Origin: a bacterium
GTDB lineage: Bacteria; Sysuimicrobiota; Sysuimicrobiia; Sysuimicrobiales; Segetimicrobiaceae
Assembly (NCBI GenBank): GCA_035308905.1
Contig: DATGFS010000050.1
Span: 1-64,000, forward strand
DNA: 64,000 nucleotides
Direction of reading: 5' to 3'
The notes under the pieces are model-generated. The model saw nothing but the letters and a program-made list of their open reading frames with translations, was not told the origin of the DNA and searched no databases. How positions within the stretch are numbered: the stretch's first letter is position 1; each line of letters begins with the position of its first letter. The position numbers and the translations under genes are program-made. Of the stretch, positions 1-64,000 are shown one piece after another.

Positions 1-516
1 GCCGGCGGCGGCCACCGGCGCCGCGACCGCGAACCCCTCCGTAACGTTGTGCAGCCCAAATCCCACGATGAGCACGATCGCGAACCCGATCGCGCCGGTG
101 GAGGCGGCTTGGCCGATGGCGAGGCCCTCAGAAAAATTGTGAAGACCGAGCCCCGTCGCGACCAGCAGCGTCAGTTGGTAAGCGCGCGGCATGCCCGGGG
201 ATGACCGCCGGTGGGCGGCGGCGGCGAACGTAACCAGGCCGACCAGGCCGAAGACCAGTCCCAGCACGAGCATGAACACAAGGGAGCCGAAGGTGCTCCA
301 ATGGCCGGATTTCATGGCCGCCTTGAGCGCCCCGTCGATCGGCTCCTGGGCCTTCGAGAGAATGTCCCACACGAGGAAGAGCAGCACCCCGATTGCGACG
401 GCGTTCAACAGATTTTGGAGCGTCTTCGTCCGCGGCCCCAGCCGGGCGACCGGCAGTCCCAAATAGATGGTAAACCCGGCCAAAGCCCCGAGCGCGGTCG
501 TCTGCCAGATTGTCAT
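1..516 (-). CDS. ZIP-family divalent metal transporter (3' end beyond window)
   Basis: This inner-membrane importer probably carries zinc or a related divalent metal. The 172 visible residues read from an ATG at 516 contain several hydrophobic segments. They carry the paired ZIP metal-site motifs H126-N127-x2-E130-G and H156-N157-x2-E160-G in two consecutive membrane helices, the signature of the binuclear transport site. The family is usually 240-300 aa, so about a third of the protein lies outside the window. It diverges from a Fur-family regulator across a 230-nt gap with palindromes, so metal-responsive control is likely. The substrate cannot be fixed from sequence. Confidence 0.88.
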   Translation of the reverse strand, partial: MTIWQTTALGALAGFTIYLGLPVARLGPRTKTLQNLLNAVAIGVLLFLVWDILSKAQEPIDGALKAAMKSGHWSTFGSLVFMLVLGLVFGLVGLVTFAAAAHRRSSPGMPRAYQLTLLVATGLGLHNFSEGLAIGQAASTGAIGFAIVLIVGFGLHNVTEGFAVAAPVAAAG

Positions 517-572
517 CCTCGTTTACCCCCCCCAAAGCGAGCATGTTACGACGCGTATGCGTATGCTCGTGG

Positions 573-600
573 CGTCGGCGCCGACGATCGCATGTGCGAT
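573..600. promoter_or_regulatory. Two abutting palindromes between ZIP transporter and Fur regulator (candidate operators)
   Basis: Positions 573-586 form a perfect 14-bp palindrome (CGTCGGCGCCGACG). Directly after it, 587-600 is a second inverted repeat with arms ATCGCA and TGCGAT around a TG spacer. They lie 57-84 nt upstream of the ZIP start and just upstream of a possible promoter for the regulator, where a metalloregulator operator would be expected. Neither closely matches the AT-rich classical Fur or Zur consensus, so the role is inferred. Confidence 0.35.
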
Positions 601-606
601 ATTGGC

Positions 607-635
607 TTGCCGAGCAGATTCTAGAGTGCTATGGT
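607..635 (+). promoter_or_regulatory. Putative sigma-70-type promoter for the Fur-family gene
   Basis: A TTGCCG hexamer at 607-612 is followed after exactly 17 nt by TATGGT at 630-635. It points to the regulator at 747 and sits immediately downstream of two palindromes, so a repressor bound there could control it. The call rests on two imperfect hexamers at ideal spacing. Confidence 0.35.
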
Positions 636-746
636 CAGGAATAGCCGTCAAGAGCGGCACGAGCGATGCGACCGCCAGGCCTTGCAGCGCACGGCGCCGC
701 GGGAATCGCCAACCTCTAGTCCTCGTAAAAAGGTGGCAACTTCAGG

Positions 747-1175
747 GTGGGAAGGTTTTCGACAAGCCAGGCGGTGGCCGCCTTCCGAGCGCAGGACCGC
801 AACATCACGGCCCAACGGATGGCCGTGTTCCAGGCGCTCGAGCGGGCCGAGGGCCATCCCACGGCGGAAGGGCTTCACGGCCGCATCCGGCGTACCGTGC
901 CGGGCCTCGCGCTGAAGACGGTCTATGCGATTCTGCACGAACTGGCGGAACTGCGTCTGGTCGCGCCTCTCCCTCTTCCCGGAGGGGCGACGCACTGGGA
1001 GCAGAACACAACTCCCCACGGCCACCTCGTCTGCGACGTCTGCCGGCGGGTGGTGGATCTGCCGGTGGATCCCACAGTGCTGATGCCTCTCGTCCGGCAG
1101 GCCGCCCGCGGCTTCGACGCGCGAGGCGCGTCGCTGATCGTGCACGGACGGTGTGAGCGGTGCGCAGCGACTTGA
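747..1175 (+). CDS. Fur-family metalloregulator (PerR/Zur-like)
   Basis: This 142-aa transcriptional regulator has an N-terminal winged helix (roughly residues 10-80) and a C-terminal dimerisation/metal domain. Two CxxC pairs, C96/C99 and C136/C139, form the structural zinc site typical of PerR and Zur rather than minimal Fur proteins. A His-rich stretch near residues 88-93 would supply regulatory-metal ligands. The GTG start at 747 follows an AAGGTGG-like ribosome-binding sequence. Divergence from a ZIP transporter favours a zinc-type regulator, but the sensed metal or peroxide response cannot be settled by eye. Confidence 0.85.
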   Translation: MGRFSTSQAVAAFRAQDRNITAQRMAVFQALERAEGHPTAEGLHGRIRRTVPGLALKTVYAILHELAELRLVAPLPLPGGATHWEQNTTPHGHLVCDVCRRVVDLPVDPTVLMPLVRQAARGFDARGASLIVHGRCERCAAT

Positions 1176-2215
1176 CCGCCGCCCGCACGTCCCCCCTCAC
1201 CCGCCGGGCGTTCCTACAACGGGCCGGGGCCGCCGCGGGCCTCGCCGCCCTCGGATCACCTGCGCTCCCACGATCACCGGCCGATGCCGCCCCGCCTTCG
1301 ACCGCCCGCGACGCGACGTCGAAGCCGAGGCTCGTGGCCTTCATCGCGAACAGTCTCAGCGACACCGTGACGCTCGCGGATGGGCAGTCCCTGGAACCGT
1401 TCGGGACGCTGCGCGTGGGGCGCGAGCCGCACAAATTCCACCGGAGCCTCCAGGGCGGCTCCGTCTACAGCTGCAACACCACGAGCAACGAGATGATCGA
1501 GATCGACCTTCGTACGCTGCGGCCGGTCCGGCGCATCCCGATCCTCGACCCCTACAACATCACGTTCACGGCGGACGGCCGCCATCTCTACAAGGTGGCC
1601 TTCCGCTACACGTTCGTCGAGATCCATGACGCGCGTACGTTTCGCCGCGTCAAACGGATCGAGACGGGCCGCCGGCCGAGTCACTTCGCGCTGAGCGATG
1701 ATCGTGGCTGGTACGTCAACGCGAACCAGTATTCGAACGTTGTGACCGTGATTGACACCCGCAGCATGACCCTGATCCACCGCCTCCCGGTCGATCCGCT
1801 GCCGGCGGGAGTGGCGCTGTCGCCGGATGCGCGGCATCTTTTCGTCGCGAGCGGCGGCGCCGGGACCGTCACCGTGTTCGCGACCGACGAGTGGAAACTC
1901 ACAAAACGCGTTCACAGCGGCAAGGACGCGCACGAGATGATCATGACGCGCGACGGCCGCACGATCTACGTCACGAACCGGGCCGAAGATACAGTCAGCG
2001 CCTTCGACGTGCCGCATCAGCGGGTGGCGGCGAAGTTCCACGTTCCCGGGGGCCCCGATATGCCGACGCTGAGCCCCGACGAGTCGCGGTTGTGGGTGTC
2101 GGGACGGTACGGCGACACGGCCACGGTGATCGACACCCGCACCCTGCGCATCCTCAACACCTTTCCCACCGGGCGTTCTCCCCACGGAGTGTTCCTGACC
2201 CGCACGCCTGCGTAA
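1160..2215 (+). CDS. Tat-exported YVTN/YncE-type beta-propeller protein
   Basis: This 351-aa protein starts at GTG 1160, overlapping the end of the upstream regulator by 16 nt. The N-terminus has a twin-arginine signal (TRRAF, residues 14-18, then an Ala/Gly/Leu stretch), so a folded protein is exported. The rest is a series of about 40-residue repeats with motifs such as VIDTRT and ALSPDARHLFVA, the seven-blade YVTN/lactonase-like propeller. Position behind a Fur-family regulator suggests metal-linked control, as reported for some YncE-type genes; no enzymatic residues are evident. A TTG at 1172 is an alternative start. Confidence 0.8.
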   Translation: MRSDLTAARTSPLTRRAFLQRAGAAAGLAALGSPALPRSPADAAPPSTARDATSKPRLVAFIANSLSDTVTLADGQSLEPFGTLRVGREPHKFHRSLQGGSVYSCNTTSNEMIEIDLRTLRPVRRIPILDPYNITFTADGRHLYKVAFRYTFVEIHDARTFRRVKRIETGRRPSHFALSDDRGWYVNANQYSNVVTVIDTRSMTLIHRLPVDPLPAGVALSPDARHLFVASGGAGTVTVFATDEWKLTKRVHSGKDAHEMIMTRDGRTIYVTNRAEDTVSAFDVPHQRVAAKFHVPGGPDMPTLSPDESRLWVSGRYGDTATVIDTRTLRILNTFPTGRSPHGVFLTRTPA

Positions 2216-2374
2216 CGCGCACGGCGCCGTGATCCGGCAGCCGCCCTACCCGCAATCCAGCCAGGGCCCGATAACAGACCGCGCGCACGCCGCCTAGAGT
2301 GATACCCGTGGGAGTATAGCGGCGTGCGAGCGCACCCGCCAATCGGCCGCCCCCGCGGCGGCGAGGTGAGCGCG

Positions 2375-2833
2375 ATGCAGATGCACGTGCAGGCGCAGTG
2401 GACGTCCGGAATGCGGTTTGAGGGCGCCAACGCAGACGGGCTCCGCGCTGTGATGGACGCCGATCCTCAGCACGGCGGCACCGCCGGCGGACCGTCGCCG
2501 ATGGAGACGCTGATGCTGGCCCTGGCCGGCTGCACCGGCATGGACGTCATCCCGATTCTTCAGAAAATGCGCGCGCCCGTCGATCGGTTCACGATCGAGG
2601 TGACGGCGGATCGAGCCGGCACGCATCCCAAAGTGCTGACCGCGATCCATCTGCGGTATGTGGCCGCGGGACCCGGGCTCCGGGTCGACCAGGTGGAGAA
2701 AGCGGTCGCCCTCTCCCAAGACACATACTGCTCGGTGTCCGCGATGCTGCGTAAGGCCGCTCCGGTCACGTATGACACGACGGTCATTGACACCCACGCC
2801 GAGCAACCGAGCCTCGCCGCTCCGGCGCGATAG
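2375..2833 (+). CDS. OsmC-family peroxiredoxin-like protein (cysteine form)
   Basis: This 152-aa OsmC/Ohr-fold protein is expected to reduce organic hydroperoxides or handle reactive sulfur in the cytoplasm. The first redox cysteine C53 sits in the helix motif LALAGCTGMD and the second, C119, in the later helix (DTYCSVS), matching the family's two-cysteine centre. ATG 2375 is chosen because GAGGTGAG precedes it; an upstream GTG would add 17 residues unlike the family. It is followed 19 nt later by a CsoR/CstR-type sensor, which may regulate it. A second family member at 19346-19807 has UGA in the equivalent cysteine position. Confidence 0.88.
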   Translation: MQMHVQAQWTSGMRFEGANADGLRAVMDADPQHGGTAGGPSPMETLMLALAGCTGMDVIPILQKMRAPVDRFTIEVTADRAGTHPKVLTAIHLRYVAAGPGLRVDQVEKAVALSQDTYCSVSAMLRKAAPVTYDTTVIDTHAEQPSLAAPAR

Positions 2834-2852
2834 CGAACGACGGGTGGCCCGC

Positions 2853-3137
2853 ATGCCCGCAACGTTGCGGCTGGACAAGGACGTCGAAACGGCGATCCAG
2901 ACCCGGCTCCGGCGAATCGAAGGCCAAGTGGCCGGGCTGCAGCGGATGCTGGAAACCGGGCGGGATTGCGCCGAGATCGCGCAGCAAGTCGCGGCGGCCC
3001 GCGCCGCGCTCGATCGCGTGGCCATCGATCTGGTCGCGGCGGGCCTCGAACGTTGCCTCCGCATGGAGCTGAATGGGCAGCCGCAGGCCGCGGCGACCCT
3101 CAACAAACTGAAGAAGACCTTCTTGATGCTCAAATAA
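2853..3137 (+). CDS. CsoR/FrmR/CstR-family transcriptional repressor, CstR-like residues
   Basis: This 94-aa all-helical DNA-binding repressor belongs to the DUF156 family. Family ligand positions can be aligned: C39 (CsoR Cys36) and C68 (CsoR Cys65) are kept with the exact 29-residue spacing, but the copper-ligand His61 position is G64 and the protein contains no histidine. In characterised members this Cys-nonHis-Cys pattern is that of CstR, a persulfide sensor, rather than a copper sensor. The adjacent OsmC peroxidase fits a redox/sulfur role. ATG 2853 is used; an in-frame GTG at 2844 would add three residues. Confidence 0.85.
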   Translation: MPATLRLDKDVETAIQTRLRRIEGQVAGLQRMLETGRDCAEIAQQVAAARAALDRVAIDLVAAGLERCLRMELNGQPQAAATLNKLKKTFLMLK

Positions 3138-3236
3138 AGTCCGGCGCACGCCGTATGCCAAATCGAGCACCCGGCCGATAGGCCCGGCCCTCTCCGCCGG
3201 GTACGCTGGGCTGGGATTGACGGGAGGGGATGCACA

Positions 3237-3752
3237 ATGGATACTCCGCTGACTGGGCCTGTGGTGCTCGTACCGACCGATCTATCGCAGGCGTCCGTCG
3301 GTGCCGCGACGTACGCCGCCGATCTTGCGCGCCGGCTGGGCGGCACGCTCGTGCTGCTGAGAGTGCTTCTGCCGCGCGAGGTCGAGGAGGGCCTGGATCA
3401 GGGCAAATTCGTCGACCAGCAAATGGACGAAGGCCGCGTGTACCTGCGCTGGTGGTTCACCACATTCGTGCCGGCGGAGGCGCGGCGGACGGTCCAGCTC
3501 CACGAATTCGTCGCCGTCGGCCATCCCGAGGATGAGATCCCCGCGGTCGCCGAGACGCTGAAGGCCGCCATGGTGGTCATGGCGACCCACGCCCGGGCCG
3601 GATTCCGGCGGGCCGTGCTCGGCAGCGTGGCCGAGGCCGTGGTGCGCCATTCGCCGTGCCCGGTCATGATGTTGCGCGGCGCCCCGCAGACCTGGGCCGT
3701 CGCGACGCCCCAGACGGCGCGCGACCGGCTGGCCGCGGCAAAAGCTTCGTAG
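3237..3752 (+). CDS. Universal stress protein (UspA family)
   Basis: This 171-aa cytoplasmic single-domain Usp has the characteristic first strand with VLVPTDLS near residue 10 and the C-terminal nucleotide-loop pattern. The latter, roughly residues 118-145, reads MATHARAGFRRAVLGSVAE then HSPCPVM, matching the ATP-binding G-x2-G-x9-G-S/T-type loop. ATG 3237 follows GGGAGGGG. It is 18 nt upstream of a CBS-BON gene and starts a stress/energy cluster, consistent with adenosine-nucleotide sensing in both proteins. Confidence 0.88.
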   Translation: MDTPLTGPVVLVPTDLSQASVGAATYAADLARRLGGTLVLLRVLLPREVEEGLDQGKFVDQQMDEGRVYLRWWFTTFVPAEARRTVQLHEFVAVGHPEDEIPAVAETLKAAMVVMATHARAGFRRAVLGSVAEAVVRHSPCPVMMLRGAPQTWAVATPQTARDRLAAAKAS

Positions 3753-3770
3753 CGGGAAAGGAGACCGTCG

Positions 3771-4460
3771 ATGCGCGCGCGCGAGTTGATGAGCACCCCG
3801 GTTGTCACGGTGCACCCGGAGGCGTCGCTCAAAGAGCTGGCGGAACTGATGGTGGCGCACAGCATCAGCGGCGTACCCGTCGTCGACCGCGGCGGCGCGC
3901 TGCTGGGTGTCGTATCCGAGTCGGACGTGATGGAGAAGATCGAGGGGGCCATCGCGGACGAGGCCGAAGCCGGGCTCCCCCGCCTCCTGACGGTGCTGGC
4001 CAAGGCGCTGGACGGCTCGCCGAAGACCACCGCGAGGTCGGTGGCCGACTTGATGACGACGCGCGTGGTGAGCGCGGGTCCCGACGCGACCGTGCAGGAG
4101 CTCGTGCACCTGATGATTACCTACGACGTCAATCGGATTCCGATCGTCGAGGCGGGACGGCTCGAGGGCATCGTGACCCGCGCCGACATTCTGCGCACGC
4201 TGGTCCGGCCCGACGCGGCCATCGCAACCGACCTTCGCTGGCGGATCGCGCACGAGCTGTGGATCAATCCGGACGCGCTCGAAATCTCCTGCCGCGGCGG
4301 CGTGGTGACGCTGGCCGGAGTCGTGGACACGCACGCGGATGCCGAACTGGTCCGGCGGTGGGCCGCCAGGACGGAAGGCGTGGTCGGCGTCGATGACCGG
4401 GATCTTCGGTACGCGCTCGACGAGCGCCGGATTCCGGTTCGCACCGACAGCCTGCGCTGA
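3771..4460 (+). CDS. CBS-pair plus BON-domain protein (copy 1)
   Basis: This 229-aa protein has two CBS motifs, roughly residues 1-60 (RELMSTPVVTV) and 85-145 (DLMTTRVVSA), with GVVSESD and GIVTRADIL signatures. A C-terminal BON domain (about 155-220) contains GGVVTLAGVVDTHAD. CBS pairs normally bind adenosine nucleotides; BON domains bind membranes or osmotic-shock-related surfaces. GGAAAGGAG precedes the ATG. A paralogue of identical length and architecture lies at 5389-6078, with a response regulator between the two. The effector it controls is unknown. Confidence 0.88.
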   Translation: MRARELMSTPVVTVHPEASLKELAELMVAHSISGVPVVDRGGALLGVVSESDVMEKIEGAIADEAEAGLPRLLTVLAKALDGSPKTTARSVADLMTTRVVSAGPDATVQELVHLMITYDVNRIPIVEAGRLEGIVTRADILRTLVRPDAAIATDLRWRIAHELWINPDALEISCRGGVVTLAGVVDTHADAELVRRWAARTEGVVGVDDRDLRYALDERRIPVRTDSLR

Positions 4461-4486
4461 CGGGAAACCGGTTCGAGACCTGAGGT

Positions 4487-4523
4487 GCGATCAGGCGCCC
4501 GCCCGATGCGGGCGCCTGATCGC
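4487..4523 (+). terminator. 16-bp perfect stem-loop after CBS-BON gene
   Basis: Positions 4487-4502 pair perfectly with 4508-4523 around the 5-nt loop CCGAT, giving a 16-bp GC-rich stem centred on CAGGCGCCCGC. It begins 26 nt after the CBS-BON stop and ends 43 nt before the response-regulator ATG. No U-run follows, so it is either a U-less terminator or a transcript-stabilising/regulatory structure in the response-regulator leader. Confidence 0.6.
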
Positions 4524-4566
4524 GTTGATAGGCTGGGCGGAAATACGCGAAGAGGCGGCTGCAGCC

Positions 4567-5277
4567 ATGGTACAATCGGGCAAGCGAACCGACGACGAGG
4601 TGCCTCCTGTGCCGGCCCCGGCCCGCGGCAAGATCCGAGTGCTCTTGGCCGACGACCACGCGATCGTCCGCCAGGGCGTCAAGATGATCCTGAGCAACGA
4701 GCCGGACATCGATGTCGTCGGCGAGGCCGAGGACGGGCTCGAGGCCGTCGAGATGGCGAAGAAGCTCAAGCCCGACGTCGCGGTCCTCGACATCAGCATG
4801 CCGGGCATCAACGGGATCGAGGCGACGCGCCAGATCAAGGCCGCGCTGCCGAACGCACACACGCTCGCGCTCACGATGCACGACGACGACACCTACGTGT
4901 TCCAGCTCCTCAAGGCCGGCGGCTCCGGGTACGTGCTCAAGCGCGCCGCGGCGACCGATCTCGTGCAGGCCATTCACGCCGTGCGGCGCGGCGAGGCGTT
5001 CCTCTATCCCTCCGTCGCGAAGGCGGTCGTCGCGGACTACCTGAAGCGGCTGGAGAGCGGCGAAGGCCGCGAACACTACGACGGCCTGACGGAGCGGGAG
5101 CGGGAAATCCTCACCCTCGTCGCCGAAGGCGCCACCAACCAGGAAATCTCGCAGAAGCTGTTCATCAGCGTCAAGACCGTGCAGACACACCGCACCCACA
5201 TCATGGAAAAGCTGAACCTGCACGACCGGACGATGCTCGTCCGGTACGCGATTCGCAAGGGGCTCATCGAAGCCTGA
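4567..5277 (+). CDS. NarL/FixJ-family response regulator (orphan)
   Basis: This 236-aa two-domain regulator has a receiver domain (about residues 20-135) with acidic pair DD in VLLADDHAIVRQG. The phospho-acceptor Asp lies in VLDISMPG, Thr in LALTMHD and Lys in YVLKRAA. A C-terminal LuxR-type helix-turn-helix (LTEREREILTLVAEGATNQEI) ends the protein. ATG 4567 is chosen because the upstream in-frame sequence crosses the stem-loop. No histidine kinase gene is in the window, so the partner is elsewhere. Lying between two CBS-BON genes, behind a Usp gene, recalls DosR-type dormancy or stress regulons, an inference only. Confidence 0.9.
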   Translation: MVQSGKRTDDEVPPVPAPARGKIRVLLADDHAIVRQGVKMILSNEPDIDVVGEAEDGLEAVEMAKKLKPDVAVLDISMPGINGIEATRQIKAALPNAHTLALTMHDDDTYVFQLLKAGGSGYVLKRAAATDLVQAIHAVRRGEAFLYPSVAKAVVADYLKRLESGEGREHYDGLTEREREILTLVAEGATNQEISQKLFISVKTVQTHRTHIMEKLNLHDRTMLVRYAIRKGLIEA

Positions 5278-5388
5278 CGCCGCCGTCGGTTCGCCGCCCG
5301 ACCCTCGGTTCATGCGCCCGCCCGATGGGCCGCCCGCCGGTCGCATGCGATACTCTTCCTGAAGGGCACGTTCCCAGGGAGGGCGCCG

Positions 5389-6078
5389 ATGCGGCACGTC
5401 ACGGCCCGTGAGATCATGTCGAGTCCGGTGGTCACCGCGCGTCCGGAGATGCCGGTGCGGCAGATCGTCGAGTTGATGCTCCGGTCCCGGATCAGCGGCC
5501 TGCCGGTCGTGGACGACGATCAGCGGGTGCTCGGCGTCGTCACGGAAGCCGACCTGCTCGAGAAGGAAGACCGGCCGTCGCCGCAGCCCCCGCTTCTCTC
5601 GTGGCACAGCCGCTCGCTTCGGCTCGAGCGGATGCTGGGCCGGTACCGCAAGGCGACCGGTACGGTCGCGCGCGACGTCATGACCGAGAATATCATCACG
5701 GCCGCCGAAGAGGCGACCGTCCAGGAACTGGCGCACCTCATGCTGCGGCACCGCATCAACCGGATTCTCATTGTATCGAGGGGCCGGCTCGCCGGGATCG
5801 TGACGCGGGCGGATGTCTTGAAGGTCTTCCTGCGCAGCGATGACAGCATCGTGCAGACGATCCGCGAGACGCTTGCCCGTGAGCTCTACATCGATCCGGG
5901 CACCCTCGCCGTGAAGTGCGCCGACGGCATCGTCACGGTCGCGGGCACGGTGGACCGGCACAGCGATTGGGCGCTCGTGGTCAAGTGGATCCGCGCGGTG
6001 GACGGCGTGGTGGCCGTGCGCGCGGACGACCTCGCCTACCGTATCGACGACCTCGCGCTCGGCAGGGTCGCCTTCTAG
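5389..6078 (+). CDS. CBS-pair plus BON-domain protein (copy 2)
   Basis: This 229-aa paralogue of 3771-4460 has the same order: CBS1 (REIMSSPVVTA), CBS2 (DVMTENIITA) with GVVTEADLL and GIVTRADVL, then BON (DGIVTVAGTVDRHSD). GGGAGG lies 6 nt before the ATG. It ends 9 nt before the acyl-CoA synthetase fusion gene and is probably cotranscribed with it, suggesting that adenylate charge sensed by CBS is linked to ATP-yielding CoA-thioester metabolism. Confidence 0.88.
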   Translation: MRHVTAREIMSSPVVTARPEMPVRQIVELMLRSRISGLPVVDDDQRVLGVVTEADLLEKEDRPSPQPPLLSWHSRSLRLERMLGRYRKATGTVARDVMTENIITAAEEATVQELAHLMLRHRINRILIVSRGRLAGIVTRADVLKVFLRSDDSIVQTIRETLARELYIDPGTLAVKCADGIVTVAGTVDRHSDWALVVKWIRAVDGVVAVRADDLAYRIDDLALGRVAF

Positions 6079-6087
6079 GACCGGCCG

Positions 6088-8814
6088 ATGGCCGCGACGG
6101 TTCCCTACCCGGCCTCTCGCGAGACGGACGTCGTCCTGCGCGACGGCTCCACCCTGCACGTGCGTCCGATCCGGCCCGACGACGAGGCGGGGTTGCTGGC
6201 GTTCTACGCAGCGCTGTCCGAGGACGCGCGGGTCATGCGGTTCTTCTCGCCGCTGTCGGACGCGGCGCTCATCCAGCAGGTCCGCCGCGACCTCGGCGTG
6301 GATCACGTGCGCCGGGTCGGCCTCGTTGCCACCCACGGCCCGCGGCAGCAGATCGTGGCCGATGCCTCCTACAGCACCGTGGACGGCGACCACGCCGAGG
6401 TGGCGTTCGCGGTCGCGGACGCCTACCAGGGCCGCGGGGTCGCCACGATCCTGCTCGGGCAGCTGGCGGAGATCGCCGCCGGCCACCAGATTCACACGTT
6501 TCAGGCTTTCGTGCTGCCCGACAACCACCGTATGATCGACGTGTTCCGGCAGGCGGGATTCCCGGTTGACGTCCACTACAGCGGCTGGGAGCTGCTCGTC
6601 ACCTTTCCGACGTCGCTGACCGAAGAGGCGCTCGCCAGCTTCGAGCAGCGGGATCAGGTCGCGGCGCAGAACGCGCTGCGCGCGTTCTTTGCGCCGCGCG
6701 CGGTCGCCGTGATCGGCGCGTCGCGCCACCGCGGCACGATCGGCGGGGAAGTCTTCCACAACCTGCTGCGCGACGGGTTCGAAGGGCCCGTCTATCCGGT
6801 CAACCCGGCCGCGCCGGTGGTGCAGAGTGTACCGGCCTATCCGACGGTCGGCGAGATCCCCGGCCCGGTCGACCTCGCCGTGGTGACCGTCCCGGCGGAG
6901 CACGTGTGCAACGTCGCCGCGCAGTGCGCGGACGCGGGCGTCCGCGCGCTGGTCGTCATTTCCGCCGGGTTCGGCGAAGGCGGACCGGAGGGCAAAGCCC
7001 GCCAGGCGGAGCTGGTCCGGATCTGCCGCACGAGCGGCATGCGCCTCGTCGGTCCCAACTGCATGGGTCTGCTCAACACCGACCCTGCGGTGCGGCTCAA
7101 CGCGACCTTCGCGCCGCAGATGCCGCCGGCCGGACGCGTGGCGTTCTCGACGCAGAGCGGCGCGCTCGGCCTCGCGATCATCGATTACGCCGCGTCGTTG
7201 GGCCTCGGGCTGTCGACGTTCGTCTCGGTAGGCAACAAGGCCGACATCTCCGGCAACGACCTGCTCAACTACTGGGAGACCGACCCCGGCACGGACGTCA
7301 TCTTGCTCTACCTCGAGTCGTTCGGCAACCCGCGCCGGTTCGCCCGGATCGCCCGCCGGGTCGGCCGCACGAAGCCGATCGTCGCAGTCAAGAGCGGCCG
7401 CTCGCCCGCGGGCACCCGGGCCACGTCGTCGCATACCGGCGCGCTCGTCGCCTCGGACGTCACGGTCGATGCGCTGTTCCGGCAGGCCGGCGTCATCCGG
7501 ACCGACACGCTTGAAGAGCTTTTCGACGTCGCGTCGCTGCTGGCCAATCAGCCCACGCCGGCCGGCAACCGGGTCGCCGTCGTGACAAATGGCGGCGGCG
7601 CCGGTGTCCTCTGCGCGGACGGCTGCGAGGCCCAGGGCCTCGTGCTGCCGGCCTTCGGGGAAGAGACGCAATCGCGCCTCCGCGCTCTGCTGCCGCCGGA
7701 GGCGAGCGTGCAGAACCCGGTCGACATGCTCGCCGCGGCCAGCGCGGATCAGTACCGCCAGACCGTCGGTATCGTCGCCGCCGATCCCAACGTGGACGCG
7801 GTCGTCGTCATCTTCGTGCCGCCGCTCGTCACCGAGGCCGCGGACGTCGCCGAGGCCCTCGTCGAGGCGGCGCGGAAGATCGACCGGCGCAAACCGATGC
7901 TCACGGTGTTCATGTCCACCCGCGGTGTGCCGGAAGCGCTGCGCGCGCACGACGTGCGGTTGCCGTCCTACGCCTTTCCCGAGGCCGCCGCGATCGCCCT
8001 CGCGAGAGCCGCCCGCTACGGCGAGTGGCGGTCGCGCCCGCCCGCCCCTCTGCCCGCGTTCACGAACATCCGGCGGGGGGACGCCCGGGCGGTCATCACG
8101 TCGGCCCTCGACCGCGGAGCCGGCTGGCTCACCGGCGGGGAGACCGAGGCACTATTCCGGTGCTACGGTCTGCCGCTCGTATCGCAGCGGGCCGGGGCCA
8201 CCCCGGCCGAGGCCGTCGCAGCCGCTGAGGCCTTGATGCGCGACACCGGCGCCGGGGCGGTCGCGCTCAAAGCCACGGGGCCGCAGCTCCTCCACAAGAC
8301 GGACGTCGGAGGGGTCCGGCTGGGCCTGGCCAGTCCGGAAGCGGTGCAAACGGCGGCCGGCGAGATCGAGCGGGCCGTGGCCGCGGCGGGCCTCGAGGCG
8401 ACCGGATGGCTCGTCCAGGCGATGGCCGCGCCGGGCACGGAGATGATCGTCGGCGTCGTGCACGATCCCCGCTTCGGCCCGGTCGTCGCGTGCGGCGCCG
8501 GCGGGACGCTCGTGGAGGTGCTGCGCGACGTCGCCGTCCGGCTCACACCGCTCACCGAACGGGACGCGCGCGAGATGATTGCCGATCTCAAGATCGCCCC
8601 CGCGCTCGCGGGGGTCCGGGGACGGCGGCCGGCCGATGTCGGCGCCCTGACCGACGTAGTCGTCAGAATCGGCGCCATGGTCGAGGACCTCCCGCAGATC
8701 GCCGAGCTCGACTGCAACCCGGTGATCGTGCACGAGCACGGCGCCACCCTTGTCGATGTGCGCGTACGCGTCGCGCCGGTGGAGGTGCCGCCGCTGCTGG
8801 GGCGGGCGCCGTAG
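6088..8814 (+). CDS. GNAT acetyltransferase fused to ADP-forming acyl-CoA synthetase
   Basis: This 908-aa fusion starts with a GNAT domain (about residues 10-170; DAYQGRGVATILL is the acetyl-CoA loop). A CoA-binding Rossmann domain follows (about 200-330; AVIGASRHRGTIGGEV), then succinyl-CoA-ligase-like domains with the phosphohistidine-type motif SHTGAL near residue 450. A C-terminal ATP-grasp domain (about 670-900; ALKATGPQLLHKTDVGGV) ends the protein. The synthetase part interconverts acyl-CoA, ADP and Pi with acid and ATP. In Pat-type relatives the GNAT acetylates lysines of CoA-ligases and the synthetase-like part may be regulatory. Here the ATP-grasp and His motifs look intact, so activity is plausible. 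Confidence 0.87.
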   Translation: MAATVPYPASRETDVVLRDGSTLHVRPIRPDDEAGLLAFYAALSEDARVMRFFSPLSDAALIQQVRRDLGVDHVRRVGLVATHGPRQQIVADASYSTVDGDHAEVAFAVADAYQGRGVATILLGQLAEIAAGHQIHTFQAFVLPDNHRMIDVFRQAGFPVDVHYSGWELLVTFPTSLTEEALASFEQRDQVAAQNALRAFFAPRAVAVIGASRHRGTIGGEVFHNLLRDGFEGPVYPVNPAAPVVQSVPAYPTVGEIPGPVDLAVVTVPAEHVCNVAAQCADAGVRALVVISAGFGEGGPEGKARQAELVRICRTSGMRLVGPNCMGLLNTDPAVRLNATFAPQMPPAGRVAFSTQSGALGLAIIDYAASLGLGLSTFVSVGNKADISGNDLLNYWETDPGTDVILLYLESFGNPRRFARIARRVGRTKPIVAVKSGRSPAGTRATSSHTGALVASDVTVDALFRQAGVIRTDTLEELFDVASLLANQPTPAGNRVAVVTNGGGAGVLCADGCEAQGLVLPAFGEETQSRLRALLPPEASVQNPVDMLAAASADQYRQTVGIVAADPNVDAVVVIFVPPLVTEAADVAEALVEAARKIDRRKPMLTVFMSTRGVPEALRAHDVRLPSYAFPEAAAIALARAARYGEWRSRPPAPLPAFTNIRRGDARAVITSALDRGAGWLTGGETEALFRCYGLPLVSQRAGATPAEAVAAAEALMRDTGAGAVALKATGPQLLHKTDVGGVRLGLASPEAVQTAAGEIERAVAAAGLEATGWLVQAMAAPGTEMIVGVVHDPRFGPVVACGAGGTLVEVLRDVAVRLTPLTERDAREMIADLKIAPALAGVRGRRPADVGALTDVVVRIGAMVEDLPQIAELDCNPVIVHEHGATLVDVRVRVAPVEVPPLLGRAP

Positions 8815-8827
8815 TGCCCGCCACCCG

Positions 8828-9217
8828 CTACCGCTCCAGGTACGTCCTCAGTTTCTCCCAGTAGGAGGAGACCCAGCCGCCTCGCTTTGCCCGGTAGTCG
8901 CCGTTGGGCACGCCCCGCTGTGTAAAGCGAAGGCGCGTGCCGCCGCGGACAGGGGTCAGCGCAAACGTGACGGTGGAATAGTGGTACGGCGGCCAGTTCC
9001 GCGAGCGCCAGAACTGCACGATCTTCCGGTCGGGCACAAGTTCGAGCGTGACGCCTTCGAGATAGCCGCCGTAGGCGGTGAACCGTCCGCCCGGGCGCCG
9101 CTCGATCCGGGCCGGGCTGCCGGTGAACGCGCTGTGTTTGCGCGAGTCCATAAGCGCCTCGTACACGGCGCGCGGGCTCGCCCTGAACGTGGCGGTCTGC
9201 CGGATCGTCTTCGGCAT
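8828..9217 (-). CDS. SRPBCC (AHSA1-type) domain protein
   Basis: This 129-aa single-domain protein of the START/Bet v1 fold has the AHSA1 pattern: ATFRASPRAVYEALMDS, a G-x-G-RF-x-AYGG strand pair and a C-terminal helix with GWVSSYWEKLRTYL. ATG 9217 is preceded by GAGGAGGGA, a strong ribosome-binding site. It converges on the acyl-CoA synthetase gene with only 13 nt between stops. The fold binds hydrophobic ligands or assists chaperones; the ligand is unknown. Confidence 0.82.
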   Translation of the reverse strand: MPKTIRQTATFRASPRAVYEALMDSRKHSAFTGSPARIERRPGGRFTAYGGYLEGVTLELVPDRKIVQFWRSRNWPPYHYSTVTFALTPVRGGTRLRFTQRGVPNGDYRAKRGGWVSSYWEKLRTYLER

Positions 9218-9257
9218 GACGTCCCTCCTCTGTACCGAACGCTCGCCGTTCCCTTGG

Positions 9258-10634
9258 TCAGGCCGGATCCGACCGCCTCGCAAGGAAGCGGCCGCCGCCT
9301 CGACGGCGCCGCAGCGCGCCGCCGTCGACGAGGATCTCGCCGCGCCGGAGCGTCGTCACAGGCCATCCACGGACGCGCCGGCCCTCGTACAGAGTGTAGC
9401 CGCTCTGCCCGATCTGGTCCTTGCTGCGGAGCTCGACCTCGCGGTCGGGGTCCATGATCACAAGATCGGCGTCCAGACCGGGGGCGATCGCGCCTTTGTG
9501 CTCGAGGCCGAAGATCCGCGCGGGCGCTTCGCTCAACACGCGGGCCAGCAGCGGAAGCGGAAGCGCGCGGCGGCAGAACGCGTCCCACATCACCGGCAGC
9601 AGCGTCTGCACGCCGGGCGCGCCGTACCAGGCGTCGAAGATGTCCCGGTATCCCGCCGCCTTGGTCTCGCGGGAGTGCGGCGAGTGGTCGGAGCCGACCG
9701 CATCGATGCGGCCGGCCGCGAGATGGCGCCACAGACCCTCGTTGGCCGCCGCGTCGCGGAGCGGCGGGCTGATCTTGGCAAGCGGCCCCCAGCGGGTCAG
9801 CAGCTCGTCGGTCAATTCCAAGTATTGCACGCAGGTCTCCGCCCAGACGCGCTGCCCGTCGCGCCTGGCGTCCTCGATGAGATCGACCCCGCGGGGCGTG
9901 CTGACGTGCACGACGTACAAGGGACACCCTGCCGCCCGGGCGTAGCCGAGGGTCTTGGCCACCGCGATCCATTCGGCCTCGTGGGGATGGGTCCAGCGGT
10001 AGTCCGATGGGCCGTTCCTCCCGGCCGCGCGCTGGACGGCGATGCGGGCGTCGATCAACTCACCGTCCTCCGCGTGCACGAGGAGCACCCCGCCGCGGCG
10101 GCCGATCGTGTCCATCGCCCGGATCAGAAAGGCGTCGGAGGCCATTCGCCCGATCGACTTGTACGCGCAGAACAGCTTGAACGACGGGATGCCCGCGGCG
10201 AGGAGTTCCGGGATCTGCTCGAGCGTGCCCGGGCGTTCCGGCAGCCAGGCGTGAAACGAGAAGTCGATCGGCGCCTCGCGGCGTCCGAGGTCGCGGAACT
10301 CCTCCAAGAGGTCGAGCGGCGTCGCCTGAACCGTGGCGGTCGGCAGGAGGTGCACGAGCGCGGTCGTGACCCCGCCCGCCGCCGCGGCCTCCAGCACGGT
10401 CGGCAGGTCGTCGACGTGGTGGCTGTGGATGCGGCAGTGGACGTGCGGGTCGATCACTCCGGGCAGCACCACTTTGCCCGCGGCGTCGATGACGCGCGCG
10501 GCCTCTCCGAGCGTGCCCGGCGCGCCGAGCGCGGCGATCAGGCCGTCGCGCACGCCGACGTCGAGCCGGCGGACCGCCGAGGACGTGACAACGTCCCCGC
10601 CCGTGACGACGAGATCGAACGCCTTCACGTCCAT
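9258..10634 (-). CDS. Hydantoinase/allantoinase/dihydroorotase-family amidohydrolase
   Basis: This 458-aa cyclic amidohydrolase has the binuclear metal signature: HVH after GVIDP (about residue 62), Lys in the SFKLF strand, HAED, HVS and a GSDHSPH loop. It most likely opens a cyclic ureide or imide such as hydantoin, dihydropyrimidine or allantoin. ATG 10634 is 10 nt after the stop of the DUF3052 gene and is preferred over a TTG at 10667. The lack of neighbouring pyr genes argues against de novo pyrimidine synthesis; nearby acetamidase and enolase-superfamily genes favour nitrogen catabolism. Confidence 0.86.
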   Translation of the reverse strand: MDVKAFDLVVTGGDVVTSSAVRRLDVGVRDGLIAALGAPGTLGEAARVIDAAGKVVLPGVIDPHVHCRIHSHHVDDLPTVLEAAAAGGVTTALVHLLPTATVQATPLDLLEEFRDLGRREAPIDFSFHAWLPERPGTLEQIPELLAAGIPSFKLFCAYKSIGRMASDAFLIRAMDTIGRRGGVLLVHAEDGELIDARIAVQRAAGRNGPSDYRWTHPHEAEWIAVAKTLGYARAAGCPLYVVHVSTPRGVDLIEDARRDGQRVWAETCVQYLELTDELLTRWGPLAKISPPLRDAAANEGLWRHLAAGRIDAVGSDHSPHSRETKAAGYRDIFDAWYGAPGVQTLLPVMWDAFCRRALPLPLLARVLSEAPARIFGLEHKGAIAPGLDADLVIMDPDREVELRSKDQIGQSGYTLYEGRRVRGWPVTTLRRGEILVDGGALRRRRGGGRFLARRSDPA

Positions 10635-10644
10635 CGCACGGCGA

Positions 10645-11052
10645 TCACCGGTCTCGAAGCCGAACAACGAACTTCAATCCAGACCAAACGTCGTCCACCG
10701 CACACACCTTTACATCCACAAGGCCCGCGGCGAGTCCGACCTCGCGAACGACGTTCTCGTCGAGGTCGGTCACGACTCCTGATGACTTCTTTGGCCACGA
10801 GATCCAGAGTATGGCGTCCGGCTTCATCGAATCGCGGAGCCTCTGTATTTCGCGGTTCAACGCGGCGCGCCGGCTGGCAAAGAAGTGAATGAAGTCCTGC
10901 CCCTTCCCGAGTTTCCCGGCAACTTCCAATCTCCCGACCTTCGATATCTCGCGCTGGTATCCATCCGGCGCTCCGGAATACCAGATTTTCTGCCCGGCTT
11001 TAATGCCGAGCTTCCGGGGGAGCGGGGTCCCGGAGTAACCGGCGGTCTTCAT
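10645..11052 (-). CDS. DUF3052-family protein
   Basis: This 135-aa protein resembles the DUF3052 family: GTPLPRKLGIKAGQ near the N-terminus, a central DAILWISWPKKSSG segment and VDVKVCAVDDVWSGLKFV at the C-terminus. ATG 11052 follows GAAGAGAG and gives the family-like length. It lies just upstream of, and in the same direction as, the amidohydrolase. Base composition is visibly less GC-rich than its neighbours. The function of the family is not established. Confidence 0.8.
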   Translation of the reverse strand: MKTAGYSGTPLPRKLGIKAGQKIWYSGAPDGYQREISKVGRLEVAGKLGKGQDFIHFFASRRAALNREIQRLRDSMKPDAILWISWPKKSSGVVTDLDENVVREVGLAAGLVDVKVCAVDDVWSGLKFVVRLRDR

Positions 11053-11183
11053 CGTCTCTCTTCGCCTCTCTCTGATTGTACAGCCATTTCTCCGGACCAA
11101 TCGTCCGCATCACTTGGTCTCGCCGGCAACGGCGTTGCCGCACCGGGAAGGGTCCGGATGCGGCGAGCCTTGAATTGGAGCTC

Positions 11184-11933
11184 ATGCCATCCCGCGGTTT
11201 CGCCTCGCCCCCGACCGCGCTGCGCCGCAAGGCCGCGGCCGTGGACCGCGTGCTGCGGGGCCTGTATCGGCTGCGGCCGTGGCGCTCCCGCGATCCGCTC
11301 GGCATGCTGATCGGAACGATCCTCTCCCAGCACACGAGCGACACGAACAGCGACCGAGCCTACGCGCAGCTCCGCCGCCGTCTTCCGACGTGGGAGGCCG
11401 TTCGCGCGGCCTCCACCGCGCAGATCGCCGCGGCGATCCGGCCCGCGGGGCTCGCCTCGCTCAGAGCGCCGCGGATCCACGCCGTGCTGCGGCGCCTCGA
11501 GCGCGAGCGCGGCCGGCTGTCGCTCGCGTTTCTCCGCCGGCGGCCGCGCGACGAGGCGCGGGCGTGGCTGCGGAGCATCCCCGGCGTGGGCCCGAAGACC
11601 GCGGCGATCGTGCTGCAGTTCGGGCTCGCGAAACCGGCGTTCGCGGTCGACACGCACGTCGACCGCGTCGGGCGCCGCCTCGGGCTCATTCCGGCGCGCA
11701 TGTCCACCGAGGACGCGCACGCCTGGATGGAAGCGCTGGTACCGCCCGCGCGGTACGGGCCGCTCCACCGCTTCCTGGTGCGGCACGGCAGGGAAGTCTG
11801 CGCGGCGCGACGGCCGCGCTGCGAGGTGTGTCCGATCCGGCCCTGGTGCGATTACGCCGCTGCGCTGAAGAGGGGCGATCCGAGCAGGGCGCGGTCGACG
11901 CGCACCCCGAGACCGGGACCGGAGGGCGCCTGA
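11184..11933 (+). CDS. nth: Endonuclease III-type DNA glycosylase/AP lyase
   Basis: This 249-aa base-excision repair enzyme removes oxidised pyrimidines. The helix-hairpin-helix reads IPGVGPKTA with the lyase lysine K138; the catalytic aspartate is D156 in AVDTHVD. The [4Fe-4S] loop is C206-x6-C213-x2-C216-x5-C222. The family is usually about 210-220 aa, and the extra 27 residues after C222 are basic and Pro-rich. They are encoded by DNA that also encodes the C-terminus of the converging enolase-superfamily gene (82-nt antisense overlap). Confidence 0.92.
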   Translation: MPSRGFASPPTALRRKAAAVDRVLRGLYRLRPWRSRDPLGMLIGTILSQHTSDTNSDRAYAQLRRRLPTWEAVRAASTAQIAAAIRPAGLASLRAPRIHAVLRRLERERGRLSLAFLRRRPRDEARAWLRSIPGVGPKTAAIVLQFGLAKPAFAVDTHVDRVGRRLGLIPARMSTEDAHAWMEALVPPARYGPLHRFLVRHGREVCAARRPRCEVCPIRPWCDYAAALKRGDPSRARSTRTPRPGPEGA

Positions 11934-12961
11934 CCGATCCCGGCGTGCGAGCGCGGCTCGTAGCCGCAGAGATGCTCCTTCACCCAATCGTTCATGAACG
12001 AGACGGTGAAGAGTGCCCGGGCGGACGTACTCGCGGCGAGATGGCTGACCGCCGCGGTCACGAGGTCGCCGCCCCACGTATCCTCGATGGTCACGCGCAG
12101 CCCGAGCGATTCCGCGAGGTCCCGCAGGAGGCGCGCCTTGGTAAGGCCGCCGACCTTGCTGATCTTAAGGTTGAACGCTTCGAGTCCTCCGGCCGCCGCG
12201 GCGCGCAGCAGCGACGGCACGTCTGTGATCACTTCATCGAGAACCATCGGCAGCGTCGTGTGGCGGCGCACGGCGAGACACTCCTCGAGCGTCGCGCACG
12301 GCTGCTCGAGGTAGACGCGCGGCAGCGGGTCCAAGAGCCGCGCCGCCACGATCGCGTCCTGCAGCGCCCAGCCGCCGTTCGCGTCGGCGATCACGACGTC
12401 GTCGTCCCCGGTCGCCTCGAGCACCCGCCGCACGCGGGCGAAGTCCTCGTGGGGGCGCCCGCCGACCTTGAGCTGAAAGCGGTGGATGCCTTCCGCCCGC
12501 CGCGCCGCGGTGTACGCCGCCATATCGGCCGGCGTCCCGAGCGGCACCGCGAAGTAGAGCGGATACCGGTCCTGGCGGCGGCCGCCCAACAGGACCGTGA
12601 GCGGACACCCGGCCGCCTGCCCGAGGAGATCCCAGCACGCGATGTCGATCGGACTCTTGGCATAGGCGTGCCCGGCCAAGGCGCCGTCCAGCCGGTCGTT
12701 AACCGGGCCTAGATGCCGGGGGTCGGCGCCGAGGAGCGCCGGTGCCATCGCGCGAATCGCCGCCCGCGCGCCGTCCGCGAACGCGGGCAGGTAGGTGGTC
12801 CCGAGCGGGCAAACCTCGCCCCACCCCTCCGCGCCTTCGTCGGTGACGAGACGAACGACCGTGCTCGGCAGCGCGGCGACCTCGCGTCCGCCCGACATCA
12901 CGTACGTGCCGTGGATGTAGTGGAGATCGTATCCGTAGACCTCGACGCGGGCGATCTTCAC
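11852..12961 (-). CDS. Enolase-superfamily (mandelate racemase/muconate lactonizing type) enzyme
   Basis: This 369-aa protein has an alpha/beta capping domain followed by a TIM barrel. Metal ligands are in the order ADANGGW, LEQPC and LDEVITD; a barrel lysine lies in KISKVGG. The second-strand motif, usually KxK, reads QLK. The pattern is close to proline-betaine/hydroxyproline-betaine epimerases or cis-3-hydroxyproline dehydratases, but the substrate is uncertain. The GTG start at 12961 overlaps the acetamidase stop (GTGA), so the two are translationally coupled. The 3' end overlaps nth on the other strand. Confidence 0.85.
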   Translation of the reverse strand: MKIARVEVYGYDLHYIHGTYVMSGGREVAALPSTVVRLVTDEGAEGWGEVCPLGTTYLPAFADGARAAIRAMAPALLGADPRHLGPVNDRLDGALAGHAYAKSPIDIACWDLLGQAAGCPLTVLLGGRRQDRYPLYFAVPLGTPADMAAYTAARRAEGIHRFQLKVGGRPHEDFARVRRVLEATGDDDVVIADANGGWALQDAIVAARLLDPLPRVYLEQPCATLEECLAVRRHTTLPMVLDEVITDVPSLLRAAAAGGLEAFNLKISKVGGLTKARLLRDLAESLGLRVTIEDTWGGDLVTAAVSHLAASTSARALFTVSFMNDWVKEHLCGYEPRSHAGIGQAPSGPGLGVRVDRALLGSPLFSAAA

Positions 12962-13878
12962 GAGATCTTGGCCGGGGGCAAGAGGCGCTTCGACAGCCGG
13001 CACACCATCGTATAGGCGGGATCGTAGACGTTGGCGAGATCGTAGCGCGCAGCCTGGCCGAGCAGCAGGTGGGCGCCGCGCGCGTCGAGTCCGTAGCCGT
13101 CGACGAGCCAGCGGACCATCTCGGTCGTCGCGTGCTGCACGCACTGGTCGAGCGGCCGCGCGTTGCCGAGTGTGAAGATCTCGTCGGCGGTCTCGCCGCG
13201 CGGCCATTCGAGCGGCGCCCGTTTGGTGAGCGTGAGCGTGAAGCGCACGTCGAACGAGATCTCGACGCCGGTGCCGGCGATCTCGCCGTCGCCCTGGACC
13301 GCGTGGCCGTCGCCGATATAGAACAGCGCGCCCGCCGCGAAGACGGGAAAATGGGCGGTCACGCCGGCCACGAACCCCCGGTAATCCATGTTGCCGCCGT
13401 GCGTCGAGGACGTGGCGGTGGAGATCGCCTGGCCCCGCGCCGGGGCCACGCCGAAACACCCCACCATCGGATCGACCGGGAGCGTGAGACGGCCGAGGCG
13501 CGTCTCCGGCTCGAGCAGCGTCGCGGTGCCGGCCTCCACGTCGACGTCCCAGCGCCCCTGGACCGGTCCCGGCGCTTCTGCGACCGCCTCGGGATCGAGG
13601 ACGTTCGGCGCGATCGCCGTAGCGCTCCAGCCCCAGCGCCGGTTCGGCCGCAGCACCTCGAGCCGCACGCTGAGCCGGTCGCCCGGCTCGGCGCCGTCCA
13701 CGAAGAACGGCCCCGTCTGGGGGTTCCCGCGCTCGGTGACCTGCCGGCCGGACGCGTCCTGCCCGCGCGCGTCCACGGTGGTCGTCATGACGGTGTCGCC
13801 GGAGGCGACGACGAGCGCGGCCTCCCGCGTGGCCATGGTCGTGTGGTAGGCCTGGGGGACGAACCGGTGAACGGCCAT
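12958..13878 (-). CDS. Acetamidase/formamidase family amidase
   Basis: This 306-aa cytoplasmic amidase has motifs GNPQTGPFFVDGAEPGD near residue 52, then GRLTLPVDPMVGCFGVAP and the STSSTHGGNMDYR segment. The latter supplies metal/active-site residues in the formamidase family. It hydrolyses short amides to acid and ammonia. It sits between the TPP decarboxylase pair and the enolase-superfamily gene, all on one strand, which suggests one catabolic operon. The downstream FmdB-type zinc ribbon gene is some 5 kb away and not part of it. Confidence 0.86.
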   Translation of the reverse strand: MAVHRFVPQAYHTTMATREAALVVASGDTVMTTTVDARGQDASGRQVTERGNPQTGPFFVDGAEPGDRLSVRLEVLRPNRRWGWSATAIAPNVLDPEAVAEAPGPVQGRWDVDVEAGTATLLEPETRLGRLTLPVDPMVGCFGVAPARGQAISTATSSTHGGNMDYRGFVAGVTAHFPVFAAGALFYIGDGHAVQGDGEIAGTGVEISFDVRFTLTLTKRAPLEWPRGETADEIFTLGNARPLDQCVQHATTEMVRWLVDGYGLDARGAHLLLGQAARYDLANVYDPAYTMVCRLSKRLLPPAKIS

Positions 13879-13897
13879 CTTTGGTTGCGCCCCGGCT

Positions 13898-14524
13898 CTA
13901 CGCCGGGCGAGACGGCTTCGCGCCGATGCCGCGCATGAACTGGTCCTTCACGAGGACCGGGTCGCGTTCCGGGCGCGCGGCGCCGGGCTCCTGATTCACC
14001 AGCGCGCCGATGAAGCGCGGACCGCGCCCCGCGAGCGCCTCACCGATCAGCCGCTCGAACTCAGCCTCGTCCCGCGCCCACTCGCTCTGCACGATGCCCG
14101 CTCCGCGCGCCACCGCGACGAGATCGGTGGCCTCCGCGGTGGCGGCCGTCTGACCGCCGGTGATCTGGTACGTCCCGTTGTCCCAGACGATGACCGTCAG
14201 GTTCTGCGGCGCAACCATCGCGACGGTGGCGAGCGCGCCGAGGCTCATCAACACCGAGCCGTCCCCTTCGATCACGAAAACACGGCGCGACGGCTGCGCG
14301 AGGGCCACGCCGAGGGCGATCGGCACCGCGAGGCTCATGCTGCCGAGCATGTAGAAGTTCTCCGGCCGGGGGCCGGCCGCGAACAGATCGAAGTTGGCGT
14401 TCCCGATGCCGGCGACCACGATCTCGCCGTGGGTCAGGCGCTCAACGAGCCGCCGCGTCAGGTCGAGCCGGCTCATCGCCTTGCCGCCCACCCTGCCGCG
14501 CGCGTCCGTGCCGGCCGCGTCCAT
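13898..14524 (-). CDS. TPP-dependent decarboxylase, cofactor-binding (beta/ComE-like) subunit
   Basis: This 208-aa C-terminal-half TPP enzyme has GDGSVLMSLGALATV and, 20-odd residues later, WDNGTYQITGGQ, the Mg-TPP binding motif. Split decarboxylases of this kind include sulfopyruvate decarboxylase (ComDE) and phosphonopyruvate-type enzymes. It lies 7 nt behind the alpha subunit gene. ATG 14524 is used; Met17 (14476) is an equally family-like start. Confidence 0.84.
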   Translation of the reverse strand: MDAAGTDARGRVGGKAMSRLDLTRRLVERLTHGEIVVAGIGNANFDLFAAGPRPENFYMLGSMSLAVPIALGVALAQPSRRVFVIEGDGSVLMSLGALATVAMVAPQNLTVIVWDNGTYQITGGQTAATAEATDLVAVARGAGIVQSEWARDEAEFERLIGEALAGRGPRFIGALVNQEPGAARPERDPVLVKDQFMRGIGAKPSRPA

Positions 14525-14531
14525 CGCTCCC

Positions 14532-15044
14532 CTACCCTTCCATCTTGCCGCCGGTCAATCTCGGCGACAGGATCAGCGCCGCGGGCTGCTGGGTGCGGTG
14601 GCACTGGTGGAGGGTGCGGGTCACGAGAAACTCGACCTCGTCCTCCCGCTCGAGCGTGACGTGCGGGATGCCGAGCGCGTCGAGCGCAGGCCGGATCACC
14701 CGGGAGATCGGCACCTGGACCGCGTTGAACTCGCCGAGCACGCCGCGTTCCGAGATCACGAGCACGACAGGCAGCTGGTACGGCACGAGCAGCGACGCGA
14801 GCGCGTTGGGGATGTTGCCGAACCCGCTGCTCTGCATCAACACCGCCGCCGGCGCCCCTCCGAGCGACGCGCCGGCGGCGATGCCAACCGCCTCTTCCTC
14901 CCGCGTCGCGGAGAACGCGGTGACGCCGGGATGGGCCTGAAACCCGTCGATGAGCGGGATCAGCACCTTGTCCGGCACGTACGTGACGAACCGGATTCCG
15001 CCGCCGGTAAAGCACTTGATCATCGTGCCGGACCACTCGCTCAT
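14532..15044 (-). CDS. TPP-dependent decarboxylase, PYR-domain (alpha/ComD-like) subunit
   Basis: This 170-aa PYR-half TPP enzyme has the activating glutamate in the TREEEAVGIAAGASLGG segment and a hydrophobic cofactor wall, VLMQSSGFGNIPNALASLL, typical of ComD/phosphonopyruvate decarboxylase. With the downstream subunit it forms the active alpha/beta enzyme acting on a 2-oxo acid carrying an anionic or small side chain. Neither comA/comB nor phosphonate genes are nearby, so the substrate is open. Confidence 0.84.
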   Translation of the reverse strand: MSEWSGTMIKCFTGGGIRFVTYVPDKVLIPLIDGFQAHPGVTAFSATREEEAVGIAAGASLGGAPAAVLMQSSGFGNIPNALASLLVPYQLPVVLVISERGVLGEFNAVQVPISRVIRPALDALGIPHVTLEREDEVEFLVTRTLHQCHRTQQPAALILSPRLTGGKMEG

Positions 15045-15067
15045 GCGCGCGCTCGGCCGGGCGCCGT

Positions 15068-16075
15068 CTATCGCACGACGACCGTCGCCTTCATGCCGAA
15101 CTCATCGTGCACGGCGCACGTGTACTCGAACGTGCCCGGCTTCGTGAACGTGAGACTGTAGCTCCGCACGCCCGGCCCTTCCGTCATCATGAACCCGGAG
15201 TTGTAGAATCCCGTCCCCTGGTGGACGCCGCCGCCCGACGGGGCCATGACCTCGGGAGTCACGAGCAGCGTGGGCGGCCCCTGCTTTTGAGGGACCATCG
15301 TCGCGATATCGAAATAGCGCTTCCCGACCCCGAACGAGACGGTGTGCAGCTCGGTCGGGTCCTGCATCACCCACGTGACCGTATCACCCCGGTTGATCGC
15401 GAGGCTTTGGACCGGGAAGCGGTAGACCGTGGCACCGTCTTTCATCGAACCGACGAGGTTCAGTGTGTAGGTACGCTTTCCGTTGGCGACCGCGACCACG
15501 GGCTTTGCCGCCGTCCGGAGCGCCGCGGCTTTCGCCAGCGCGGCCTGCGCCTGCGCGGCGCCCGCCTGATCGTACTGCGCCTGGGTCATCGGATACGCGC
15601 TGCCCGCGGGCTGGACGACGACGGTCCCTTCCATCCCCGGATGGAACATGCAGAGATACTTATAGGTGCCCGCTTTCGTGAAGGTCACCGTGTAGCTCTG
15701 CGGTGCCTGAGGATCGGCAAGCAGCGCGCCGCCGCTATTGGACCCGGCGCCGTCATAGATCTTCCGCGGCGTGGCAAAGAAGACGGCCGGGTTCCACAGC
15801 AGCTGCCCTTTGGACTTGCCGGGGATGATCAGATCCGGGTTCTTCTGGCCCGCCGGGAAGTAAATGGTGTGCTCCGACGCGGCCCGCGTCCATTGGACCG
15901 CGTCCCCTTCATCGATAGTGATCTGCCCCGGGAGAAACAGCAGCGCCTGATCCGCCTGGTTCGTGGCGGACGCCCCGGCCCGCACGATCCAGGTCTTTGC
16001 CGCGCCCGCCTGCGGCGGCAGCGGAACAAGCAGCAGCATTCCCACGGCCAGTACCACGGCAATAACCCTAGTCAT
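15068..16075 (-). CDS. Secreted double-cupredoxin copper protein
   Basis: This 335-aa protein has a Sec signal peptide (hydrophobic stretch about residues 5-20, AGA cleavage region) followed by two plastocyanin-like domains. The first ends in the type-1 copper motif YLCMFHPGM; the second in YTCAVHDEFGM. In each, an upstream His (EHTIYF; LHTVSF) completes the ligand set. It probably acts in electron transfer or copper binding outside the membrane. The domains are joined by an Ala-rich helical linker (about residues 165-190). Confidence 0.88.
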   Translation of the reverse strand: MTRVIAVVLAVGMLLLVPLPPQAGAAKTWIVRAGASATNQADQALLFLPGQITIDEGDAVQWTRAASEHTIYFPAGQKNPDLIIPGKSKGQLLWNPAVFFATPRKIYDGAGSNSGGALLADPQAPQSYTVTFTKAGTYKYLCMFHPGMEGTVVVQPAGSAYPMTQAQYDQAGAAQAQAALAKAAALRTAAKPVVAVANGKRTYTLNLVGSMKDGATVYRFPVQSLAINRGDTVTWVMQDPTELHTVSFGVGKRYFDIATMVPQKQGPPTLLVTPEVMAPSGGGVHQGTGFYNSGFMMTEGPGVRSYSLTFTKPGTFEYTCAVHDEFGMKATVVVR

Positions 16076-16211
16076 TCACGCACCCCCCGCGCGTACATCG
16101 TGTCGCGAACCGACAGCATGGTCTTCGAACGGAACCGGAATTTCCATTCGTGTGTCCTGATTCCTCCAAGGTTGACGGTATCTTGACCGCTCCCGTCACC
16201 CCGTCTCCCAC

Positions 16212-16395
16212 TCAGTACACCGCGGCGGTCTCCCTCTCGGCAGGCAGATCTGCGAAATGCTCATCGTGCCCGACGATGTACAAGTCAAGGTCTGAGTAGA
16301 AATCAGGGCTTTCTGAGACAAAAGAGCCGCCGAGTAGAGCCCCAAGCACTTCCTCACACAGACGGACACCCCACCAGCGCGCCCATCCGCCGAAC
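16212..16395 (-). pseudogene. Nucleotidyltransferase-domain fragment (decayed)
   Basis: In the 329-nt gap between the cupredoxin and protease genes, one minus-strand frame reads CEEVLGALLGGSF, then ten residues later YSDLDLYIVGHDEHFADL, and ends at TGA 16212-16214. GGS...SDLDL is the catalytic signature of the MNT/aminoglycoside-type nucleotidyltransferase fold. No start codon with a ribosome-binding site precedes it, and the protein stops about 20 residues after the motif where a family member would continue, so I read it as a broken remnant. Nothing else is visible in this gap. Confidence 0.5.
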
Positions 16396-16404
16396 CGGAC
16401 CGTC

Positions 16405-17190
16405 TCACTCGCACGGGCGCAACAGAACCTCGTTGCTTTGCGCCGCTCCGAGTGTTCCCGACGTGCCCCACGTCCACAAGCCCACGACCTCGCGGCGTTC
16501 GTCTATGACCGGCGATCCGCTAAACCCGTGCTCGGCACGCCCCTGGAGTCCGATGCTCAGGACCCTCGTACGATCCCGCGCCCGGAACACTCGGATGACG
16601 GAGCCCGCTGTGACCTGCGGGCTCAGCGGGGATGCGGTCGGCCCGAAGCCGATCACCCAAATGCGCGTGCCGGCGATCGCTTCACCGGCGATGGGCAGAA
16701 ACGGAAAGTCCGGCAACCGCCCCGTATGCACCTCCGCAGAGAGATGACCGCCGGCGGGCACGCTCCACGACAGGTGTCGGAACGGAAGCGTCGAGGGTAC
16801 CACGTGGATCAGTGCCACGTCCCGGCCGAGGTGCACGGGGGTGGTGGGATCGATGGTATCTGCATCATAGAGGAGAGCATTCGTGCATCCAACGTTAACG
16901 TCGAACAATTCAAGGCCCAGGCTTGAATGGATTACGGCGATTAACCGATAGCGACTTGGCTCATTGACGGCCCGAGCGACCACGTGACTGTTGGTCACGG
17001 CCGTGCCGTCCGAAGCGATAAAGAATCCCGTGCCTCGCGAAACTGTGGCCACCTGCTCATTGAGCGATCTCTGCGCCACCTGGATTTCAAACACGGTTTC
17101 CCACGGCACAGGCGGCTGGGCCGCCAAGGGAGACGAGACCGTCACGAGGGCGACGACGACCAAGCGTATCCTGATCAACTTACGACCCAT
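16405..17190 (-). CDS. Secreted trypsin-like serine protease
   Basis: This 261-aa protein has an N-terminal signal peptide (about residues 1-24) and a chymotrypsin fold. The catalytic triad is visible: H69 in VTNSHVVA, D124 in GRDVALIHV and S224 in GFSGSPV. There is no PDZ domain, so it is not a complete HtrA/Deg protein. Base composition is lower in GC than the surrounding genes, and the gene is bordered by a broken nucleotidyltransferase and an orphan, suggesting an acquired patch. Its target is unknown. Confidence 0.82.
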   Translation of the reverse strand: MGRKLIRIRLVVVALVTVSSPLAAQPPVPWETVFEIQVAQRSLNEQVATVSRGTGFFIASDGTAVTNSHVVARAVNEPSRYRLIAVIHSSLGLELFDVNVGCTNALLYDADTIDPTTPVHLGRDVALIHVVPSTLPFRHLSWSVPAGGHLSAEVHTGRLPDFPFLPIAGEAIAGTRIWVIGFGPTASPLSPQVTAGSVIRVFRARDRTRVLSIGLQGRAEHGFSGSPVIDERREVVGLWTWGTSGTLGAAQSNEVLLRPCE

Positions 17191-17193
17191 TGA

Positions 17194-17472
17194 TCAGCGC
17201 ACCGGTCGCTTGGACCATACGTGGTAACGGTACCGTCCGGATTCATCCTCAATCAGATGGTCCGGGACATAACGGTGGACGTCGGTCGGACAGTTTGGGC
17301 TTGAGGCACTAATTAGCGGAGTGCGATCAGGCGGCCACGCGGCGCCGCGGTGTTGGCCGGCGGGCAGGTGGGCACTATGCGCCGCAGTGGGGCCGATTAT
17401 GACGCCGGTGTCGTTGGTGACAAGCAACCCACGACTGAGCGCCGCCTGGACGAGGTCGCTGACAGTTGGCAT
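17194..17472 (-). CDS. Small uncharacterised protein upstream of protease
   Basis: A 92-residue reading frame from ATG 17472 ends 3 nt before the protease start, a spacing consistent with cotranscription. It begins with an amphipathic helix (TVSDLVQAALSRGLLV), followed by a Pro/His-rich, probably extended middle and a charged tail. No ribosome-binding site is obvious, and a GTG at 17526 would lengthen it by 18 residues. I recognise no family. Confidence 0.4.
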   Translation of the reverse strand: MPTVSDLVQAALSRGLLVTNDTGVIIGPTAAHSAHLPAGQHRGAAWPPDRTPLISASSPNCPTDVHRYVPDHLIEDESGRYRYHVWSKRPVR

Positions 17473-17536
17473 GGTTTGCTCATTGCGGTAATGCACATCT
17501 CGGAACTTCCGCAGACACGATGACACTATCCGGCGT

Positions 17537-18889
17537 CTACCGGACCTGGCTTGCCACTAATGCCTGCTGCTCCTTCCAGAGCGCATATAACGGCCCCGAT
17601 GTCTCAAGCGAGACATCCTCGAGATGCACGAGCCCGTCTTCGGCCACGGGTCGCAGGACCCTGGCACCGTGTGAGAGACCGATCGGCAGCAGCCGCTCCC
17701 GCACTGCTGTCGCCGCGTCGTCGACGAGCCCGTACACCGTGGCGCCGCCTTCGCCGTCGAGCACCTCGCCCGCACGCAGCGCGCGCTTGGCCGCCGACAC
17801 CACCGCCGCGCAGGGAACCGGCCTCGGTGTCCCCGTGGGCGCGCCGTCGAGGACCGCCCGCGCCGCGCTGACCGGCAGCTCGAGCCCGACGAGGTGATAC
17901 GGGCGGTAGAACGAGGCATAGCGGCCGCTCGCATCGACCGCGAGCCCGTAGTCGCGGAACGCGCCCCGCACGTACGGGCGCGGCGACGTAAAGACGACGT
18001 ACACGCCCCAGCGGAGATCGTTCGGCACCGGCCGCCCGTCACGGTCGATGGAACTGACCACCTCCACCACGCCGGAGTGGCCGAGGATGCCGCCCTCCTC
18101 TCGGGGCTTGAGGACTTCGGGGAGGCGGTCGGTCCCGACCGGTGGAAAGTGCATGCCGCGCACGTCGGGACGCAGGCCGGTCATGTTGGCGACCGCGGCC
18201 ATCTCGATGGCGCTCTTCGTCCCGTCGGTGAACGAGTTGTACATCTTGGGGTTGAGGCCGGCGCCGGCGTGCCCGGGCATGCCGTAGCGTTCCCAGATGT
18301 CGTCGGGGGTGCCCTTGCGGTAGGCCGGAAGGTACTTCGTGCCCTTCCCCGCCGCGACGACTTCGAGCCCCAGCGCGGCCGCCCAGTCGTACAGTTCGTA
18401 GATCAACGCCGGCTGGTCGCCGTACGCGGCGGAGTACACGACCCCGGCCTCGTCGGCGGCGCGGCGCAGCACCGAGCCGACGAGCACATCGGCTTCGACC
18501 GTCACCATCACGACGTGGCGGCCGCGGCGGATCGCGGCCTGCGCCGTGGCGGCGGCGGCCTCGGGACTCCCGGTCGCGTCCACGACGACGTCCAGGTCGC
18601 TCTCGACAAGCACGGCGCTGTCGGTGGTGACGACCGAATCCCCGCGCGCGATGACCGGATTCGCGCGGCCGGCGCGGTCCGCCTCGACGACGCGGTCGCC
18701 GGCGACGCCGCCGAGCGCGAGGGCGGCGCGGGCCCGGGCCGGGTCGAGGTCGGCCACGACGGACGGGCGCATCCCGCGCATCGCCGCCAGCTGGCAGACA
18801 ATCATGGTCCCGAACCGGCCGGCGCCGACGACGCCCACCCGGATCGGACGGCCTTCCCGCTCGCGGGCGGCCAGGCGTTCGTTCAACAT
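17537..18889 (-). CDS. Homoserine-dehydrogenase-like NAD(P)-dependent oxidoreductase with SAF-like C-terminus
   Basis: This 450-aa protein has an N-terminal Rossmann dinucleotide fold (VGVVGAGRFGTMIVCQL, about residues 18-36). It continues through VVVDATGSPEAAA and a catalytic domain with AAGKGTKYLPAYRKG and NSFTDGTKSAIEMAA. The last 110 residues resemble a SAF/FlgA-type region found in a family of sugar-acid dehydrogenases. Substrate is not deducible. It stands alone with strong hairpins upstream, so it is probably monocistronic. Confidence 0.78.
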   Translation of the reverse strand: MLNERLAAREREGRPIRVGVVGAGRFGTMIVCQLAAMRGMRPSVVADLDPARARAALALGGVAGDRVVEADRAGRANPVIARGDSVVTTDSAVLVESDLDVVVDATGSPEAAAATAQAAIRRGRHVVMVTVEADVLVGSVLRRAADEAGVVYSAAYGDQPALIYELYDWAAALGLEVVAAGKGTKYLPAYRKGTPDDIWERYGMPGHAGAGLNPKMYNSFTDGTKSAIEMAAVANMTGLRPDVRGMHFPPVGTDRLPEVLKPREEGGILGHSGVVEVVSSIDRDGRPVPNDLRWGVYVVFTSPRPYVRGAFRDYGLAVDASGRYASFYRPYHLVGLELPVSAARAVLDGAPTGTPRPVPCAAVVSAAKRALRAGEVLDGEGGATVYGLVDDAATAVRERLLPIGLSHGARVLRPVAEDGLVHLEDVSLETSGPLYALWKEQQALVASQVR

Positions 18890-18922
18890 GCAGGCCTCCC
18901 CGGTATGATCGCAGGCAGCGCA

Positions 18923-18984
18923 CCGCGGCCGCCGGCAGGCGGCCGCGGACAGACGCCGCGGCCGGCTGGCGACGCCAGCCGGCC
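18923..18984. terminator. Two tandem GC-rich hairpins between oxidoreductase and FmdB genes
   Basis: The first stem pairs 18923-18933 with 18938-18948 (11 bp, loop GGCA). The second pairs 18960-18969 with 18975-18984 (10 bp, loop CGACG). Both are perfect. They lie 34-101 nt upstream of the oxidoreductase start and just past the stop of the FmdB gene on the same strand, so they probably end or attenuate transcription coming from fmdB. No U-run is present. Confidence 0.5.
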
Positions 18985-19023
18985 GGGTGCGCTTATACCG
19001 TCACGTGGACTCGATCGGCTCCG

Positions 19024-19266
19024 CTAGTGTACGTGTCCGCAGCCGCACGCGCCGCCGCCGCAGCAGCCGCCGCCGGACGGGAGATCTCCGGCGTCGGACG
19101 CCCCGGTGCGCGCCCCCGTCATCACCATCACGGGCGTGAAGACGCGCCTGGCGGCCGCCTTGCCGCACTTCGGACAGGCCGGCAAGCCGCGGCTTTCGTA
19201 TTCGGCGACCGTCGCGATGATCTCGAACTCGTGGCGACAGGACGCGCAGCGAAACACGTACGTCAT
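19024..19266 (-). CDS. FmdB-type zinc-ribbon protein
   Basis: This 80-aa protein has CxxC at the start (FRCASC) and CxxC at about residues 31-34 (ACPKCG), forming one zinc ribbon as in FmdB/RPE65-like regulators. The tail is Gly/Cys/His-rich (GGGCCGGGACGCGHVH), a possible metal-binding extension. Family members are thought to be regulators of amide-metabolism genes, but evidence is thin. It lies 79 nt after the OsmC-family selenoprotein candidate on the same strand. Confidence 0.85.
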   Translation of the reverse strand: MTYVFRCASCRHEFEIIATVAEYESRGLPACPKCGKAAARRVFTPVMVMTGARTGASDAGDLPSGGGCCGGGACGCGHVH

Positions 19267-19345
19267 CGGCGATCACCCATCCCTCAAATGTACTCCCCTG
19301 CCGATTCGTCCGGCGGCGGCGGTTCTCCTCCGCCGTCCGCTCCGC

Positions 19346-19807
19346 CTATTCCTCGGTGATCTCCCAGGCGTGGGAGATCTCCACGCATCCCTTGAGCGTC
19401 TGCGCGATGGGACAGCCGCGCTCGAATACCGCAAGCGCGCGCTCGGCGTCGGCGCGTTTGCCCTGCGGGATGCGGAGATGATAGGTGACGCGCATCGTCG
19501 TCAGCCGCATCACGCGTTCCGGCGCCTCGATCGTGCCTTCCGCCTCGGTCCAGAGCTTGTCCGGGTGACTTGGGATCCCGCGCGCCTCCAGCGCGCCCGC
19601 GAGGGTGCCGGTCAGTCAGCCCGCGGCCGCGCCGACGAGGTGGTCGAGCGTGCTCGGGAGCTCCTCCTCGGGTTCCATCTTGTAGAAATCCTTGATGCCG
19701 GTGTTCACGCCGTACCGGACCGGCTCGGGAAAGTCTCCGAGGAAGGCCCGCCGGTTGGGACGCTTCTCCTGGTAGACGCGGGCCCGTGCGAGGTGCACGA
19801 CGCTCAT
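19346..19807 (-). CDS. OsmC-family protein with in-frame UGA at the catalytic cysteine: probable selenoprotein
   Basis: Reading from ATG 19807 (GGGAGG 7 nt upstream) the frame meets TGA at 19618-19616 as codon 64, then stays open with clear OsmC homology to TAG at 19346. With UGA read as an amino acid the protein is 153 residues, the normal family length. The UGA falls at LVGAAAG-U-LTGTLAG, the place of C53 (LALAGCTGMD) in the window's other OsmC protein, i.e. the peroxidatic cysteine. The second family cysteine is present as C132 (ERGCPIAQTL). Selenocysteine-containing OsmC-like proteins are known from metagenomic surveys. The alternative, a Cys TGC-to-TGA nonsense mutation, is less likely because both halves are undamaged. 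Confidence 0.8.
19577..19605 (-). other. Candidate bacterial SECIS hairpin downstream of the UGA
   Basis: Counting from the base after UGA, nucleotides 20-25 (GCGCGC) pair with 31-36 around the loop UGGAG, and CCC at 11-13 can pair with GGG at 37-39. This leaves a 5'-side bulge that begins with U14. An apical loop about 26-30 nt after UGA with G residues, and a bulged U on the 5' arm, match the geometry of bacterial SECIS elements read by SelB. High GC makes chance hairpins common, so the element is inferred. Confidence 0.45.
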
Positions 19808-19930
19808 CGATCGCCTCCCTTTCGTTCCACGATCGCGGCGGCGCATCGGCGCCGATCGCCGCGCGTCCGCTGCCGCCGGACCGTGTAACCCTTGATAAAG
19901 GAAAGAAGCGCGGCCGGCGGACGCGCGGGC

Positions 19931-20731
19931 TCAGCGTCCGGTCCAGCGGGGCGTACGCTTGTCGAGGAAGGCCGCGACGCCCTCCTGGAAGTCGGCGCTG
20001 TTGTAGCACATGCCGATGAGATCGTGGCCGCGGCTCTCGGGAAGCAGCCGGTTGATCACGCGGCGGACGGCTTCCTTGCTGGCGCGGAGCGTCAGCGGCG
20101 GCGCCGCGGCGATCGCCTCGGCGAGCTCGCGCGTGCGCGCCTCCAGAATCTCCGGCGGAACGACCTCGTTCACGAGGCCCCACGCGAGCGCCTCGCGCGC
20201 CTCGACGTGCCGCGCCGTAAAGATCATTTCCTTGGCGCGCGCCGGGCCGATCAACGCCACCATGCGGGCGTAGTTGTTCATGGACAGGCAGTTGCCGAGC
20301 CGGATCACCGGGATGCCGAACCGTGAATCTTCGGAGGCGATCCGGAGATCGCACGTCATGGCGATGCCCATGCCGCCGCCGACCGCGAACCCGCGGATCG
20401 ACGCGATCGTCGGCTTGCCGACGGCTTCCAACCGGCCGGTCACTTCGTCGATGCGCTCTTCGTACTCGATGCCGGCCTGCGGGTTGCCGCGGAAAGCGGG
20501 AAACTGCGAGATGTCGGTGCCGGAGATGAACGCGCGGCCGCCGGCGCCCGTGACGACGAGAACGCGGATGCGATCGTCACGATCGACTTCCTCGCAGATC
20601 TCGACGAGGCGCTGGTACATCGCCCACGTCATCGCGTTCCGCTGCTCGGGGCGGTTGACGGTGAGCCGCGCCACCCCACCCTCGACGTCGAAGAGCATAT
20701 GAGCAGAGCCGGCCGTGGCGGGCGTCGGCAC
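19931..20731 (-). CDS. Enoyl-CoA hydratase/isomerase (crotonase) family protein
   Basis: This 266-aa protein has the crotonase oxyanion-hole segments AFISGTDISQF (about residues 69-79) and FAVGGGMGIAMTCDLRIAS (about 120-138). The usual catalytic glutamates of hydratases (E144/E164 type) are not obvious: the corresponding stretch reads SRFGIPVIRLGNCLS, so another reaction (isomerase, hydrolase, dehalogenase or lyase) is possible. The GTG start abuts the rpsA stop (TAG 20734-20732), so the two are cotranscribed. Confidence 0.82.
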   Translation of the reverse strand: MPTPATAGSAHMLFDVEGGVARLTVNRPEQRNAMTWAMYQRLVEICEEVDRDDRIRVLVVTGAGGRAFISGTDISQFPAFRGNPQAGIEYEERIDEVTGRLEAVGKPTIASIRGFAVGGGMGIAMTCDLRIASEDSRFGIPVIRLGNCLSMNNYARMVALIGPARAKEMIFTARHVEAREALAWGLVNEVVPPEILEARTRELAEAIAAAPPLTLRASKEAVRRVINRLLPESRGHDLIGMCYNSADFQEGVAAFLDKRTPRWTGR

Positions 20732-21979
20732 CTAGCCGGCCTTCGCCTTGTCGGGCGGCGCGGGCGCCTCGGCCGCCGGAGCGTCCGCGGGCGCGCTCGG
20801 CTCCGGCGTCGTTACGGCGCGGCGAAGCAGATCGCCGGCGATGTCGCCGATGGTGACGCGCCCGGACGGTTCCTGGCTGGAGATGTAGTCTTTGACCTGC
20901 TGGCGCTCGCGCTGCCGCGCGAGCCGCTTCAGGCTGAGGATCATGCGGCGCTCTTCGACGCGGACCTCCGTGACGAGCGCCTCGATCGTCTGCCCCACGG
21001 TCAAGACGTCCTCGACCTTTCCGACGCGCTTGTCCGCGAGCTCCGAGATCGGCATAAACGCGTCCACCTCGCCCAGGCGCACGAAGGCCCCGGACGCGAC
21101 CGTCCGCACGACCTTGCCGGACACCGTCTGGCCCGGCCGGTACGTTTCGCCGAGATGCTGCCAGGGATCGGGCAGGATGTGCTTGAGCCCGAGCGAAATG
21201 CGCCCCGCCTCCTGGTCGACGCGGAGCACCGCGACCTTGAGCCGCTGGCCGCGGCGCACGACCTCGGACGGATGCTTGATGTAGGTCCATGACATCTCGC
21301 TGATCGGCAGGAGCGCATCGACGCCGCCGATGTCGACGAACGCGCCGAAATCGGTGAGGCGCTTCACGGTGCCCTCGCGAATCTCGCCCTCCTCGAGCGA
21401 GGTCAGGAGCTCGCCGCGCCGCTTCGTGCGCTCTTCGGCCACCGCCGTCTTGTGCGAGAGAATGACGCGGCCCTTGCCGCGATCGACCTCGATGACCTTG
21501 AGCGGAATGCTCTGGCCGACCAGCGACTCGAACTGGCGGCCCTTCGCCTCAGAGAGGTCGACGTGGCTGCCGGGAACGAAGCCGCGAAGCCCCAGGTCGA
21601 CGACCAGCCCGCCTTTGACCTTGTCCACGACCATCGCGTGCAGGACAACGCCGTCCCGGTGGGCCTCCTGGATGCGGTCCCACGCGCGCGCGAGATCGGC
21701 CCGCTTCTTGCTCAGCAGAATGTTGCCTTCCTCGCCCTCGACCTTCATCACGTAGACGTCGATCTTGTCGCCGACCGTGATGCCTTCGACGGCGTCGCCG
21801 CGGGCGGAGAGCTCTTTGGGCGGGATGAAGCCCTCCGACTTGGCGCCCACGTCCACGAGAACGCCTTCGCTGTCGACCCGGACCACGGTACCCTGAACGA
21901 TCTGCCGCTCGGTGAGGGCCGGCATGTGGGCGAAGTCGACGTCGTCGCCCGAGTTCGGTTGTGTTTTATCGTCGATCAT
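20732..21979 (-). CDS. rpsA: 30S ribosomal protein S1, four S1 domains
   Basis: This 415-aa RNA-binding protein has four tandem S1 (OB-fold) domains. They start near GTVVRVDSEGVLVDVGAKSEGFIP, AMVVDKVKGGLVVDLGLRGFVPGSH, GTVKRLTDFGAFVDIGGVDALLPIS and GKVVRTVASGAFVRLGEVDAFMPIS. It ends in an Ala/Pro/Lys-rich tail. Four domains is the Gram-positive-type size (six in Escherichia coli). ATG 21979 is preferred because AAAGGTGG precedes it by 8 nt; a GTG at 21991 would add four residues. It assists mRNA docking on the 30S subunit. Confidence 0.9.
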   Translation of the reverse strand: MIDDKTQPNSGDDVDFAHMPALTERQIVQGTVVRVDSEGVLVDVGAKSEGFIPPKELSARGDAVEGITVGDKIDVYVMKVEGEEGNILLSKKRADLARAWDRIQEAHRDGVVLHAMVVDKVKGGLVVDLGLRGFVPGSHVDLSEAKGRQFESLVGQSIPLKVIEVDRGKGRVILSHKTAVAEERTKRRGELLTSLEEGEIREGTVKRLTDFGAFVDIGGVDALLPISEMSWTYIKHPSEVVRRGQRLKVAVLRVDQEAGRISLGLKHILPDPWQHLGETYRPGQTVSGKVVRTVASGAFVRLGEVDAFMPISELADKRVGKVEDVLTVGQTIEALVTEVRVEERRMILSLKRLARQRERQQVKDYISSQEPSGRVTIGDIAGDLLRRAVTTPEPSAPADAPAAEAPAPPDKAKAG

Positions 21980-22060
21980 TGCCACAGCCACCTTTCCATC
22001 ACCCGGCCGGCCCGTCCCGCTCCACGCGGGAACGCGCGGGGCATGTCCGCGGCCGGGATG

Positions 22061-22492
22061 TCATTGGTTCTCTGGACCGTTCATCGCTCCTGCCCGCTCG
22101 CCCAAGAGGCGCCGCATCGATTCCGGCAGGCGCCGCGCCCGTCCGCCCCGGTCGACGGCCGCGTGAACCATCCAGCCGTCGGCGAGCAGCACGCCGTCCG
22201 CGGCGCGGACCAGTTCGTAGCCGAACGACAGCCGGGCCGGGCCGAGCTCTCGAAGCCGCGTACGGAGAGTGAGGACGTCATCGTAGCGTGCGGGGTGCCG
22301 GTAGCGGCAGTGGGCCTCAATCACCACCAACAGCCATCCGTCCTCCTCGAGCTGCGCGTACGATCGCCCGCACGCGCGGATGTACTCGGTGCGGCCCGCT
22401 TCGAACCACACCAGGTAGCCCGCGTGATGCGCCACCCGCATCTGATCCGTTTCCGCGTACCGCACTCGAATGTCAAGTTCCGAGACGTACAC
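22061..22492 (-). CDS. Acyl-CoA thioesterase (YbgC/4-hydroxybenzoyl-CoA type)
   Basis: This 143-aa hotdog-fold protein begins VYVSELDIRVRYAETDQM and continues HHAGYLVWFEAGRTEYIR, the YbgC-family catalytic pattern (the nucleophilic or base residue lies in the ETDQM region). GTG 22492 is chosen because GGAGGT stands 5 nt upstream and the frame matches the family start. It hydrolyses acyl-CoA thioesters; the substrate is unknown. It lies upstream of rpsA on the same strand. Confidence 0.86.
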   Translation of the reverse strand: MYVSELDIRVRYAETDQMRVAHHAGYLVWFEAGRTEYIRACGRSYAQLEEDGWLLVVIEAHCRYRHPARYDDVLTLRTRLRELGPARLSFGYELVRAADGVLLADGWMVHAAVDRGGRARRLPESMRRLLGERAGAMNGPENQ

Positions 22493-22534
22493 AGGGGACC
22501 TCCGAATGCTGCGGCAATGCCCACGGTTCGACGG

Positions 22535-22557
22535 CGACGCCGACGCATCCCGCCGGC
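22535..22557. repeat. Short inverted-repeat element, third copy of the proC-leader repeat
   Basis: A 23-nt segment matches, with one substitution (A for G in the CCGGCG arm), the two copies at 25366-25388 and 25406-25428 in the proC leader. It lies in the noncoding 211 nt between the thioesterase and ABC-substrate-binding genes. The matching core is GCATCCCGCCGGC. Confidence 0.5.
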
Positions 22558-22651
22558 CGGACCCGCGCCCGCGGGGTGCAGCCTCCGAGGTCCTGCCCAT
22601 GTCATACGGAGGTCCGGCCGATCCGGTTCTGGCGCGGCCGGAAACACCCGA

Positions 22652-22682
22652 GCCCGGCGCCCGCCTAGCGGGGGCGCCGGGC
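22652..22682 (-). terminator. Probable terminator of the ABC substrate-binding gene
   Basis: On the minus strand GCCCGGCGCC and GGCGCCGGGC pair around a short CCCGCTAGGCGG centre that pairs further, giving a long GC stem. It starts 21 nt past the stop at 22704 and is followed by TCGGGTGTTTCC, only a weak T-run. Confidence 0.6.
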
Positions 22683-22703
22683 CCGGAACACGCGCGGCCG
22701 CCG

Positions 22704-24314
22704 CTACTGCAGCGACACCTGCTCCATATGGAAGAACATCTGCAGCGGGTTGAGCGTGAAGCCGCGGACGTTCGTCCGCGCCGCCCGCACCTGGTTCGTA
22801 TAGTTCATGAAGATGCCGGGCGCGTCGTCGTGGAGCATCCGGTTTGCGTCCATGTAGATCTGCGCGCGCTTCGGCTGGTCGGAGACGAGCCGGCCCTGCT
22901 GGATCAGCTTGTCGAACGCGGGGTTGTGGTGCCGCGTGCAGTTGTTGGTCCGCGCCGCGCCGTTCGCCTCGCTCCATTCAAAGAGATCGCCGAGGAAGTT
23001 GTCGGGGTCGCCGTTGTCGCCGGACCATCCGCAGATCGCGAAGCCGGACCACTCCGTGTGGCGCAACCGCTGGAGGTAGGCGCCCCATTCATACTGGGTG
23101 ATCTTGACGTTCACGCCGACCTTCGCGAGGTAGCTCTGGGCCGCCTCACCAAGCTTGGCCCCGCCCACCGGGTTGTACCCGCGCGGGTTCGCGTAGACCA
23201 TCATCTCCGCGGTAAAGCCGTTGGCGAACCCGGCCTCTTTCAGCAGTTCCTTGGCCTTGTTGACGTCGTACGGGTACGGCTTGACGTCTTTCGCGTAGCC
23301 CCACAGCACCGGCGGCATGCCCTGCGTCGCGGTCGTGGCGCCGCCGTAGAGGCCCTTGTTGATCGCCTCCTTGTCGACCGCGTAGTTCATCGCCTGGCGG
23401 ACCCGCTTGTCCTTGAACGGATCGAGCCCGTTGTTCATCGCGACGTAGAGAATCGTGAGGCCCGCCTGCGTATACAGCTTGAGCGCCTTGTTGCCGGTCA
23501 CCCGCGAGTAGTCGGACGGCGGGACGTCGGCAAGAACCTGCACCTCGTTGCGCTCGAGCTTGAGCATCCGCGTCGCGCTCTCGGGGACGACCTGGAACAC
23601 GAGGCGGTCCACCTTCGGCCGCCCGCCCCAGTACGCGGCGTTGGCATCGACCGTGACGTGATCGTTGCGGACGGCTTCCACGAACTTGAACGGCCCCGTG
23701 CCCACCGGGTGCTGGCTCGCGTCGCAGTTGTACTTCTTGGTCGCCTCCGGGGAGACGATGCCCTGCCAGATCATCGCCAGGCTCGAGAGGAACGGCGCGT
23801 TCGACTGGGGCAGCGTGAACCGCAATGTGTAGTCGTCGACGACATCCATCTTGGCGACGGTGTTGTCCTTCGCCGACCCGAACGTGAAGTCGTCGTACGT
23901 GTCGACCGACTTGCGGTTGAAGACGTAGCACGGGTTCTGCGGATTGATCGCCCGATCCACGTCGGCCGCGACCGTGTGCGCGTTCATCGGCGTGCCGTCG
24001 TGGAACGTGACGCCGCGCCGCAGCTTGAACGTGTAGACCTTGCCGTCGGGCGAGATAGTCCACGATTCGGCGAGGCCGGGGCCCGGGATGCTCGATCCGA
24101 CCTTGTAGTTCACGATCGAGTCGTAAATCGTGGACATGATGAAGCCCGACTCGTTGTTCTCGACGGTCTGCGGATCCATGCCGGTCTGATCGGCGCCGAT
24201 GGCGATGACCAGCGTCTTTGCCGCCTGGGCCTGCGCGACGCCCCAGAATCCGAGCGGCGTCATCGCCAGGATGAGGAGCAGCGGAAGCCACCTACGCGGC
24301 CGTGCGTGACTCAT
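22704..24314 (-). CDS. Peptide/nickel-type ABC transporter substrate-binding protein
   Basis: This 536-aa exported cluster-C solute-binding protein has a signal peptide (basic start, then LPLLLILAMTPLGFWG, cleavage near AQA) with no lipobox cysteine. Family signatures include the early GADQTGMDPQTVENN, KVYTFKLRRGVTFHDGTPMNA (about residues 90-110) and the RVRQAMNYAVDKEAIN helix. ATG 24314 follows GGGGGAGGTGG. It likely delivers oligopeptides or similar ligands to DppBC-type permeases; the pair at 26865-28794 is separated from it by proC and the IclR gene. Confidence 0.9.
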   Translation of the reverse strand: MSHARPRRWLPLLLILAMTPLGFWGVAQAQAAKTLVIAIGADQTGMDPQTVENNESGFIMSTIYDSIVNYKVGSSIPGPGLAESWTISPDGKVYTFKLRRGVTFHDGTPMNAHTVAADVDRAINPQNPCYVFNRKSVDTYDDFTFGSAKDNTVAKMDVVDDYTLRFTLPQSNAPFLSSLAMIWQGIVSPEATKKYNCDASQHPVGTGPFKFVEAVRNDHVTVDANAAYWGGRPKVDRLVFQVVPESATRMLKLERNEVQVLADVPPSDYSRVTGNKALKLYTQAGLTILYVAMNNGLDPFKDKRVRQAMNYAVDKEAINKGLYGGATTATQGMPPVLWGYAKDVKPYPYDVNKAKELLKEAGFANGFTAEMMVYANPRGYNPVGGAKLGEAAQSYLAKVGVNVKITQYEWGAYLQRLRHTEWSGFAICGWSGDNGDPDNFLGDLFEWSEANGAARTNNCTRHHNPAFDKLIQQGRLVSDQPKRAQIYMDANRMLHDDAPGIFMNYTNQVRAARTNVRGFTLNPLQMFFHMEQVSLQ

Positions 24315-24444
24315 GCACCACCTCCCCCTTCGAGCACGCGGCCGCCGCGGCGACAGCGCGTCGCGGCAACACGTCGCTGGCGTTAGGATACGCGCCGGGC
24401 GGTGAGCGGCCCTCCGTGGCCGGGCGCCGCGCGGCGAAAATGGA

Positions 24445-24499
24445 ACGGCCCCGTCCGGTTGGGCGCGGGCGTCGGCGTCGCGCCTCGGGACGGGGCCGT
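24445..24499 (-). terminator. Probable terminator of proC
   Basis: Segments 24445-24456 and 24488-24499 are perfect 12-nt complements (ACGGCCCCGTCC/GGACGGGGCCGT), with a 31-nt GC-rich centre. Read on the minus strand the stem begins 21 nt after the proC stop and is followed by CCATTTTCG, a short T-run, as expected of an intrinsic terminator. Confidence 0.6.
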
Positions 24500-24519
24500 G
24501 TCGGAACGGTGCCGGTCGG

Positions 24520-25353
24520 TCAGCGGACGCGCGCGGCCGGCAGTCCGCGCAGCTCGGCGGCTCGGCGGGTCGCGCGCGCAATCGCGCGTCCGACCGTCGC
24601 CAGGAATCCGCCCTCCGTAAGCACTTCCATGGCGGCCATCGTCGTTCCCCCCGGAGACGTCACCCGCGCGCGCAGGACGGCGGGGTCGTCTCCGGTCTCG
24701 ACCAGCATCTTCCCGGCGCCGAGCACCGTCTGCGAGACCAGCTCGATGGCAACTTCGCGGTCCAGGCCCTCGCGCTGGGCGGCCTCGATCATCGCCTCGG
24801 CCAGGAGGTAGACGTACGCAGGACCGCTGCCGGAGACGCCGGTCACGGCATCAAAGAAACGCTCCGGTATCTCGACGACGCGCCCGACCGCCTCGAAGAG
24901 CGCGCGCGCCACGCGCAGATGCGCGTCGTCGGCGTGGCGGCCGCCGCAGATCGCGGTCGCGGACTCGCCGACGGCGGTCGACGTATTCGGCATGGCGCGG
25001 ACCACGGCGACCGAGCCGAGCGCCGTCTCAATCGTCTCAAGCGGGATGCCCGCCGCGACGGAGATGACGAGGTGCCGCGCCTCCACATGCCCCGCGATCT
25101 CGCCCAACACCTCCGGCACCGCGGACGGCTTCACGGCGATGACGATGACGTCGGCGTCACGGACGAGCCGCACCTTGTCCCGGGTCGTGACGACGGACCG
25201 CTCGCGGGCCAGCCGCGCCAGACGGACGTCGTTGCTGCGGTTGGTCACGAGGCAGCGCTCCGGCGTGACCACGCCGCGGCCGAGCAGACCGCGCACGAGC
25301 GCGTCTACCGCGTTGCCGGCGCCGATGAATCCGATCGTGCCAGACCATCTCAT
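24520..25353 (-). CDS. proC: Pyrroline-5-carboxylate reductase
   Basis: This 277-aa enzyme catalyses the last step of proline synthesis, reducing 1-pyrroline-5-carboxylate with NAD(P)H. The N-terminal Rossmann motif is IGFIGAGNAVDALVRGLL. The C-terminal dimer domain carries TGVSGSGPAYVYLLAEAMIEAAQREGL and VTSPGGTTMAAMEVL, the proline/P5C-binding signatures. ATG 25353 follows GGAGG by 8 nt. A T-box leader with a proline specifier lies upstream, so expression should rise when tRNA-Pro is uncharged. It is apparently monocistronic, with a terminator behind it. Confidence 0.94.
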   Translation of the reverse strand: MRWSGTIGFIGAGNAVDALVRGLLGRGVVTPERCLVTNRSNDVRLARLARERSVVTTRDKVRLVRDADVIVIAVKPSAVPEVLGEIAGHVEARHLVISVAAGIPLETIETALGSVAVVRAMPNTSTAVGESATAICGGRHADDAHLRVARALFEAVGRVVEIPERFFDAVTGVSGSGPAYVYLLAEAMIEAAQREGLDREVAIELVSQTVLGAGKMLVETGDDPAVLRARVTSPGGTTMAAMEVLTEGGFLATVGRAIARATRRAAELRGLPAARVR

Positions 25354-25365
25354 GGCCGTGTCCTC

Positions 25366-25428
25366 CGACGCCGGCGCATCCCGCCGGCTAGTCCCCGCAA
25401 GGGGGCGACGCCGGCGCATCCCGCCGGC
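25366..25428. repeat. Tandem inverted-repeat hairpins in the proC leader
   Basis: Two identical 23-nt units, 25366-25388 and 25406-25428, lie 40 nt apart between the T-box terminator and the proC ribosome-binding site. Each folds as a perfect 7-bp hairpin (GCCGGCG/CGCCGGC) with a 5-nt loop. A near-identical third unit is at 22535. They sit inside the proC mRNA and might affect its stability or start access. Confidence 0.6.
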
Positions 25429-25452
25429 CAATCCCCGCGTCAGCGGGGGCCG

Positions 25453-25746
25453 AAAAATAAATCGCCCCTCTCGCCAAAGGGCGAAAGGGACGCTTCCGCG
25501 GTACCACCTTTGTTCTCCCACCGGACCGCCGGCACGTGCCGCGCGGCGCCGTTGGAAGCACTTCATCGCTGTCTCGGGCGGACCCGGCGTCCGTTTCGGC
25601 GGCTCCCGCAAGGACAGCGGGCCCCGCACCTCGGCCGCGGCATCGGGGGTGGGTTCGAACGTGTCCGCGGCGGCCCTTTCACCCGAGGAGCCGCTCTCTC
25701 GAACGCGGACGGGAGTCCTACGTCCCCGTCACTGCCTTCCTATGTG
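25453..25746 (-). promoter_or_regulatory. T-box riboswitch upstream of proC, specifier CCC (tRNA-Pro)
   Basis: Read on the minus strand this leader has a Stem I region with AGAGAGCGG...GGTGAAAG. The specifier loop reads CGAA-CCC-ACC (CCC at 25653-25651). The T-box sequence AGGTGGTACCGCG lies at 25509-25497, and a 13-bp terminator at 25492-25463 is followed by ATTTATTTTT. CCC is a proline codon, matching the downstream gene. Uncharged tRNA-Pro would stabilise the antiterminator and allow proC transcription; charged tRNA leaves the terminator. The canonical elements are all present and in order. Confidence 0.93.
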
Positions 25747-25752
25747 AGCGGC

Positions 25753-25781
25753 ATTATAACCCGGCAACGCCCGCAGGTCAA
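25753..25781 (-). promoter_or_regulatory. Sigma-70-type promoter of the T-box/proC transcript
   Basis: On the minus strand TTGACC (25781-25776) and TATAAT (25758-25753) are separated by exactly 17 nt, a near-consensus housekeeping promoter. The expected start, about 7 nt downstream, is right before the T-box Stem I, in agreement with the leader boundaries. Confidence 0.85.
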
Positions 25782-25866
25782 GGAAGGGTCGGCCCGCCGC
25801 GGGTCACCCGAGAGCGCCGCAACCTCAGTGACGAGGTCCGCGCTGGCGCGCGTGGAACTCACCGGT

Positions 25867-26868
25867 ATGGTAGGGCACGTCGGCGCCGCACGCCACGCCG
25901 CGGAGCTTCGGACCTCGCCGGCCGCGCTCCGTACGGTCGCGCGGGTCGTCGAGGTGCTGGAGCTCGTGGCCGACCGTCCACCGGGGCTCGCTATCTCGGA
26001 GATCGCCTCGCTGCTCGAGATGCCGGTGAGCAGCGCGCACGCCCTCGTCCGCCGCCTGGCCGAGCTCGACTACCTGCGGCGCCGGCCCTCCGACCGGCGC
26101 TACCACGCCGGCCCGCGGCTCATTCGCCTCGGCATCCGGGTCGCCGGCGGCCTCGAAGTGATGACCGTCGCGCGTCCTTTCATCTCGGATCTGTCGGCGC
26201 GGACCGGCGAAGACGTATACCTGGCGCTGGTCGAGGACCGCGGCGTCGTCTACGCCGACCGGGCGACGGGGTCGCAAAGCCTGCGGCTCGACATTGCGCT
26301 GGGCACGCTCCGCCCCTTACACGCAACCGCGATCGGCAAGCTCTATCTCGCCATGCTGGACGACGTCGAGTTGAGAGCCGGCCTCCGCCGGCTCAGGCTC
26401 GAGCGCTACACGAGCAACACGCTCACGGAATCGGCCGCGCTGGCCCGGGAGTTACAGGCAATCCGCCGCGCCGGCTACGCCATGACCAACGGCGAGCACA
26501 TCGAAGGCGTCTCGTCGGTCGCCGCGCCGATCCGGGACGGAGCCGGCACCTTCGTCGGCGCTCTCGTGCTCGTGCTTCCCCGACGCCGCTTCAAGGAGCA
26601 TCAGCAGGTGTTGATCCGCAGCGTGGTTGCGGCCGCGCATCACGTGAGCGGGCAGCTCGGCTGGGAGCGGCCCGCCAACGGACAGCGGGCGAGCCGGCTG
26701 CTCTGGGCGCCCGCCGGAGGCGGCGCGCCGGTGCCCGCGCCGCGCCGGTCCGCCGCGCGGAAGCGCAACGCGGCGCCTAACCGCCACCGCGGCAGGCCGG
26801 CGCCTCTCCACGGCCCGCGGAGTCCGGCCGTCCGACGGCGCAAGATGACACGGCGCCGCGCTGGCTAG
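25867..26868 (+). CDS. IclR-family transcriptional regulator
   Basis: This 333-aa regulator has a winged helix-turn-helix (about residues 20-80; ISEIASLLEMPVSSAHALVRRLAELDYL) followed by an IclR effector domain. The latter carries VVYADRATGSQSLRLDIALGTLRPLHATAIGKLYLA and EGVSSVAAPIRDGAGTFVGAL. The last 70 residues are basic and Pro/Arg-rich, an unusual tail. ATG 25867 gives a typical N-terminus; GTG 25852 is possible. It diverges from proC and its 3' end overlaps the converging permease gene by 4 nt. It may control the nearby transporter; effector unknown. Confidence 0.88.
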   Translation: MVGHVGAARHAAELRTSPAALRTVARVVEVLELVADRPPGLAISEIASLLEMPVSSAHALVRRLAELDYLRRRPSDRRYHAGPRLIRLGIRVAGGLEVMTVARPFISDLSARTGEDVYLALVEDRGVVYADRATGSQSLRLDIALGTLRPLHATAIGKLYLAMLDDVELRAGLRRLRLERYTSNTLTESAALARELQAIRRAGYAMTNGEHIEGVSSVAAPIRDGAGTFVGALVLVLPRRRFKEHQQVLIRSVVAAAHHVSGQLGWERPANGQRASRLLWAPAGGGAPVPAPRRSAARKRNAAPNRHRGRPAPLHGPRSPAVRRRKMTRRRAG

Positions 26869-27797
26869 AATCCCCGGCCGCGCAGCCGCGGATCGAGCAG
26901 GTCGCGCAGACCGTCGCCGACGAGGTTGAACCCGATGACGGTGATGAGGATCGCGACGCCCGGAAACGTGGTGATCCAGGGCGCGGTGAGCATGTACGAC
27001 CGGCCGGTCGCGAGCATCGAGCCCCACTCCGGCGTCGGCGGGGACGCGCCGAGCCCAAGGAAAGAGAGCCCGGCGGTCTCCACGATCGCGAACCCGATCG
27101 TCAGCGTGGCGAGCACGATGATCGGCGAGAGGACGTTCGGCAGCACGTGGCGGCTCAGCACCCGCAGGGGCCCCCCGCCGATCGCGCGGGCGCCCTCGAT
27201 GAACTCCTGCTCGCGGACCGAGAGGACGGTGCCGCGGACCAGGCGCGCAAACCTCGGCATGTAGACGACGCCGATCGCGATCATGGCGTTCGTCAGGCTG
27301 GGACCCAGAATCGCGACGACGATCATCGCCAGCAGCAGGTACGGGAACGCGAGCAGCACGTCCATGGTGCGCATGACGGCGGTGTCCGGCCACCCGCTGA
27401 AATAGCCGGCGATAATGCCGAGCGCGACGCCCGCCGCGAGCGAAATGCCGTCGGAGATCAGCCCGACGGCGAGCGCGATGCGGGAGCCGTAGATGACGCG
27501 GGAAAAGATGTCGCGGCCGAACTCGTCCGTGCCGAAGAGATGCGCCCACGACGGCGACCGCAGCTGGTCGGCAAAGGACTGGTCGATCGGGTTGTACGGC
27601 GCGATGAACCTCGCAAAGAGGCTCGCGCCCACCACGACCGCCACGATGACGAGGCCGATGATCAGGTTCGGGCTGCGGACCATCCGGCGCCACGACAGCG
27701 CCGCCGCCCGCCGGCGCGGCTCCGGCGCCCGCAGCGCGGAGGGACTCGCGGGGGCGGCGCCCGCGTCGGGCGCGAGATCGGTGCGCGCGTCACCCAT
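26865..27797 (-). CDS. DppC-type ABC transporter permease
   Basis: This 310-aa inner-membrane permease has the OppC/DppC N-terminal region (APYNPIDQ..., HLFGTDEFGRDIFSRVIYGSR) and several TM helices. The EAA loop, EGARAIGGGPLRVLSRHVLPNVLSPIIV, contacts the ATPase. The start overlaps the end of dppB by 8 nt. No ATPase (dppD/dppF) gene is present in the window, so the energising subunits are encoded elsewhere. Confidence 0.92.
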   Translation of the reverse strand: MGDARTDLAPDAGAAPASPSALRAPEPRRRAAALSWRRMVRSPNLIIGLVIVAVVVGASLFARFIAPYNPIDQSFADQLRSPSWAHLFGTDEFGRDIFSRVIYGSRIALAVGLISDGISLAAGVALGIIAGYFSGWPDTAVMRTMDVLLAFPYLLLAMIVVAILGPSLTNAMIAIGVVYMPRFARLVRGTVLSVREQEFIEGARAIGGGPLRVLSRHVLPNVLSPIIVLATLTIGFAIVETAGLSFLGLGASPPTPEWGSMLATGRSYMLTAPWITTFPGVAILITVIGFNLVGDGLRDLLDPRLRGRGF

Positions 27798-28794
27798 AGC
27801 GAATTCTCGGATCGAGGTACGCGTACAGCACGTCCACCGCGAGGTTGGCCAGCACGAAGATCGCGGCCGCGATGACGACGATGCCCTGAACGACCGGATA
27901 ATCCCGCGCCAGCACGCTCGTGACCGCCAGCCGGCCCAACCCCGGCAGGGCGAAGATCGTTTCGGTCAGCACCGCGCCGCTCAGCAGCAGGCCGAGCTGC
28001 AGCCCGACCAGCGTCACGACCGGCAGCAGCGCGTTCCGCAGCGCGTGGCGGCGCACGACGCGCGGCTCGGCCACGCCCTTGGCGCGGGCCGTGCGCACGT
28101 AGTCGAGCCCGAGCACTTCCAGCATCGTCGACCGCGACATCCGCGCGATCGTCGCCATCGACGTGACGCCGAGCGCGACGGCGGGCAGGACGAGATGGCG
28201 GAGATTGCTTTCCACCAGCGGCAGGTTGCCGGTCAGGAACCCGTCGACGAGCGGCATGCCGGTGATGTTACGGACCGTCATGCCCTCGTCGACCATGCCG
28301 CCGAGCGGCAGCCACCCCAGGATGCCGCCGAAGACGAGCAGCAGGAGAATGCCGGTCCAGAAGATCGGCATCGAGACGCCGACGAGCACGCCGATCATCG
28401 CGACGGTGTCCGTGACGCTGTGGGGCCGGCGCGCGGCGAGCACGCCGATCGCAAGCCCGAAGACGATCGCGAACAGCAGCGCGACCAGGCTCAGTTCAAT
28501 GGTGACCGGCAGCGCCTGCGTGATCTCCCACATCGCCGACTGTTTCGTCCGGATCGAGGCCCCGAAATCTCCCTGCACGGCGCCGGCGAGAAAGCGCGCG
28601 TACTGCACGTACAGCGGCTGGTCGAGACCGAGCTGATGACGCATCCGCGCGAGATCCGCTTCCGTGCCCTTTTCACCGAGCAGCAGCTGGGCGACGTCCC
28701 CCGGCACGAGATGCATTCCGATGAAGACGAACAGACTCACGCCGAAGAGCACGGGAAGCAGATGGATGAGTCGTTGAGTGATGTAGCGCATCAT
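27790..28794 (-). CDS. DppB-type ABC transporter permease
   Basis: This 334-aa inner-membrane permease begins MMRYITQRLIHLLPVLFGVSLFVFIGMHLVPGD, the OppB/DppB N-terminal helix. It contains the EAA loop YVRTARAKGVAEPRVVRRHALRNALLPVVT near residue 225. With the following permease it forms the membrane channel of a peptide-type importer. A substrate-binding gene of the matching class is 3.5 kb further along on the same strand. Confidence 0.92.
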   Translation of the reverse strand: MMRYITQRLIHLLPVLFGVSLFVFIGMHLVPGDVAQLLLGEKGTEADLARMRHQLGLDQPLYVQYARFLAGAVQGDFGASIRTKQSAMWEITQALPVTIELSLVALLFAIVFGLAIGVLAARRPHSVTDTVAMIGVLVGVSMPIFWTGILLLLVFGGILGWLPLGGMVDEGMTVRNITGMPLVDGFLTGNLPLVESNLRHLVLPAVALGVTSMATIARMSRSTMLEVLGLDYVRTARAKGVAEPRVVRRHALRNALLPVVTLVGLQLGLLLSGAVLTETIFALPGLGRLAVTSVLARDYPVVQGIVVIAAAIFVLANLAVDVLYAYLDPRIRYG

Positions 28795-28993
28795 GGCAAG
28801 CCATAATTCTATAGCACGGCCAATGGGGACTCCTTCGCCGCGCGCACATCTGGATGAACCGCGGACCCCCCGGTGCCGGGGCGACGGACCAACCGGAGGA
28901 AACGCCGTAGGCCCGGCCTGAAGTAGAGCCGGACCGCACGCGGCGCATCGCCGCCGCCCATCTCCGCGTCGGCGCGGACCGAGGTGACTCAGG

Positions 28994-29917
28994 GTGAGCG
29001 AACGGATCGGCTTCATCGGATTGGGCATCATGGGCAAGCCAATGGCCGGGCATCTCGTCAAAGCCGGCCATACGGTGACGGTCTGGAACCGCACCGCGTC
29101 CAAGGCGGCCGACCTGGTCAAGGCCGGCGCCCGGCAGGCCGCGTCGCCCAAGGAGGCGGCCGCGCAGAGCGACATCACCATCGTCATGGTCGCCGATACC
29201 CCCGACGTGCGACACGTCATCATGGGGCCGAACGGCATCCTGGAAGGCGCCCGGCGGGGCGGGGTGGTCGTCGACATGAGCACCATCTCCCCCGTGGCCA
29301 CGCGCGAGATCGCGGCGGCGCTGGCCGAGCGGGGCGTCGCGATGCTCGACGCGCCGGTGTCCGGCGGCGAAAAGGGCGCGATCGACGCGACGCTTTCGAT
29401 CATGGTCGGCGGCAAGCCGGAAGTCTTCGAGCGGGTGCTGCCGGTCTTTCAGCAGATGGGCAAGAACATCGTCCACATCGGGGATCACGGCGCCGGCCAG
29501 GTCACAAAGGCGTGCAACCAGCTCGTGCTCTCGCTCACCATCCTCGGCGTCGCCGAAGCGATCCATCTCGCGCGCAAAGCCGGCGTCGATCCGGCCAAGG
29601 TGCGCGCGGCGCTGCTCGGCGGCTTCGCCCAAAGCCGGGTGCTGGAGCTGCACGGGCAGCGGATGCTCGACGAAAACTACGCCCCGGGGTTCCGCACGCG
29701 CCTCTATCACAAAGACATGGGCATCGTCACCGAGACCGGCCGCGCCCTCGGCATGCCGCTGCTCGGCGGCGGCCTCGCCGCCCAGCTCTACCAGATCGCG
29801 ATGAACGAGGGGCTGGGGGAGATGGATTACTCCGTGCTCGCGAAGGTCGTGGGCGAGCTCGGCGGCTTCAATGACAACGCTGCCGGCGGCGGGTCCGCCG
29901 GCACGGGCACGCGCTGA
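28994..29917 (+). CDS. 3-hydroxyisobutyrate dehydrogenase-family reductase (GarR/HIBADH-like)
   Basis: This 307-aa beta-hydroxyacid dehydrogenase has the Rossmann motif IGFIGLGIMGKPMAGHLVKAGH and the substrate motif LDAPVSGGEKGA. A catalytic lysine lies in the helix GAGQVTKACNQLV, and a C-terminal all-helical domain follows. Candidates are 3-hydroxyisobutyrate dehydrogenase or 2-hydroxy-3-oxopropionate reductase. GTG 28994 follows GAGGTGA. The last 14 codons (Gly-rich AAGGGSAGTGTR) run through a GCCGG hairpin repeat and are probably not part of the fold. Confidence 0.88.
   Translation: MSERIGFIGLGIMGKPMAGHLVKAGHTVTVWNRTASKAADLVKAGARQAASPKEAAAQSDITIVMVADTPDVRHVIMGPNGILEGARRGGVVVDMSTISPVATREIAAALAERGVAMLDAPVSGGEKGAIDATLSIMVGGKPEVFERVLPVFQQMGKNIVHIGDHGAGQVTKACNQLVLSLTILGVAEAIHLARKAGVDPAKVRAALLGGFAQSRVLELHGQRMLDENYAPGFRTRLYHKDMGIVTETGRALGMPLLGGGLAAQLYQIAMNEGLGEMDYSVLAKVVGELGGFNDNAAGGGSAGTGTR
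29882..29902. repeat. GCCGG hairpin with CGGGT loop at the 3' end of the dehydrogenase gene
   Basis: GCCGGCGG at 29882-29889 pairs perfectly with CCGCCGGC at 29895-29902 around CGGGT, followed by AC. The shape (8-bp GCCGG stem, 5-nt loop, then AC) and even the loop match the hairpin at 51809-51832, so I group them as one dispersed element. Confidence 0.4.
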
Positions 29918-29937
29918 GCCCGCGAACGGCGCCCGGG

Positions 29938-30459
29938 CTAGACCTCCGGCTCCAGGACGATCTCCATCTCCCCCGTCTTGGTGCCCGGCTTCGGGAGAAA
30001 GGCGGTCGCGGTCGTCTTGAACCCCGCCACCGCGACACGCACGTGGATGTGCGGCTGGCCGAAGCTCGAGCCCGGAAAATCCGTCTCAAGCCGGAAGCGC
30101 CCCTCGCCGTCGGTGATCACCGTGGCACGGTGGATCGTGTCGTAGGATCCGTTCGGACCGGCGTGCCAGATCTCCACGCGCACCCGCGCGAGCGGCTTGC
30201 AGTCGATGCCGGAGCGGACGATGCCCGTGAGGACGAAGCCGCCCCCGCCGACGTGTGAGCGCACCGGCGGGTTCGGCGTGTAATTGGGATCCATGTAGCC
30301 GTTCGACGTAATCGGACATTTCGGCGCGGAGGCCGCGCCGGCCGTCCCGCCGCTCCACGGACCGAGGACGACCGCGACCAGCGCGACGGCAGCCACCACC
30401 GCGGCGATCGTCGAGCGGCGCCCCCGACCTCCCGTCCTCTTGCGCACGCCCCTCGTCAT
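29938..30459 (-). CDS. Secreted intradiol-dioxygenase-fold protein
   Basis: This 173-aa protein has an N-terminal signal/anchor (TIAAVVAAVALVAVVLG, residues 17-33) followed by a transthyretin-like/intradiol dioxygenase beta-sandwich. Recognisable are VEIWHAGPNGSYD (first Tyr ligand region) and GQPHIHVRV (the His-x-His iron ligands). The second Tyr before PHIH, usual in catechol dioxygenases, is not seen (PGSSFGQ), so catalysis is doubtful. It converges with the dehydrogenase and diverges from the mutase operon. Confidence 0.75.
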   Translation of the reverse strand: MTRGVRKRTGGRGRRSTIAAVVAAVALVAVVLGPWSGGTAGAASAPKCPITSNGYMDPNYTPNPPVRSHVGGGGFVLTGIVRSGIDCKPLARVRVEIWHAGPNGSYDTIHRATVITDGEGRFRLETDFPGSSFGQPHIHVRVAVAGFKTTATAFLPKPGTKTGEMEIVLEPEV

Positions 30460-30589
30460 GGCGCCAACCCCTCCCGCGATGACTCGGTATTCTTGAGACT
30501 ACAATAACAAGTATGCGCACGATCTACACGACCCCGGACGAAGGCGCTCATCCCGTTCGTGTGGTAACAGGACACCGGAGGGACCGACC

Positions 30590-32335
30590 ATGGCCACCAC
30601 CAGGAAACCCGCCCGGCCCACCGCCCCGCCGCCGGCAGCCGTGAACCCAAAGCCGGCGCCGGGCGAATCGAACCGCATCGCCGGCGCCCGGGACGATTGG
30701 GAGTCCCGGGACGTGCGGGAGGCCGCCGAACGCGCGCCGGAGCGCCGCGCGCAGTTCGAGACGCTGTCGGGCCTCCCGGTCAAGCGCCTCTACGGGCCGG
30801 CGGACGTCGACGCGCTCGACTACCTCGAGGACGTGGGCTTTCCCGGCCGCTATCCCTACACCCGGGGTCCCTACCCCACGATGTACCGATCGCGCCCCTG
30901 GACGATGCGGCAGATCGCGGGCTACGGCACGGGCCGCGACACCAACGCGCGGCTCAAGTATCTGATCGCCCAGGGGCAGACCGGCATCTCCGTGGACTTC
31001 GACATGCCGACCCTCATGGGCTACGACTCCGACGACCCGCGCGCCCGCGGCGAGGTGGGGCGCGAGGGCGTCGCCGTGGACACGATCGAAGATCTCGCCG
31101 ACATCCTCGACGGCATCGACATCGGGGCGATCAGCGTGTCGATGACGATCAATCCCACCGCGTGGATTCTGTTCTCGATGTACGTCGCGCTCGCGGAGCA
31201 GCGCGGGGTGCCGGCGCAGGCGCTGTCCGGCACGGTGCAGGCCGACATCCTGAAAGAGTACATCGCCCAGAAGGAATGGATCTACCCGATTCCGGCCGCG
31301 ATGCGGATCGTCCGCGACCTCATCGTCTACAGCGTCGAACACCTGCCGCGCTACAACCCGATCAACATCAGCGGCTACCACATCCGCGAGGCCGGGGCGA
31401 CCGCGGTTCAAGAGGCGGCGTTCACGCTCGCGAACGGCATCGCCTACGTCGAGGAGGTCCGCCGGACCGGGCTCGACGTGGACGCCTTCGCACCGCGACT
31501 GGCCTTCTACTTCATCGCCGAGCGTGACTTCTTCGAGGAGGTCGCCAAGTTTCGCGCCGCGCGGCGCGTGTGGGCGAAGATCATGCGGGACCGGTTCGGC
31601 GCGCGGCGGCCGGAGTCAATGCGCCTGCGGTTCCACTGTCAGACCGCGGGCTCGAGCCTGACGGCGCGGGAGCCGATCAACAACATCGCGCGGACCGCGC
31701 TGCAGGCCCTCTCCGCGGTGCTGGGCGGCGCGCAGAGCCTCCACGCGAACGGCATGGACGAGGCGCTGGCGATCCCGTCGGAGCTCGCGATGAAGGTGGC
31801 GCTGCGGACGCAGCAGATCATCCTCGACGAGACGCGCGTGGCCAACACGATCGACCCGCTGGGCGGCGGCTACTTCGTCGAGTCGCTGACGGACGAGATC
31901 GAGGAGGCGATCTGGGCGTACCTGCGCCGGATCGACGATCTCGGCGGGGCGGTGGCCGCGGCGCAGCAGAATTTCTTCCAGACCGAGCTCGCCGAGACCG
32001 CGTACGGCTACCACCGGCAGAAGGAGCGCGGCGAGCTGACGGTGGTCGGCGTGAACAAGTACCTCGACCCGTCGGGCGGCGACGTGCCGATCGCGCTGCA
32101 CGAAGTCGATCCCGGCGTCGAGGCGCAGCAGCGGGAGCGGCTCGCGCGGGTGAAACGCGCGCGGGACGGCGCGGAGGTTGCCCGCCGTCTCGGCGCGCTG
32201 GCGGCCGCGGCGCGCGGGGACGGCAACCTGATTCCCCCGACCCTCGACGCGGTCCGGGCCCGCGCGACCCTGGGAGAGATCGTGCGGGCGCTGCGGGACG
32301 TGTTCGGGACCTACGTAGAACAGCCGGTGTTCTAA
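30590..32335 (+). CDS. Methylmalonyl-CoA mutase-type acyl-CoA mutase, large subunit
   Basis: This 581-aa catalytic TIM-barrel subunit of a B12-dependent mutase has no C-terminal cobalamin domain, which is a separate gene 5 nt downstream. Family motifs: [54 protein letters not shown] and [13 protein letters not shown]. Substrate-determining residues match methylmalonyl-CoA mutase: Tyr99 (Tyr89 of the classic enzyme; Phe in isobutyryl-CoA and Ile in hydroxyisobutyryl-CoA mutases) and Arg239 (Arg207). It would interconvert methylmalonyl-CoA and succinyl-CoA. ATG 30590 follows GGAGGGACC. Confidence 0.92.
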
Positions 32336-32340
32336 AGCGC

Positions 32341-32823
32341 GTGGCGATCCCGCAGCGGATTCGGGTGTTGATGGCGAAGGTCGGCCTCGACGGCCACGAC
32401 CGCGGCGTGAAGGTCGTGGCGCGCGCGCTGCGGGACGCCGGGTTCGAGGTCGTCTACACCGGCCTGCACCGCACGCCGGAGGAGGTCGCCGTCGCCGCGG
32501 TCCAGGAGGACGTGGACGTCATCGGCGTGAGCATCCTCTCCGGCGCGCACATGGCGCTCGTGCCCCCGCTCCTCGACGAACTGCGGGCCAGCGACGCGGC
32601 CGACATCAAGGTCCTCGTCGGCGGCGTGATCCCCGAGGCGGATCGCACCAAACTGCGCGACCTCGGCGCGGCGGCGGTCTTCGACCAGGACGCGACGACC
32701 GACGCGATCGTGGAGTGGATCCGCGCGCACGCGGGACGGGCCGACCCCGGCGGCCCACGGCGTGAGCCAGGGGCGTCCGCGGCCGCTCGGCCCGCGTCGG
32801 ACGGGGGGCGGGACGGCGTATGA
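32341..32823 (+). CDS. Acyl-CoA mutase small subunit, cobalamin-binding
   Basis: This 160-aa B12-binding Rossmann domain carries the base-off motif LDGHDRG (D17, axial ligand H19, G22), then [10 protein letters not shown] and VLVGGVIPE, which complete the cofactor cradle. The GTG start at 32341 lies 5 nt after the large-subunit stop. The last 30 residues (Gly/Ala/Arg-rich) extend beyond the usual fold. Its stop overlaps the ligase start (ATGA). Confidence 0.92.
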
Positions 32824-34274
32824 CCGGCGCCGCGGCATGGCCGCCGGTCTACAACGACGACTATCTCCCGGCGCCCGACCAGCGCTACTGGAGTCCCGAG
32901 CGCGAGACGATGCCGCCCGCCGCGCGCGAGGCGCTGATTCTCGAGCGCCTGCGGGGGGTCGTGCGCTGGGCGTGGGACCGCTCGCCGTTCTACCGGGAGA
33001 AGTGGACCGCGGCCGGCGTCCATCCCGACCACCTCCGCCGCCTCGACGACCTCCACCGCTTCCCCGTGGTGACGAAGGCCGAACTGCGCGCGGAGCAGGC
33101 GGCGCACCCGCCGGCCGGACGCTACCTCTGCATCGACCGCGCGGAGGTTGCGCGGGTGCACGGCACCTCGGGCACCACCGGCAAGCCTACGATGTTCCTG
33201 ATCGGCCGGGACGACTGGCGCCGCATCGCCAACGCCCACGCGCGCATCATGTGGGGCATGGGACTCCGGCCCACCGACACCCTCTTCATCGCCTCTTTCT
33301 TCAGCCTCTACATCGGCAGTTGGGGGGCGCTGGCCGGCGGCGAACGCCTCGGGGCGACGTGCTTCCCGTTCGGCGCGGGACAGCCCGGGCAGACGCTCAT
33401 GGCGGTGCGGTGGCTGCGCGAGACCCGGCCGACCGCGTTTTACGGGACCCCCTCCTACGCCCTCCATCTCGCGGAGGTCGCGGCGTCCGAGCGCGTCGAT
33501 CCGCGCGAGTTCGGCCTGCGGGTGATGTTCTTCTCGGGCGAACCGGGCGCCGGCATTCCATCGACGCGGCGGCGCATCGAAGAGCTGTTCGGCGCCGCCT
33601 GCCTCGACAGCGGCAGCATGGCCGAGATGACCCCGTGGATGAGCAACGGCGAATGCGCGCACGGCGCGGGGATGCATCTGTGGCAGGACGTCGTCTACTG
33701 CGAGGTGTGCGATCCGCGGACGTTCGCGCCGGTGCCCTACGGGCACGAGGGCACGCCGGTCTACACCCATCTCGAGCGGACGTCGCAGCCGATGATCCGC
33801 CTGCTCTCCGGCGACCTGACCCGCTGGACCGACGAGCCGTGCGAGTGCGGGCGGACGTATCCTCGCCTGCCGCGGGGCATCTACGGCCGGATCGACGACA
33901 TGTGCATCATCCGCGGCGCGAACATTTATCCGAGCGCGATCGAGGACACGCTCCGCGCGATCGAGGGGTTCGGCGGCGAGTTCGAGATGGTGATCAGCCG
34001 CGAGCGCGCGATGGACGAGCTCGTCGTGCGCGCCGAGTACAGCGCGGCCGTCGCGCAGCGCGCGGCGGCCGCGCCCGATCTCCTCACCGCGCTGCGCGAA
34101 CGGATGACCGCGCGCCTCACCGCCGTGCTGGGCATCCGCCCGATCGTCCGCTGCGAACCGCCGGGAACCCTGCCGAGGACGGAGTTCAAGGCGCGGCGCG
34201 TCGTCGACAACCGCGCGCTGTACGAGGAAACGCTTGCGGCCGGCGCCACCCCGCGGGGGCCGGACCGCCGATGA
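32820..34274 (+). CDS. Phenylacetate-CoA ligase (PaaK)-family AMP-forming CoA ligase
   Basis: This 484-aa adenylate-forming enzyme has the P-loop-like motif [15 protein letters not shown] (about residues 117-131) and LDSGSMAEM at the acid site. Further on come [21 protein letters not shown] and [20 protein letters not shown], where PaaK enzymes hinge. It activates a carboxylic acid to its CoA thioester at the expense of ATP to AMP. Overlaps of 4 nt on both sides place it firmly in the mutase operon, so it may feed a branched or C4 acid to the mutase; not necessarily an aromatic one. Confidence 0.88.
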
Positions 34275-35275
34275 CGCGCGAGACCCCGCGCCGGACCGGC
34301 ACGTCCCCCGCCGTCCCGGGAGCCTCGGTCGCCGCGGGGGGGATCGACCCCGGCAACCCCCGCGCGCTCGGCCGCCTCATCAGCCGGATCGAGAACGATC
34401 CCGCCTCGGCCGGGGCGATCGTGGCCAATTTGTGGGGCCGCACCGGCCGCGCGCGACGCGTCGGTCTGACGGGCCCCCCCGGCGTCGGCAAGAGCACACT
34501 CGCCGACCATCTCATCACGGCGGCGCGGAACGACGGCCTCACGGTCGCCGTCGTCGCGGTCGATCCGTCGAGCCCGTTCTCCGGCGGCGCCATCCTGGGC
34601 GACCGCGTGCGGATGCTTCGGCACAGCGGGGACGCGGGCGTGTACATCCGGAGCATGGCCGCGCGCACGCATCTCGGCGGCCTCGCCGCGGCGACGCGGG
34701 ACGTCGCCTACGTGCTGGAGGCCTTCGCGTTCGACCTGATCCTCGTGGAAACGGTCGGGGTGGGACAGAGCGAGCTGGAGATCATGGGGCTCGCCGACAC
34801 GGTCGTCGTCGTCACCGCGCCGGGCCTCGGAGACGCGGTGCAGACGCTCAAGGCCGGCATCCTCGAGATCGCCGACGTGCTCGTCGTCAACAAGGCGGAC
34901 CGCCCCGGCGCGAAGGAGACCGCGATGCAGCTCCGCGAGATGCGGCGGCTCGTGCCGCACCACGACGCGTGGGATGTGCCGATCCTCGAGACGGTCGCCA
35001 GCGCGGGGACCGGTAGCGCGGAGTTGTGGGAGGCGATCCGGCGGCACGGCGAGCATCTCCGCGCGTCGGGCGAGCTCGAAGCCCGCCGCGGCCGGCGCGC
35101 CGAGCGCGAGGTCCTCGAGCTGGTCGAAGCGGCGCTCGCGACGCGCGTGCGCGCGACGCTGCACGATCGCGGCGAGCCGGCCGAGATCCTCGCCGAGGCG
35201 AAGCGGCGCGAGACCGATCCGCACTCGGCCGCCAAGGCGATCCTCGACCGCCTCGCGCCCCCGGACCGGGCATGA
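34271..35275 (+). CDS. meaB: MeaB-type GTPase chaperone of the B12 mutase
   Basis: This 334-aa G3E GTPase has the Walker A motif TGPPGVGKST, the family motif VDPSSPFSGGAILGDRVRM, Walker B/switch VETVGVGQSE and the base-recognition motif NKAD. It protects methylmalonyl-CoA mutase from inactivation and gates adenosylcobalamin loading. Start and stop overlap the flanking genes by 4 nt each, giving a coupled five-gene operon. Confidence 0.93.
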   Translation: MTRETPRRTGTSPAVPGASVAAGGIDPGNPRALGRLISRIENDPASAGAIVANLWGRTGRARRVGLTGPPGVGKSTLADHLITAARNDGLTVAVVAVDPSSPFSGGAILGDRVRMLRHSGDAGVYIRSMAARTHLGGLAAATRDVAYVLEAFAFDLILVETVGVGQSELEIMGLADTVVVVTAPGLGDAVQTLKAGILEIADVLVVNKADRPGAKETAMQLREMRRLVPHHDAWDVPILETVASAGTGSAELWEAIRRHGEHLRASGELEARRGRRAEREVLELVEAALATRVRATLHDRGEPAEILAEAKRRETDPHSAAKAILDRLAPPDRA

Positions 35276-36213
35276 CGGCGCCCGGCGAGGCGGCCCGCGG
35301 GATCACCGCGGTAGACCTCTTCGAGCGCGGCATTCCGCATCTCACATCCGGCTACTTCATCCGCGCCCCGCATCCGGCCATCGTGGACACGGGCGGCGCG
35401 CGGAGTGTGCCTGGGTGGCTCGACGCCCTCGCGTCCCTGGATGTGCGGCCGGCGGACGTCGCCTACATCATCGCGACCCACATCCACCTGGATCACGCCG
35501 GCGGGACCGGCCATATGCTCAGGCATATGCCCGAGGCCCGCGTGGTCGTCCATCCGCGCGGCGCGCGGCACCTGACCGATCCGACCCGGCTCCTCGCCGG
35601 GGCCCGGTCCGTTTTTGGAGAGCACTTAGAGAGGTACTTCGGCGTGCCGGAGCGGGTGCCGGAATCTCGGCTCCTCGTGGTCGAGGACGGCGCGACGCTG
35701 GATCTCGGGGACGGGCATATCTTGAGTTTTATCGACGCGCCGGGACACGCGCGTCACCAGCACATGATCTTCGACTCCGGCGCGCGCGCGCTGTTCGCGG
35801 GCGACGAACTCGGAGAGCGGCTGCCGGACGTCGCCGACGACTACGTGATGGTCGACACCGCGCCGAACCAGTTCGACCCCGAGGCCATGCTGCGGTCGGC
35901 GCGGCGGCTGCTCGACCTGCGGCCCGAGGCGATCCTTCTCTCTCACTTCGGCCGCTATCCGGGATCGTACGCAACGCTGTATGAGAGACTGGCGCACGAG
36001 GTGCCGGCCGTCGCCGCGCTCGGGCGGATCGACGGACGCCGGGCGACGCAGGACGAGATCACGGCCGCGCTCGTCGAGCACGTCCGGGCCGACCTCGCGA
36101 AGCGCGGCATCGCGTGGACGCCGCACATCGCCGCGCTCCTGGAAGACCGCCTCGCGATCTCCGCGCAGGGCATCGCCGACTACCACGACCGGCAGGCCGG
36201 ACGCACATCATGA
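35272..36213 (+). CDS. Metallo-beta-lactamase-fold hydrolase
   Basis: This 313-aa protein has the binuclear metal motif THIHLDHAGG (about residues 64-73), then His in HARHQHM and Asp in FAGDELG, the usual MBL ligands. C-terminal helices are present. It ends the mutase operon through an ATGA overlap. A glyoxalase-II or acyl-CoA thioesterase-like role linked to CoA metabolism is plausible but not shown. Confidence 0.88.
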   Translation: MTAPGEAARGITAVDLFERGIPHLTSGYFIRAPHPAIVDTGGARSVPGWLDALASLDVRPADVAYIIATHIHLDHAGGTGHMLRHMPEARVVVHPRGARHLTDPTRLLAGARSVFGEHLERYFGVPERVPESRLLVVEDGATLDLGDGHILSFIDAPGHARHQHMIFDSGARALFAGDELGERLPDVADDYVMVDTAPNQFDPEAMLRSARRLLDLRPEAILLSHFGRYPGSYATLYERLAHEVPAVAALGRIDGRRATQDEITAALVEHVRADLAKRGIAWTPHIAALLEDRLAISAQGIADYHDRQAGRTS

Positions 36214-36234
36214 CCGCCGTGACGCCGGCCGCGC

Positions 36235-37737
36235 TCAATCGTAGTGTTTGAATTTCGGCCACAGCTCGAAGAGCGGCGTACGCAGGCCGAGGCATAACAT
36301 GATCGGCGCGTTCCGTTCGTACGGCGTCGCGTACGCCGATCCGAAGGTGCCGACGAGTGCCGCCTCACGGCATACCGACCGGCGGAGCGCCATGTTGCCG
36401 TTCACGAACAGAATGACGCTGCCATCGTATCCGTGGGTGCCCCAGAGAAAATATTGGTTGTGTCCGCTGAGGGCCGGCGGGAGCCCGTCGCGGCCTCCGT
36501 AAAAATCGAGCGCGGCGGCCTCGCCGTAGTTCGAGGTGATGATTCCGGCGCGGCCGCGTTGCTCGGGGCTGAGGGCATGATAGACGCTCGCGATCCGCTT
36601 CTCGTACGTCCGCCACCCGAGCTGGTCGGAGAGCGATTGCGGAAGGATCTCCCGCGCGCTGACTTTCTCCTGCCCCTGCGCGGTCACATGCAGCCGCGTG
36701 ATGTAGCGCACGGTCGCCGGCGGATCGAGGATGGGCATCGCCAGCGGCGCCAGGACGGCGCTCAGCGCGAGGCCGAGCCCGACGTAGGCCGCCCGCAGCG
36801 CGCGGTGGCGAACGGCGCGCTCGATCACGACGCTCCCGAGCGCAAACATCGGCGGATACGCGGCGGCAAGGTAGTAGTCTTTCCCGTGCAGCGCGACCAT
36901 CTCGGCGAAGACAAGCAGAAACCCGAGTCCAAAGCCCCGAAACGCCGCGAGCCGGCGATCGACAAACCCCGAGGCGACCCCGGCGATCCAGAGCGGTGCG
37001 AAGAGCGGGTTCATCACCAGTATCTGATTCAGGACGAACGGCACCGGTGCGACCGTCACGTCCTTGGCAGGCGCCGCGGCGAGGAGTGCGACAAACGGCC
37101 AGCCGTGCATGGCCTGCCAGACCAGGCTCGGCGCCGCGATTGCGAGCGCGATGGCGGCGGCGATCCCCGTCTGCGGCACCAGCAGCAGGCGCCGTTCCGG
37201 GAGGAGCAGCAGCGCGACGATCAGCGCGGCAAGGTAGAACGGGATCGAATACTTGATTTCGAGCGCGACGCCGGCGACCACGCCGAGCCAGAGCAGCGCG
37301 GCGCGGTCGCCCCGGACGATCGCGCGGGCGGCCAGATAGGCGGCGAGCGTCCACGCGAGCGGCTCGAAGACGGTCGTGCCGAACGTCGTGTACAGTCCGA
37401 GGAACATCGGCGCGAAGCCGGTTGCGATCCCGGTCGCGGCCTCAGCGAAGCGGCCGCCGCCTGCCAGCCGAGCGAACGCGCAGGCGACGAAGACGGTCGC
37501 TCCCGCCGCAAGCGCCGGGACGAGCCGGAGAAGGACAAGGTTCTCGCCGGCGGCCTGCGTCAGGGCGGAGATCAAGGGGATGACCGGCGGTTGATCGACG
37601 TACCCGAACGCCGGATGGCGTCCGCAGACAATGAAATACAGCTCGTCACGGAAGAAGTCGTACCGGTGCGCGAATGCCGCGTGCGCGAGAAACGCCAGCG
37701 CGGCTAGGGCAACGTCGATGCGGAGGAGCTTCCTCAC
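36235..37737 (-). CDS. GT39/ArnT-type integral membrane glycosyltransferase
   Basis: This 500-aa polytopic membrane protein has the N-terminal GT-C loop HRYDFFRDELYFIVCGRHPAFGYVDQPP, whose acidic RDE residues bind lipid-linked sugar. Some 10-12 hydrophobic helices follow, then a soluble C-terminal domain (about residues 370-500; EKVSAREILPQSL, NYGEAAALDFYG). The family transfers sugar or aminosugar from polyprenyl phosphate to protein or lipid. It converges on the mutase operon. Acceptor unknown. Confidence 0.88.
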   Translation of the reverse strand: MRKLLRIDVALAALAFLAHAAFAHRYDFFRDELYFIVCGRHPAFGYVDQPPVIPLISALTQAAGENLVLLRLVPALAAGATVFVACAFARLAGGGRFAEAATGIATGFAPMFLGLYTTFGTTVFEPLAWTLAAYLAARAIVRGDRAALLWLGVVAGVALEIKYSIPFYLAALIVALLLLPERRLLLVPQTGIAAAIALAIAAPSLVWQAMHGWPFVALLAAAPAKDVTVAPVPFVLNQILVMNPLFAPLWIAGVASGFVDRRLAAFRGFGLGFLLVFAEMVALHGKDYYLAAAYPPMFALGSVVIERAVRHRALRAAYVGLGLALSAVLAPLAMPILDPPATVRYITRLHVTAQGQEKVSAREILPQSLSDQLGWRTYEKRIASVYHALSPEQRGRAGIITSNYGEAAALDFYGGRDGLPPALSGHNQYFLWGTHGYDGSVILFVNGNMALRRSVCREAALVGTFGSAYATPYERNAPIMLCLGLRTPLFELWPKFKHYD

Positions 37738-37777
37738 ACGCCCCCCGTCGCGGCGGATCGAGTGAGCGGACGGCTCG

Positions 37778-38794
37778 TTAGGACGCGGGCTCCCCGGCCG
37801 TCAGCGCCTCGGCGTTGGCAAACAACGCCGGCTGACCGCCGGTGTGCCAGAAGACGACCGTCTGATCCCCGCCCCACCGGCGGCGTCGAATGAGATCGGC
37901 GAGTCCCGCCATCGCCTTCCCGGTGTAGACCGGATCGAGGAACATCCCCTCGGCGAGCGCCGCGGTCTTGATCGCCGTGATGCACTCAGGGGTCGGCTCA
38001 CCGTACGTGCCGCCGTACTCGTCGAGCACGATGACGTCCTGCGCGGCCACGCGGACGTCCACGCCGAACCGCTCCGCGAACTCGGCGACGAGCCCGCTCA
38101 CCTTCGGCGCGAGGTCCTCCCGCTTCGCGCCATCGCCGATGCCGATGATTTCCACGCCGCTCTGCGAGAGGGCCGCGCCGATCGCGAGGCCGGCGTGCGT
38201 CCCGGCCGAGCCGCTGCAGAAGACGATCGAATCGACGGCGATGCCCCGCGCCGTCGTCTGATTCAAGAGTTCCTCGAAGGCCTGCACGTAGGCCGCGGCG
38301 CCGAGCGGCGTGGACGCGCCGCTGGGGATGAGGTACGGGCGCCGGCCCTTGGCGCGGAGGGCGGCCATTTCGTCCGCCATGACGGCCTCGGCCGAGGCGC
38401 GGTCTGTCCCCGGCGTGATCCGGACGCGCGCGCCGAGGAGATGGTCGAGCAGGAAATTCCCCTGCATGACCTCGGGCTCGACCGGGCGCAGCACGAGCAC
38501 ACAGTCCATGCCGCCGACCCGGGCGGCCGCGGCGGTGACCCGGCAGTGGTTGGACTGGATGGCGCCGGTCGTGACGAGGGTATCGAAGCCGCCGGCGAGC
38601 GCCTCACCGAGATGATACTCGACTTTGCGGACCTTGTTGCCGCCGAAGGCGAACCCGGTCAGGTCGTCGCGCTTGATGAGGAGGCGCGGCGCCTCACCGT
38701 CGCCGGCCAGCGCGCGCTCGAGGCGGGGAGCCTCGTCCAGCGGGGTCGGAAGCGCGGCGAGACGAACCCTGGGCAGACGCGCTAACTGGAGCAT
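37778..38794 (-). CDS. D-cysteine desulfhydrase/ACC deaminase-family PLP enzyme
   Basis: This 338-aa fold-type II PLP enzyme begins with RVRLAALPTPLDEAPRL and LLIKRDDLTGFAFGGNKVRKVEYHL, where the lysine of GGNK binds PLP. TTGAIQSNHCRVTAAAA and the phosphate loop CSGSAGTHAG follow. Either D-cysteine desulfhydrase (H2S, pyruvate and ammonia) or ACC deaminase activity is possible. It is 40 nt after the GT39 start, transcribed in the same direction. Confidence 0.86.
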   Translation of the reverse strand: MLQLARLPRVRLAALPTPLDEAPRLERALAGDGEAPRLLIKRDDLTGFAFGGNKVRKVEYHLGEALAGGFDTLVTTGAIQSNHCRVTAAAARVGGMDCVLVLRPVEPEVMQGNFLLDHLLGARVRITPGTDRASAEAVMADEMAALRAKGRRPYLIPSGASTPLGAAAYVQAFEELLNQTTARGIAVDSIVFCSGSAGTHAGLAIGAALSQSGVEIIGIGDGAKREDLAPKVSGLVAEFAERFGVDVRVAAQDVIVLDEYGGTYGEPTPECITAIKTAALAEGMFLDPVYTGKAMAGLADLIRRRRWGGDQTVVFWHTGGQPALFANAEALTAGEPAS

Positions 38795-38839
38795 CTCAAC
38801 CTCCCGCGGCCGTCGGTCTCGTGCGGCCGTTTCCGGCCG

Positions 38840-39886
38840 TCACAGCGGCCAGTACATGCCCGCGACACGCCGTACTTCGCGCGCCCGCTCTCGCGCGACC
38901 GAGAACGGCGCTTCGCGCAGCACGGCCTCGGGCTCGCGGAGGCCGGAGGCCACGCCGGTCAGGCCCGCGAGGGTGGTGGCGACCGAGAAGGACAGGCCAT
39001 CGAGATCGTAGCCGCCTTCGAGCACCGCCGCGATCGGCACGTCGCCGGCGGCCTCGCGGACCATCGCGGCCAGCCGGCCGAATCCGGCCGCGGTCAGCAG
39101 CATGGCGCCGAGCGGGTCGGCGTGGTGCGCATCGAAGCCGGCGGAGATCAGCACGAGCCCGGGCGCGACCGCGCGCATGAGCGGCAGCACGACTTCCTCC
39201 CAGAGGTACTCGTAGCCGCCGTCGCCGATCCCGGCCGGCAGCGGAATGTTGACACAGGCCCCCTCGCCCGGCCCCTCGCCGGTCTCCGTCAGCGCGCCGG
39301 TGCCCGGGTACCAGTTTTCTTGATGAAGGGAGCAGAAGACCACGCGCGGATCGTGATAGAAGGCTTCCTGCGTCCCGTTGCCGTGGTGGACGTCCCAGTC
39401 GAGAATGAACACACGCTCCATCCCGCGCCGCTCGAGCGCGTGACGGGCTGCCAGCGCGACGTTGTTGAACAGGCAGAAGCCCATTCCTCCGCCCGGCCGC
39501 GCGTGGTGTCCCGGCGGGCGGACGAGCGCCATCGCGATGGGCGCGTCGCCTGCGAGCACCGCGTCCACCGCACCGAGCGCGCCGCCCGCGGCAAGCCGGG
39601 CGATGCCGTCCGACGCCGGACCGACCGCGGTGTCCGGGTCGAGCATGCCGCCGCCCGACGCGGCGAGGTCCCGCACGCGCTCGACGTACGCGCGCGTGTG
39701 CACCGACGTGAGCACCTCGTCGGTTGCCGGCTCCGGTGTGCGGTGCGTCAGCGTCTCCCAAAGCGGCGTGCGCGCAAGACGCGCCTCGATCGCCTCGATA
39801 CGGGCCGGACGCTCGGGATGCCCGGCCGGGGTGACGTGCCGGTGGTAGTCGGGGTGAACCAGCAGAATCCCGGGTGATGCGGTCAC
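38840..39886 (-). CDS. Histone-deacetylase-family (AcuC-like) deacetylase
   Basis: This 348-aa arginase/deacetylase-fold enzyme has RPPGHHARPGGGMGFCLFNN (catalytic His pair), DWDVHHGNGTQ (zinc Asp and His), SAGFDAHHADPLG (zinc Asp) and EGGYDL. All zinc and catalytic residues are present. It may deacetylate lysines, polyamines or small amides. The GTG start at 39886 overlaps the rpe stop (GTGA), placing it at the end of the pknB-rpe operon. It could oppose acetylation by GNAT enzymes elsewhere. Confidence 0.9.
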   Translation of the reverse strand: MTASPGILLVHPDYHRHVTPAGHPERPARIEAIEARLARTPLWETLTHRTPEPATDEVLTSVHTRAYVERVRDLAASGGGMLDPDTAVGPASDGIARLAAGGALGAVDAVLAGDAPIAMALVRPPGHHARPGGGMGFCLFNNVALAARHALERRGMERVFILDWDVHHGNGTQEAFYHDPRVVFCSLHQENWYPGTGALTETGEGPGEGACVNIPLPAGIGDGGYEYLWEEVVLPLMRAVAPGLVLISAGFDAHHADPLGAMLLTAAGFGRLAAMVREAAGDVPIAAVLEGGYDLDGLSFSVATTLAGLTGVASGLREPEAVLREAPFSVARERAREVRRVAGMYWPL

Positions 39887-40584
39887 GAACGCCGCGCGGC
39901 GCGAGACGGCGCACCGAGGGCCGTCTGGCGCAGCCGCGCGATCGCCGCCGCAACGCCGTCGGGCGCGCCGAACACCGCCGTGCCGGCGACGAGGACGCCC
40001 GCGCCGGCCTCGACCACCTGCCTCGCGGTCTCCGGGCCGATGCCGCCGTCGACGGCGATCTCGAAGTCGAGGCCGCGCTCGCGGCGCCACGCCGCGAGCG
40101 CGGCCACCTTGGCCGTCATCTCCGGAATGAAGGGCTGCCCGCCGGCGCCCGGCTCCACCGTCATGACGAGAACCGCGGCGACGTGCGGCAGCACCCACGC
40201 CACCTGCTCCGGCGGGGTCGCGGGGTTGATCGCCACCCCCGGGCGCGCGCCGAGCGCGGCGATTCGCCGCAGCGTGTCGTAGAGGTGGGGACAGGCTTCC
40301 ACGTGCACGGTGAGGCTCGCCGCCCCGGCCCGCGCGAACGCCTCGAGGTGCCGCTCCGGCTCGACGATCATGAGGTGCACGTCCACGGGCACGTCGGCGG
40401 CCCGGCGGACCGCCCGCACCACGGCCGGCCCCATCGTGATTTCCGGCACGAACCGGCCGTCCATCACGTCCACGTGCAGCATGTCCGCGCCGGCGGCGGC
40501 GGCCGCGCGCGCTTCCTCGGCCAGCCGTCCGACGTCGGCGGCGAGGATCGACGGGGCGATTTTGACCGCGGGCGCGCTGCTCAG
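39883..40584 (-). CDS. rpe: Ribulose-phosphate 3-epimerase, CTG start
   Basis: This 233-aa TIM-barrel enzyme of the pentose phosphate pathway has N-terminal KIAPSILAAD, the metal motif MLHVDVMDGRFVPEITMG (His and Asp), VDVHLMIVEP, MTVEPGAGGQ and VDGGIG. The essential N-terminal strand is only included if translation starts at CTG 40584, the first base of CTGA overlapping the pknB stop. No in-frame ATG, GTG or TTG lies between there and the internal ATG 40482, and AGGAG stands 8 nt upstream of the CTG. Order pknB-rpe is shared with Bacillus (prkC-rsgA-rpe), without rsgA. Confidence 0.9.
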   Translation of the reverse strand: MSSAPAVKIAPSILAADVGRLAEEARAAAAAGADMLHVDVMDGRFVPEITMGPAVVRAVRRAADVPVDVHLMIVEPERHLEAFARAGAASLTVHVEACPHLYDTLRRIAALGARPGVAINPATPPEQVAWVLPHVAAVLVMTVEPGAGGQPFIPEMTAKVAALAAWRRERGLDFEIAVDGGIGPETARQVVEAGAGVLVAGTAVFGAPDGVAAAIARLRQTALGAPSRAARRS

Positions 40585-42479
40585 GGGCGAATCTCCTGGA
40601 TCAGCCGGCCGTCGATGTATACCTGCACGATCGTGTAGCCCTGGCCGACGATTTGGCGGTCCACGTTCTCGCCGGGACGATGCATCCCCTCGTACGCCGT
40701 GTGCACGCCCCGCTGATCGATCACGACGATGCGCACGAGCTGCCGCGAGGCGCCCTCCGGGACGATGATGTGCAGATGGGTCTGGCGCTGCTCGGTCGAG
40801 GCGGACTGGGGCGCCGGCGGTGTGCCGGTCACGATCGGCTGCGGCGGCGCGCCGCCTTCCGCGGGGCGCACCGCGATCGCCACCCCGACGGCGTCGCCGT
40901 GGCCGATCCGCGTGCCGGCCGGGGGCGTCATCGCCACCACCTGGCCCGCCGGCACGTCGTCGCGCGCGACCTGGGTCACGTCGCGCAGGGTCACGCCGAG
41001 ATCCTGGAGGGCCCGGCGCGCGTCGTCGAGCATCCGTCCGACCAGGTCCGGCAGCACGATCGCCTGCTGCCCCTTGCTCACGGTCAGGTTGACCGGCGTG
41101 CCGCGGGCGACCGACGCCCCGGGCGCGGGGTCCTGGGTAATGGTGAATCCCGACGGCACGGCGTCGTCGTAGGTCTCGCGGATCTCCCCGACGGCGAGCC
41201 GGGCCTGCTCGACGGCGAATCGTGTGTCCTCGAGGGAGCGCCGGCGCACGTCGGGGACGGTCACCATCTCCGGCCCGAGGCTCGTCACCAATCCCACCGC
41301 GCGATTCACCTTCACCGGCGTCCCGGCCGGCGGATCCTGGCTCACCACTGAACCGGTCGGCAGCGTGGCGTTGTGCACCTGCTGCACCACCTGGACGTTG
41401 AGGCGGCGCTGCCGCGCGATCGTCTCGGCCTCGACGAGGCTCCGGCCGACGAGATCGGGAACCGAGACCTCGGGTACGTTGAGGTAGGCGTTGAGGGCCT
41501 GCCAGCCCCAGGCGATGCCGCCGAACGTGGCGAGCAGCACGACCGCGGCGACCATGAGCGGCACCGAGCGGCGCGCGGCGCGCCCGTCCCGCGCCGCCCG
41601 GCGCGCGGCGCCGTCACCGGTGCGAACGATCGCCGTCGACTCCGCCGCGGAGGCCGCCCGCCAGTGCGCGGTGCGCCCCGTAAGATCGTCGGCCATGTCC
41701 TGCGCCGACCGGTAGCGGTGGTCCGGGTCCTTCGAGAGCGCTTTCAGAATAATGGCCTCGAGGTCGCGCCCGAGGCGCGCGCCGTCACGGCGCGGCAGCG
41801 GCGGCGGCTCGTGCATGTGCCGCAGCGCGATCGCGATCGGGGTGTCGGCATCGAAGGGCAGCGAGCCCGTGGCCGCCTCGTAGAGCACGACGCCGAGCGA
41901 GTAGAGGTCGGCGCGCCAGCCGACGCCGAGTCCGCGCGCCTGCTCCGGCGAAATGTACTGCACCGATCCGAGCACCGTCCCGGTCTCGGTAATGCCGGTG
42001 GCCGCGAGCGCGCGGGCGATGCCGAAGTCGGTGACCTTCACGCCGCCGTCGGGCGTGAGGAGGATGTTCTGCGGCTTGATGTCGCGGTGGACGATGCCGG
42101 CCCGGTGCGCGTACTCGAGCACCTCGCAGACCTCGACGCCGATGGCCCGCACGCGGGCTTCGTCGAGCGGACCGGTCCGGCGCAGGTGCGTCTTGAGGTC
42201 TTCCCCGTCGATGTACTCCATGACGATGAAGTGCACGTCGCCGTCCCGGCCGTGGTCGAAGATGCGGACCATGCGCGGGTGCGAGAGCCGCGCGGCGGCC
42301 TGCGCCTCGCGCTCGAACCGCGCGACGAACTCGGCGTTGTGGGCGTACTGGTCGCGTAGGATCTTGATCGCGACGAGCGTCCCGTCGTCGAGGCGGCGGC
42401 CGCGGTAGACGTGCGCCATGCCGCCCTCGGCGATCAACTCGAGCACCTCGTACCGCTCCCCCAGCCGGTGCTGCATCAC
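40581..42479 (-). CDS. pknB: Membrane Ser/Thr protein kinase with PASTA domains (PknB/PrkC)
   Basis: This 632-aa bitopic kinase has a cytoplasmic catalytic domain at about residues 10-270, with ATP-site lysine K39, catalytic HRDIKPQN (D133) and DFG (D151). Then come a basic juxtamembrane stretch, a TM helix (about 305-325) and three extracellular PASTA repeats (VPDLVGRSLVEAE, VPDVRRRSLEDTR, LPDLVGRMLDDAR). An extra C-terminal domain of about 90 residues follows. PASTA domains sense peptidoglycan or lipid II. The GTG start overlaps pbpA (GTGA). The adjacent phosphatase and FHA proteins form its signalling set. Confidence 0.95.
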   Translation of the reverse strand: MMQHRLGERYEVLELIAEGGMAHVYRGRRLDDGTLVAIKILRDQYAHNAEFVARFEREAQAAARLSHPRMVRIFDHGRDGDVHFIVMEYIDGEDLKTHLRRTGPLDEARVRAIGVEVCEVLEYAHRAGIVHRDIKPQNILLTPDGGVKVTDFGIARALAATGITETGTVLGSVQYISPEQARGLGVGWRADLYSLGVVLYEAATGSLPFDADTPIAIALRHMHEPPPLPRRDGARLGRDLEAIILKALSKDPDHRYRSAQDMADDLTGRTAHWRAASAAESTAIVRTGDGAARRAARDGRAARRSVPLMVAAVVLLATFGGIAWGWQALNAYLNVPEVSVPDLVGRSLVEAETIARQRRLNVQVVQQVHNATLPTGSVVSQDPPAGTPVKVNRAVGLVTSLGPEMVTVPDVRRRSLEDTRFAVEQARLAVGEIRETYDDAVPSGFTITQDPAPGASVARGTPVNLTVSKGQQAIVLPDLVGRMLDDARRALQDLGVTLRDVTQVARDDVPAGQVVAMTPPAGTRIGHGDAVGVAIAVRPAEGGAPPQPIVTGTPPAPQSASTEQRQTHLHIIVPEGASRQLVRIVVIDQRGVHTAYEGMHRPGENVDRQIVGQGYTIVQVYIDGRLIQEIRP

Positions 42480-43891
42480 GGGCGCCCCCCCGCGGCGCTC
42501 TGGACCTGCAGGGCGGCCGCCAGCACCTGCCGCGCGATCGGCGCCGCCACCTGGCCGCCGACGCCCCCGTTCTCCACGATCACGGACAGCGCCACCACCG
42601 GCCGGTCGGCGGGGGCGAAGGCGATGAACCAGGCGTGGGTGTTCCCGTGCGGATTTTCGGCGGTGCCGGTCTTGCCCGCCACCCTCACCCCGGGCAGCTG
42701 CGCGGCGGTCCCGGTTCCGCTCTGGACCACCTGCACCATCGCCTGCGCGAGCTCGCCGGCAAGCGAGGCGGCCATCACGTCGCGGCTGCCGCGCTGCGCA
42801 AACGTCTGCCGGATGCGGCCGTCCGGGGCGCGGATCTGCGAGACGAGAAACGGACTCATCATCGTCCCGCCGTTGCCGACGGCCGCGGCGACGAGCGCCA
42901 TCTGAAGCGGCGTGACGAGCAGGCTGCCCTGCCCGAACGCGATCTGGGCCAGGCCGCGGGCGCCGAGGTCGCGCAGCGGCGGCACGTAGCCGCTCGACGC
43001 AGGCAGGTCGAACCGCACCGGCTGGCCGAGTCCGAACGCGCGCGCCGCGGCGACGATGGGCTGCGCGCCCGTGCGCTGTCCGATCTGGACGAACGCGGTG
43101 TTGCAGGAGGCGACGAACGCCTGCAGCACCGAGATCTGTCCAAACTGCTCGTGCTCGAAGTTATGGATCAAAGCGCCGCCGACGTCGATCGCCTCGGGGC
43201 AGTTCACCGGGTCGGAGAGACGCACCCGGCCGCTGCCGAGCGCCGCCGTGAGCGTCACCGTCTTGAACGACGAGCCCGGCGGGTACTGGCCCTGCGTCGC
43301 CCGATCGTACAGCGGCGCCGACAGGTCGCGCGAGAGCGCGGCCCACTGCGCGTCGACCGTGGCCGGATCGAAGCCCGGGCGGCTCACCAGCGCGAGCACC
43401 GCGCCCGTCCGCGGGTCGAGCACGACGACCGCGCCGCGGACGTTGCCGAGGGCGCGCACCGCGGCCTGCTGCACCGCGGCGTCGAGGGTGAGCACGACGT
43501 CGTTGCCCTCGGGGGTCCGGCCGAACGCCTCCTGGAGCGCCTGCCACGGATCGGTGACCGGCAGTCCGAGCAGCGCGAGATCCGCGCGGCGCTCGATCCC
43601 GGTGAGCCCGTACCGGCGGCTGCGATAGCCCAATACGTGCGCGAACGACGTCCCCTGCGGATACCGCCGGACCTGCGACGGTCCGGTCCCCACCGAATCG
43701 GCCAGGACGGTGAGCCGCCGGTCGAGGATCCGCCCCCAGTGGATCCGCTCCGCGGCGAGCGCCAGGCGCGGGTTCTGGGGCGACGCGGCCAGCTGCGGCC
43801 CCCAGATCACCTGGACGAACGCGAGATAGACGAGGAGCACGGCGAACAGCCCCGCGAGCAGCCGGCCGACGTTACGGGTGCGTCCGACCAT
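42476..43891 (-). CDS. pbpA: Penicillin-binding protein 2-type transpeptidase (PbpA)
   Basis: This 471-aa class-B PBP has one N-terminal TM helix (about residues 9-28). The transpeptidase domain carries SSFK (nucleophile S207), SCN and KTGT with TAENPHGNTHAWF following. It is short because it lacks a large N-terminal pedestal, like mycobacterial PbpA. It forms a synthase pair with the RodA/FtsW gene, whose end it overlaps by 20 nt. It cross-links peptidoglycan in the periplasmic or extracytoplasmic space. Confidence 0.94.
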   Translation of the reverse strand: MVGRTRNVGRLLAGLFAVLLVYLAFVQVIWGPQLAASPQNPRLALAAERIHWGRILDRRLTVLADSVGTGPSQVRRYPQGTSFAHVLGYRSRRYGLTGIERRADLALLGLPVTDPWQALQEAFGRTPEGNDVVLTLDAAVQQAAVRALGNVRGAVVVLDPRTGAVLALVSRPGFDPATVDAQWAALSRDLSAPLYDRATQGQYPPGSSFKTVTLTAALGSGRVRLSDPVNCPEAIDVGGALIHNFEHEQFGQISVLQAFVASCNTAFVQIGQRTGAQPIVAAARAFGLGQPVRFDLPASSGYVPPLRDLGARGLAQIAFGQGSLLVTPLQMALVAAAVGNGGTMMSPFLVSQIRAPDGRIRQTFAQRGSRDVMAASLAGELAQAMVQVVQSGTGTAAQLPGVRVAGKTGTAENPHGNTHAWFIAFAPADRPVVALSVIVENGGVGGQVAAPIARQVLAAALQVQSAAGGRP

Positions 43892-45209
43892 CGCGCTCTT
43901 CCGCCGCGGCGCGCGCGCCGCGGTCCGAGATGGCGAGCAGCAGCGCGACGGCGATGAAGTTGCTCACCGCCGCGCTGCCGCCGTAGGTGAGAAACGGCGC
44001 CGGAATGCCCGTCAGCGGAATCAGCCGGGTGCTGCCGGCGAGAATGACGAAGGTCTGGATGCCGATCGCCGCCCCCAGGCCGGCCCCGACGAGCCGGTCG
44101 AGCGATCCGTCCGCCTGCACGGCGGCGCGGAAGGCCCGTCCGAGGAACAGCAGGTAGAGCGCCACCACCATGAACGTGCCGATCGCGCCGAGCTCCTCCC
44201 CGATCGCCGGGAAGATCATGTCGGTGTAGGACGCCGGCATGAGCTCGGGGTGCCCGAGGCCGAGCCCGGCCCCGGTGAGACCGCCGCTCGCGAGCGCGAA
44301 TAGACCCTGCAGAATTTGATACCCGCGCCCCGCGGCGTCCGCCCAGGGATTCAGCCAGACGTCGACCCGCACCCGCACATGCGCGAACAGATGATAGCAC
44401 AGCGTCGCCCCGGCGCCGAACGCCAGGAGGCCGCCGAGCACGTAGTCGAGCCGGCCGAGCGCCACGTAGAGCATCGCGAGGAACACGCCGTAGTACAGCA
44501 TCGCCAGACCGAGATCGCGCTGGAAGACGAGCAGCAGCAGGGACCCGACGCACACGAGCAGCACGGGGCCCAGGCGGCCGAGGTCGGCGCGCCAGCGCCG
44601 CGGTCCCGGCAGTGTGAGCAGCGGCCGGTTTTCCACCAACACCCCCGCAAAGAACGCGACGAGGAGCAGCTTGACGATCTCACCCGGCTCGAGCGTGAAC
44701 GCGCCGATGACCAGCCACTGCCGCGCGCCGTTCCGCTCCACGCCGATCAGGACGGTCAGCACCAGCAGCGCGATGCCGGTGAGCGCGCACAGGTAGGCGT
44801 AGCGCCGGACCCACCGCAGGTCGGTCAGCGTCCCGAGGGCGATCAGCAGCGACGTCAACCCAAGCGAGATCCAGGCGGCCTGCCGGACGGCGTAGTCGGG
44901 CCGCAGCCGGTAGATCATCACGAGCCCCACCGCCGAGAGCGCGGCGGCGACCGGCAGCAGCACCTCGTCGCCCCGATTGTCGGCAATGACGAGCGCCATG
45001 TGCACGACGAGAAATCCCGCCAGCGCCACCGCGCCGGCGACGACGGGATCCCACGACTCCGCGGGATACATCGCGGCGTGCACGGCGACGAGGCCCAAGG
45101 CGCCGAGCACGCCGGCGGCCACCACGAGTCCTCGCTCGGCGGCTCGCCGCGCGACCCACGGCAGCGGCGCGGGCGCGGCGGACGCCGCGGGAGGGACGGC
45201 CATCGTCAC
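43872..45209 (-). CDS. rodA: RodA/FtsW-family SEDS peptidoglycan glycosyltransferase
   Basis: This 445-aa polytopic SEDS protein has ARQWLVIGAFTLEPGEIVKL, FQRDLGLAMLYYGVFL and WLNPWADAAGRGYQILQGLFALASGGLTGAGLG. A large periplasmic loop holds DMIFPAIGEELG, and TGIPAPFLTYGGSAAVSNF follows near the end. It polymerises lipid II with the neighbouring class-B PBP. The GTG start at 45209 overlaps pstP (GTGA). FtsW versus RodA is decided only by its similarity to the actinobacterial cluster. Confidence 0.93.
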   Translation of the reverse strand: MTMAVPPAASAAPAPLPWVARRAAERGLVVAAGVLGALGLVAVHAAMYPAESWDPVVAGAVALAGFLVVHMALVIADNRGDEVLLPVAAALSAVGLVMIYRLRPDYAVRQAAWISLGLTSLLIALGTLTDLRWVRRYAYLCALTGIALLVLTVLIGVERNGARQWLVIGAFTLEPGEIVKLLLVAFFAGVLVENRPLLTLPGPRRWRADLGRLGPVLLVCVGSLLLLVFQRDLGLAMLYYGVFLAMLYVALGRLDYVLGGLLAFGAGATLCYHLFAHVRVRVDVWLNPWADAAGRGYQILQGLFALASGGLTGAGLGLGHPELMPASYTDMIFPAIGEELGAIGTFMVVALYLLFLGRAFRAAVQADGSLDRLVGAGLGAAIGIQTFVILAGSTRLIPLTGIPAPFLTYGGSAAVSNFIAVALLLAISDRGARAAAEERDGRTHP

Positions 45210-46252
45210 GGCCGGTGCAGCAGGTCCTGCAGGAGCATGTCCGCGTCGGCGGGATCGCGCGCGGGAATCCCCTGCAGCAGCTGCGGACGGTAGGCGGGGG
45301 CGATCCGGGTCACCGGCACGCCGGTGCTCCGCACGACCGCGAACAGCGGCACGCCGAGGATCCGGAGCGGGATCCCGCGCATCACGGCGACGCGATCGCC
45401 GCTGACGCCGAGGAAGTAGGCGTGTTCGACGCGGTACGTGACCACGCCGGCGGCCAGGAACGCGGCGAGGGCCGCGGCGCTCGCGACCCGGCCCGCGCGG
45501 TCGAGCCACTTCGGCCGGACCCGCACCAGGACCACGGACGCGTTGTCGGTGCCGCCGCGCGCGTTGGCCAGGCCGACGACTATCCGGCAGGCTTCGCTCC
45601 CGTCCCGTGTCGTGCGGATGATGTCGGCCATCTCGTCGGGGGTCACCGCGCTGTGCACGCCGTCGCTGACGAGGAGCAGCGCATCGCGGGCCCGCAGCGG
45701 CACGGCCAGCACGTCGACTTGGACTTCGGGCGCGGTTCCGAGCGCGCGCGTGAGCACGTGGCGCTGCGCGTGTCCGCCGGCCGCGGCGGGCGAGAGCGTG
45801 CCGTGCCGGACGAGCTCCGCGACAACCGAGTGGTCGACCGTCAGCTGCCGGATCTCGGCGCCCCGCATCAGATAGGCGCGGCTGTCGCCGACGTGCGCCA
45901 AGACAACCGCCTGGCCCGCGACCAGCGCCGCCGTACACGTCGTCGCCATGCCGGACCGCTCGGGCCCGGCCGCCTGCGCGTTGATGTCGGCGTTGGCGCG
46001 CCGCACGGCCAGCGCCAGCGCCTCCGCCGGCGTGAGCCCGCGCTCGAGGAGCGCCGGCACCTCGCGCACAAGCGTCTCGACCGCGAGCGCACTCGCGACG
46101 CCGCCGGCCGCGTGTCCGCCCAGCCCGTCGGCGATCGCGTACAGCGCGGCTCCCCGCGCGAGGCGGTCGCGAAGCAGAATGCGGTCCTCGTTGGTCTCCC
46201 GAACGCGGCCGATCTCGCTGACGCCTGCGCCCCGCGAGGTGAATCCGCTCAT
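45206..46252 (-). CDS. pstP: PP2C-type Ser/Thr phosphatase (PstP/PrpC)
   Basis: This 348-aa enzyme has a PPM catalytic domain (about residues 1-235) with metal-binding Asp in NEDR and ADGLGGHAAG, then LAHVGDSRAYL and GGTDNASVVLV. A TM helix (about 248-268) and an extracytoplasmic tail of about 80 residues follow. It dephosphorylates targets of the neighbouring kinase. Start ATG 46252 overlaps fhaB. Size and layout resemble mycobacterial PstP, not the soluble PrpC of Bacillus (about 250 aa). Confidence 0.93.
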   Translation of the reverse strand: MSGFTSRGAGVSEIGRVRETNEDRILLRDRLARGAALYAIADGLGGHAAGGVASALAVETLVREVPALLERGLTPAEALALAVRRANADINAQAAGPERSGMATTCTAALVAGQAVVLAHVGDSRAYLMRGAEIRQLTVDHSVVAELVRHGTLSPAAAGGHAQRHVLTRALGTAPEVQVDVLAVPLRARDALLLVSDGVHSAVTPDEMADIIRTTRDGSEACRIVVGLANARGGTDNASVVLVRVRPKWLDRAGRVASAAALAAFLAAGVVTYRVEHAYFLGVSGDRVAVMRGIPLRILGVPLFAVVRSTGVPVTRIAPAYRPQLLQGIPARDPADADMLLQDLLHRP

Positions 46253-46734
46253 CCGCGTCCTCCGGCGCTCGGGCTCCAGGCCCCGGTCCCCGCCCCCACC
46301 GCCTCCGATGCCGCCTCGAGCCGGAGGCCGAGCACGACGTCGCCGATCTTCAGCCGGTCGCCGGCGCGCATCGCGACGGGGCGGCGCACGCGCCGCCCGT
46401 TGAGCTGGGTTCCGTTCGTGCTGCCGAGATCCTCGACCCACACGCGGCCGTCGCGCTCGAACAGGCGGGCGTGATGCGCCGACACGTAGTCGCCGCTCAG
46501 CACGATCGCGCAGCCCGGCGCGCGGCCGACCGTGGCCTCCCCCGCGACGAGGAACTCCCGCCCGCGAGACGTCTCCGGCGCCTCCACCACCAGCACGGCG
46601 CGCGATGCCGGCCACGCGGCCCGCGACTCCATGTCCGCCACGACGACGCGCAGCACCCGGATCACGAAGAGAACGAGCGCCAGCAGGAACGCGTACCGGA
46701 GCACGACGATCAGGAGCGTCGGCGTCGCGGTCAT
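46249..46734 (-). CDS. fhaB: FhaB-type membrane-anchored FHA protein
   Basis: This 161-aa protein has an N-terminal TM helix (about residues 6-28, LLIVVLRYAFLLALVLFVI) and a cytosolic FHA domain. The latter carries GRAPGCAIVLSGDYVSAHHARLF and DLGSTNGTQLNGRRV, the phosphothreonine-binding signature. The Mycobacterium counterpart (FhaB/FipA) helps divisome assembly after phosphorylation. It overlaps both neighbours by 4 nt (ATGA). Confidence 0.92.
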   Translation of the reverse strand: MTATPTLLIVVLRYAFLLALVLFVIRVLRVVVADMESRAAWPASRAVLVVEAPETSRGREFLVAGEATVGRAPGCAIVLSGDYVSAHHARLFERDGRVWVEDLGSTNGTQLNGRRVRRPVAMRAGDRLKIGDVVLGLRLEAASEAVGAGTGAWSPSAGGRG

Positions 46735-47501
46735 GCGCCCCTCCGGTACTGCAGCAGCACGTTGCCGACCTGAATGCGGTCGCCGTCGTGCACCGGCACG
46801 CGGCTGCGCCCTATGGGCCGGCCGTTCAGCGCGGTGCCGTTGGTACTGCCCACGTCCTCGACGGCGGCCTCGCCCTCCGTCGCGTGGATGCGCGCGTGCG
46901 TGCGGCTGACGCTCGGATCGTCGATGACGATGTCCTGGTCGGCGCGCCGCCCGATCGTGAGCACCGGCCGGTCGAGCAGAAACTCGCGGCCGGCCGTGCC
47001 GGCGGGTCCCGCCAGCACACGCAGCCGCGCGCCCGTGGCCGCGCGCTCGCGGCGATAGATGCGGGTGTCCGACCCCGGCACGCCGGTCCGGGCGTCGTCC
47101 GGTCCCGCGGGTGCGGCGGGCGACGGCTGCGCATCCGGGGACAGACGCGCTTCCACATAAATCTCCCCCGACGCGATCGCCTCGCGCGGCTCGACGCTCA
47201 CGTGCACCGGACCGGCGGGGCGCGCACCGAGCTCCTCGGCGCGGTCGCGAAGGAGCTCGGCCAGCTCGCCGACGAGCGCCGGCGCGAACGATTCGTACGG
47301 CGCAAAGTCTTTGGGGTTGAGGAACACCCGGTAATCGTTCGGCAGCAGCGCCCCGCGCAGCCCGGCCATCGCGCCGGCCTCCATCTCGCGCAGCACCCGC
47401 CGGCCGATCTCCACCGGATGCACCCGGTCGCGCGACCATCGTGTGAACAGGCCCTCGACGAGCGCCTCGACCCGCCGTTCGAACCGCAGGAACACGCTCA
47501 C
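46731..47501 (-). CDS. fhaA: FhaA-type protein (DUF3662 plus FHA domain)
   Basis: This 256-aa protein has an N-terminal DUF3662 domain (about residues 1-125; RFERRVEALVEGLFTRW, VLREMEAGAM, PNDYRVFLNPKDFAPYE), a short Pro-rich linker and a C-terminal FHA domain. The FHA has TIGRRADQDIVIDDPSVSRTHARI and DVGSTNGTALNGRPIG. In mycobacteria it binds the phosphorylated kinase-like flippase complex. GTG 47501 overlaps the rlmN stop. The linker is much shorter than in mycobacterial FhaA (about 500 aa). Confidence 0.92.
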   Translation of the reverse strand: MSVFLRFERRVEALVEGLFTRWSRDRVHPVEIGRRVLREMEAGAMAGLRGALLPNDYRVFLNPKDFAPYESFAPALVGELAELLRDRAEELGARPAGPVHVSVEPREAIASGEIYVEARLSPDAQPSPAAPAGPDDARTGVPGSDTRIYRRERAATGARLRVLAGPAGTAGREFLLDRPVLTIGRRADQDIVIDDPSVSRTHARIHATEGEAAVEDVGSTNGTALNGRPIGRSRVPVHDGDRIQVGNVLLQYRRGA

Positions 47502-48709
47502 GCCCGGCCCTCTCTCCCGCGCGCAGGGGCGCCGCCGGCGGCGGGCATGGCGCGGCGCGCCGGCTTTGATCGCACGGTGGCCGGCGAGTTCGCCGGTAGG
47601 CGGTCCGCCGGTGTCCAGCGCGACGCGCGCCCGCTTCCGTCCGCGAGACGCAGCTGTCCGCACGCCGCCTGAATCTCGGTGCCGCGCTCGATCCGCACGG
47701 TCACCGGAATGCCGGCCGCGCGTACGCAGCGGGCGAAGGCACGGACGCGGGCGACCGCGGGCCGGCGGAGCGGGATGCCGGGCACAGGGTTGAGCGGGAT
47801 CACGTTCACATGGCACAGGAGGCCGCGCAGGAGCCGGCCGAGCGCGCGCCCCTCCGCATCGCCGTCGTTGACGCCGTCGATCAGCACGTACTCGAACGTG
47901 AGCCGGCGTCCCGTCGCCGCGAGATAGTCGCGGCACGCGGCCATGAGTTCGGCGATTGGATAGCGCTCGGTCACCGGCACGAGCCGCCGACGCAGCGCGT
48001 CGGTGGGCGCGTGCAGCGAGACCGCCAGCGTGATCTGTAGACCCTCGCCCGCGAGCCGGCGGATCTGCGGCACGAGGCCGACGGTGGAGATCGTCAGGTG
48101 GCGCATCCCGATGCCGAGCCCCCACGGCGCGGCGAGAATGCGCGCGGCGCGCACCGTCGCCTCGTAATTCGCCAGCGGCTCCCCCATGCCCATGAACACC
48201 ACATTGCTGAGCCGCCGGTCGGCGCGCGCGCGGATGGCCAGCGCCTGACTGATGATCTCGCCGGCGGTGAGATTGCGGGCGAAGCCGCCCAGCCCGGTCG
48301 CGCAAAAGGCGCAGCCCATGGCGCAGCCGGCCTGAGTGCTGACACACGCGCTGCGCCGGCCGTCGTCGAACCGCATCAACACACACTCCACCGTCTGGCC
48401 GTCTCCGCACGCGGCCAGCAGCTTCGTCGCGGATCCGTCGGCCGCATCTGTGGACCGCCTGACCGTCAGGGTCCCGATGCGCGCCGCCCCGCCGAGCCGT
48501 TCCCGGAACGTGATGGGCAGATCCGTCATCTCCGAAATATCTTCCACACCGCGGCCGTAGACCCACCGGGCAATCTGCCGGCCGCGGTAGGCGGGCGCGC
48601 CGAGCCCCCGGGCGAGATCGGTCAGCTCCGGCAGCAGAAGCCCGCGTAGATCCGGCGTCGCGGGACCGGCCGCCGAAAGCGGCGCCGCCGCCGGCGCTGC
48701 GGCGGTCAC
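47498..48709 (-). CDS. rlmN: Dual-specificity 23S rRNA/tRNA adenine-C2 methyltransferase RlmN
   Basis: This 403-aa radical-SAM enzyme has an N-terminal helical domain and the cluster motif C129-x3-C133-x2-C136. Further on come GGFARNLTAGEI, VVFMGMGEPLANYEATV and VNVIPLNPVPG with catalytic cysteines toward the end (AACGQL). It methylates A2503 of 23S rRNA and A37 of some tRNAs. The roughly 50-residue C-terminal tail is basic and overlaps nothing but the fhaA start. GTG 48709 is coupled to rsmB. Confidence 0.94.
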   Translation of the reverse strand: MTAAAPAAAPLSAAGPATPDLRGLLLPELTDLARGLGAPAYRGRQIARWVYGRGVEDISEMTDLPITFRERLGGAARIGTLTVRRSTDAADGSATKLLAACGDGQTVECVLMRFDDGRRSACVSTQAGCAMGCAFCATGLGGFARNLTAGEIISQALAIRARADRRLSNVVFMGMGEPLANYEATVRAARILAAPWGLGIGMRHLTISTVGLVPQIRRLAGEGLQITLAVSLHAPTDALRRRLVPVTERYPIAELMAACRDYLAATGRRLTFEYVLIDGVNDGDAEGRALGRLLRGLLCHVNVIPLNPVPGIPLRRPAVARVRAFARCVRAAGIPVTVRIERGTEIQAACGQLRLADGSGRASRWTPADRLPANSPATVRSKPARRAMPAAGGAPARGREGRA

Positions 48710-50040
48710 GGCGCCCTCCGCAGCGCCGCAACGAAGAAACCGTCGGTACCGGTCCGGTGCGGGTAGAGGAACACCCCGCCGGGCGCCGCCGGCGTCGCGA
48801 ACGGCCAATCGTCGATGGGCGCCGGCGCAAACGCAGGCTGGGCCGCCAAAAACGCGGCGACGACGTCGGGGCCCTCTTCCGGCTCGATCGTGCAGACGCT
48901 GTAGACGAGGCGCCCGCCCGGCCGGACCGCCGCCGCGGCCCCCGCCAGCACGCGGGTCTGCCGCGCGGTGATCGCCGCGAGATCCTCGGGGCGGACGCGC
49001 CACCGGATTTCCGGCCGGCGCCGGAGGACGCCGAGCCCGGAGCAGGGCGCGTCGACCAGCACGCGCGCGGCGGCCTCCGGCCAGACCTCGCCGAGGCGGG
49101 CCGCGTCGAGTGCCCGCGTTTCGACGCACGTGACGCCGAGCCGCGCGCACTGGCGCGCCACGGTGTCGAGCTTCTGCGGCAGAAGGTCGCATGCCAGCAG
49201 GCGCCCGCGATCCTCCATCAGCGCGGCGAGGTGGGTCGTCTTGCCCCCGGGCGCCGCGCAGGCGTCGATCACGACCTCGCCCGGACGCGGCGCCACGAGC
49301 CGGGCGACGAGCATCGAGCCTTCGTCCTGCGGCGTCACGAGCCCCGCCGCGTACGCCCGGTCCCGCGCGTCGGGCGCGCCGGCCGTGATCCGCCGGGCCT
49401 CGGGAAGGCGCTCCGACGGCTGCGTCTCGATGCCAAGCGCCGCGAGCCGCCCATCGAGCTCCGGGATCGCGCCGCGCAGCGTGTTGAGCCGCACCCACGA
49501 GGGCGGCGTCTCGTTGTTCACCGCGCAGAGCGCGCGGGTCTCGTCCGGACCGAACCGCGCGAGCCATCGCGCGACGAGCCACTCGGGATGCGACCACCGC
49601 ACGGCGATGGCCTCGGCGGTGTCGGCGGCCTCCGGCCACGCCGGCGGCGACGCCGCGAGCCGCCGCATCACCGCGTTGACGAGCGATACGGTCCCGGGGT
49701 GGCCGACGCGCCGGGCCAGCTCGACGGTTTCATCGCAGGCCGCGCGCGCCGGCACGCGTGAAAGAAATGCCAGCTGGTACGCGCCAAGGCGCAGCACCTC
49801 GCGAATGCGAGGCGGGAGGCTGTCGAGGCGGCGATGGAGCGCCTGCGCGAGCGCCCAGTCCACCTGGGCGCGGTGCCGGAGCGTCCCGTAGACGAGCTCC
49901 GTGGCGAAGGCCTCGTCCGCCGGCGTGAGGCCGGCGCGGCCGAGCGCCGCGCGAAGCGCAGCGCCGCTCCAGGCCCGGTCGGCGTCGACGCGGTGCAGAA
50001 CCTCTAGCGCCACCTCTCGGGCGGTGCGGCGACGATCCAT
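48706..50040 (-). CDS. rsmB: 16S rRNA (cytosine-967-C5)-methyltransferase RsmB
   Basis: This 444-aa protein has an N-terminal NusB-like RNA-binding domain (about residues 1-140; REVALEVLHRVDADRAWSG). A Rossmann methyltransferase follows, with VVIDACAAPGGKTTHLAALM, VDAPCSGLGVLRRRPEIRW and the catalytic cysteine in VYSVCTIEPEE. It methylates C967 of 16S rRNA. It heads the tightly overlapping run through fhaA-pknB-rpe; a gap of 28 nt separates it from the zinc protease gene. Confidence 0.94.
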   Translation of the reverse strand: MDRRRTAREVALEVLHRVDADRAWSGAALRAALGRAGLTPADEAFATELVYGTLRHRAQVDWALAQALHRRLDSLPPRIREVLRLGAYQLAFLSRVPARAACDETVELARRVGHPGTVSLVNAVMRRLAASPPAWPEAADTAEAIAVRWSHPEWLVARWLARFGPDETRALCAVNNETPPSWVRLNTLRGAIPELDGRLAALGIETQPSERLPEARRITAGAPDARDRAYAAGLVTPQDEGSMLVARLVAPRPGEVVIDACAAPGGKTTHLAALMEDRGRLLACDLLPQKLDTVARQCARLGVTCVETRALDAARLGEVWPEAAARVLVDAPCSGLGVLRRRPEIRWRVRPEDLAAITARQTRVLAGAAAAVRPGGRLVYSVCTIEPEEGPDVVAAFLAAQPAFAPAPIDDWPFATPAAPGGVFLYPHRTGTDGFFVAALRRAP

Positions 50041-50068
50041 GCGGACTGTGGAGCGCGGCGCGGCGGCA

Positions 50069-50758
50069 TCACTCCTCCCGCCGCGACATGTTCATCAGCA
50101 GCAGGAGCCGCAGCAGCTCGAGGATCGAGGTGGCCGCGGCCGCGACGTACGTGAGGGCCGCGGCGCCGAGCACGGAGCGGACGCCCCGCAGCTCGTCGTC
50201 GGTCACGAGGTGCTCCGCGGCCAGCACCCGCAGCGCGCGGCCGCTCGCGTCGAACTCGACCGGCAGCGTGATCACCGTGAATGCGACAAACGCGCTGAAG
50301 ATCAGGACCCCGAGCTGCATGAACGTCCCGGAGTGAAAGAAGAACCCGATCAAGAAGATCGGCCACGCCAGCCACGAGCCGAACTGCGTCACCGGCACGA
50401 TCGCCGAGCGCAGCGCGAGCGGCCCGTAGTTGTCCGCGTGCTGCAGCGCGTGGCCGGACTCGTGCGCCGCGACGCCGACCGAAGCCACCGACGCGCCGCC
50501 GTAGACGTCCGACGACAGCCGCAGCACGCGCGTGCGGGGATCGTAGTGGTCGGTGAGCGTGCCGTCGATCCGCTCGATCTGCACGTTCGAAAGTCCGTGA
50601 CGGCGCAGGATTTCGGCCGCCGCCTGGGCGCCGGTCAGCCCGCTTCCGATTGCGACCTGGCTGTACTTGGCATACGTCGAGCGGACCCGCATCTGCGCGT
50701 ACAACGCCAGCAGGACCGCCGGTAGCACGATGATGTAGGTAGGGTCCCAGAAGAACAT
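50069..50758 (-). CDS. Membrane neutral zinc metallopeptidase (YugP family)
   Basis: This 229-aa protein starts with a TM helix (YIIVLPAVLLALYA). The zinc motif is AAHESGHALQHADNY (HExxH), and two further TM segments follow near residues 118-170 before the C-terminal VLGAAALTYVAAAATSILELLRLL. ATG 50758 has GGGGGTGA before it. In Bacillus and many Terrabacteria this gene sits by fmt/rsmB, as here. The substrate is unknown. Confidence 0.9.
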   Translation of the reverse strand: MFFWDPTYIIVLPAVLLALYAQMRVRSTYAKYSQVAIGSGLTGAQAAAEILRRHGLSNVQIERIDGTLTDHYDPRTRVLRLSSDVYGGASVASVGVAAHESGHALQHADNYGPLALRSAIVPVTQFGSWLAWPIFLIGFFFHSGTFMQLGVLIFSAFVAFTVITLPVEFDASGRALRVLAAEHLVTDDELRGVRSVLGAAALTYVAAAATSILELLRLLLLMNMSRREE

Positions 50759-50804
50759 ACGTTCACCCCCAACTGCCAGCATTGTAACATAGGGTCCGGC
50801 CGGC

Positions 50805-51791
50805 CTACGCGGGCGCGCGGGGCGCGGCGCCGGCGAGCACGACGCCGGGCTCCAGATCGCGGCCTCGGGCATACGCGGCGGCGCTCATCCGGCGCCCCGC
50901 GGCCGGCTGCACCTCGTGCACGTGCACCACGCCCTCGCCCGCGGCCACCGCAAGCGGGGTACGGTCGTCCGCCGGCACGCGCAGCACCGTTCCCGGCGCC
51001 GCCGGCCCACCGACCACCATGGTGCCGGCGCCAGCGTCTCCCTGGGCCGCGGTCGCCCGCCAGATCTTGAGCTCGTGACCCCTCAGAAAGGTAAACGCTC
51101 CCGGCCACGGATCGCACGCCCGCACCAGGTTGACGATCACGGCGGCCGGCCGCCCCCAGTCGATCCGGCCCTCTTCCCGCATAAGGCGCGGCGCCCAGGT
51201 CGCGCGCGCGTGATCTTGCGGCAGGCGCGGCGCGCGGCCGGCCTCGATGAGCCGCAGCGCCTCGGCGAGCAGCGCGGCCCCCTCTCCCGCGAGCCGCGCG
51301 GTGAGGGTCCCCGTCGTGTCCTCGGGCCCGATCGGCACGGTTTTCTGGAGGATGATGTCCCCGGCGTCGAGCTCTTCGGACAGGTAGAGAATCGTGACGC
51401 CCGTCTCGATGTCGCCCGCCGCGATGGTCCGTGGGACCGGCGCGGCCCCGCGGTACCGCGGCAGCAGCGACGGGTGTACGTTGACGATGCCGTGCGGCGG
51501 GATCGCGAGGACTTCCGGCGGCACCAGCCGCCCGTAGGCCACGAGCACGCCGACGTCGGGGGCGAACGCGCGCAGCCGCGCGAGGAACGCCGGGTCGCGC
51601 AGGGACGCGGGCTGCAGCACGTCGAGCGCGTACTCGTTGGCCGCCCGCGCGACGGGCGGCGGCTCCACGCGGAGGCCGCGGCCGCGCGGCTTGTCCGCGC
51701 GCGTGACGACGGCGGCCACCTCACCGACCGCCAGCACCGCGTCGAGCGACGGCACCGCGAACTCGGGCGTGCCGAAGAAGACGATCTTCAC
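50805..51791 (-). CDS. fmt: Methionyl-tRNA formyltransferase
   Basis: This 328-aa enzyme formylates initiator Met-tRNA with 10-formyltetrahydrofolate. N-terminal VKIVFFGTPEFAVPSLDAV; the catalytic segment NVHPSLLPRYRGAAP holds Asn and His; the Asp follows in GVTILYLSEELDAGDI. The C-terminal OB-like domain begins around residue 215. The GTG start overlaps def (GTGA), as usual for the def-fmt pair. Confidence 0.95.
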   Translation of the reverse strand: MKIVFFGTPEFAVPSLDAVLAVGEVAAVVTRADKPRGRGLRVEPPPVARAANEYALDVLQPASLRDPAFLARLRAFAPDVGVLVAYGRLVPPEVLAIPPHGIVNVHPSLLPRYRGAAPVPRTIAAGDIETGVTILYLSEELDAGDIILQKTVPIGPEDTTGTLTARLAGEGAALLAEALRLIEAGRAPRLPQDHARATWAPRLMREEGRIDWGRPAAVIVNLVRACDPWPGAFTFLRGHELKIWRATAAQGDAGAGTMVVGGPAAPGTVLRVPADDRTPLAVAAGEGVVHVHEVQPAAGRRMSAAAYARGRDLEPGVVLAGAAPRAPA

Positions 51792-52393
51792 GGCTTTGAT
51801 TTCATGCTGGCCGGACGCGGGTCGTCCGGCACCGCGTCGCCGGAGACGTGGATGTCGGCCGCCGAGGCCGCGCTCTCCGGCGCGACCTCCGTCGCTTCCC
51901 CGCCCGCCGGCCGCAGCGTCTTCGGATCGCGCACGCGGTCGGTGAACAGCACTCCGTCGAGATGGTCGATCTCGTGCTGGAGCACGCGCGCGAGCAGGCC
52001 CTGCGCGTCGACCGTGATGTAGCGGTTGCGGCGGTTGCGGGCCCGGACGGCGACGCGGGCGGACCGCGGCACGTCGCCGAGCAGTCCGGGAATGCTGAGG
52101 CACGCCTCGGTGCCGGTGACCTCGCCTTCCTGCTTCAGCACCTCGGGGTCCACGAGCGCGAGACGGCGATCCTCGACCTCGATGACTATCACGCGCCGTC
52201 CGACCCCCACCTGCGGTGCCGCCAGCCCCACGCCCCTGGCGTGCCGGAGCGTTTCAAACATCTGGTCGATGAGCGTGCGGACCTCCCGCGTGACGCCCCG
52301 GACCGGCTGCGCCCGCCGGCGCAGGATCCCGGCGCGCGGACTGTCCACGGTCACGATCTCGAGGGCGCGCGCGGAGGCGCGTTCGTCCGTCAT
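51788..52393 (-). CDS. def: Peptide deformylase
   Basis: This 201-aa metalloenzyme removes formyl from nascent N-terminal methionine. Motif 1 GVGLAAPQVG, motif 2 EACLSIPG (C98) and motif 3 QHEIDHLDGVLF (H140, E141, H144) are all intact. The C-terminal 40 residues (Glu/Ala/Pro-rich, ending MKSKP) exceed the fold and are encoded by DNA that includes a dispersed hairpin repeat. ATG 52393 overlaps priA (ATGA). Confidence 0.95.
   Translation of the reverse strand: MTDERASARALEIVTVDSPRAGILRRRAQPVRGVTREVRTLIDQMFETLRHARGVGLAAPQVGVGRRVIVIEVEDRRLALVDPEVLKQEGEVTGTEACLSIPGLLGDVPRSARVAVRARNRRNRYITVDAQGLLARVLQHEIDHLDGVLFTDRVRDPKTLRPAGGEATEVAPESAASAADIHVSGDAVPDDPRPASMKSKP
51792..51832. repeat. 41-bp hairpin repeat, copy at def/fmt junction
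   Basis: This element matches 60390-60430 at 32 of 41 positions. Conserved flank GGCTT..ATTTCATG.TGG precedes a perfect stem GCCGGACG/CGTCCGGC with loop CGGGT, then AC. The stem differs from the other copy by an A-T versus C-G pair, a compensatory change. It lies in the 3' end of def and abuts the fmt start codon. Confidence 0.6.
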
Positions 52394-54621
52394 ACGATTT
52401 CCAGCGGATCGACGTCGACGATGAGCCGCGCGCCCGCGGGCGGCACGACCTCCGCCACGATCGCGCGCGCCCCGTCGCGCACCGCCGCGGGGTCGGACCC
52501 CCTCAGGACGCACTGCACGCGGGTCCCTCCGGACCCCCGGAGCGGCGCCGGGCCGAGCACGTCGAGCCGGTGTGCGCGCGCGGCGGCGGCGACGCGTTCG
52601 GCGAGCGCCCGGGCGGGCGCGGGCGCGCCGGACTCCGCCACGACGCGCACGAGGCGCGCATACGGAGGATAGCCGAAGCCCCGGCGCGCCGTCAGTTCCT
52701 CATCGTAAAATGCCGTGTCATGTCCCGTCGCGATCGCGCGCATCACCGGATGATCGGGCACGCGCGTCTGCAGCACGGCTTCCGGCGCCGGTCCCGTGCC
52801 GGACGGCGGAAGGTTCATCGCCGGCGGCGGCTGATCCGCCGGCGGGTGCGCCAGTTCGATCGCGGCGCGCAGCCGCTGCAGCGTCCGCTCCGCGGCGCGA
52901 AAGTCCGGAAGGTACATCGGCCCGTCGGCGTCGATCACGCCCACGAGCGTCGGCCGCGCCCGGTGCGCCCGCAGCCGCGCGACGGTCCCGACCAGCAGCC
53001 GGACCCGGCCGCCGGCGAAGTCCCGAACGAGATGATCCGCGCCGCGCGCCGTGTCCGCGTCGAGACGCGCGATTCGCAGCGCCGGGAAGAGACGGCGGAC
53101 GATCTCCTCGACGCGCTTCGTCCCCGCGCCGACGCCGCGGAGGTTCACGCCGCCGCACCGCGGACAGACGTCGGGGGCCCGGCCGGTGCGTCCACAGACG
53201 CGGCAGCGCAGCGTGCCGTCCTCGCGATCGTAGGCCATTGCAATGTCGCACGCCGGACAGCGCACGGCGGTCCCGCACTCGCGGCAGAGCAGGACGCGGG
53301 CGTAGCCCGTCTGCTGCGCGACGACGGCGACGCTGCCGCGCGCGCGGAGATGGCGCGTGATCGCCTGCACGAGGGCCCGGCTCAAATAGCCGACGTGGCC
53401 GCGCTGCTGCTCCGCGCGCATGTCCACCACCGTCACGGCGGGGGCCGGGCGGCGCGGGGGTACGTGGACGGTCGACAGCTCGCCGGCCGCGGCGGCCGCG
53501 TAGGTTTCCACGGACGGCGCGGCCGAGCCGAGCACCAGCCGCGCGCCCTCGAGCCGCGCGCGCGCGCGCGCGACGTCGCGGGCGTGATAGCGCGGCGCCG
53601 ACTCGGACTTGTACGCCTCGGCCTGTTCGTCGTCGACAACGATCAATCGAAGACAGGGCAGCGGCGCGAACAAGGCCGACCGCGTGCCGACCACCACATC
53701 GACCGCGCCGTCGCGGATGCGGGCCCAGACCGCGCGGCGATCGCGGGTCGTGAGGTCCGAATGCAGCGCACCGACGGCGGCGCGGCCGCGCAGCCGTTCG
53801 ACCAGCGGCGGCACGTCCACGATCTCCGGCACCACGGCGAGCGCGCGCCCGCCGGCGTGTACCGCGGCGGCCACGGTCTCTTCGATCCAGTCCGATCGCG
53901 CCTCGACATCGCCGAGGAGCAGCGTGGCGCGTGCGGCCGCGGGCGCGGCCGCCTCTACGGCCGGGACGGGCGCGCCGGCGAAGGACGGCCGCGGCGCCTC
54001 GCGGATCTGGACGAGACCGGCGGCGGCGAGACGCCGGAGCACGACCCGCCCGCCGCCGGAAGCCAGGTCGGACGCGGGAACCCCCTCCGGCGCGGCGGTC
54101 ACCGCGGCCAGCATCGCGGCCTGCCGCCGGCCGAGCCGCGACGGCAGCGGCCGCGCGGGATTTCGGAGCACCACCCGCGGCCGGGACGGCGCCGGCTCCC
54201 GGAAGACCTCCGGCGGCACCAGGCACTCCACGGCGTCCCGCAGCGAAGACAACGTCTCGCCGGCGATCTCACGGGCGAGGCGGAGCAGCGCCTCCGAAAA
54301 CATCGGCGCCCCATCGGGAAGGTCGATCACGTCCCGCATCGCATGCCCGTCCCCGGCCGGCACGGGACCGCACGGCCTGACCGCCAGCACGACCCCCCAC
54401 ACGCGGCGCGCCCCGAGAGGCACCAGCGCGCGCACGCCGGCGGCGGCGAACGGCCGCAGGGCGTCGGGGACGCGGTAGGTCAGCGGGCGGTCGGCAAGGC
54501 GGGCCGCGCCCGCCACCAGAACATCGACGCAGAGATCCGTGCCCGGAAGACTCTCCGGCGAGTCCGGGGGGCGGCTCGCCGGCGTCGACAGCAGGGTCCC
54601 CGGCCGCCGGTCGGCCGGCAC
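52390..54621 (-). CDS. priA: PriA-like primosomal protein N' with degenerate helicase motifs
   Basis: This 743-aa protein aligns to PriA throughout: N-terminal 3'-DNA-binding domain (about residues 30-140; PLTYRVPD), winged helix, two RecA-like lobes, and C-terminal domain (GYPPYARLVRV). The zinc region keeps all eight cysteines (C446, C449, C455, C458, C473, C476, C486, C489). But the Walker A position reads GDVEARS (237-243) instead of GSGKT; DEEH is DDEQ (330-333); and the arginine-finger region lacks GRAGR. It probably acts as a structural primosome or fork-binding protein without ATPase activity, as proposed for actinobacterial PriA. GTG 54621 start; AGGAGG lies 20 nt upstream, unusually far. 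Confidence 0.88.
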   Translation of the reverse strand: MPADRRPGTLLSTPASRPPDSPESLPGTDLCVDVLVAGAARLADRPLTYRVPDALRPFAAAGVRALVPLGARRVWGVVLAVRPCGPVPAGDGHAMRDVIDLPDGAPMFSEALLRLAREIAGETLSSLRDAVECLVPPEVFREPAPSRPRVVLRNPARPLPSRLGRRQAAMLAAVTAAPEGVPASDLASGGGRVVLRRLAAAGLVQIREAPRPSFAGAPVPAVEAAAPAAARATLLLGDVEARSDWIEETVAAAVHAGGRALAVVPEIVDVPPLVERLRGRAAVGALHSDLTTRDRRAVWARIRDGAVDVVVGTRSALFAPLPCLRLIVVDDEQAEAYKSESAPRYHARDVARARARLEGARLVLGSAAPSVETYAAAAAGELSTVHVPPRRPAPAVTVVDMRAEQQRGHVGYLSRALVQAITRHLRARGSVAVVAQQTGYARVLLCRECGTAVRCPACDIAMAYDREDGTLRCRVCGRTGRAPDVCPRCGGVNLRGVGAGTKRVEEIVRRLFPALRIARLDADTARGADHLVRDFAGGRVRLLVGTVARLRAHRARPTLVGVIDADGPMYLPDFRAAERTLQRLRAAIELAHPPADQPPPAMNLPPSGTGPAPEAVLQTRVPDHPVMRAIATGHDTAFYDEELTARRGFGYPPYARLVRVVAESGAPAPARALAERVAAAARAHRLDVLGPAPLRGSGGTRVQCVLRGSDPAAVRDGARAIVAEVVPPAGARLIVDVDPLEIV

Positions 54622-54646
54622 GAACGCGTTCGTGGGTCCGACCTCC

Positions 54647-55207
54647 TCAGCGTTTCTCCGCGAGAATCGCGGCGACGGCCTCGACGATCGCCTCCGGCTC
54701 GGTCATGCGGCCCAGTCCGACGCGGCCCGAGGCCAGCACCCCCTGCTCCGGCCCGACCACGTGAACGCCGCGGGCGCGCAGGCGGGCGAGATTCTCCTGG
54801 ACCGCCGGGGCCTGCGCCATCGCGTCGCTCATCGCCGGCGCGACCACGACCGGCGCCCGGGTGGCGAGCACCGTCGCCGAGACGGGGTCGTCGCCGAACC
54901 CGCCGGCCAGCCGCGCGAGCAGATCGGCGGTCGCCGGCGCCACGAGCACCAGATCCGCCCGCTCGCCGAGGGCGACGTGGGGCTCCTCCCAGGGCAGGCC
55001 GCCGGCCCACATGTCCGCCACGACCGGCTGCTGCGAGAGCGCGCGGAACGTCAGCGGCGTCACAAACCGCGCCGCCGCCGGCGTCATCACTACGAAGACC
55101 TCGGCGCCGCGCTCCCGCAGCCGGCGTACGACGACCGCGGCCTTGTACGCGGCGATGCTGCCGGTGACGCCGAGGACGATTGTCCGGCCGCGCAGCGACT
55201 CCGCCAC
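54647..55207 (-). CDS. CoaC-like flavoprotein (PPCDC fold), CoaB half absent, catalytic residues changed
   Basis: This 186-aa flavoprotein is homologous to the N-terminal half of bifunctional CoaBC, in the usual genomic slot before priA. TGSIAAYKAA and [20 protein letters not shown] are intact and the active-site histidine is kept (H77). However, the PPCDC motif PAMN reads PAMS (N to S127) and the catalytic cysteine of ACGxxGxGRM is serine (S160). The PPCS (CoaB) domain is missing altogether. It may be a decarboxylase variant or a repurposed FMN protein; coenzyme A synthesis must rely on genes elsewhere. GTG 55207 abuts the kinase stop. Confidence 0.85.
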   Translation of the reverse strand: MAESLRGRTIVLGVTGSIAAYKAAVVVRRLRERGAEVFVVMTPAAARFVTPLTFRALSQQPVVADMWAGGLPWEEPHVALGERADLVLVAPATADLLARLAGGFGDDPVSATVLATRAPVVVAPAMSDAMAQAPAVQENLARLRARGVHVVGPEQGVLASGRVGLGRMTEPEAIVEAVAAILAEKR

Positions 55208-55750
55208 TTACAACCGGCGGCCGGAGCGCTCGCCGCGGAGCGCGCGCGCGAGTCCGGCGATCGCGTGCGTGATGTCTTCCGGGCCCCAGAGCGACGTGTC
55301 GAGGATGAGATGGTAGCGGCTCAGGTCGCCGAGATCGATCCGGTACAGCGCCGCGTAGCGCCGGCGTTCGCAGTCCTCGCGATTGTCGACGTCGGCCCGC
55401 GCCGCGTCGATCGGCATGCCGTCGCGGGCGGCGACACGGCGCGCCCGCACCTCCGCGGGCGCGCGCAGCCAGACGCGTACGTCGCCGTCGACGAGCCAGC
55501 CGCTCAGCCGGCTCTCGATGACGATGTCACCGGCGCGCGCTTCCGTCACCTGGGCCTGGTCAATTGCGCGGTCGATCGAGGGATCCTCTTCGGCCTGGCG
55601 GCCGAGCGCGGCGAGTGTGATGCCGCGGCGGCGGGCCTCCTCCCGGAAGATCTCACCGCTGGATAGATACCGGAGCCCGAGGGCCCGCGCCAGCTCGCGC
55701 GCCACGGTGCTCTTGCCCGCGCCGATTTCGCCGCTTACGGTGACAATCAT
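55208..55750 (-). CDS. cmk: Archaeal-type cytidylate (CMP) kinase-like P-loop kinase
   Basis: This 180-aa nucleoside monophosphate kinase begins with [37 protein letters not shown] (P-loop GEIGAGKST and the SSGEIF substrate motif). [23 protein letters not shown] and [25 protein letters not shown] follow. These match the archaeal and deep-branching CMP kinase group rather than bacterial Cmk or Gmk. It occupies the site where gmk normally follows yicC-remA. It overlaps remA by 4 nt. Confidence 0.85.
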
Positions 55751-56043
55751 TCGCCGGCCACCGGTTCCTCTTCGATCTCCTCGTCCTCTTCCTCGACGGC
55801 CTCCTTGCTCGTGAACCGGTGCGCGACCGTCTCGGGCTGAACCGCCGAGAGCACGACGTGTCCGCTGTCGGTGATCACGACCGCGCGCGTCCGCCGGCCG
55901 TACGTCGCGTCGATGAGAATGCCCTTGTCGCGGGCCTCCTGGATGATCCGTTTGATCGGCGCGGAGTCCGGACTCACGATGGCGATGATGCGGCTGGCCG
56001 CCACGATGTTGCCGAACCCGATGTTGATGAGCCGCGTATCCAT
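55747..56043 (-). CDS. remA: RemA/DUF370 regulatory protein
   Basis: This 98-aa protein begins [34 protein letters not shown], highly conserved in the RemA family. It continues [29 protein letters not shown]. In Bacillus RemA is a DNA-binding activator of matrix and osmoprotection genes and forms ring-like oligomers. The last 20 residues are acidic ([10 protein letters not shown]), an extension compared with Bacillus. It lies 20 nt downstream of yicC, the usual partner. Confidence 0.92.
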
Positions 56044-56063
56044 GGCCGCCCCGTCCTCCGCCG

Positions 56064-56960
56064 TCACTCGACGTTCTGAATCTGTTCCCGCAAACTCTCC
56101 AGCTCGCCCTTGATGGCGATCACGTGCCTGGTGATCTCGAGATCGTTCGCTTTGCTGCCGATCGTGTTGGCCTCCCGGCCGATTTCCTGAACGATGAACT
56201 CCAACGTCCGGCCGATGGCGCCGGGGCCCGCCAGCGTCGTGCGAGACTGCGCGAGGTGGCTGCGGAACCGCGTCAGCTCCTCGGTGATGTCCGAACGGTC
56301 GGCAAACAACGCCACCTCCGTGGCGAGCCGGCCCGGATCGACCGCAACCGACCCGGCGAGCTCCTGAACGCGGCGCTCCAGCCGGGCGTGATAGTCCTCG
56401 ACTACCGCGGGGGCCCGCGCCGCGATCGCCTCGGCGACGCCCTCCATCCGCGCCAGGCGGGCGAGCAGGTCGGCGCTGAGACGGGCGCCCTCGGCCTCCC
56501 GCATCGCCACCAACTTCTCGAGCGCGGCGCCGACGCCGCTTTCGACGGCCGGCCACGCCGCCTCCACATCGGCCTTCTCGTCCTCGATCTTGACGAGGTC
56601 GGGCAGCGACAGGAGCAGCGAAAGGTCGACCGTACCGGACACCGGCAGCGCCTGTCGCAGGCCGTCCAGGGCACTTATGTAGGCCTTGGCGAGCTCCGTG
56701 TCGGTCTTGACCGTACGCGGCCGCCGGCCGTAATCGTCCCGCACGACGACGACGTCCACCCGGCCCCGCAGTACCCGGCTCTGGACGAGGGCGCGGATCC
56801 GGTCCTCGAGTTGGGACAGGTCTCGGGGCGTCCGGACCACCACCTCGCAGAACCGGTGGTTAACCGACCGGACCTCGACTCCGTAGCGGCCCGCGCCGGC
56901 AATGATTTCTCCGGCTCCGAATCCCGTCATGCTGCGCGCCACGGTCAGGAAGTCCGGCAT
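56064..56960 (-). CDS. yicC: YicC/YloC-type endoribonuclease
   Basis: This 298-aa protein has the family start SMTGFGAGE, then [29 protein letters not shown] and the conserved C-terminus ([49 protein letters not shown]). Members are endoribonucleases that act on small or structured RNAs. ATG 56960 is taken; GTG 56942 or ATG 56930 (the MTGFG position) would give the more common short N-terminus. It heads the minus-strand run and diverges from rqcH. Confidence 0.9.
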
Positions 56961-57091
56961 GGCGCGGCGAATCTCCTTCTTGCTCGTCCGCACGCGTTCG
57001 GACGCGATCTTTCGACGCACGGCCGGCTGGGCCTACGGCGTGCGCCAGTACGCCCCGGCATCGACCAGGGCTCGGCCCGGAGGCTCGATCG

Positions 57092-58813
57092 TTGGCCACC
57101 GTCCCACCACCGGCCCTCGACGCATTGTCCCTCGCCGCGATTGCGGCGGACCTGAACGCGTACGCCGGTCACCGTCTGGCGGGGGTGCGGCAGCCCGATC
57201 CGCAGACGATCGTGCTCGGTTTACGCGACGGACGGCGAACAGAGGACGTATTTTGCTCGATTCATCCCCAGGCGGCGCGACTCCATCTCGGGGCGCCCCG
57301 CATCGCCGGCGAGCGGCTCGGATCGTTTGGCCTGCTGCTGCGCAGCCGCCTCATCGATGCGCATCTGACCCGCGTCGCGCAGCCGCCGTTTGAACGCATC
57401 CTCTACCTCGAGTTGGACACTCTGGACGGTGCGCACACGCTGGTCGCCGAGCTCATGGGCCGGTACAGCAACCTCATTCTCGTGCGCGGCGCCGGCGCGT
57501 CCGGCGTGGTGGTGGGCGCGCTGAAGATCGTGACAGAACAGATGTCGCGGCGATCGGTCACCCCGGGCCGTCCGTACCGCCTGCCGCCCGCCGACCGGCC
57601 GCACCCCGATGCGATCGAGCCGGAGACGCTCGCGCCGCTGCTGACCGGCGAGCGGCCGGTGTGGCGCGCCCTCGCCCAGGGGGTGCTCGGGCTCGGACCC
57701 GTGCTCGCGCACGAGGCGGCGCTTCGCGCGGGCGTCGATCCCGACGTCCCGGCCGCGCACGCCGCCCCCCACGCCTCCGCGATCGCCGAAGTGATCAAGG
57801 CGCTGGCGGGCGCCTTTCGCGCGGCGCAGTTCGCCCCGACGCTCTACCTCCGCGACGGACGTCCGGCCGCCTTTGCGGCCCTCCCGCTCCGCGTGTACGC
57901 GGCGCTCGAAGCGGCTCCGGTCGAGACGATGAGCGAGGCGGTGCGCCGCTACTACGAGGCGGCGGCCGGCAGTACGGTGCTCGAAGAACGGCGGCGCGCG
58001 CTTGCGGCGGCCGTCGCCGCTTCATTTCGGCAAACGGAGCGGGCGCTCGAGGCGAACCGCGCGGCGCTCAGGGAGAGCGAGGCGGCCGAGCGCTTCCGGG
58101 TCTTCGGCGAGCTGCTCCTGACGTACGGACGCGACGTACCTTCCGGCGCCGCGTCGGTATCCGTTCCCGATCACACGGCGGCGGGGACCGCGGTCGAGAT
58201 CCCGCTCGATCCCGCCCTCGGCCCGGTGGAGAATGCGCAGCGGTATTTCCGACGGTACACCAAAGCGCGCGCGGCGGCGTCGGCGATTCCGTCCCGCATC
58301 GCCACGCTGGAGGCGACGGCGGTCGCGCTGCGCGAAGCGGCGATGCACATCGAAACGGCGGCCACCGCCGACGATCTCTACGAAGTGCACACCGATCTCG
58401 TCGCGCGGCGTCTCGTGCGCCGGCCGCCGCGCACACGCCCGGCGGCGCGCTCTGGGCCGCGGCGGTTCGCGGGGCCCGACGGGGCGGTCATCATCGCGGG
58501 CCGCAGCTCGCGCGAGAACGACCACGTCACGTTTCACGTCGCCGGGCCGGACGATCTATGGCTGCACGCGCGGGCGATCCCCGGCGCGCACGTCGTCCTC
58601 AAGACGCCGGGGACGCCGAGCGAGTCGTCGGTGACCGCGGCGGCGCAGGTGGCCGCGTATTACAGCGAGGGCCGGCAGGCGGCGCAGGTCGCGGTCGACG
58701 TGGTGCCGCGCCGGCAGGTGCGCAAGGCGCGCGGCGCGCCGCCGGGGGCCGTCATTTACGAAGGCGAGCGAACGCTGCGGGTCAGCCCGGCGCTCCCGCC
58801 GGATGCGCGCTAG
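57092..58813 (+). CDS. rqcH: NFACT-family protein RqcH (Rqc2 homologue; FbpA-like)
   Basis: This 573-aa protein adds alanine tails to nascent chains on stalled 50S subunits. NFACT-N (about residues 1-200) begins ALDALSLAAIAADLNAYAGHRL and includes LVAELMGRYSNLILV. Helix-hairpin-helix and coiled-coil regions span the middle. NFACT-R (about 450-560) carries IIAGRSSRENDHVTFHVAGPDDLWLHARAIPGAHVV, with the ND and LWxH residues of the family. TTG start at 57092 with GGAGG 8 nt upstream. Only plus-strand gene in the last 27 kb. Confidence 0.92.
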   Translation: MATVPPPALDALSLAAIAADLNAYAGHRLAGVRQPDPQTIVLGLRDGRRTEDVFCSIHPQAARLHLGAPRIAGERLGSFGLLLRSRLIDAHLTRVAQPPFERILYLELDTLDGAHTLVAELMGRYSNLILVRGAGASGVVVGALKIVTEQMSRRSVTPGRPYRLPPADRPHPDAIEPETLAPLLTGERPVWRALAQGVLGLGPVLAHEAALRAGVDPDVPAAHAAPHASAIAEVIKALAGAFRAAQFAPTLYLRDGRPAAFAALPLRVYAALEAAPVETMSEAVRRYYEAAAGSTVLEERRRALAAAVAASFRQTERALEANRAALRESEAAERFRVFGELLLTYGRDVPSGAASVSVPDHTAAGTAVEIPLDPALGPVENAQRYFRRYTKARAAASAIPSRIATLEATAVALREAAMHIETAATADDLYEVHTDLVARRLVRRPPRTRPAARSGPRRFAGPDGAVIIAGRSSRENDHVTFHVAGPDDLWLHARAIPGAHVVLKTPGTPSESSVTAAAQVAAYYSEGRQAAQVAVDVVPRRQVRKARGAPPGAVIYEGERTLRVSPALPPDAR

Positions 58814-58816
58814 CGA

Positions 58817-59332
58817 TTACACAGGTTCTTCGATCACGACCTCGTCGACGCCGTCGATCTCCCTGAGGCGCACGGCCACCTGTTCGCGCGAAGACGTCGG
58901 GAGGTTCTTGCCGACGTAGTCGGGCCGGATCGGCAGCTCGCGGTGGCCGCGGTCGACCAGCACCGCGAGCTGGATGCCGGAGGGCCGGCCGCGGTCGATC
59001 AGCGCGGCGATCGCCGCGCGGACCGTGCGGCCGGTGTAGAGCACGTCGTCGACGAGGACGATCGGCCGGCCCGCGATCGGAAACGGCAGGCGCGTATCGG
59101 CTTCCGCCGACGCGGGGCGCGTCTCGCGGTCGTCGCGGTAGGCGCTCACGTCGAGCGTGCCGACGGGAATCTCGGCGCCTTCCGCCGCGGCGATCGCGGC
59201 CGCCAGCCGCTCGGCGAGGTGCACTCCGCGGCGCTGGATCCCCACGAGCGACAGCCCCGCGGCGCCCTTGTTGCGCTCGACGATCTCGTGCGCCATGCGG
59301 GTTATCGTCCGCCGGATCGTCTCCTGATCCAT
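58817..59332 (-). CDS. pyrR: PyrR bifunctional attenuator/uracil phosphoribosyltransferase
   Basis: This 171-aa PRTase-fold RNA-binding protein has the PRPP motif [19 protein letters not shown]-terminal [15 protein letters not shown] and [16 protein letters not shown], and [10 protein letters not shown] near the end. In Gram-positive relatives PyrR binds pyr mRNA leaders in response to UMP. It sits downstream of rluD as in Bacillus (rluD-pyrR), but the pyr biosynthetic genes do not follow; the operon ends 4 nt before the converging rqcH stop. Confidence 0.93.
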
Positions 59333-59381
59333 GACCCGCGCCTTTTCCCGCCGCTCCACGCTTCGCGCCACCTCCGCGGCC

Positions 59382-60449
59382 CTATCCTTCGCTTCCGGGC
59401 GGAACGTCCCCCGTCTGACGCAGGTCCGGCCGCGATCCGGCGGCCTCCTGCCCCGCCTCGGCGCGCAACCGCGCAAGAAGGCGCGCGATGTCACCCGGCA
59501 GCGGCGCCGTGCACGTCACGCGCCGCCCGGTGCGCGGGTGCGTGAATTCGAGGCGCGCGGCGTGGAGCGCCTGCCGCGTGATCTCCGGACCCCCCGGCCC
59601 GCGCCGCGGACCCAAGCGGGCGCGGCCGTAGACCGGATCGCCGAGCAGCGGATATCCGGCGTGCGCGAGATGAACACGAATCTGGTGCGTACGCCCGGTC
59701 TCGAGCCGGCACGCCACGAGCGTCGCGTCCCGGAACCGCTCGAGCACGGTGTAGTGTGTGACCGCGTGGCGGCCCGCCGGCACCACCGCGATGCGGGTCC
59801 GCTGCACCGGATGCCGGCCGAGGGCGGCCGTGACGGTCCCCTCGTCGCGGCGCACGCGGCCGCGCACGACGGCGAGGTACGTCCGCTGCGCCGTGTGCGC
59901 CTTGAACTGCGCGGCGAGCGCGCGGTGCGCCGCGTCGGACTTCGCCACAACCAAGAGGCCCGACGTGTCCTTGTCGAGACGGTGGACGATGCCCGGCCGC
60001 AGCTCTCCGCCGATCCCCGCGAGGTCGCGGACCGCCGACAGGAGCGCGTTGACGAGCGTGCCCGACGGATGGCCGGGCGCGGGATGAACGGTCAGTCCGG
60101 CCGGCTTGTTCACGACGAGGAGATCCGCGTCTTCCAGCACGATGTCGAGCGGGATCGCCTCGGGATGCACGCCGGACGGTGCGGGCAGAGGTACGGTGAT
60201 CTCCACCGCCTGGCCGCGCCGCACCCGGAACGCCGGCTTCCGCGGTCGTGCGTCCACGCTGACGCGCCCCTCGACCGCCAGCTGCGCGATGCGGGATCGC
60301 GAAAGCGACGGCACGTGCGCGGCGACCACGACATCGAGCCGGCGGCCGTCGTCGGCCGCGGCCGCATCGAACCGGTGGACCGTTGGACCGGCTTCTATTT
60401 CATGGTGGCCGGCCGAAGACCGGCCGGCACTAAGCCCGGCCCTGCTCAC
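59382..60449 (-). CDS. rluD: RluD-family 23S rRNA pseudouridine synthase
   Basis: This 355-aa enzyme has an S4 RNA-binding domain (about residues 30-95; [31 protein letters not shown]) and an RluA-type catalytic domain with [20 protein letters not shown] (catalytic Asp in HRLD). [24 protein letters not shown] closes the active site. The start is GTG 60449, overlapping lgt by 20 nt. Its first 20 codons run through a hairpin repeat (60390-60430), giving an unusual N-terminal extension. Confidence 0.92.
60390..60430. repeat. 41-bp hairpin repeat, copy at lgt/rluD junction
   Basis: Counterpart of 51792-51832: flank GGCTT..ATTTCATG.TGG, then perfect stem GCCGGCCG/CGGCCGGC with loop AAGAC, then AC. 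The stem pair A-T of the other copy is C-G here. It covers the end of lgt and the first codons of rluD. Confidence 0.6.
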
Positions 60450-61263
60450 CGGAGTCGGACTGCGCGGGAGCGCCGCCCGCGTCCCCAAGATCGGACGCCG
60501 TTTCCATATCCGCCGCCTCGGCGGGCTCGGTTTCCGCGGGACGCCGGCCGAGCGCGAACCAGATCGCCGGCGAGACCACGGCGACAAGGAGACTCAGCGC
60601 CTGGGCGATCGTGAACGGCCCGACGGTGCGCGGGCTGTCCATGAACACCTCGACCACCGTCCGCGCGATGCCGTAGAGGCCGAGATACGCCCAAAACACA
60701 CGCCCGGGGGCGTGCGGACGGCCCACGGCCGGCTGCACGATCGCCAAGATGATGACAGATGCGAGCATCAGGTACAGCTGCGTCGGATGCCGCGCCTCGC
60801 CGAAAAGGGTGACCGCCCACGGCACGGACGCGGCGCGCCCGTAGTTGAGGCCGTACAGCAGCGTGCCGATCATCGCGATCGCGTAGCCCAGCGCGAGTCC
60901 CGGCGCCGCGGCGTCGGCCAGCCATCCGAGGCTCCACCCGCGGCGGCGGCTGTACAACCACGCGACCAACGCGCCGCCCGCGAGCGCCCCGTAGTACGCG
61001 AGTCCGGCGTCTCTCCAGATCGTGAACACGCGCGCCCAGTCGGCGGCGAAGTCGCGAATGTTGACGAGGACGTACCCGATACGCGCGCCGATCACGCCGC
61101 CGATGATCGAGTAGAGGCTCAGGTCGAGGATCTCCCCGCCATCCCACCCCCACCGCGACGTCCGTGTCCGCAGCAGCAGAATTCCCGCGACGAACGCCAC
61201 CAGCAGGAACACGCCGAACGACGACACGGGAAACGGCCCGATCTGGAAGAGCACGGGCTTCAT
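60430..61263 (-). CDS. lgt: Lgt-family prolipoprotein diacylglyceryl transferase homologue, divergent
   Basis: This 277-aa polytopic membrane protein aligns to Lgt in length, helix pattern and in FGVFLLVAFVAG, SIIGGVIGARIGYVL and EARHPTQLYLML. Several hallmark residues differ: the H of FHGG is Y91; the RxGNFxNxE block reads MIGTLLYGL (R to M131, N to T134). The role, attaching diacylglycerol to lipobox cysteines, is supported by the neighbouring lspA, but catalysis may be altered. Confidence 0.82.
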   Translation of the reverse strand: MKPVLFQIGPFPVSSFGVFLLVAFVAGILLLRTRTSRWGWDGGEILDLSLYSIIGGVIGARIGYVLVNIRDFAADWARVFTIWRDAGLAYYGALAGGALVAWLYSRRRGWSLGWLADAAAPGLALGYAIAMIGTLLYGLNYGRAASVPWAVTLFGEARHPTQLYLMLASVIILAIVQPAVGRPHAPGRVFWAYLGLYGIARTVVEVFMDSPRTVGPFTIAQALSLLVAVVSPAIWFALGRRPAETEPAEAADMETASDLGDAGGAPAQSDSGEQGRA

Positions 61264-61266
61264 CCG

Positions 61267-61725
61267 TCACCTCCGTTCGCGGAGCAGTGCCAGGACGAGC
61301 AGCCCGGCCCCCACGACGATGGCGGAATCCGCCACGTTGAATACCGGCCAGACGTGAACGTCGAGGTAATCGATGACGTATCCAAAGCGCAGCCGCTCGA
61401 CCACGTTTGCGGCGGCGCCCCCCAGCACCAGGCCGAGCCCCCACCGGACGGCGGCGGTCCGTGGCCAAGCGTCCTTATTGTAGAGGGCCACCGCGAGAAC
61501 GGTCAAGGCGAGCACCACGATCGCCGCCGGCGGCAGGCCGCGCAGGAGACTGAAGGCGATCCCGGTGTTTGATACCAGCGTGAGCGAGAGGACCCCCGGA
61601 ATGACGACCCGTTCAACGCCCGGGGCCAAATGCGCGCGCGCCGCCGCGCCGGCGGCGAGCCCGCCGCCGCACGCCAGGATGAAGCCGGCGGCGCCGGCCG
61701 CCCGTGCGCCGGCGGGCCGGTGCAC
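61267..61725 (-). CDS. lspA: Lipoprotein signal peptidase (signal peptidase II)
   Basis: This 152-aa membrane aspartyl protease has the core VIPGVLSLTLVSNTGIAFSLL and ANVVERLRFGYVIDYLDVHVWPVFNVADSAIV, which carries the two catalytic aspartates (D of VIDYL and D of NVADS). The N-terminal DQxTK stretch found in most LspA is missing, and NVxDR reads NVVER. Start GTG 61725. It precedes lgt by 3 nt, so lipoprotein maturation genes are paired. Confidence 0.9.
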   Translation of the reverse strand: MHRPAGARAAGAAGFILACGGGLAAGAAARAHLAPGVERVVIPGVLSLTLVSNTGIAFSLLRGLPPAAIVVLALTVLAVALYNKDAWPRTAAVRWGLGLVLGGAAANVVERLRFGYVIDYLDVHVWPVFNVADSAIVVGAGLLVLALLRERR

Positions 61726-61754
61726 CGCCGTCCGGCCGCGAACCCGTCGTCTGT

Positions 61755-62396
61755 TCAGCGCATCGCGCTGCGCAGCCGCTCTTCGCGCTCCTTACATTTG
61801 ATGCACAGCCGCGTGTAGGGAATGGCGCGGAGGCGGTTCGCGTCGATCAGCCGGCCGCAGCCGTCGCAGACCCCGTACGTCCCGCTGCGGCCGCGGCGCA
61901 GGGCGTCTTCCACCATCTGCAGCATGCCCTGCACGCTGCTCTCCAGCGCGAGGCCCTTTTCCCGCTCGAACGTCTCCGTGGCCACGTCGACGAGATCGTC
62001 ATCGTAGCTGCCCGAGACGTCCGCGACCGGCTTCTCCTCCGTCTTGACCTGGTGCTGCTCCATCTCCGTGAGTTCCTGACGGAGGCGGCGGCGCTCGTCC
62101 GTGAGGCGGCGCATGTACGGCTCGAGCCGCGTACCCGACAGGCCGCGGGCGCGGACGATCGGCTTCGGCGCCGGCTCCGGCGGAACGGCCGGGGCCACGG
62201 CGCGTGCGCGCCGGGCCGCCGGCTTCTTCGCTTCGACCAGGACGTTTTTGCTCCGCCCGCGCGCCGCGGTGTTATCGGCGCCGCGGGCCCGCGCGGCCGC
62301 GGTTTGGGGACGCCGGGACCCCGTCTTCCGCGGGGCACGCGCGCGGGCCGCCGCGGTTGCGCGGGCAGGTTTTTTGGGAGAACGACGTGCGCGCAT
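61755..62396 (-). CDS. TraR/DksA-type zinc-finger protein with long basic N-terminus
   Basis: This 213-aa protein has a C-terminal TraR/DksA domain: a helical hairpin (RRLRQELTEMEQ; SGSYDDDLVDVATETFEREKGLALESS) and a zinc finger C177-x2-C180, C198-x2-C201. The first 85 residues are Ala/Arg/Lys/Pro-rich, histone-tail-like, and absent from classical DksA (about 150 aa). It may bind RNA polymerase's secondary channel and also nucleic acid. It is adjacent (0 nt) to the racemase gene. Confidence 0.88.
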   Translation of the reverse strand: MRARRSPKKPARATAAARARAPRKTGSRRPQTAAARARGADNTAARGRSKNVLVEAKKPAARRARAVAPAVPPEPAPKPIVRARGLSGTRLEPYMRRLTDERRRLRQELTEMEQHQVKTEEKPVADVSGSYDDDLVDVATETFEREKGLALESSVQGMLQMVEDALRRGRSGTYGVCDGCGRLIDANRLRAIPYTRLCIKCKEREERLRSAMR

Positions 62397-63176
62397 TCAG
62401 TGCCTCCTGACCGGGCCGGGCGACGCCCCGATACTGCCTTGCGAACGCTCCTGCCCCGAGTGATATTCCCCGAAGCCTTCCCGGATCGCGGCCCGTGCCA
62501 AAATCTCCGTGCCGTCCAGCACCGGAACGGCGAGGTCGTCCGGACCCAGGATCACGGGCACTTCCGTACAGCCGAGCACGATCGCGCCGGCCCCCGCGCG
62601 CACGAGCGTCTCCGCCGCCGCGCGGATCCGGCCGCGCACCGCGGAGCCGGTGTCGCCGGCCTTCACCGACTCGATGGCCTCGGACACCACCCGCTGGCCC
62701 TCGGCGTCGGGGACCAGGACCTCGATACCCCGCCGGCCCAACGCGGCATGATAGCGGCGCTGCCGCACGGTCCCGGCCGTGGCCAGGAGGCCCACCGAGG
62801 CCGGCGCCGGGCGCAGGGCTGCGGCCACCGCGGCGACCTCTTCCATAATATCCAGCACCGGCACGCCCGGTACCGCCCCCCGGATCTGGTCCAAGAACGC
62901 GTGGGCCGAATTGCAGGGCATCACGAGGATTTCCGCCCCGGCCGCAACGAGCCGCCGCGCGGTCTCGATCAGGAGCGGCGTGGGGTCGGGCCCCCGGCCC
63001 TCGATCGCGGCCGTGCGGTCCGGGATCTCGGTGTTGCTGTCAATCAGGACGTGGAGGTGCTCCTGATCGGTCGCCGCCGGCGTGCCGCGCACGACGCGAA
63101 GGTAGAAATCCGCCGTGGCCAGCGGCCCCATCCCTCCGATCACCCCGATGGTGCGCCGCGCCGCCGCGCCGCTCAT
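62397..63176 (-). CDS. Aspartate/glutamate racemase family protein
   Basis: This 259-aa cofactor-independent racemase has IGVIGGMGPLATADFYLRVV at the N-terminus. The two catalytic cysteines are in MPCNSAH (about residue 81) and LGCTEVPVIL (about 197). It is probably an aspartate racemase (RacX/YgeA type) rather than MurI. Start ATG 63176 overlaps the ileS stop (ATGA). D-amino acids may serve wall metabolism. Confidence 0.9.
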   Translation of the reverse strand: MSGAAARRTIGVIGGMGPLATADFYLRVVRGTPAATDQEHLHVLIDSNTEIPDRTAAIEGRGPDPTPLLIETARRLVAAGAEILVMPCNSAHAFLDQIRGAVPGVPVLDIMEEVAAVAAALRPAPASVGLLATAGTVRQRRYHAALGRRGIEVLVPDAEGQRVVSEAIESVKAGDTGSAVRGRIRAAAETLVRAGAGAIVLGCTEVPVILGPDDLAVPVLDGTEILARAAIREGFGEYHSGQERSQGSIGASPGPVRRH

Positions 63177-64000
63177 CGCGCCGGTCCCGGCTTCGTGCCG
63201 CGCACGACCTCCGGCCGCGCCGCGGCCTCCTGCCGTGCGATCCCGAGCGTGACCGTGTGCGAATCCAATCGCACGGATTTCGTGTGCGCCGCGCCGGCCG
63301 GCACGCCCGCGACGGCGGAGGTCGCCAGGACCTCGCGCAGGATCGTCTCGCCGTGCTTGCGGATCAGATCCGGCAGCCGGTCGTCGCCGTCGTAGTAGAG
63401 CGTGATCCGGTCGGCGATCTCGAGCCCCGCTTCCTTGCGCATCTGCTGCACCTGATGGACGAGCTCGCGCGCGAGTCCCTCCAGCGCGAGATCCTCCGTC
63501 ACCGTGGTGTCGAGGACGACCCACGCGCCGCTCTCGCCCGCGCCGGCGCGGCCCTCGGGCCACCGCATCCGCACGTCCACCTCGGCGCGCTCGAGCACGA
63601 TCTCCTCGCCCTCCGGCATGCGCACGCGGTACGGCTCGCCTTCCGGCGTCTGCTCGACGAGTACCTGGCCGTGGGCCCGCAGGGCGTCCGCGATCGCGGT
63701 GATGCGCCCGCCGAACTTCGGACCGAGCAGATCGAATCGCGGCCGGACCTCGAGACGGCCGAGGTCTCCGAGAGACCCGGCGAACCGCACCTCGCGCACG
63801 TTCAGTTCGTCCTTCAACAGCTCGATGAGCTCGAGACGGCCGGCCACCGTGCCTGACCGGTCGAGCAGCGTAGCGGACGCGAGCGGCTGCCGCACCTTGA
63901 TCCGGGCCTCGTTTCGCGCGGCGCGTCCGAGATAGACGAGATGGCGCGTCTCCTGCATCCCCTGCTCGAGCTGAGGGTCCCGCGCCGCCTCGTCCGGCAC
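63173..64000 (-). CDS. ileS: Isoleucyl-tRNA synthetase, C-terminal part (5' end beyond window)
   Basis: The 275 visible residues form the C-terminal end: anticodon-binding helices (LVYLGRAARNEARIKVRQPLASATL, KDELNVREVRF) and the C-terminal region with ALEGLARELVHQVQQMRKEAGLEIADRITLYYDGDD, diagnostic of long-type IleS (IleS2-like with the DUF5915 region). The C-terminal zinc cysteines typical of Escherichia coli-type enzymes are absent, also IleS2-like. It begins the lspA-lgt-rluD-pyrR operon. Catalytic motifs lie outside. Confidence 0.88.
   Translation of the reverse strand: MPDEAARDPQLEQGMQETRHLVYLGRAARNEARIKVRQPLASATLLDRSGTVAGRLELIELLKDELNVREVRFAGSLGDLGRLEVRPRFDLLGPKFGGRITAIADALRAHGQVLVEQTPEGEPYRVRMPEGEEIVLERAEVDVRMRWPEGRAGAGESGAWVVLDTTVTEDLALEGLARELVHQVQQMRKEAGLEIADRITLYYDGDDRLPDLIRKHGETILREVLATSAVAGVPAGAAHTKSVRLDSHTVTLGIARQEAAARPEVVRGTKPGPAR

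Follow-up and report, generated by a model that had tools for sequence, protein, structure and literature searches.

The OsmC-family gene and its surroundings

The window, that is the whole stretch of 64,000 nucleotides that was analysed, carries on its minus strand, at positions 19346-19807, a gene of the OsmC family that in all probability encodes a selenoprotein of 153 residues, with selenocysteine (Sec) at position 64. From an ATG at 19807-19805 the frame runs through 63 codons to an in-frame TGA (codon 64, 19618-19616) and then through 89 further codons to a TAG at 19348-19346, and a ribosome-binding site, AGGGAGG (19814-19820, minus strand), can be read in the sequence 6 bases 5' of the ATG. 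These coordinates, the ribosome-binding site, the TGA at codon 64 and the 89 codons up to the TAG had been reported in a first-pass annotation, which gave no strand, and all of them were recovered on re-reading the sequence. The same is true of the second cysteine of the family, now placed at C132 (TGT, 19414-19412, minus strand), and of the motif LALAGCTGMD in the other OsmC protein of the window (2324-2833, plus strand). When the TGA is translated as a residue, the protein matches the Pfam OsmC model (PF02566) with 49.4 bits against a gathering cut-off of 27.5. Moreover, all in-frame TGAs of the window were scanned by codon usage for a coding signal on both sides, and only two strong cases emerged, this gene (hereafter Sec-OsmC) and an ordinary overlapping gene pair at 61267, so the coding signal past the TGA of Sec-OsmC is more than chance would give.

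Directly 3' of Sec-OsmC lies a gene for an FmdB-type zinc-ribbon protein (19024-19266, minus strand). No conserved gene neighbourhood was found for the family, whose neighbours are shared among close relatives only, and therefore no partner of Sec-OsmC can be named. At gathering thresholds Rfam has no match in the window; a 98-nt tRNA-Ile called by ARAGORN at 13891-13988 on the plus strand, overlapping a coding ORF, is thus probably false.

Predicted fold and redox residues

The structure of Sec-OsmC predicted by AlphaFold2, with Cys replacing Sec, has a mean pLDDT of 96, and its best Foldseek matches are all OsmC/Ohr proteins (2onf with a TM score of 0.77, and also 1nye and 1qwi). In a family profile alignment to the OsmC structures 1ukk and 1nye, residue 64 falls on the peroxidatic cysteine and C132 on the resolving cysteine, the latter in the CP motif of 1ukk, and both U64 and C132 are invariant in an alignment of 32 sequences. 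Furthermore, the position ten residues before Sec is occupied by Leu (Leu54) in nearly all members, Asp55 at -9 is invariant and R19 is nearly so.

Hydroperoxide reductases of the Ohr/OsmC type rely on a catalytic Cys, on a Glu placed ten residues before it and on a conserved Arg. From the fold and the redox residues we infer that hydroperoxide reduction is the likeliest activity of Sec-OsmC: the selenolate of residue 64 would attack a hydroperoxide or a similar oxidised substrate, C132 would resolve the resulting selenenic acid as a Se-S bond, and a cellular dithiol, such as a lipoyl group or thioredoxin, would regenerate the enzyme. The label of a strong hydroperoxide-reducing enzyme, which had been attached to the gene earlier, is unproven, in that Leu stands in the place of the Ohr Glu, though the invariant Asp is next to it; that no conserved neighbourhood was found also counts against this enzymatic step. 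Alternatively, the protein may be a selenoprotein whose Sec serves some other redox or nucleophilic reaction, directed at sulfur or selenium species, disulfides or electrophiles. This is a possible reading, though less likely than not, to which the residues at -10 and -9 lend weight together with the deep separation of the Sec branch from the Cys-containing OsmC proteins and with the fact that no NCBIfam peroxiredoxin model scores over its cut-off (TIGR03562 reaches 32.4 of 85.8 bits), whereas the fold and both redox positions are the same as in OsmC, and classical OsmC is the nearest branch in the tree.

Decoding of the in-frame UGA

The genome from which the window derives (4.0 Mb in 81 contigs, 97% complete) was searched for selA, selB, selC and selD, as the first-pass annotation had proposed, and all four are present. 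selA, with a match score of 547 bits, and selB adjoin on contig C33, with tRNA-Sec about 1.7 kb further on, while selD lies on another contig (C3:79138-80058) and has an in-frame UGA of its own within the motif CAGUASK, which makes SelD a selenoprotein as well. With this set, SelD would make selenophosphate, SelA would charge tRNA-Sec, and SelB, acting on a hairpin just past the UGA, would bring tRNA-Sec to the ribosome, residue 64 thereby becoming Sec and not the end of the chain.

Orthologues of Sec-OsmC were found in 21 of the 43 genomes of the phylum, with 49-92% identity to the window protein, and every one of these 21 carriers has TGA at the Sec column. Relatives were also sought in 84,980 species genomes, and the best 80 of 197 were kept; judged by their record titles, they belong to Bacillota, Acidobacteriota, Methylomirabilota/Rokubacteria, Actinobacteria, Verrucomicrobiota, Desulfobacterales and other Deltaproteobacteria, among others, and TGA occupies the column in all of these best 80. 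Across the 88 distinct genes that were aligned and 20 further genes from Bacillaceae, the codon is TGA in 88/88 and 20/20 cases, respectively, and no Cys orthologue of the branch occurs among them. The search patterns were located 5' of the UGA and Cys took the place of Sec in the query, so that any bias of the search would have been towards a Cys form. Two larger sets agree: in 397 genomes of the order that contains Bacillaceae, all 47 full-length genes (from 46 genomes) have one TGA, the column having been checked in 20 of them, and in 396 Acidobacteriota genomes one TGA is present in 31/31 matches that span the column, a count made without checking the column gene by gene. It had been considered at first that close relatives might all have TGC or TGT at this site; the opposite was found.

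In the Bacillaceae-containing order SelB is present in 46/46 carriers against 179/397 genomes overall (Fisher p 3e-18, a value that ignores relatedness and therefore overstates independence). Within the phylum of the window the association is weak (18/21 carriers against 13/22 other genomes, p 0.053), the three carriers without SelB over the cut-off being incomplete or fragmented draft assemblies. Among 50 scattered carriers SelB exceeds the cut-off in 46, and the other four are again draft assemblies.

The sequence after the UGA holds a hairpin of the bacterial SECIS kind, which the first-pass annotation had suggested looking for. This predicted element, GCGCGCU-GGA-GGCGCGC (19580-19596, minus strand), has a loop that begins 27 nt past the UGA, and it coincides with a peak of synonymous constraint within the phylum, at codons 71-77. 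In other lineages the stem shows compensating pairs (GCGCAC/GUGCGC, GCGUGC/GCACGC) or, in some of them, takes another register, which places the loop at 18-21 nt, and in Bacillaceae the GC-rich stem is kept. For bacterial SECIS elements the range is 16-37 nt after the UGA. When a hairpin was counted if it had at least 7 bp, a G within the first two bases of the loop and a distance of 16-37 nt past the UGA, it was found in 83 of the 88 distinct genes, compared with a mean of 11.6 after synonymous recoding and with a frequency of 7.8% at other places of the same genes. Folding energy alone is a weaker signal, and a weak one in the distant lineages outside the phylum. A G in the small apical loop has been described for bacterial SECIS elements (PMC1088965).

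Taken on the genomic record, the gene is almost certainly a genuine selenoprotein gene of the OsmC fold with Sec at residue 64, and the earlier reading of a probable selenoprotein is strongly supported by the machinery, the column-wide TGA, the hairpin, the association with SelB and the fold. A UGA that has been reassigned, for example to Trp, or that is read through without Sec would give a bare frame of identical appearance, but such an origin is very improbable: the genome encodes a tRNA-Trp whose anticodon is CCA, several orthologues of the gene themselves end normally with TGA, every carrier in the order examined also has SelB, and the hairpin has been conserved. Code reassignment was rejected on these grounds, and the Sec column moreover aligns with Cys in OsmC. 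A nonsense mutation or assembly error in an ordinary OsmC gene, which in a single genome would be expected to look just like this, one stop in an otherwise intact gene free of other disabling changes, is ruled out because independently assembled genomes from several phyla share this TGA. Its probability becomes negligible given that the gene evolves under purifying selection both before and after the UGA (dN/dS of 0.05-0.18 3' of it in close pairs), that the hairpin is conserved and that truly decayed or partial copies look different, having extra stops or being fragments in three genomes of the Bacillaceae-containing order (G528, G265 and G445).

Sec-OsmC among OsmC proteins

Further genes of this kind were noticed. 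A second OsmC selenoprotein candidate in the same genome (C21:9076-9492) keeps the first cysteine and has a UGA in place of the second, resolving one, within RUPLYRTVAVATE; thirteen of the phylum's genomes have it, TGA being present in 13/13, and it has a strongly conserved hairpin, CGGUCGC-GGUC-GCGACCG, that begins 14 nt past the UGA. As the window gene and this paralogue have Sec at opposite redox positions, comparing them offers a natural way to test the contribution of Sec to either half of the redox pair of OsmC. In the genus of the window, with three genomes, the second gene shares four bases with the start of a cystathionine beta-lyase-like gene. Methylomirabilota/Rokubacteria have a further OsmC/YhfA-like branch with a UGA at the first cysteine (LGAUTSMT), which scores below the cut-off of NF041052 and forms a single group in the tree.

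The branch to which the window protein belongs may be a Sec-only orthologous group, in which every retained copy retains Sec as well, and decay of the gene takes the place of a switch to Cys; this proposal is tentative, and we rate its chances as slightly below even. If true, it would imply a reaction beyond the reach of Cys, and it would run counter to the comment that Cys homologues now seem to exist for all known selenoproteins (PMC12013277), although Cys members are present in the OsmC family at large. The authors of deep-Sep note reliance on Cys/Sec pairs as a limit of their tool (PMC12013277); as selenoprotein search tools lean on such pairs, they can easily overlook a branch that has no close Cys members, and its genes are then annotated as broken. 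Because the branch is present in culturable Bacillaceae, with an orthologue in Thalassobacillus devorans for example, direct tests of what it does and of whether it requires Sec are possible.

An OsmC-like selenoprotein with a UxxT motif was reported from the Sargasso Sea in 2005 (PMC1088965) and from the GOS data in 2008 (PMC2398784), and is listed in a review of 2026 (PMC13188914). The NCBIfam family NF041052 (OsmC_like_Se) is apparently this UxxT family, since the motif of the members fetched, AFULMT, fits. These proteins and the window branch belong to the same OsmC superfamily, have Sec in the same column, that of the first redox cysteine, and keep the second cysteine. They differ in motif (AFULMT against AAGULTGT in the window protein) and in tree position, and the window protein reaches 15.7 bits with NF041052 against a curated cut-off of 95; membership was rejected on score, motif and tree. 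In the tree the window branch forms one group (support 89/91) adjoining classical Cys OsmC, and NF041052 and two other Sec branches are placed elsewhere, the deep forks being uncertain because the alignment columns are few. The first-pass annotation was thus right that OsmC-like Sec proteins are known from metagenomes, but those form the separate UxxT branch, and the window gene is therefore not simply the genomic copy of the metagenomic family. No named match to the window branch was found in NCBIfam, Pfam or the literature searched, and it is apparently a new, uncatalogued branch within a known kind of OsmC-like selenoproteins.

With the Ohr proteins (1n2f, 1zb9, 6d9n) the window protein has in common the fold of the superfamily and a redox centre of two residues, whereas the catalytic glutamate of Ohr is not conserved in place in the window branch; the window protein gave no match to the Ohr family. 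The nearest Cys branch is that of classical OsmC (1nye and 1qwi from E. coli, 1ukk from Thermus), which has the same fold and both redox positions but is about 30% identical or less, and in which Cys and, at -10, Glu stand where the window branch has Sec and Leu.
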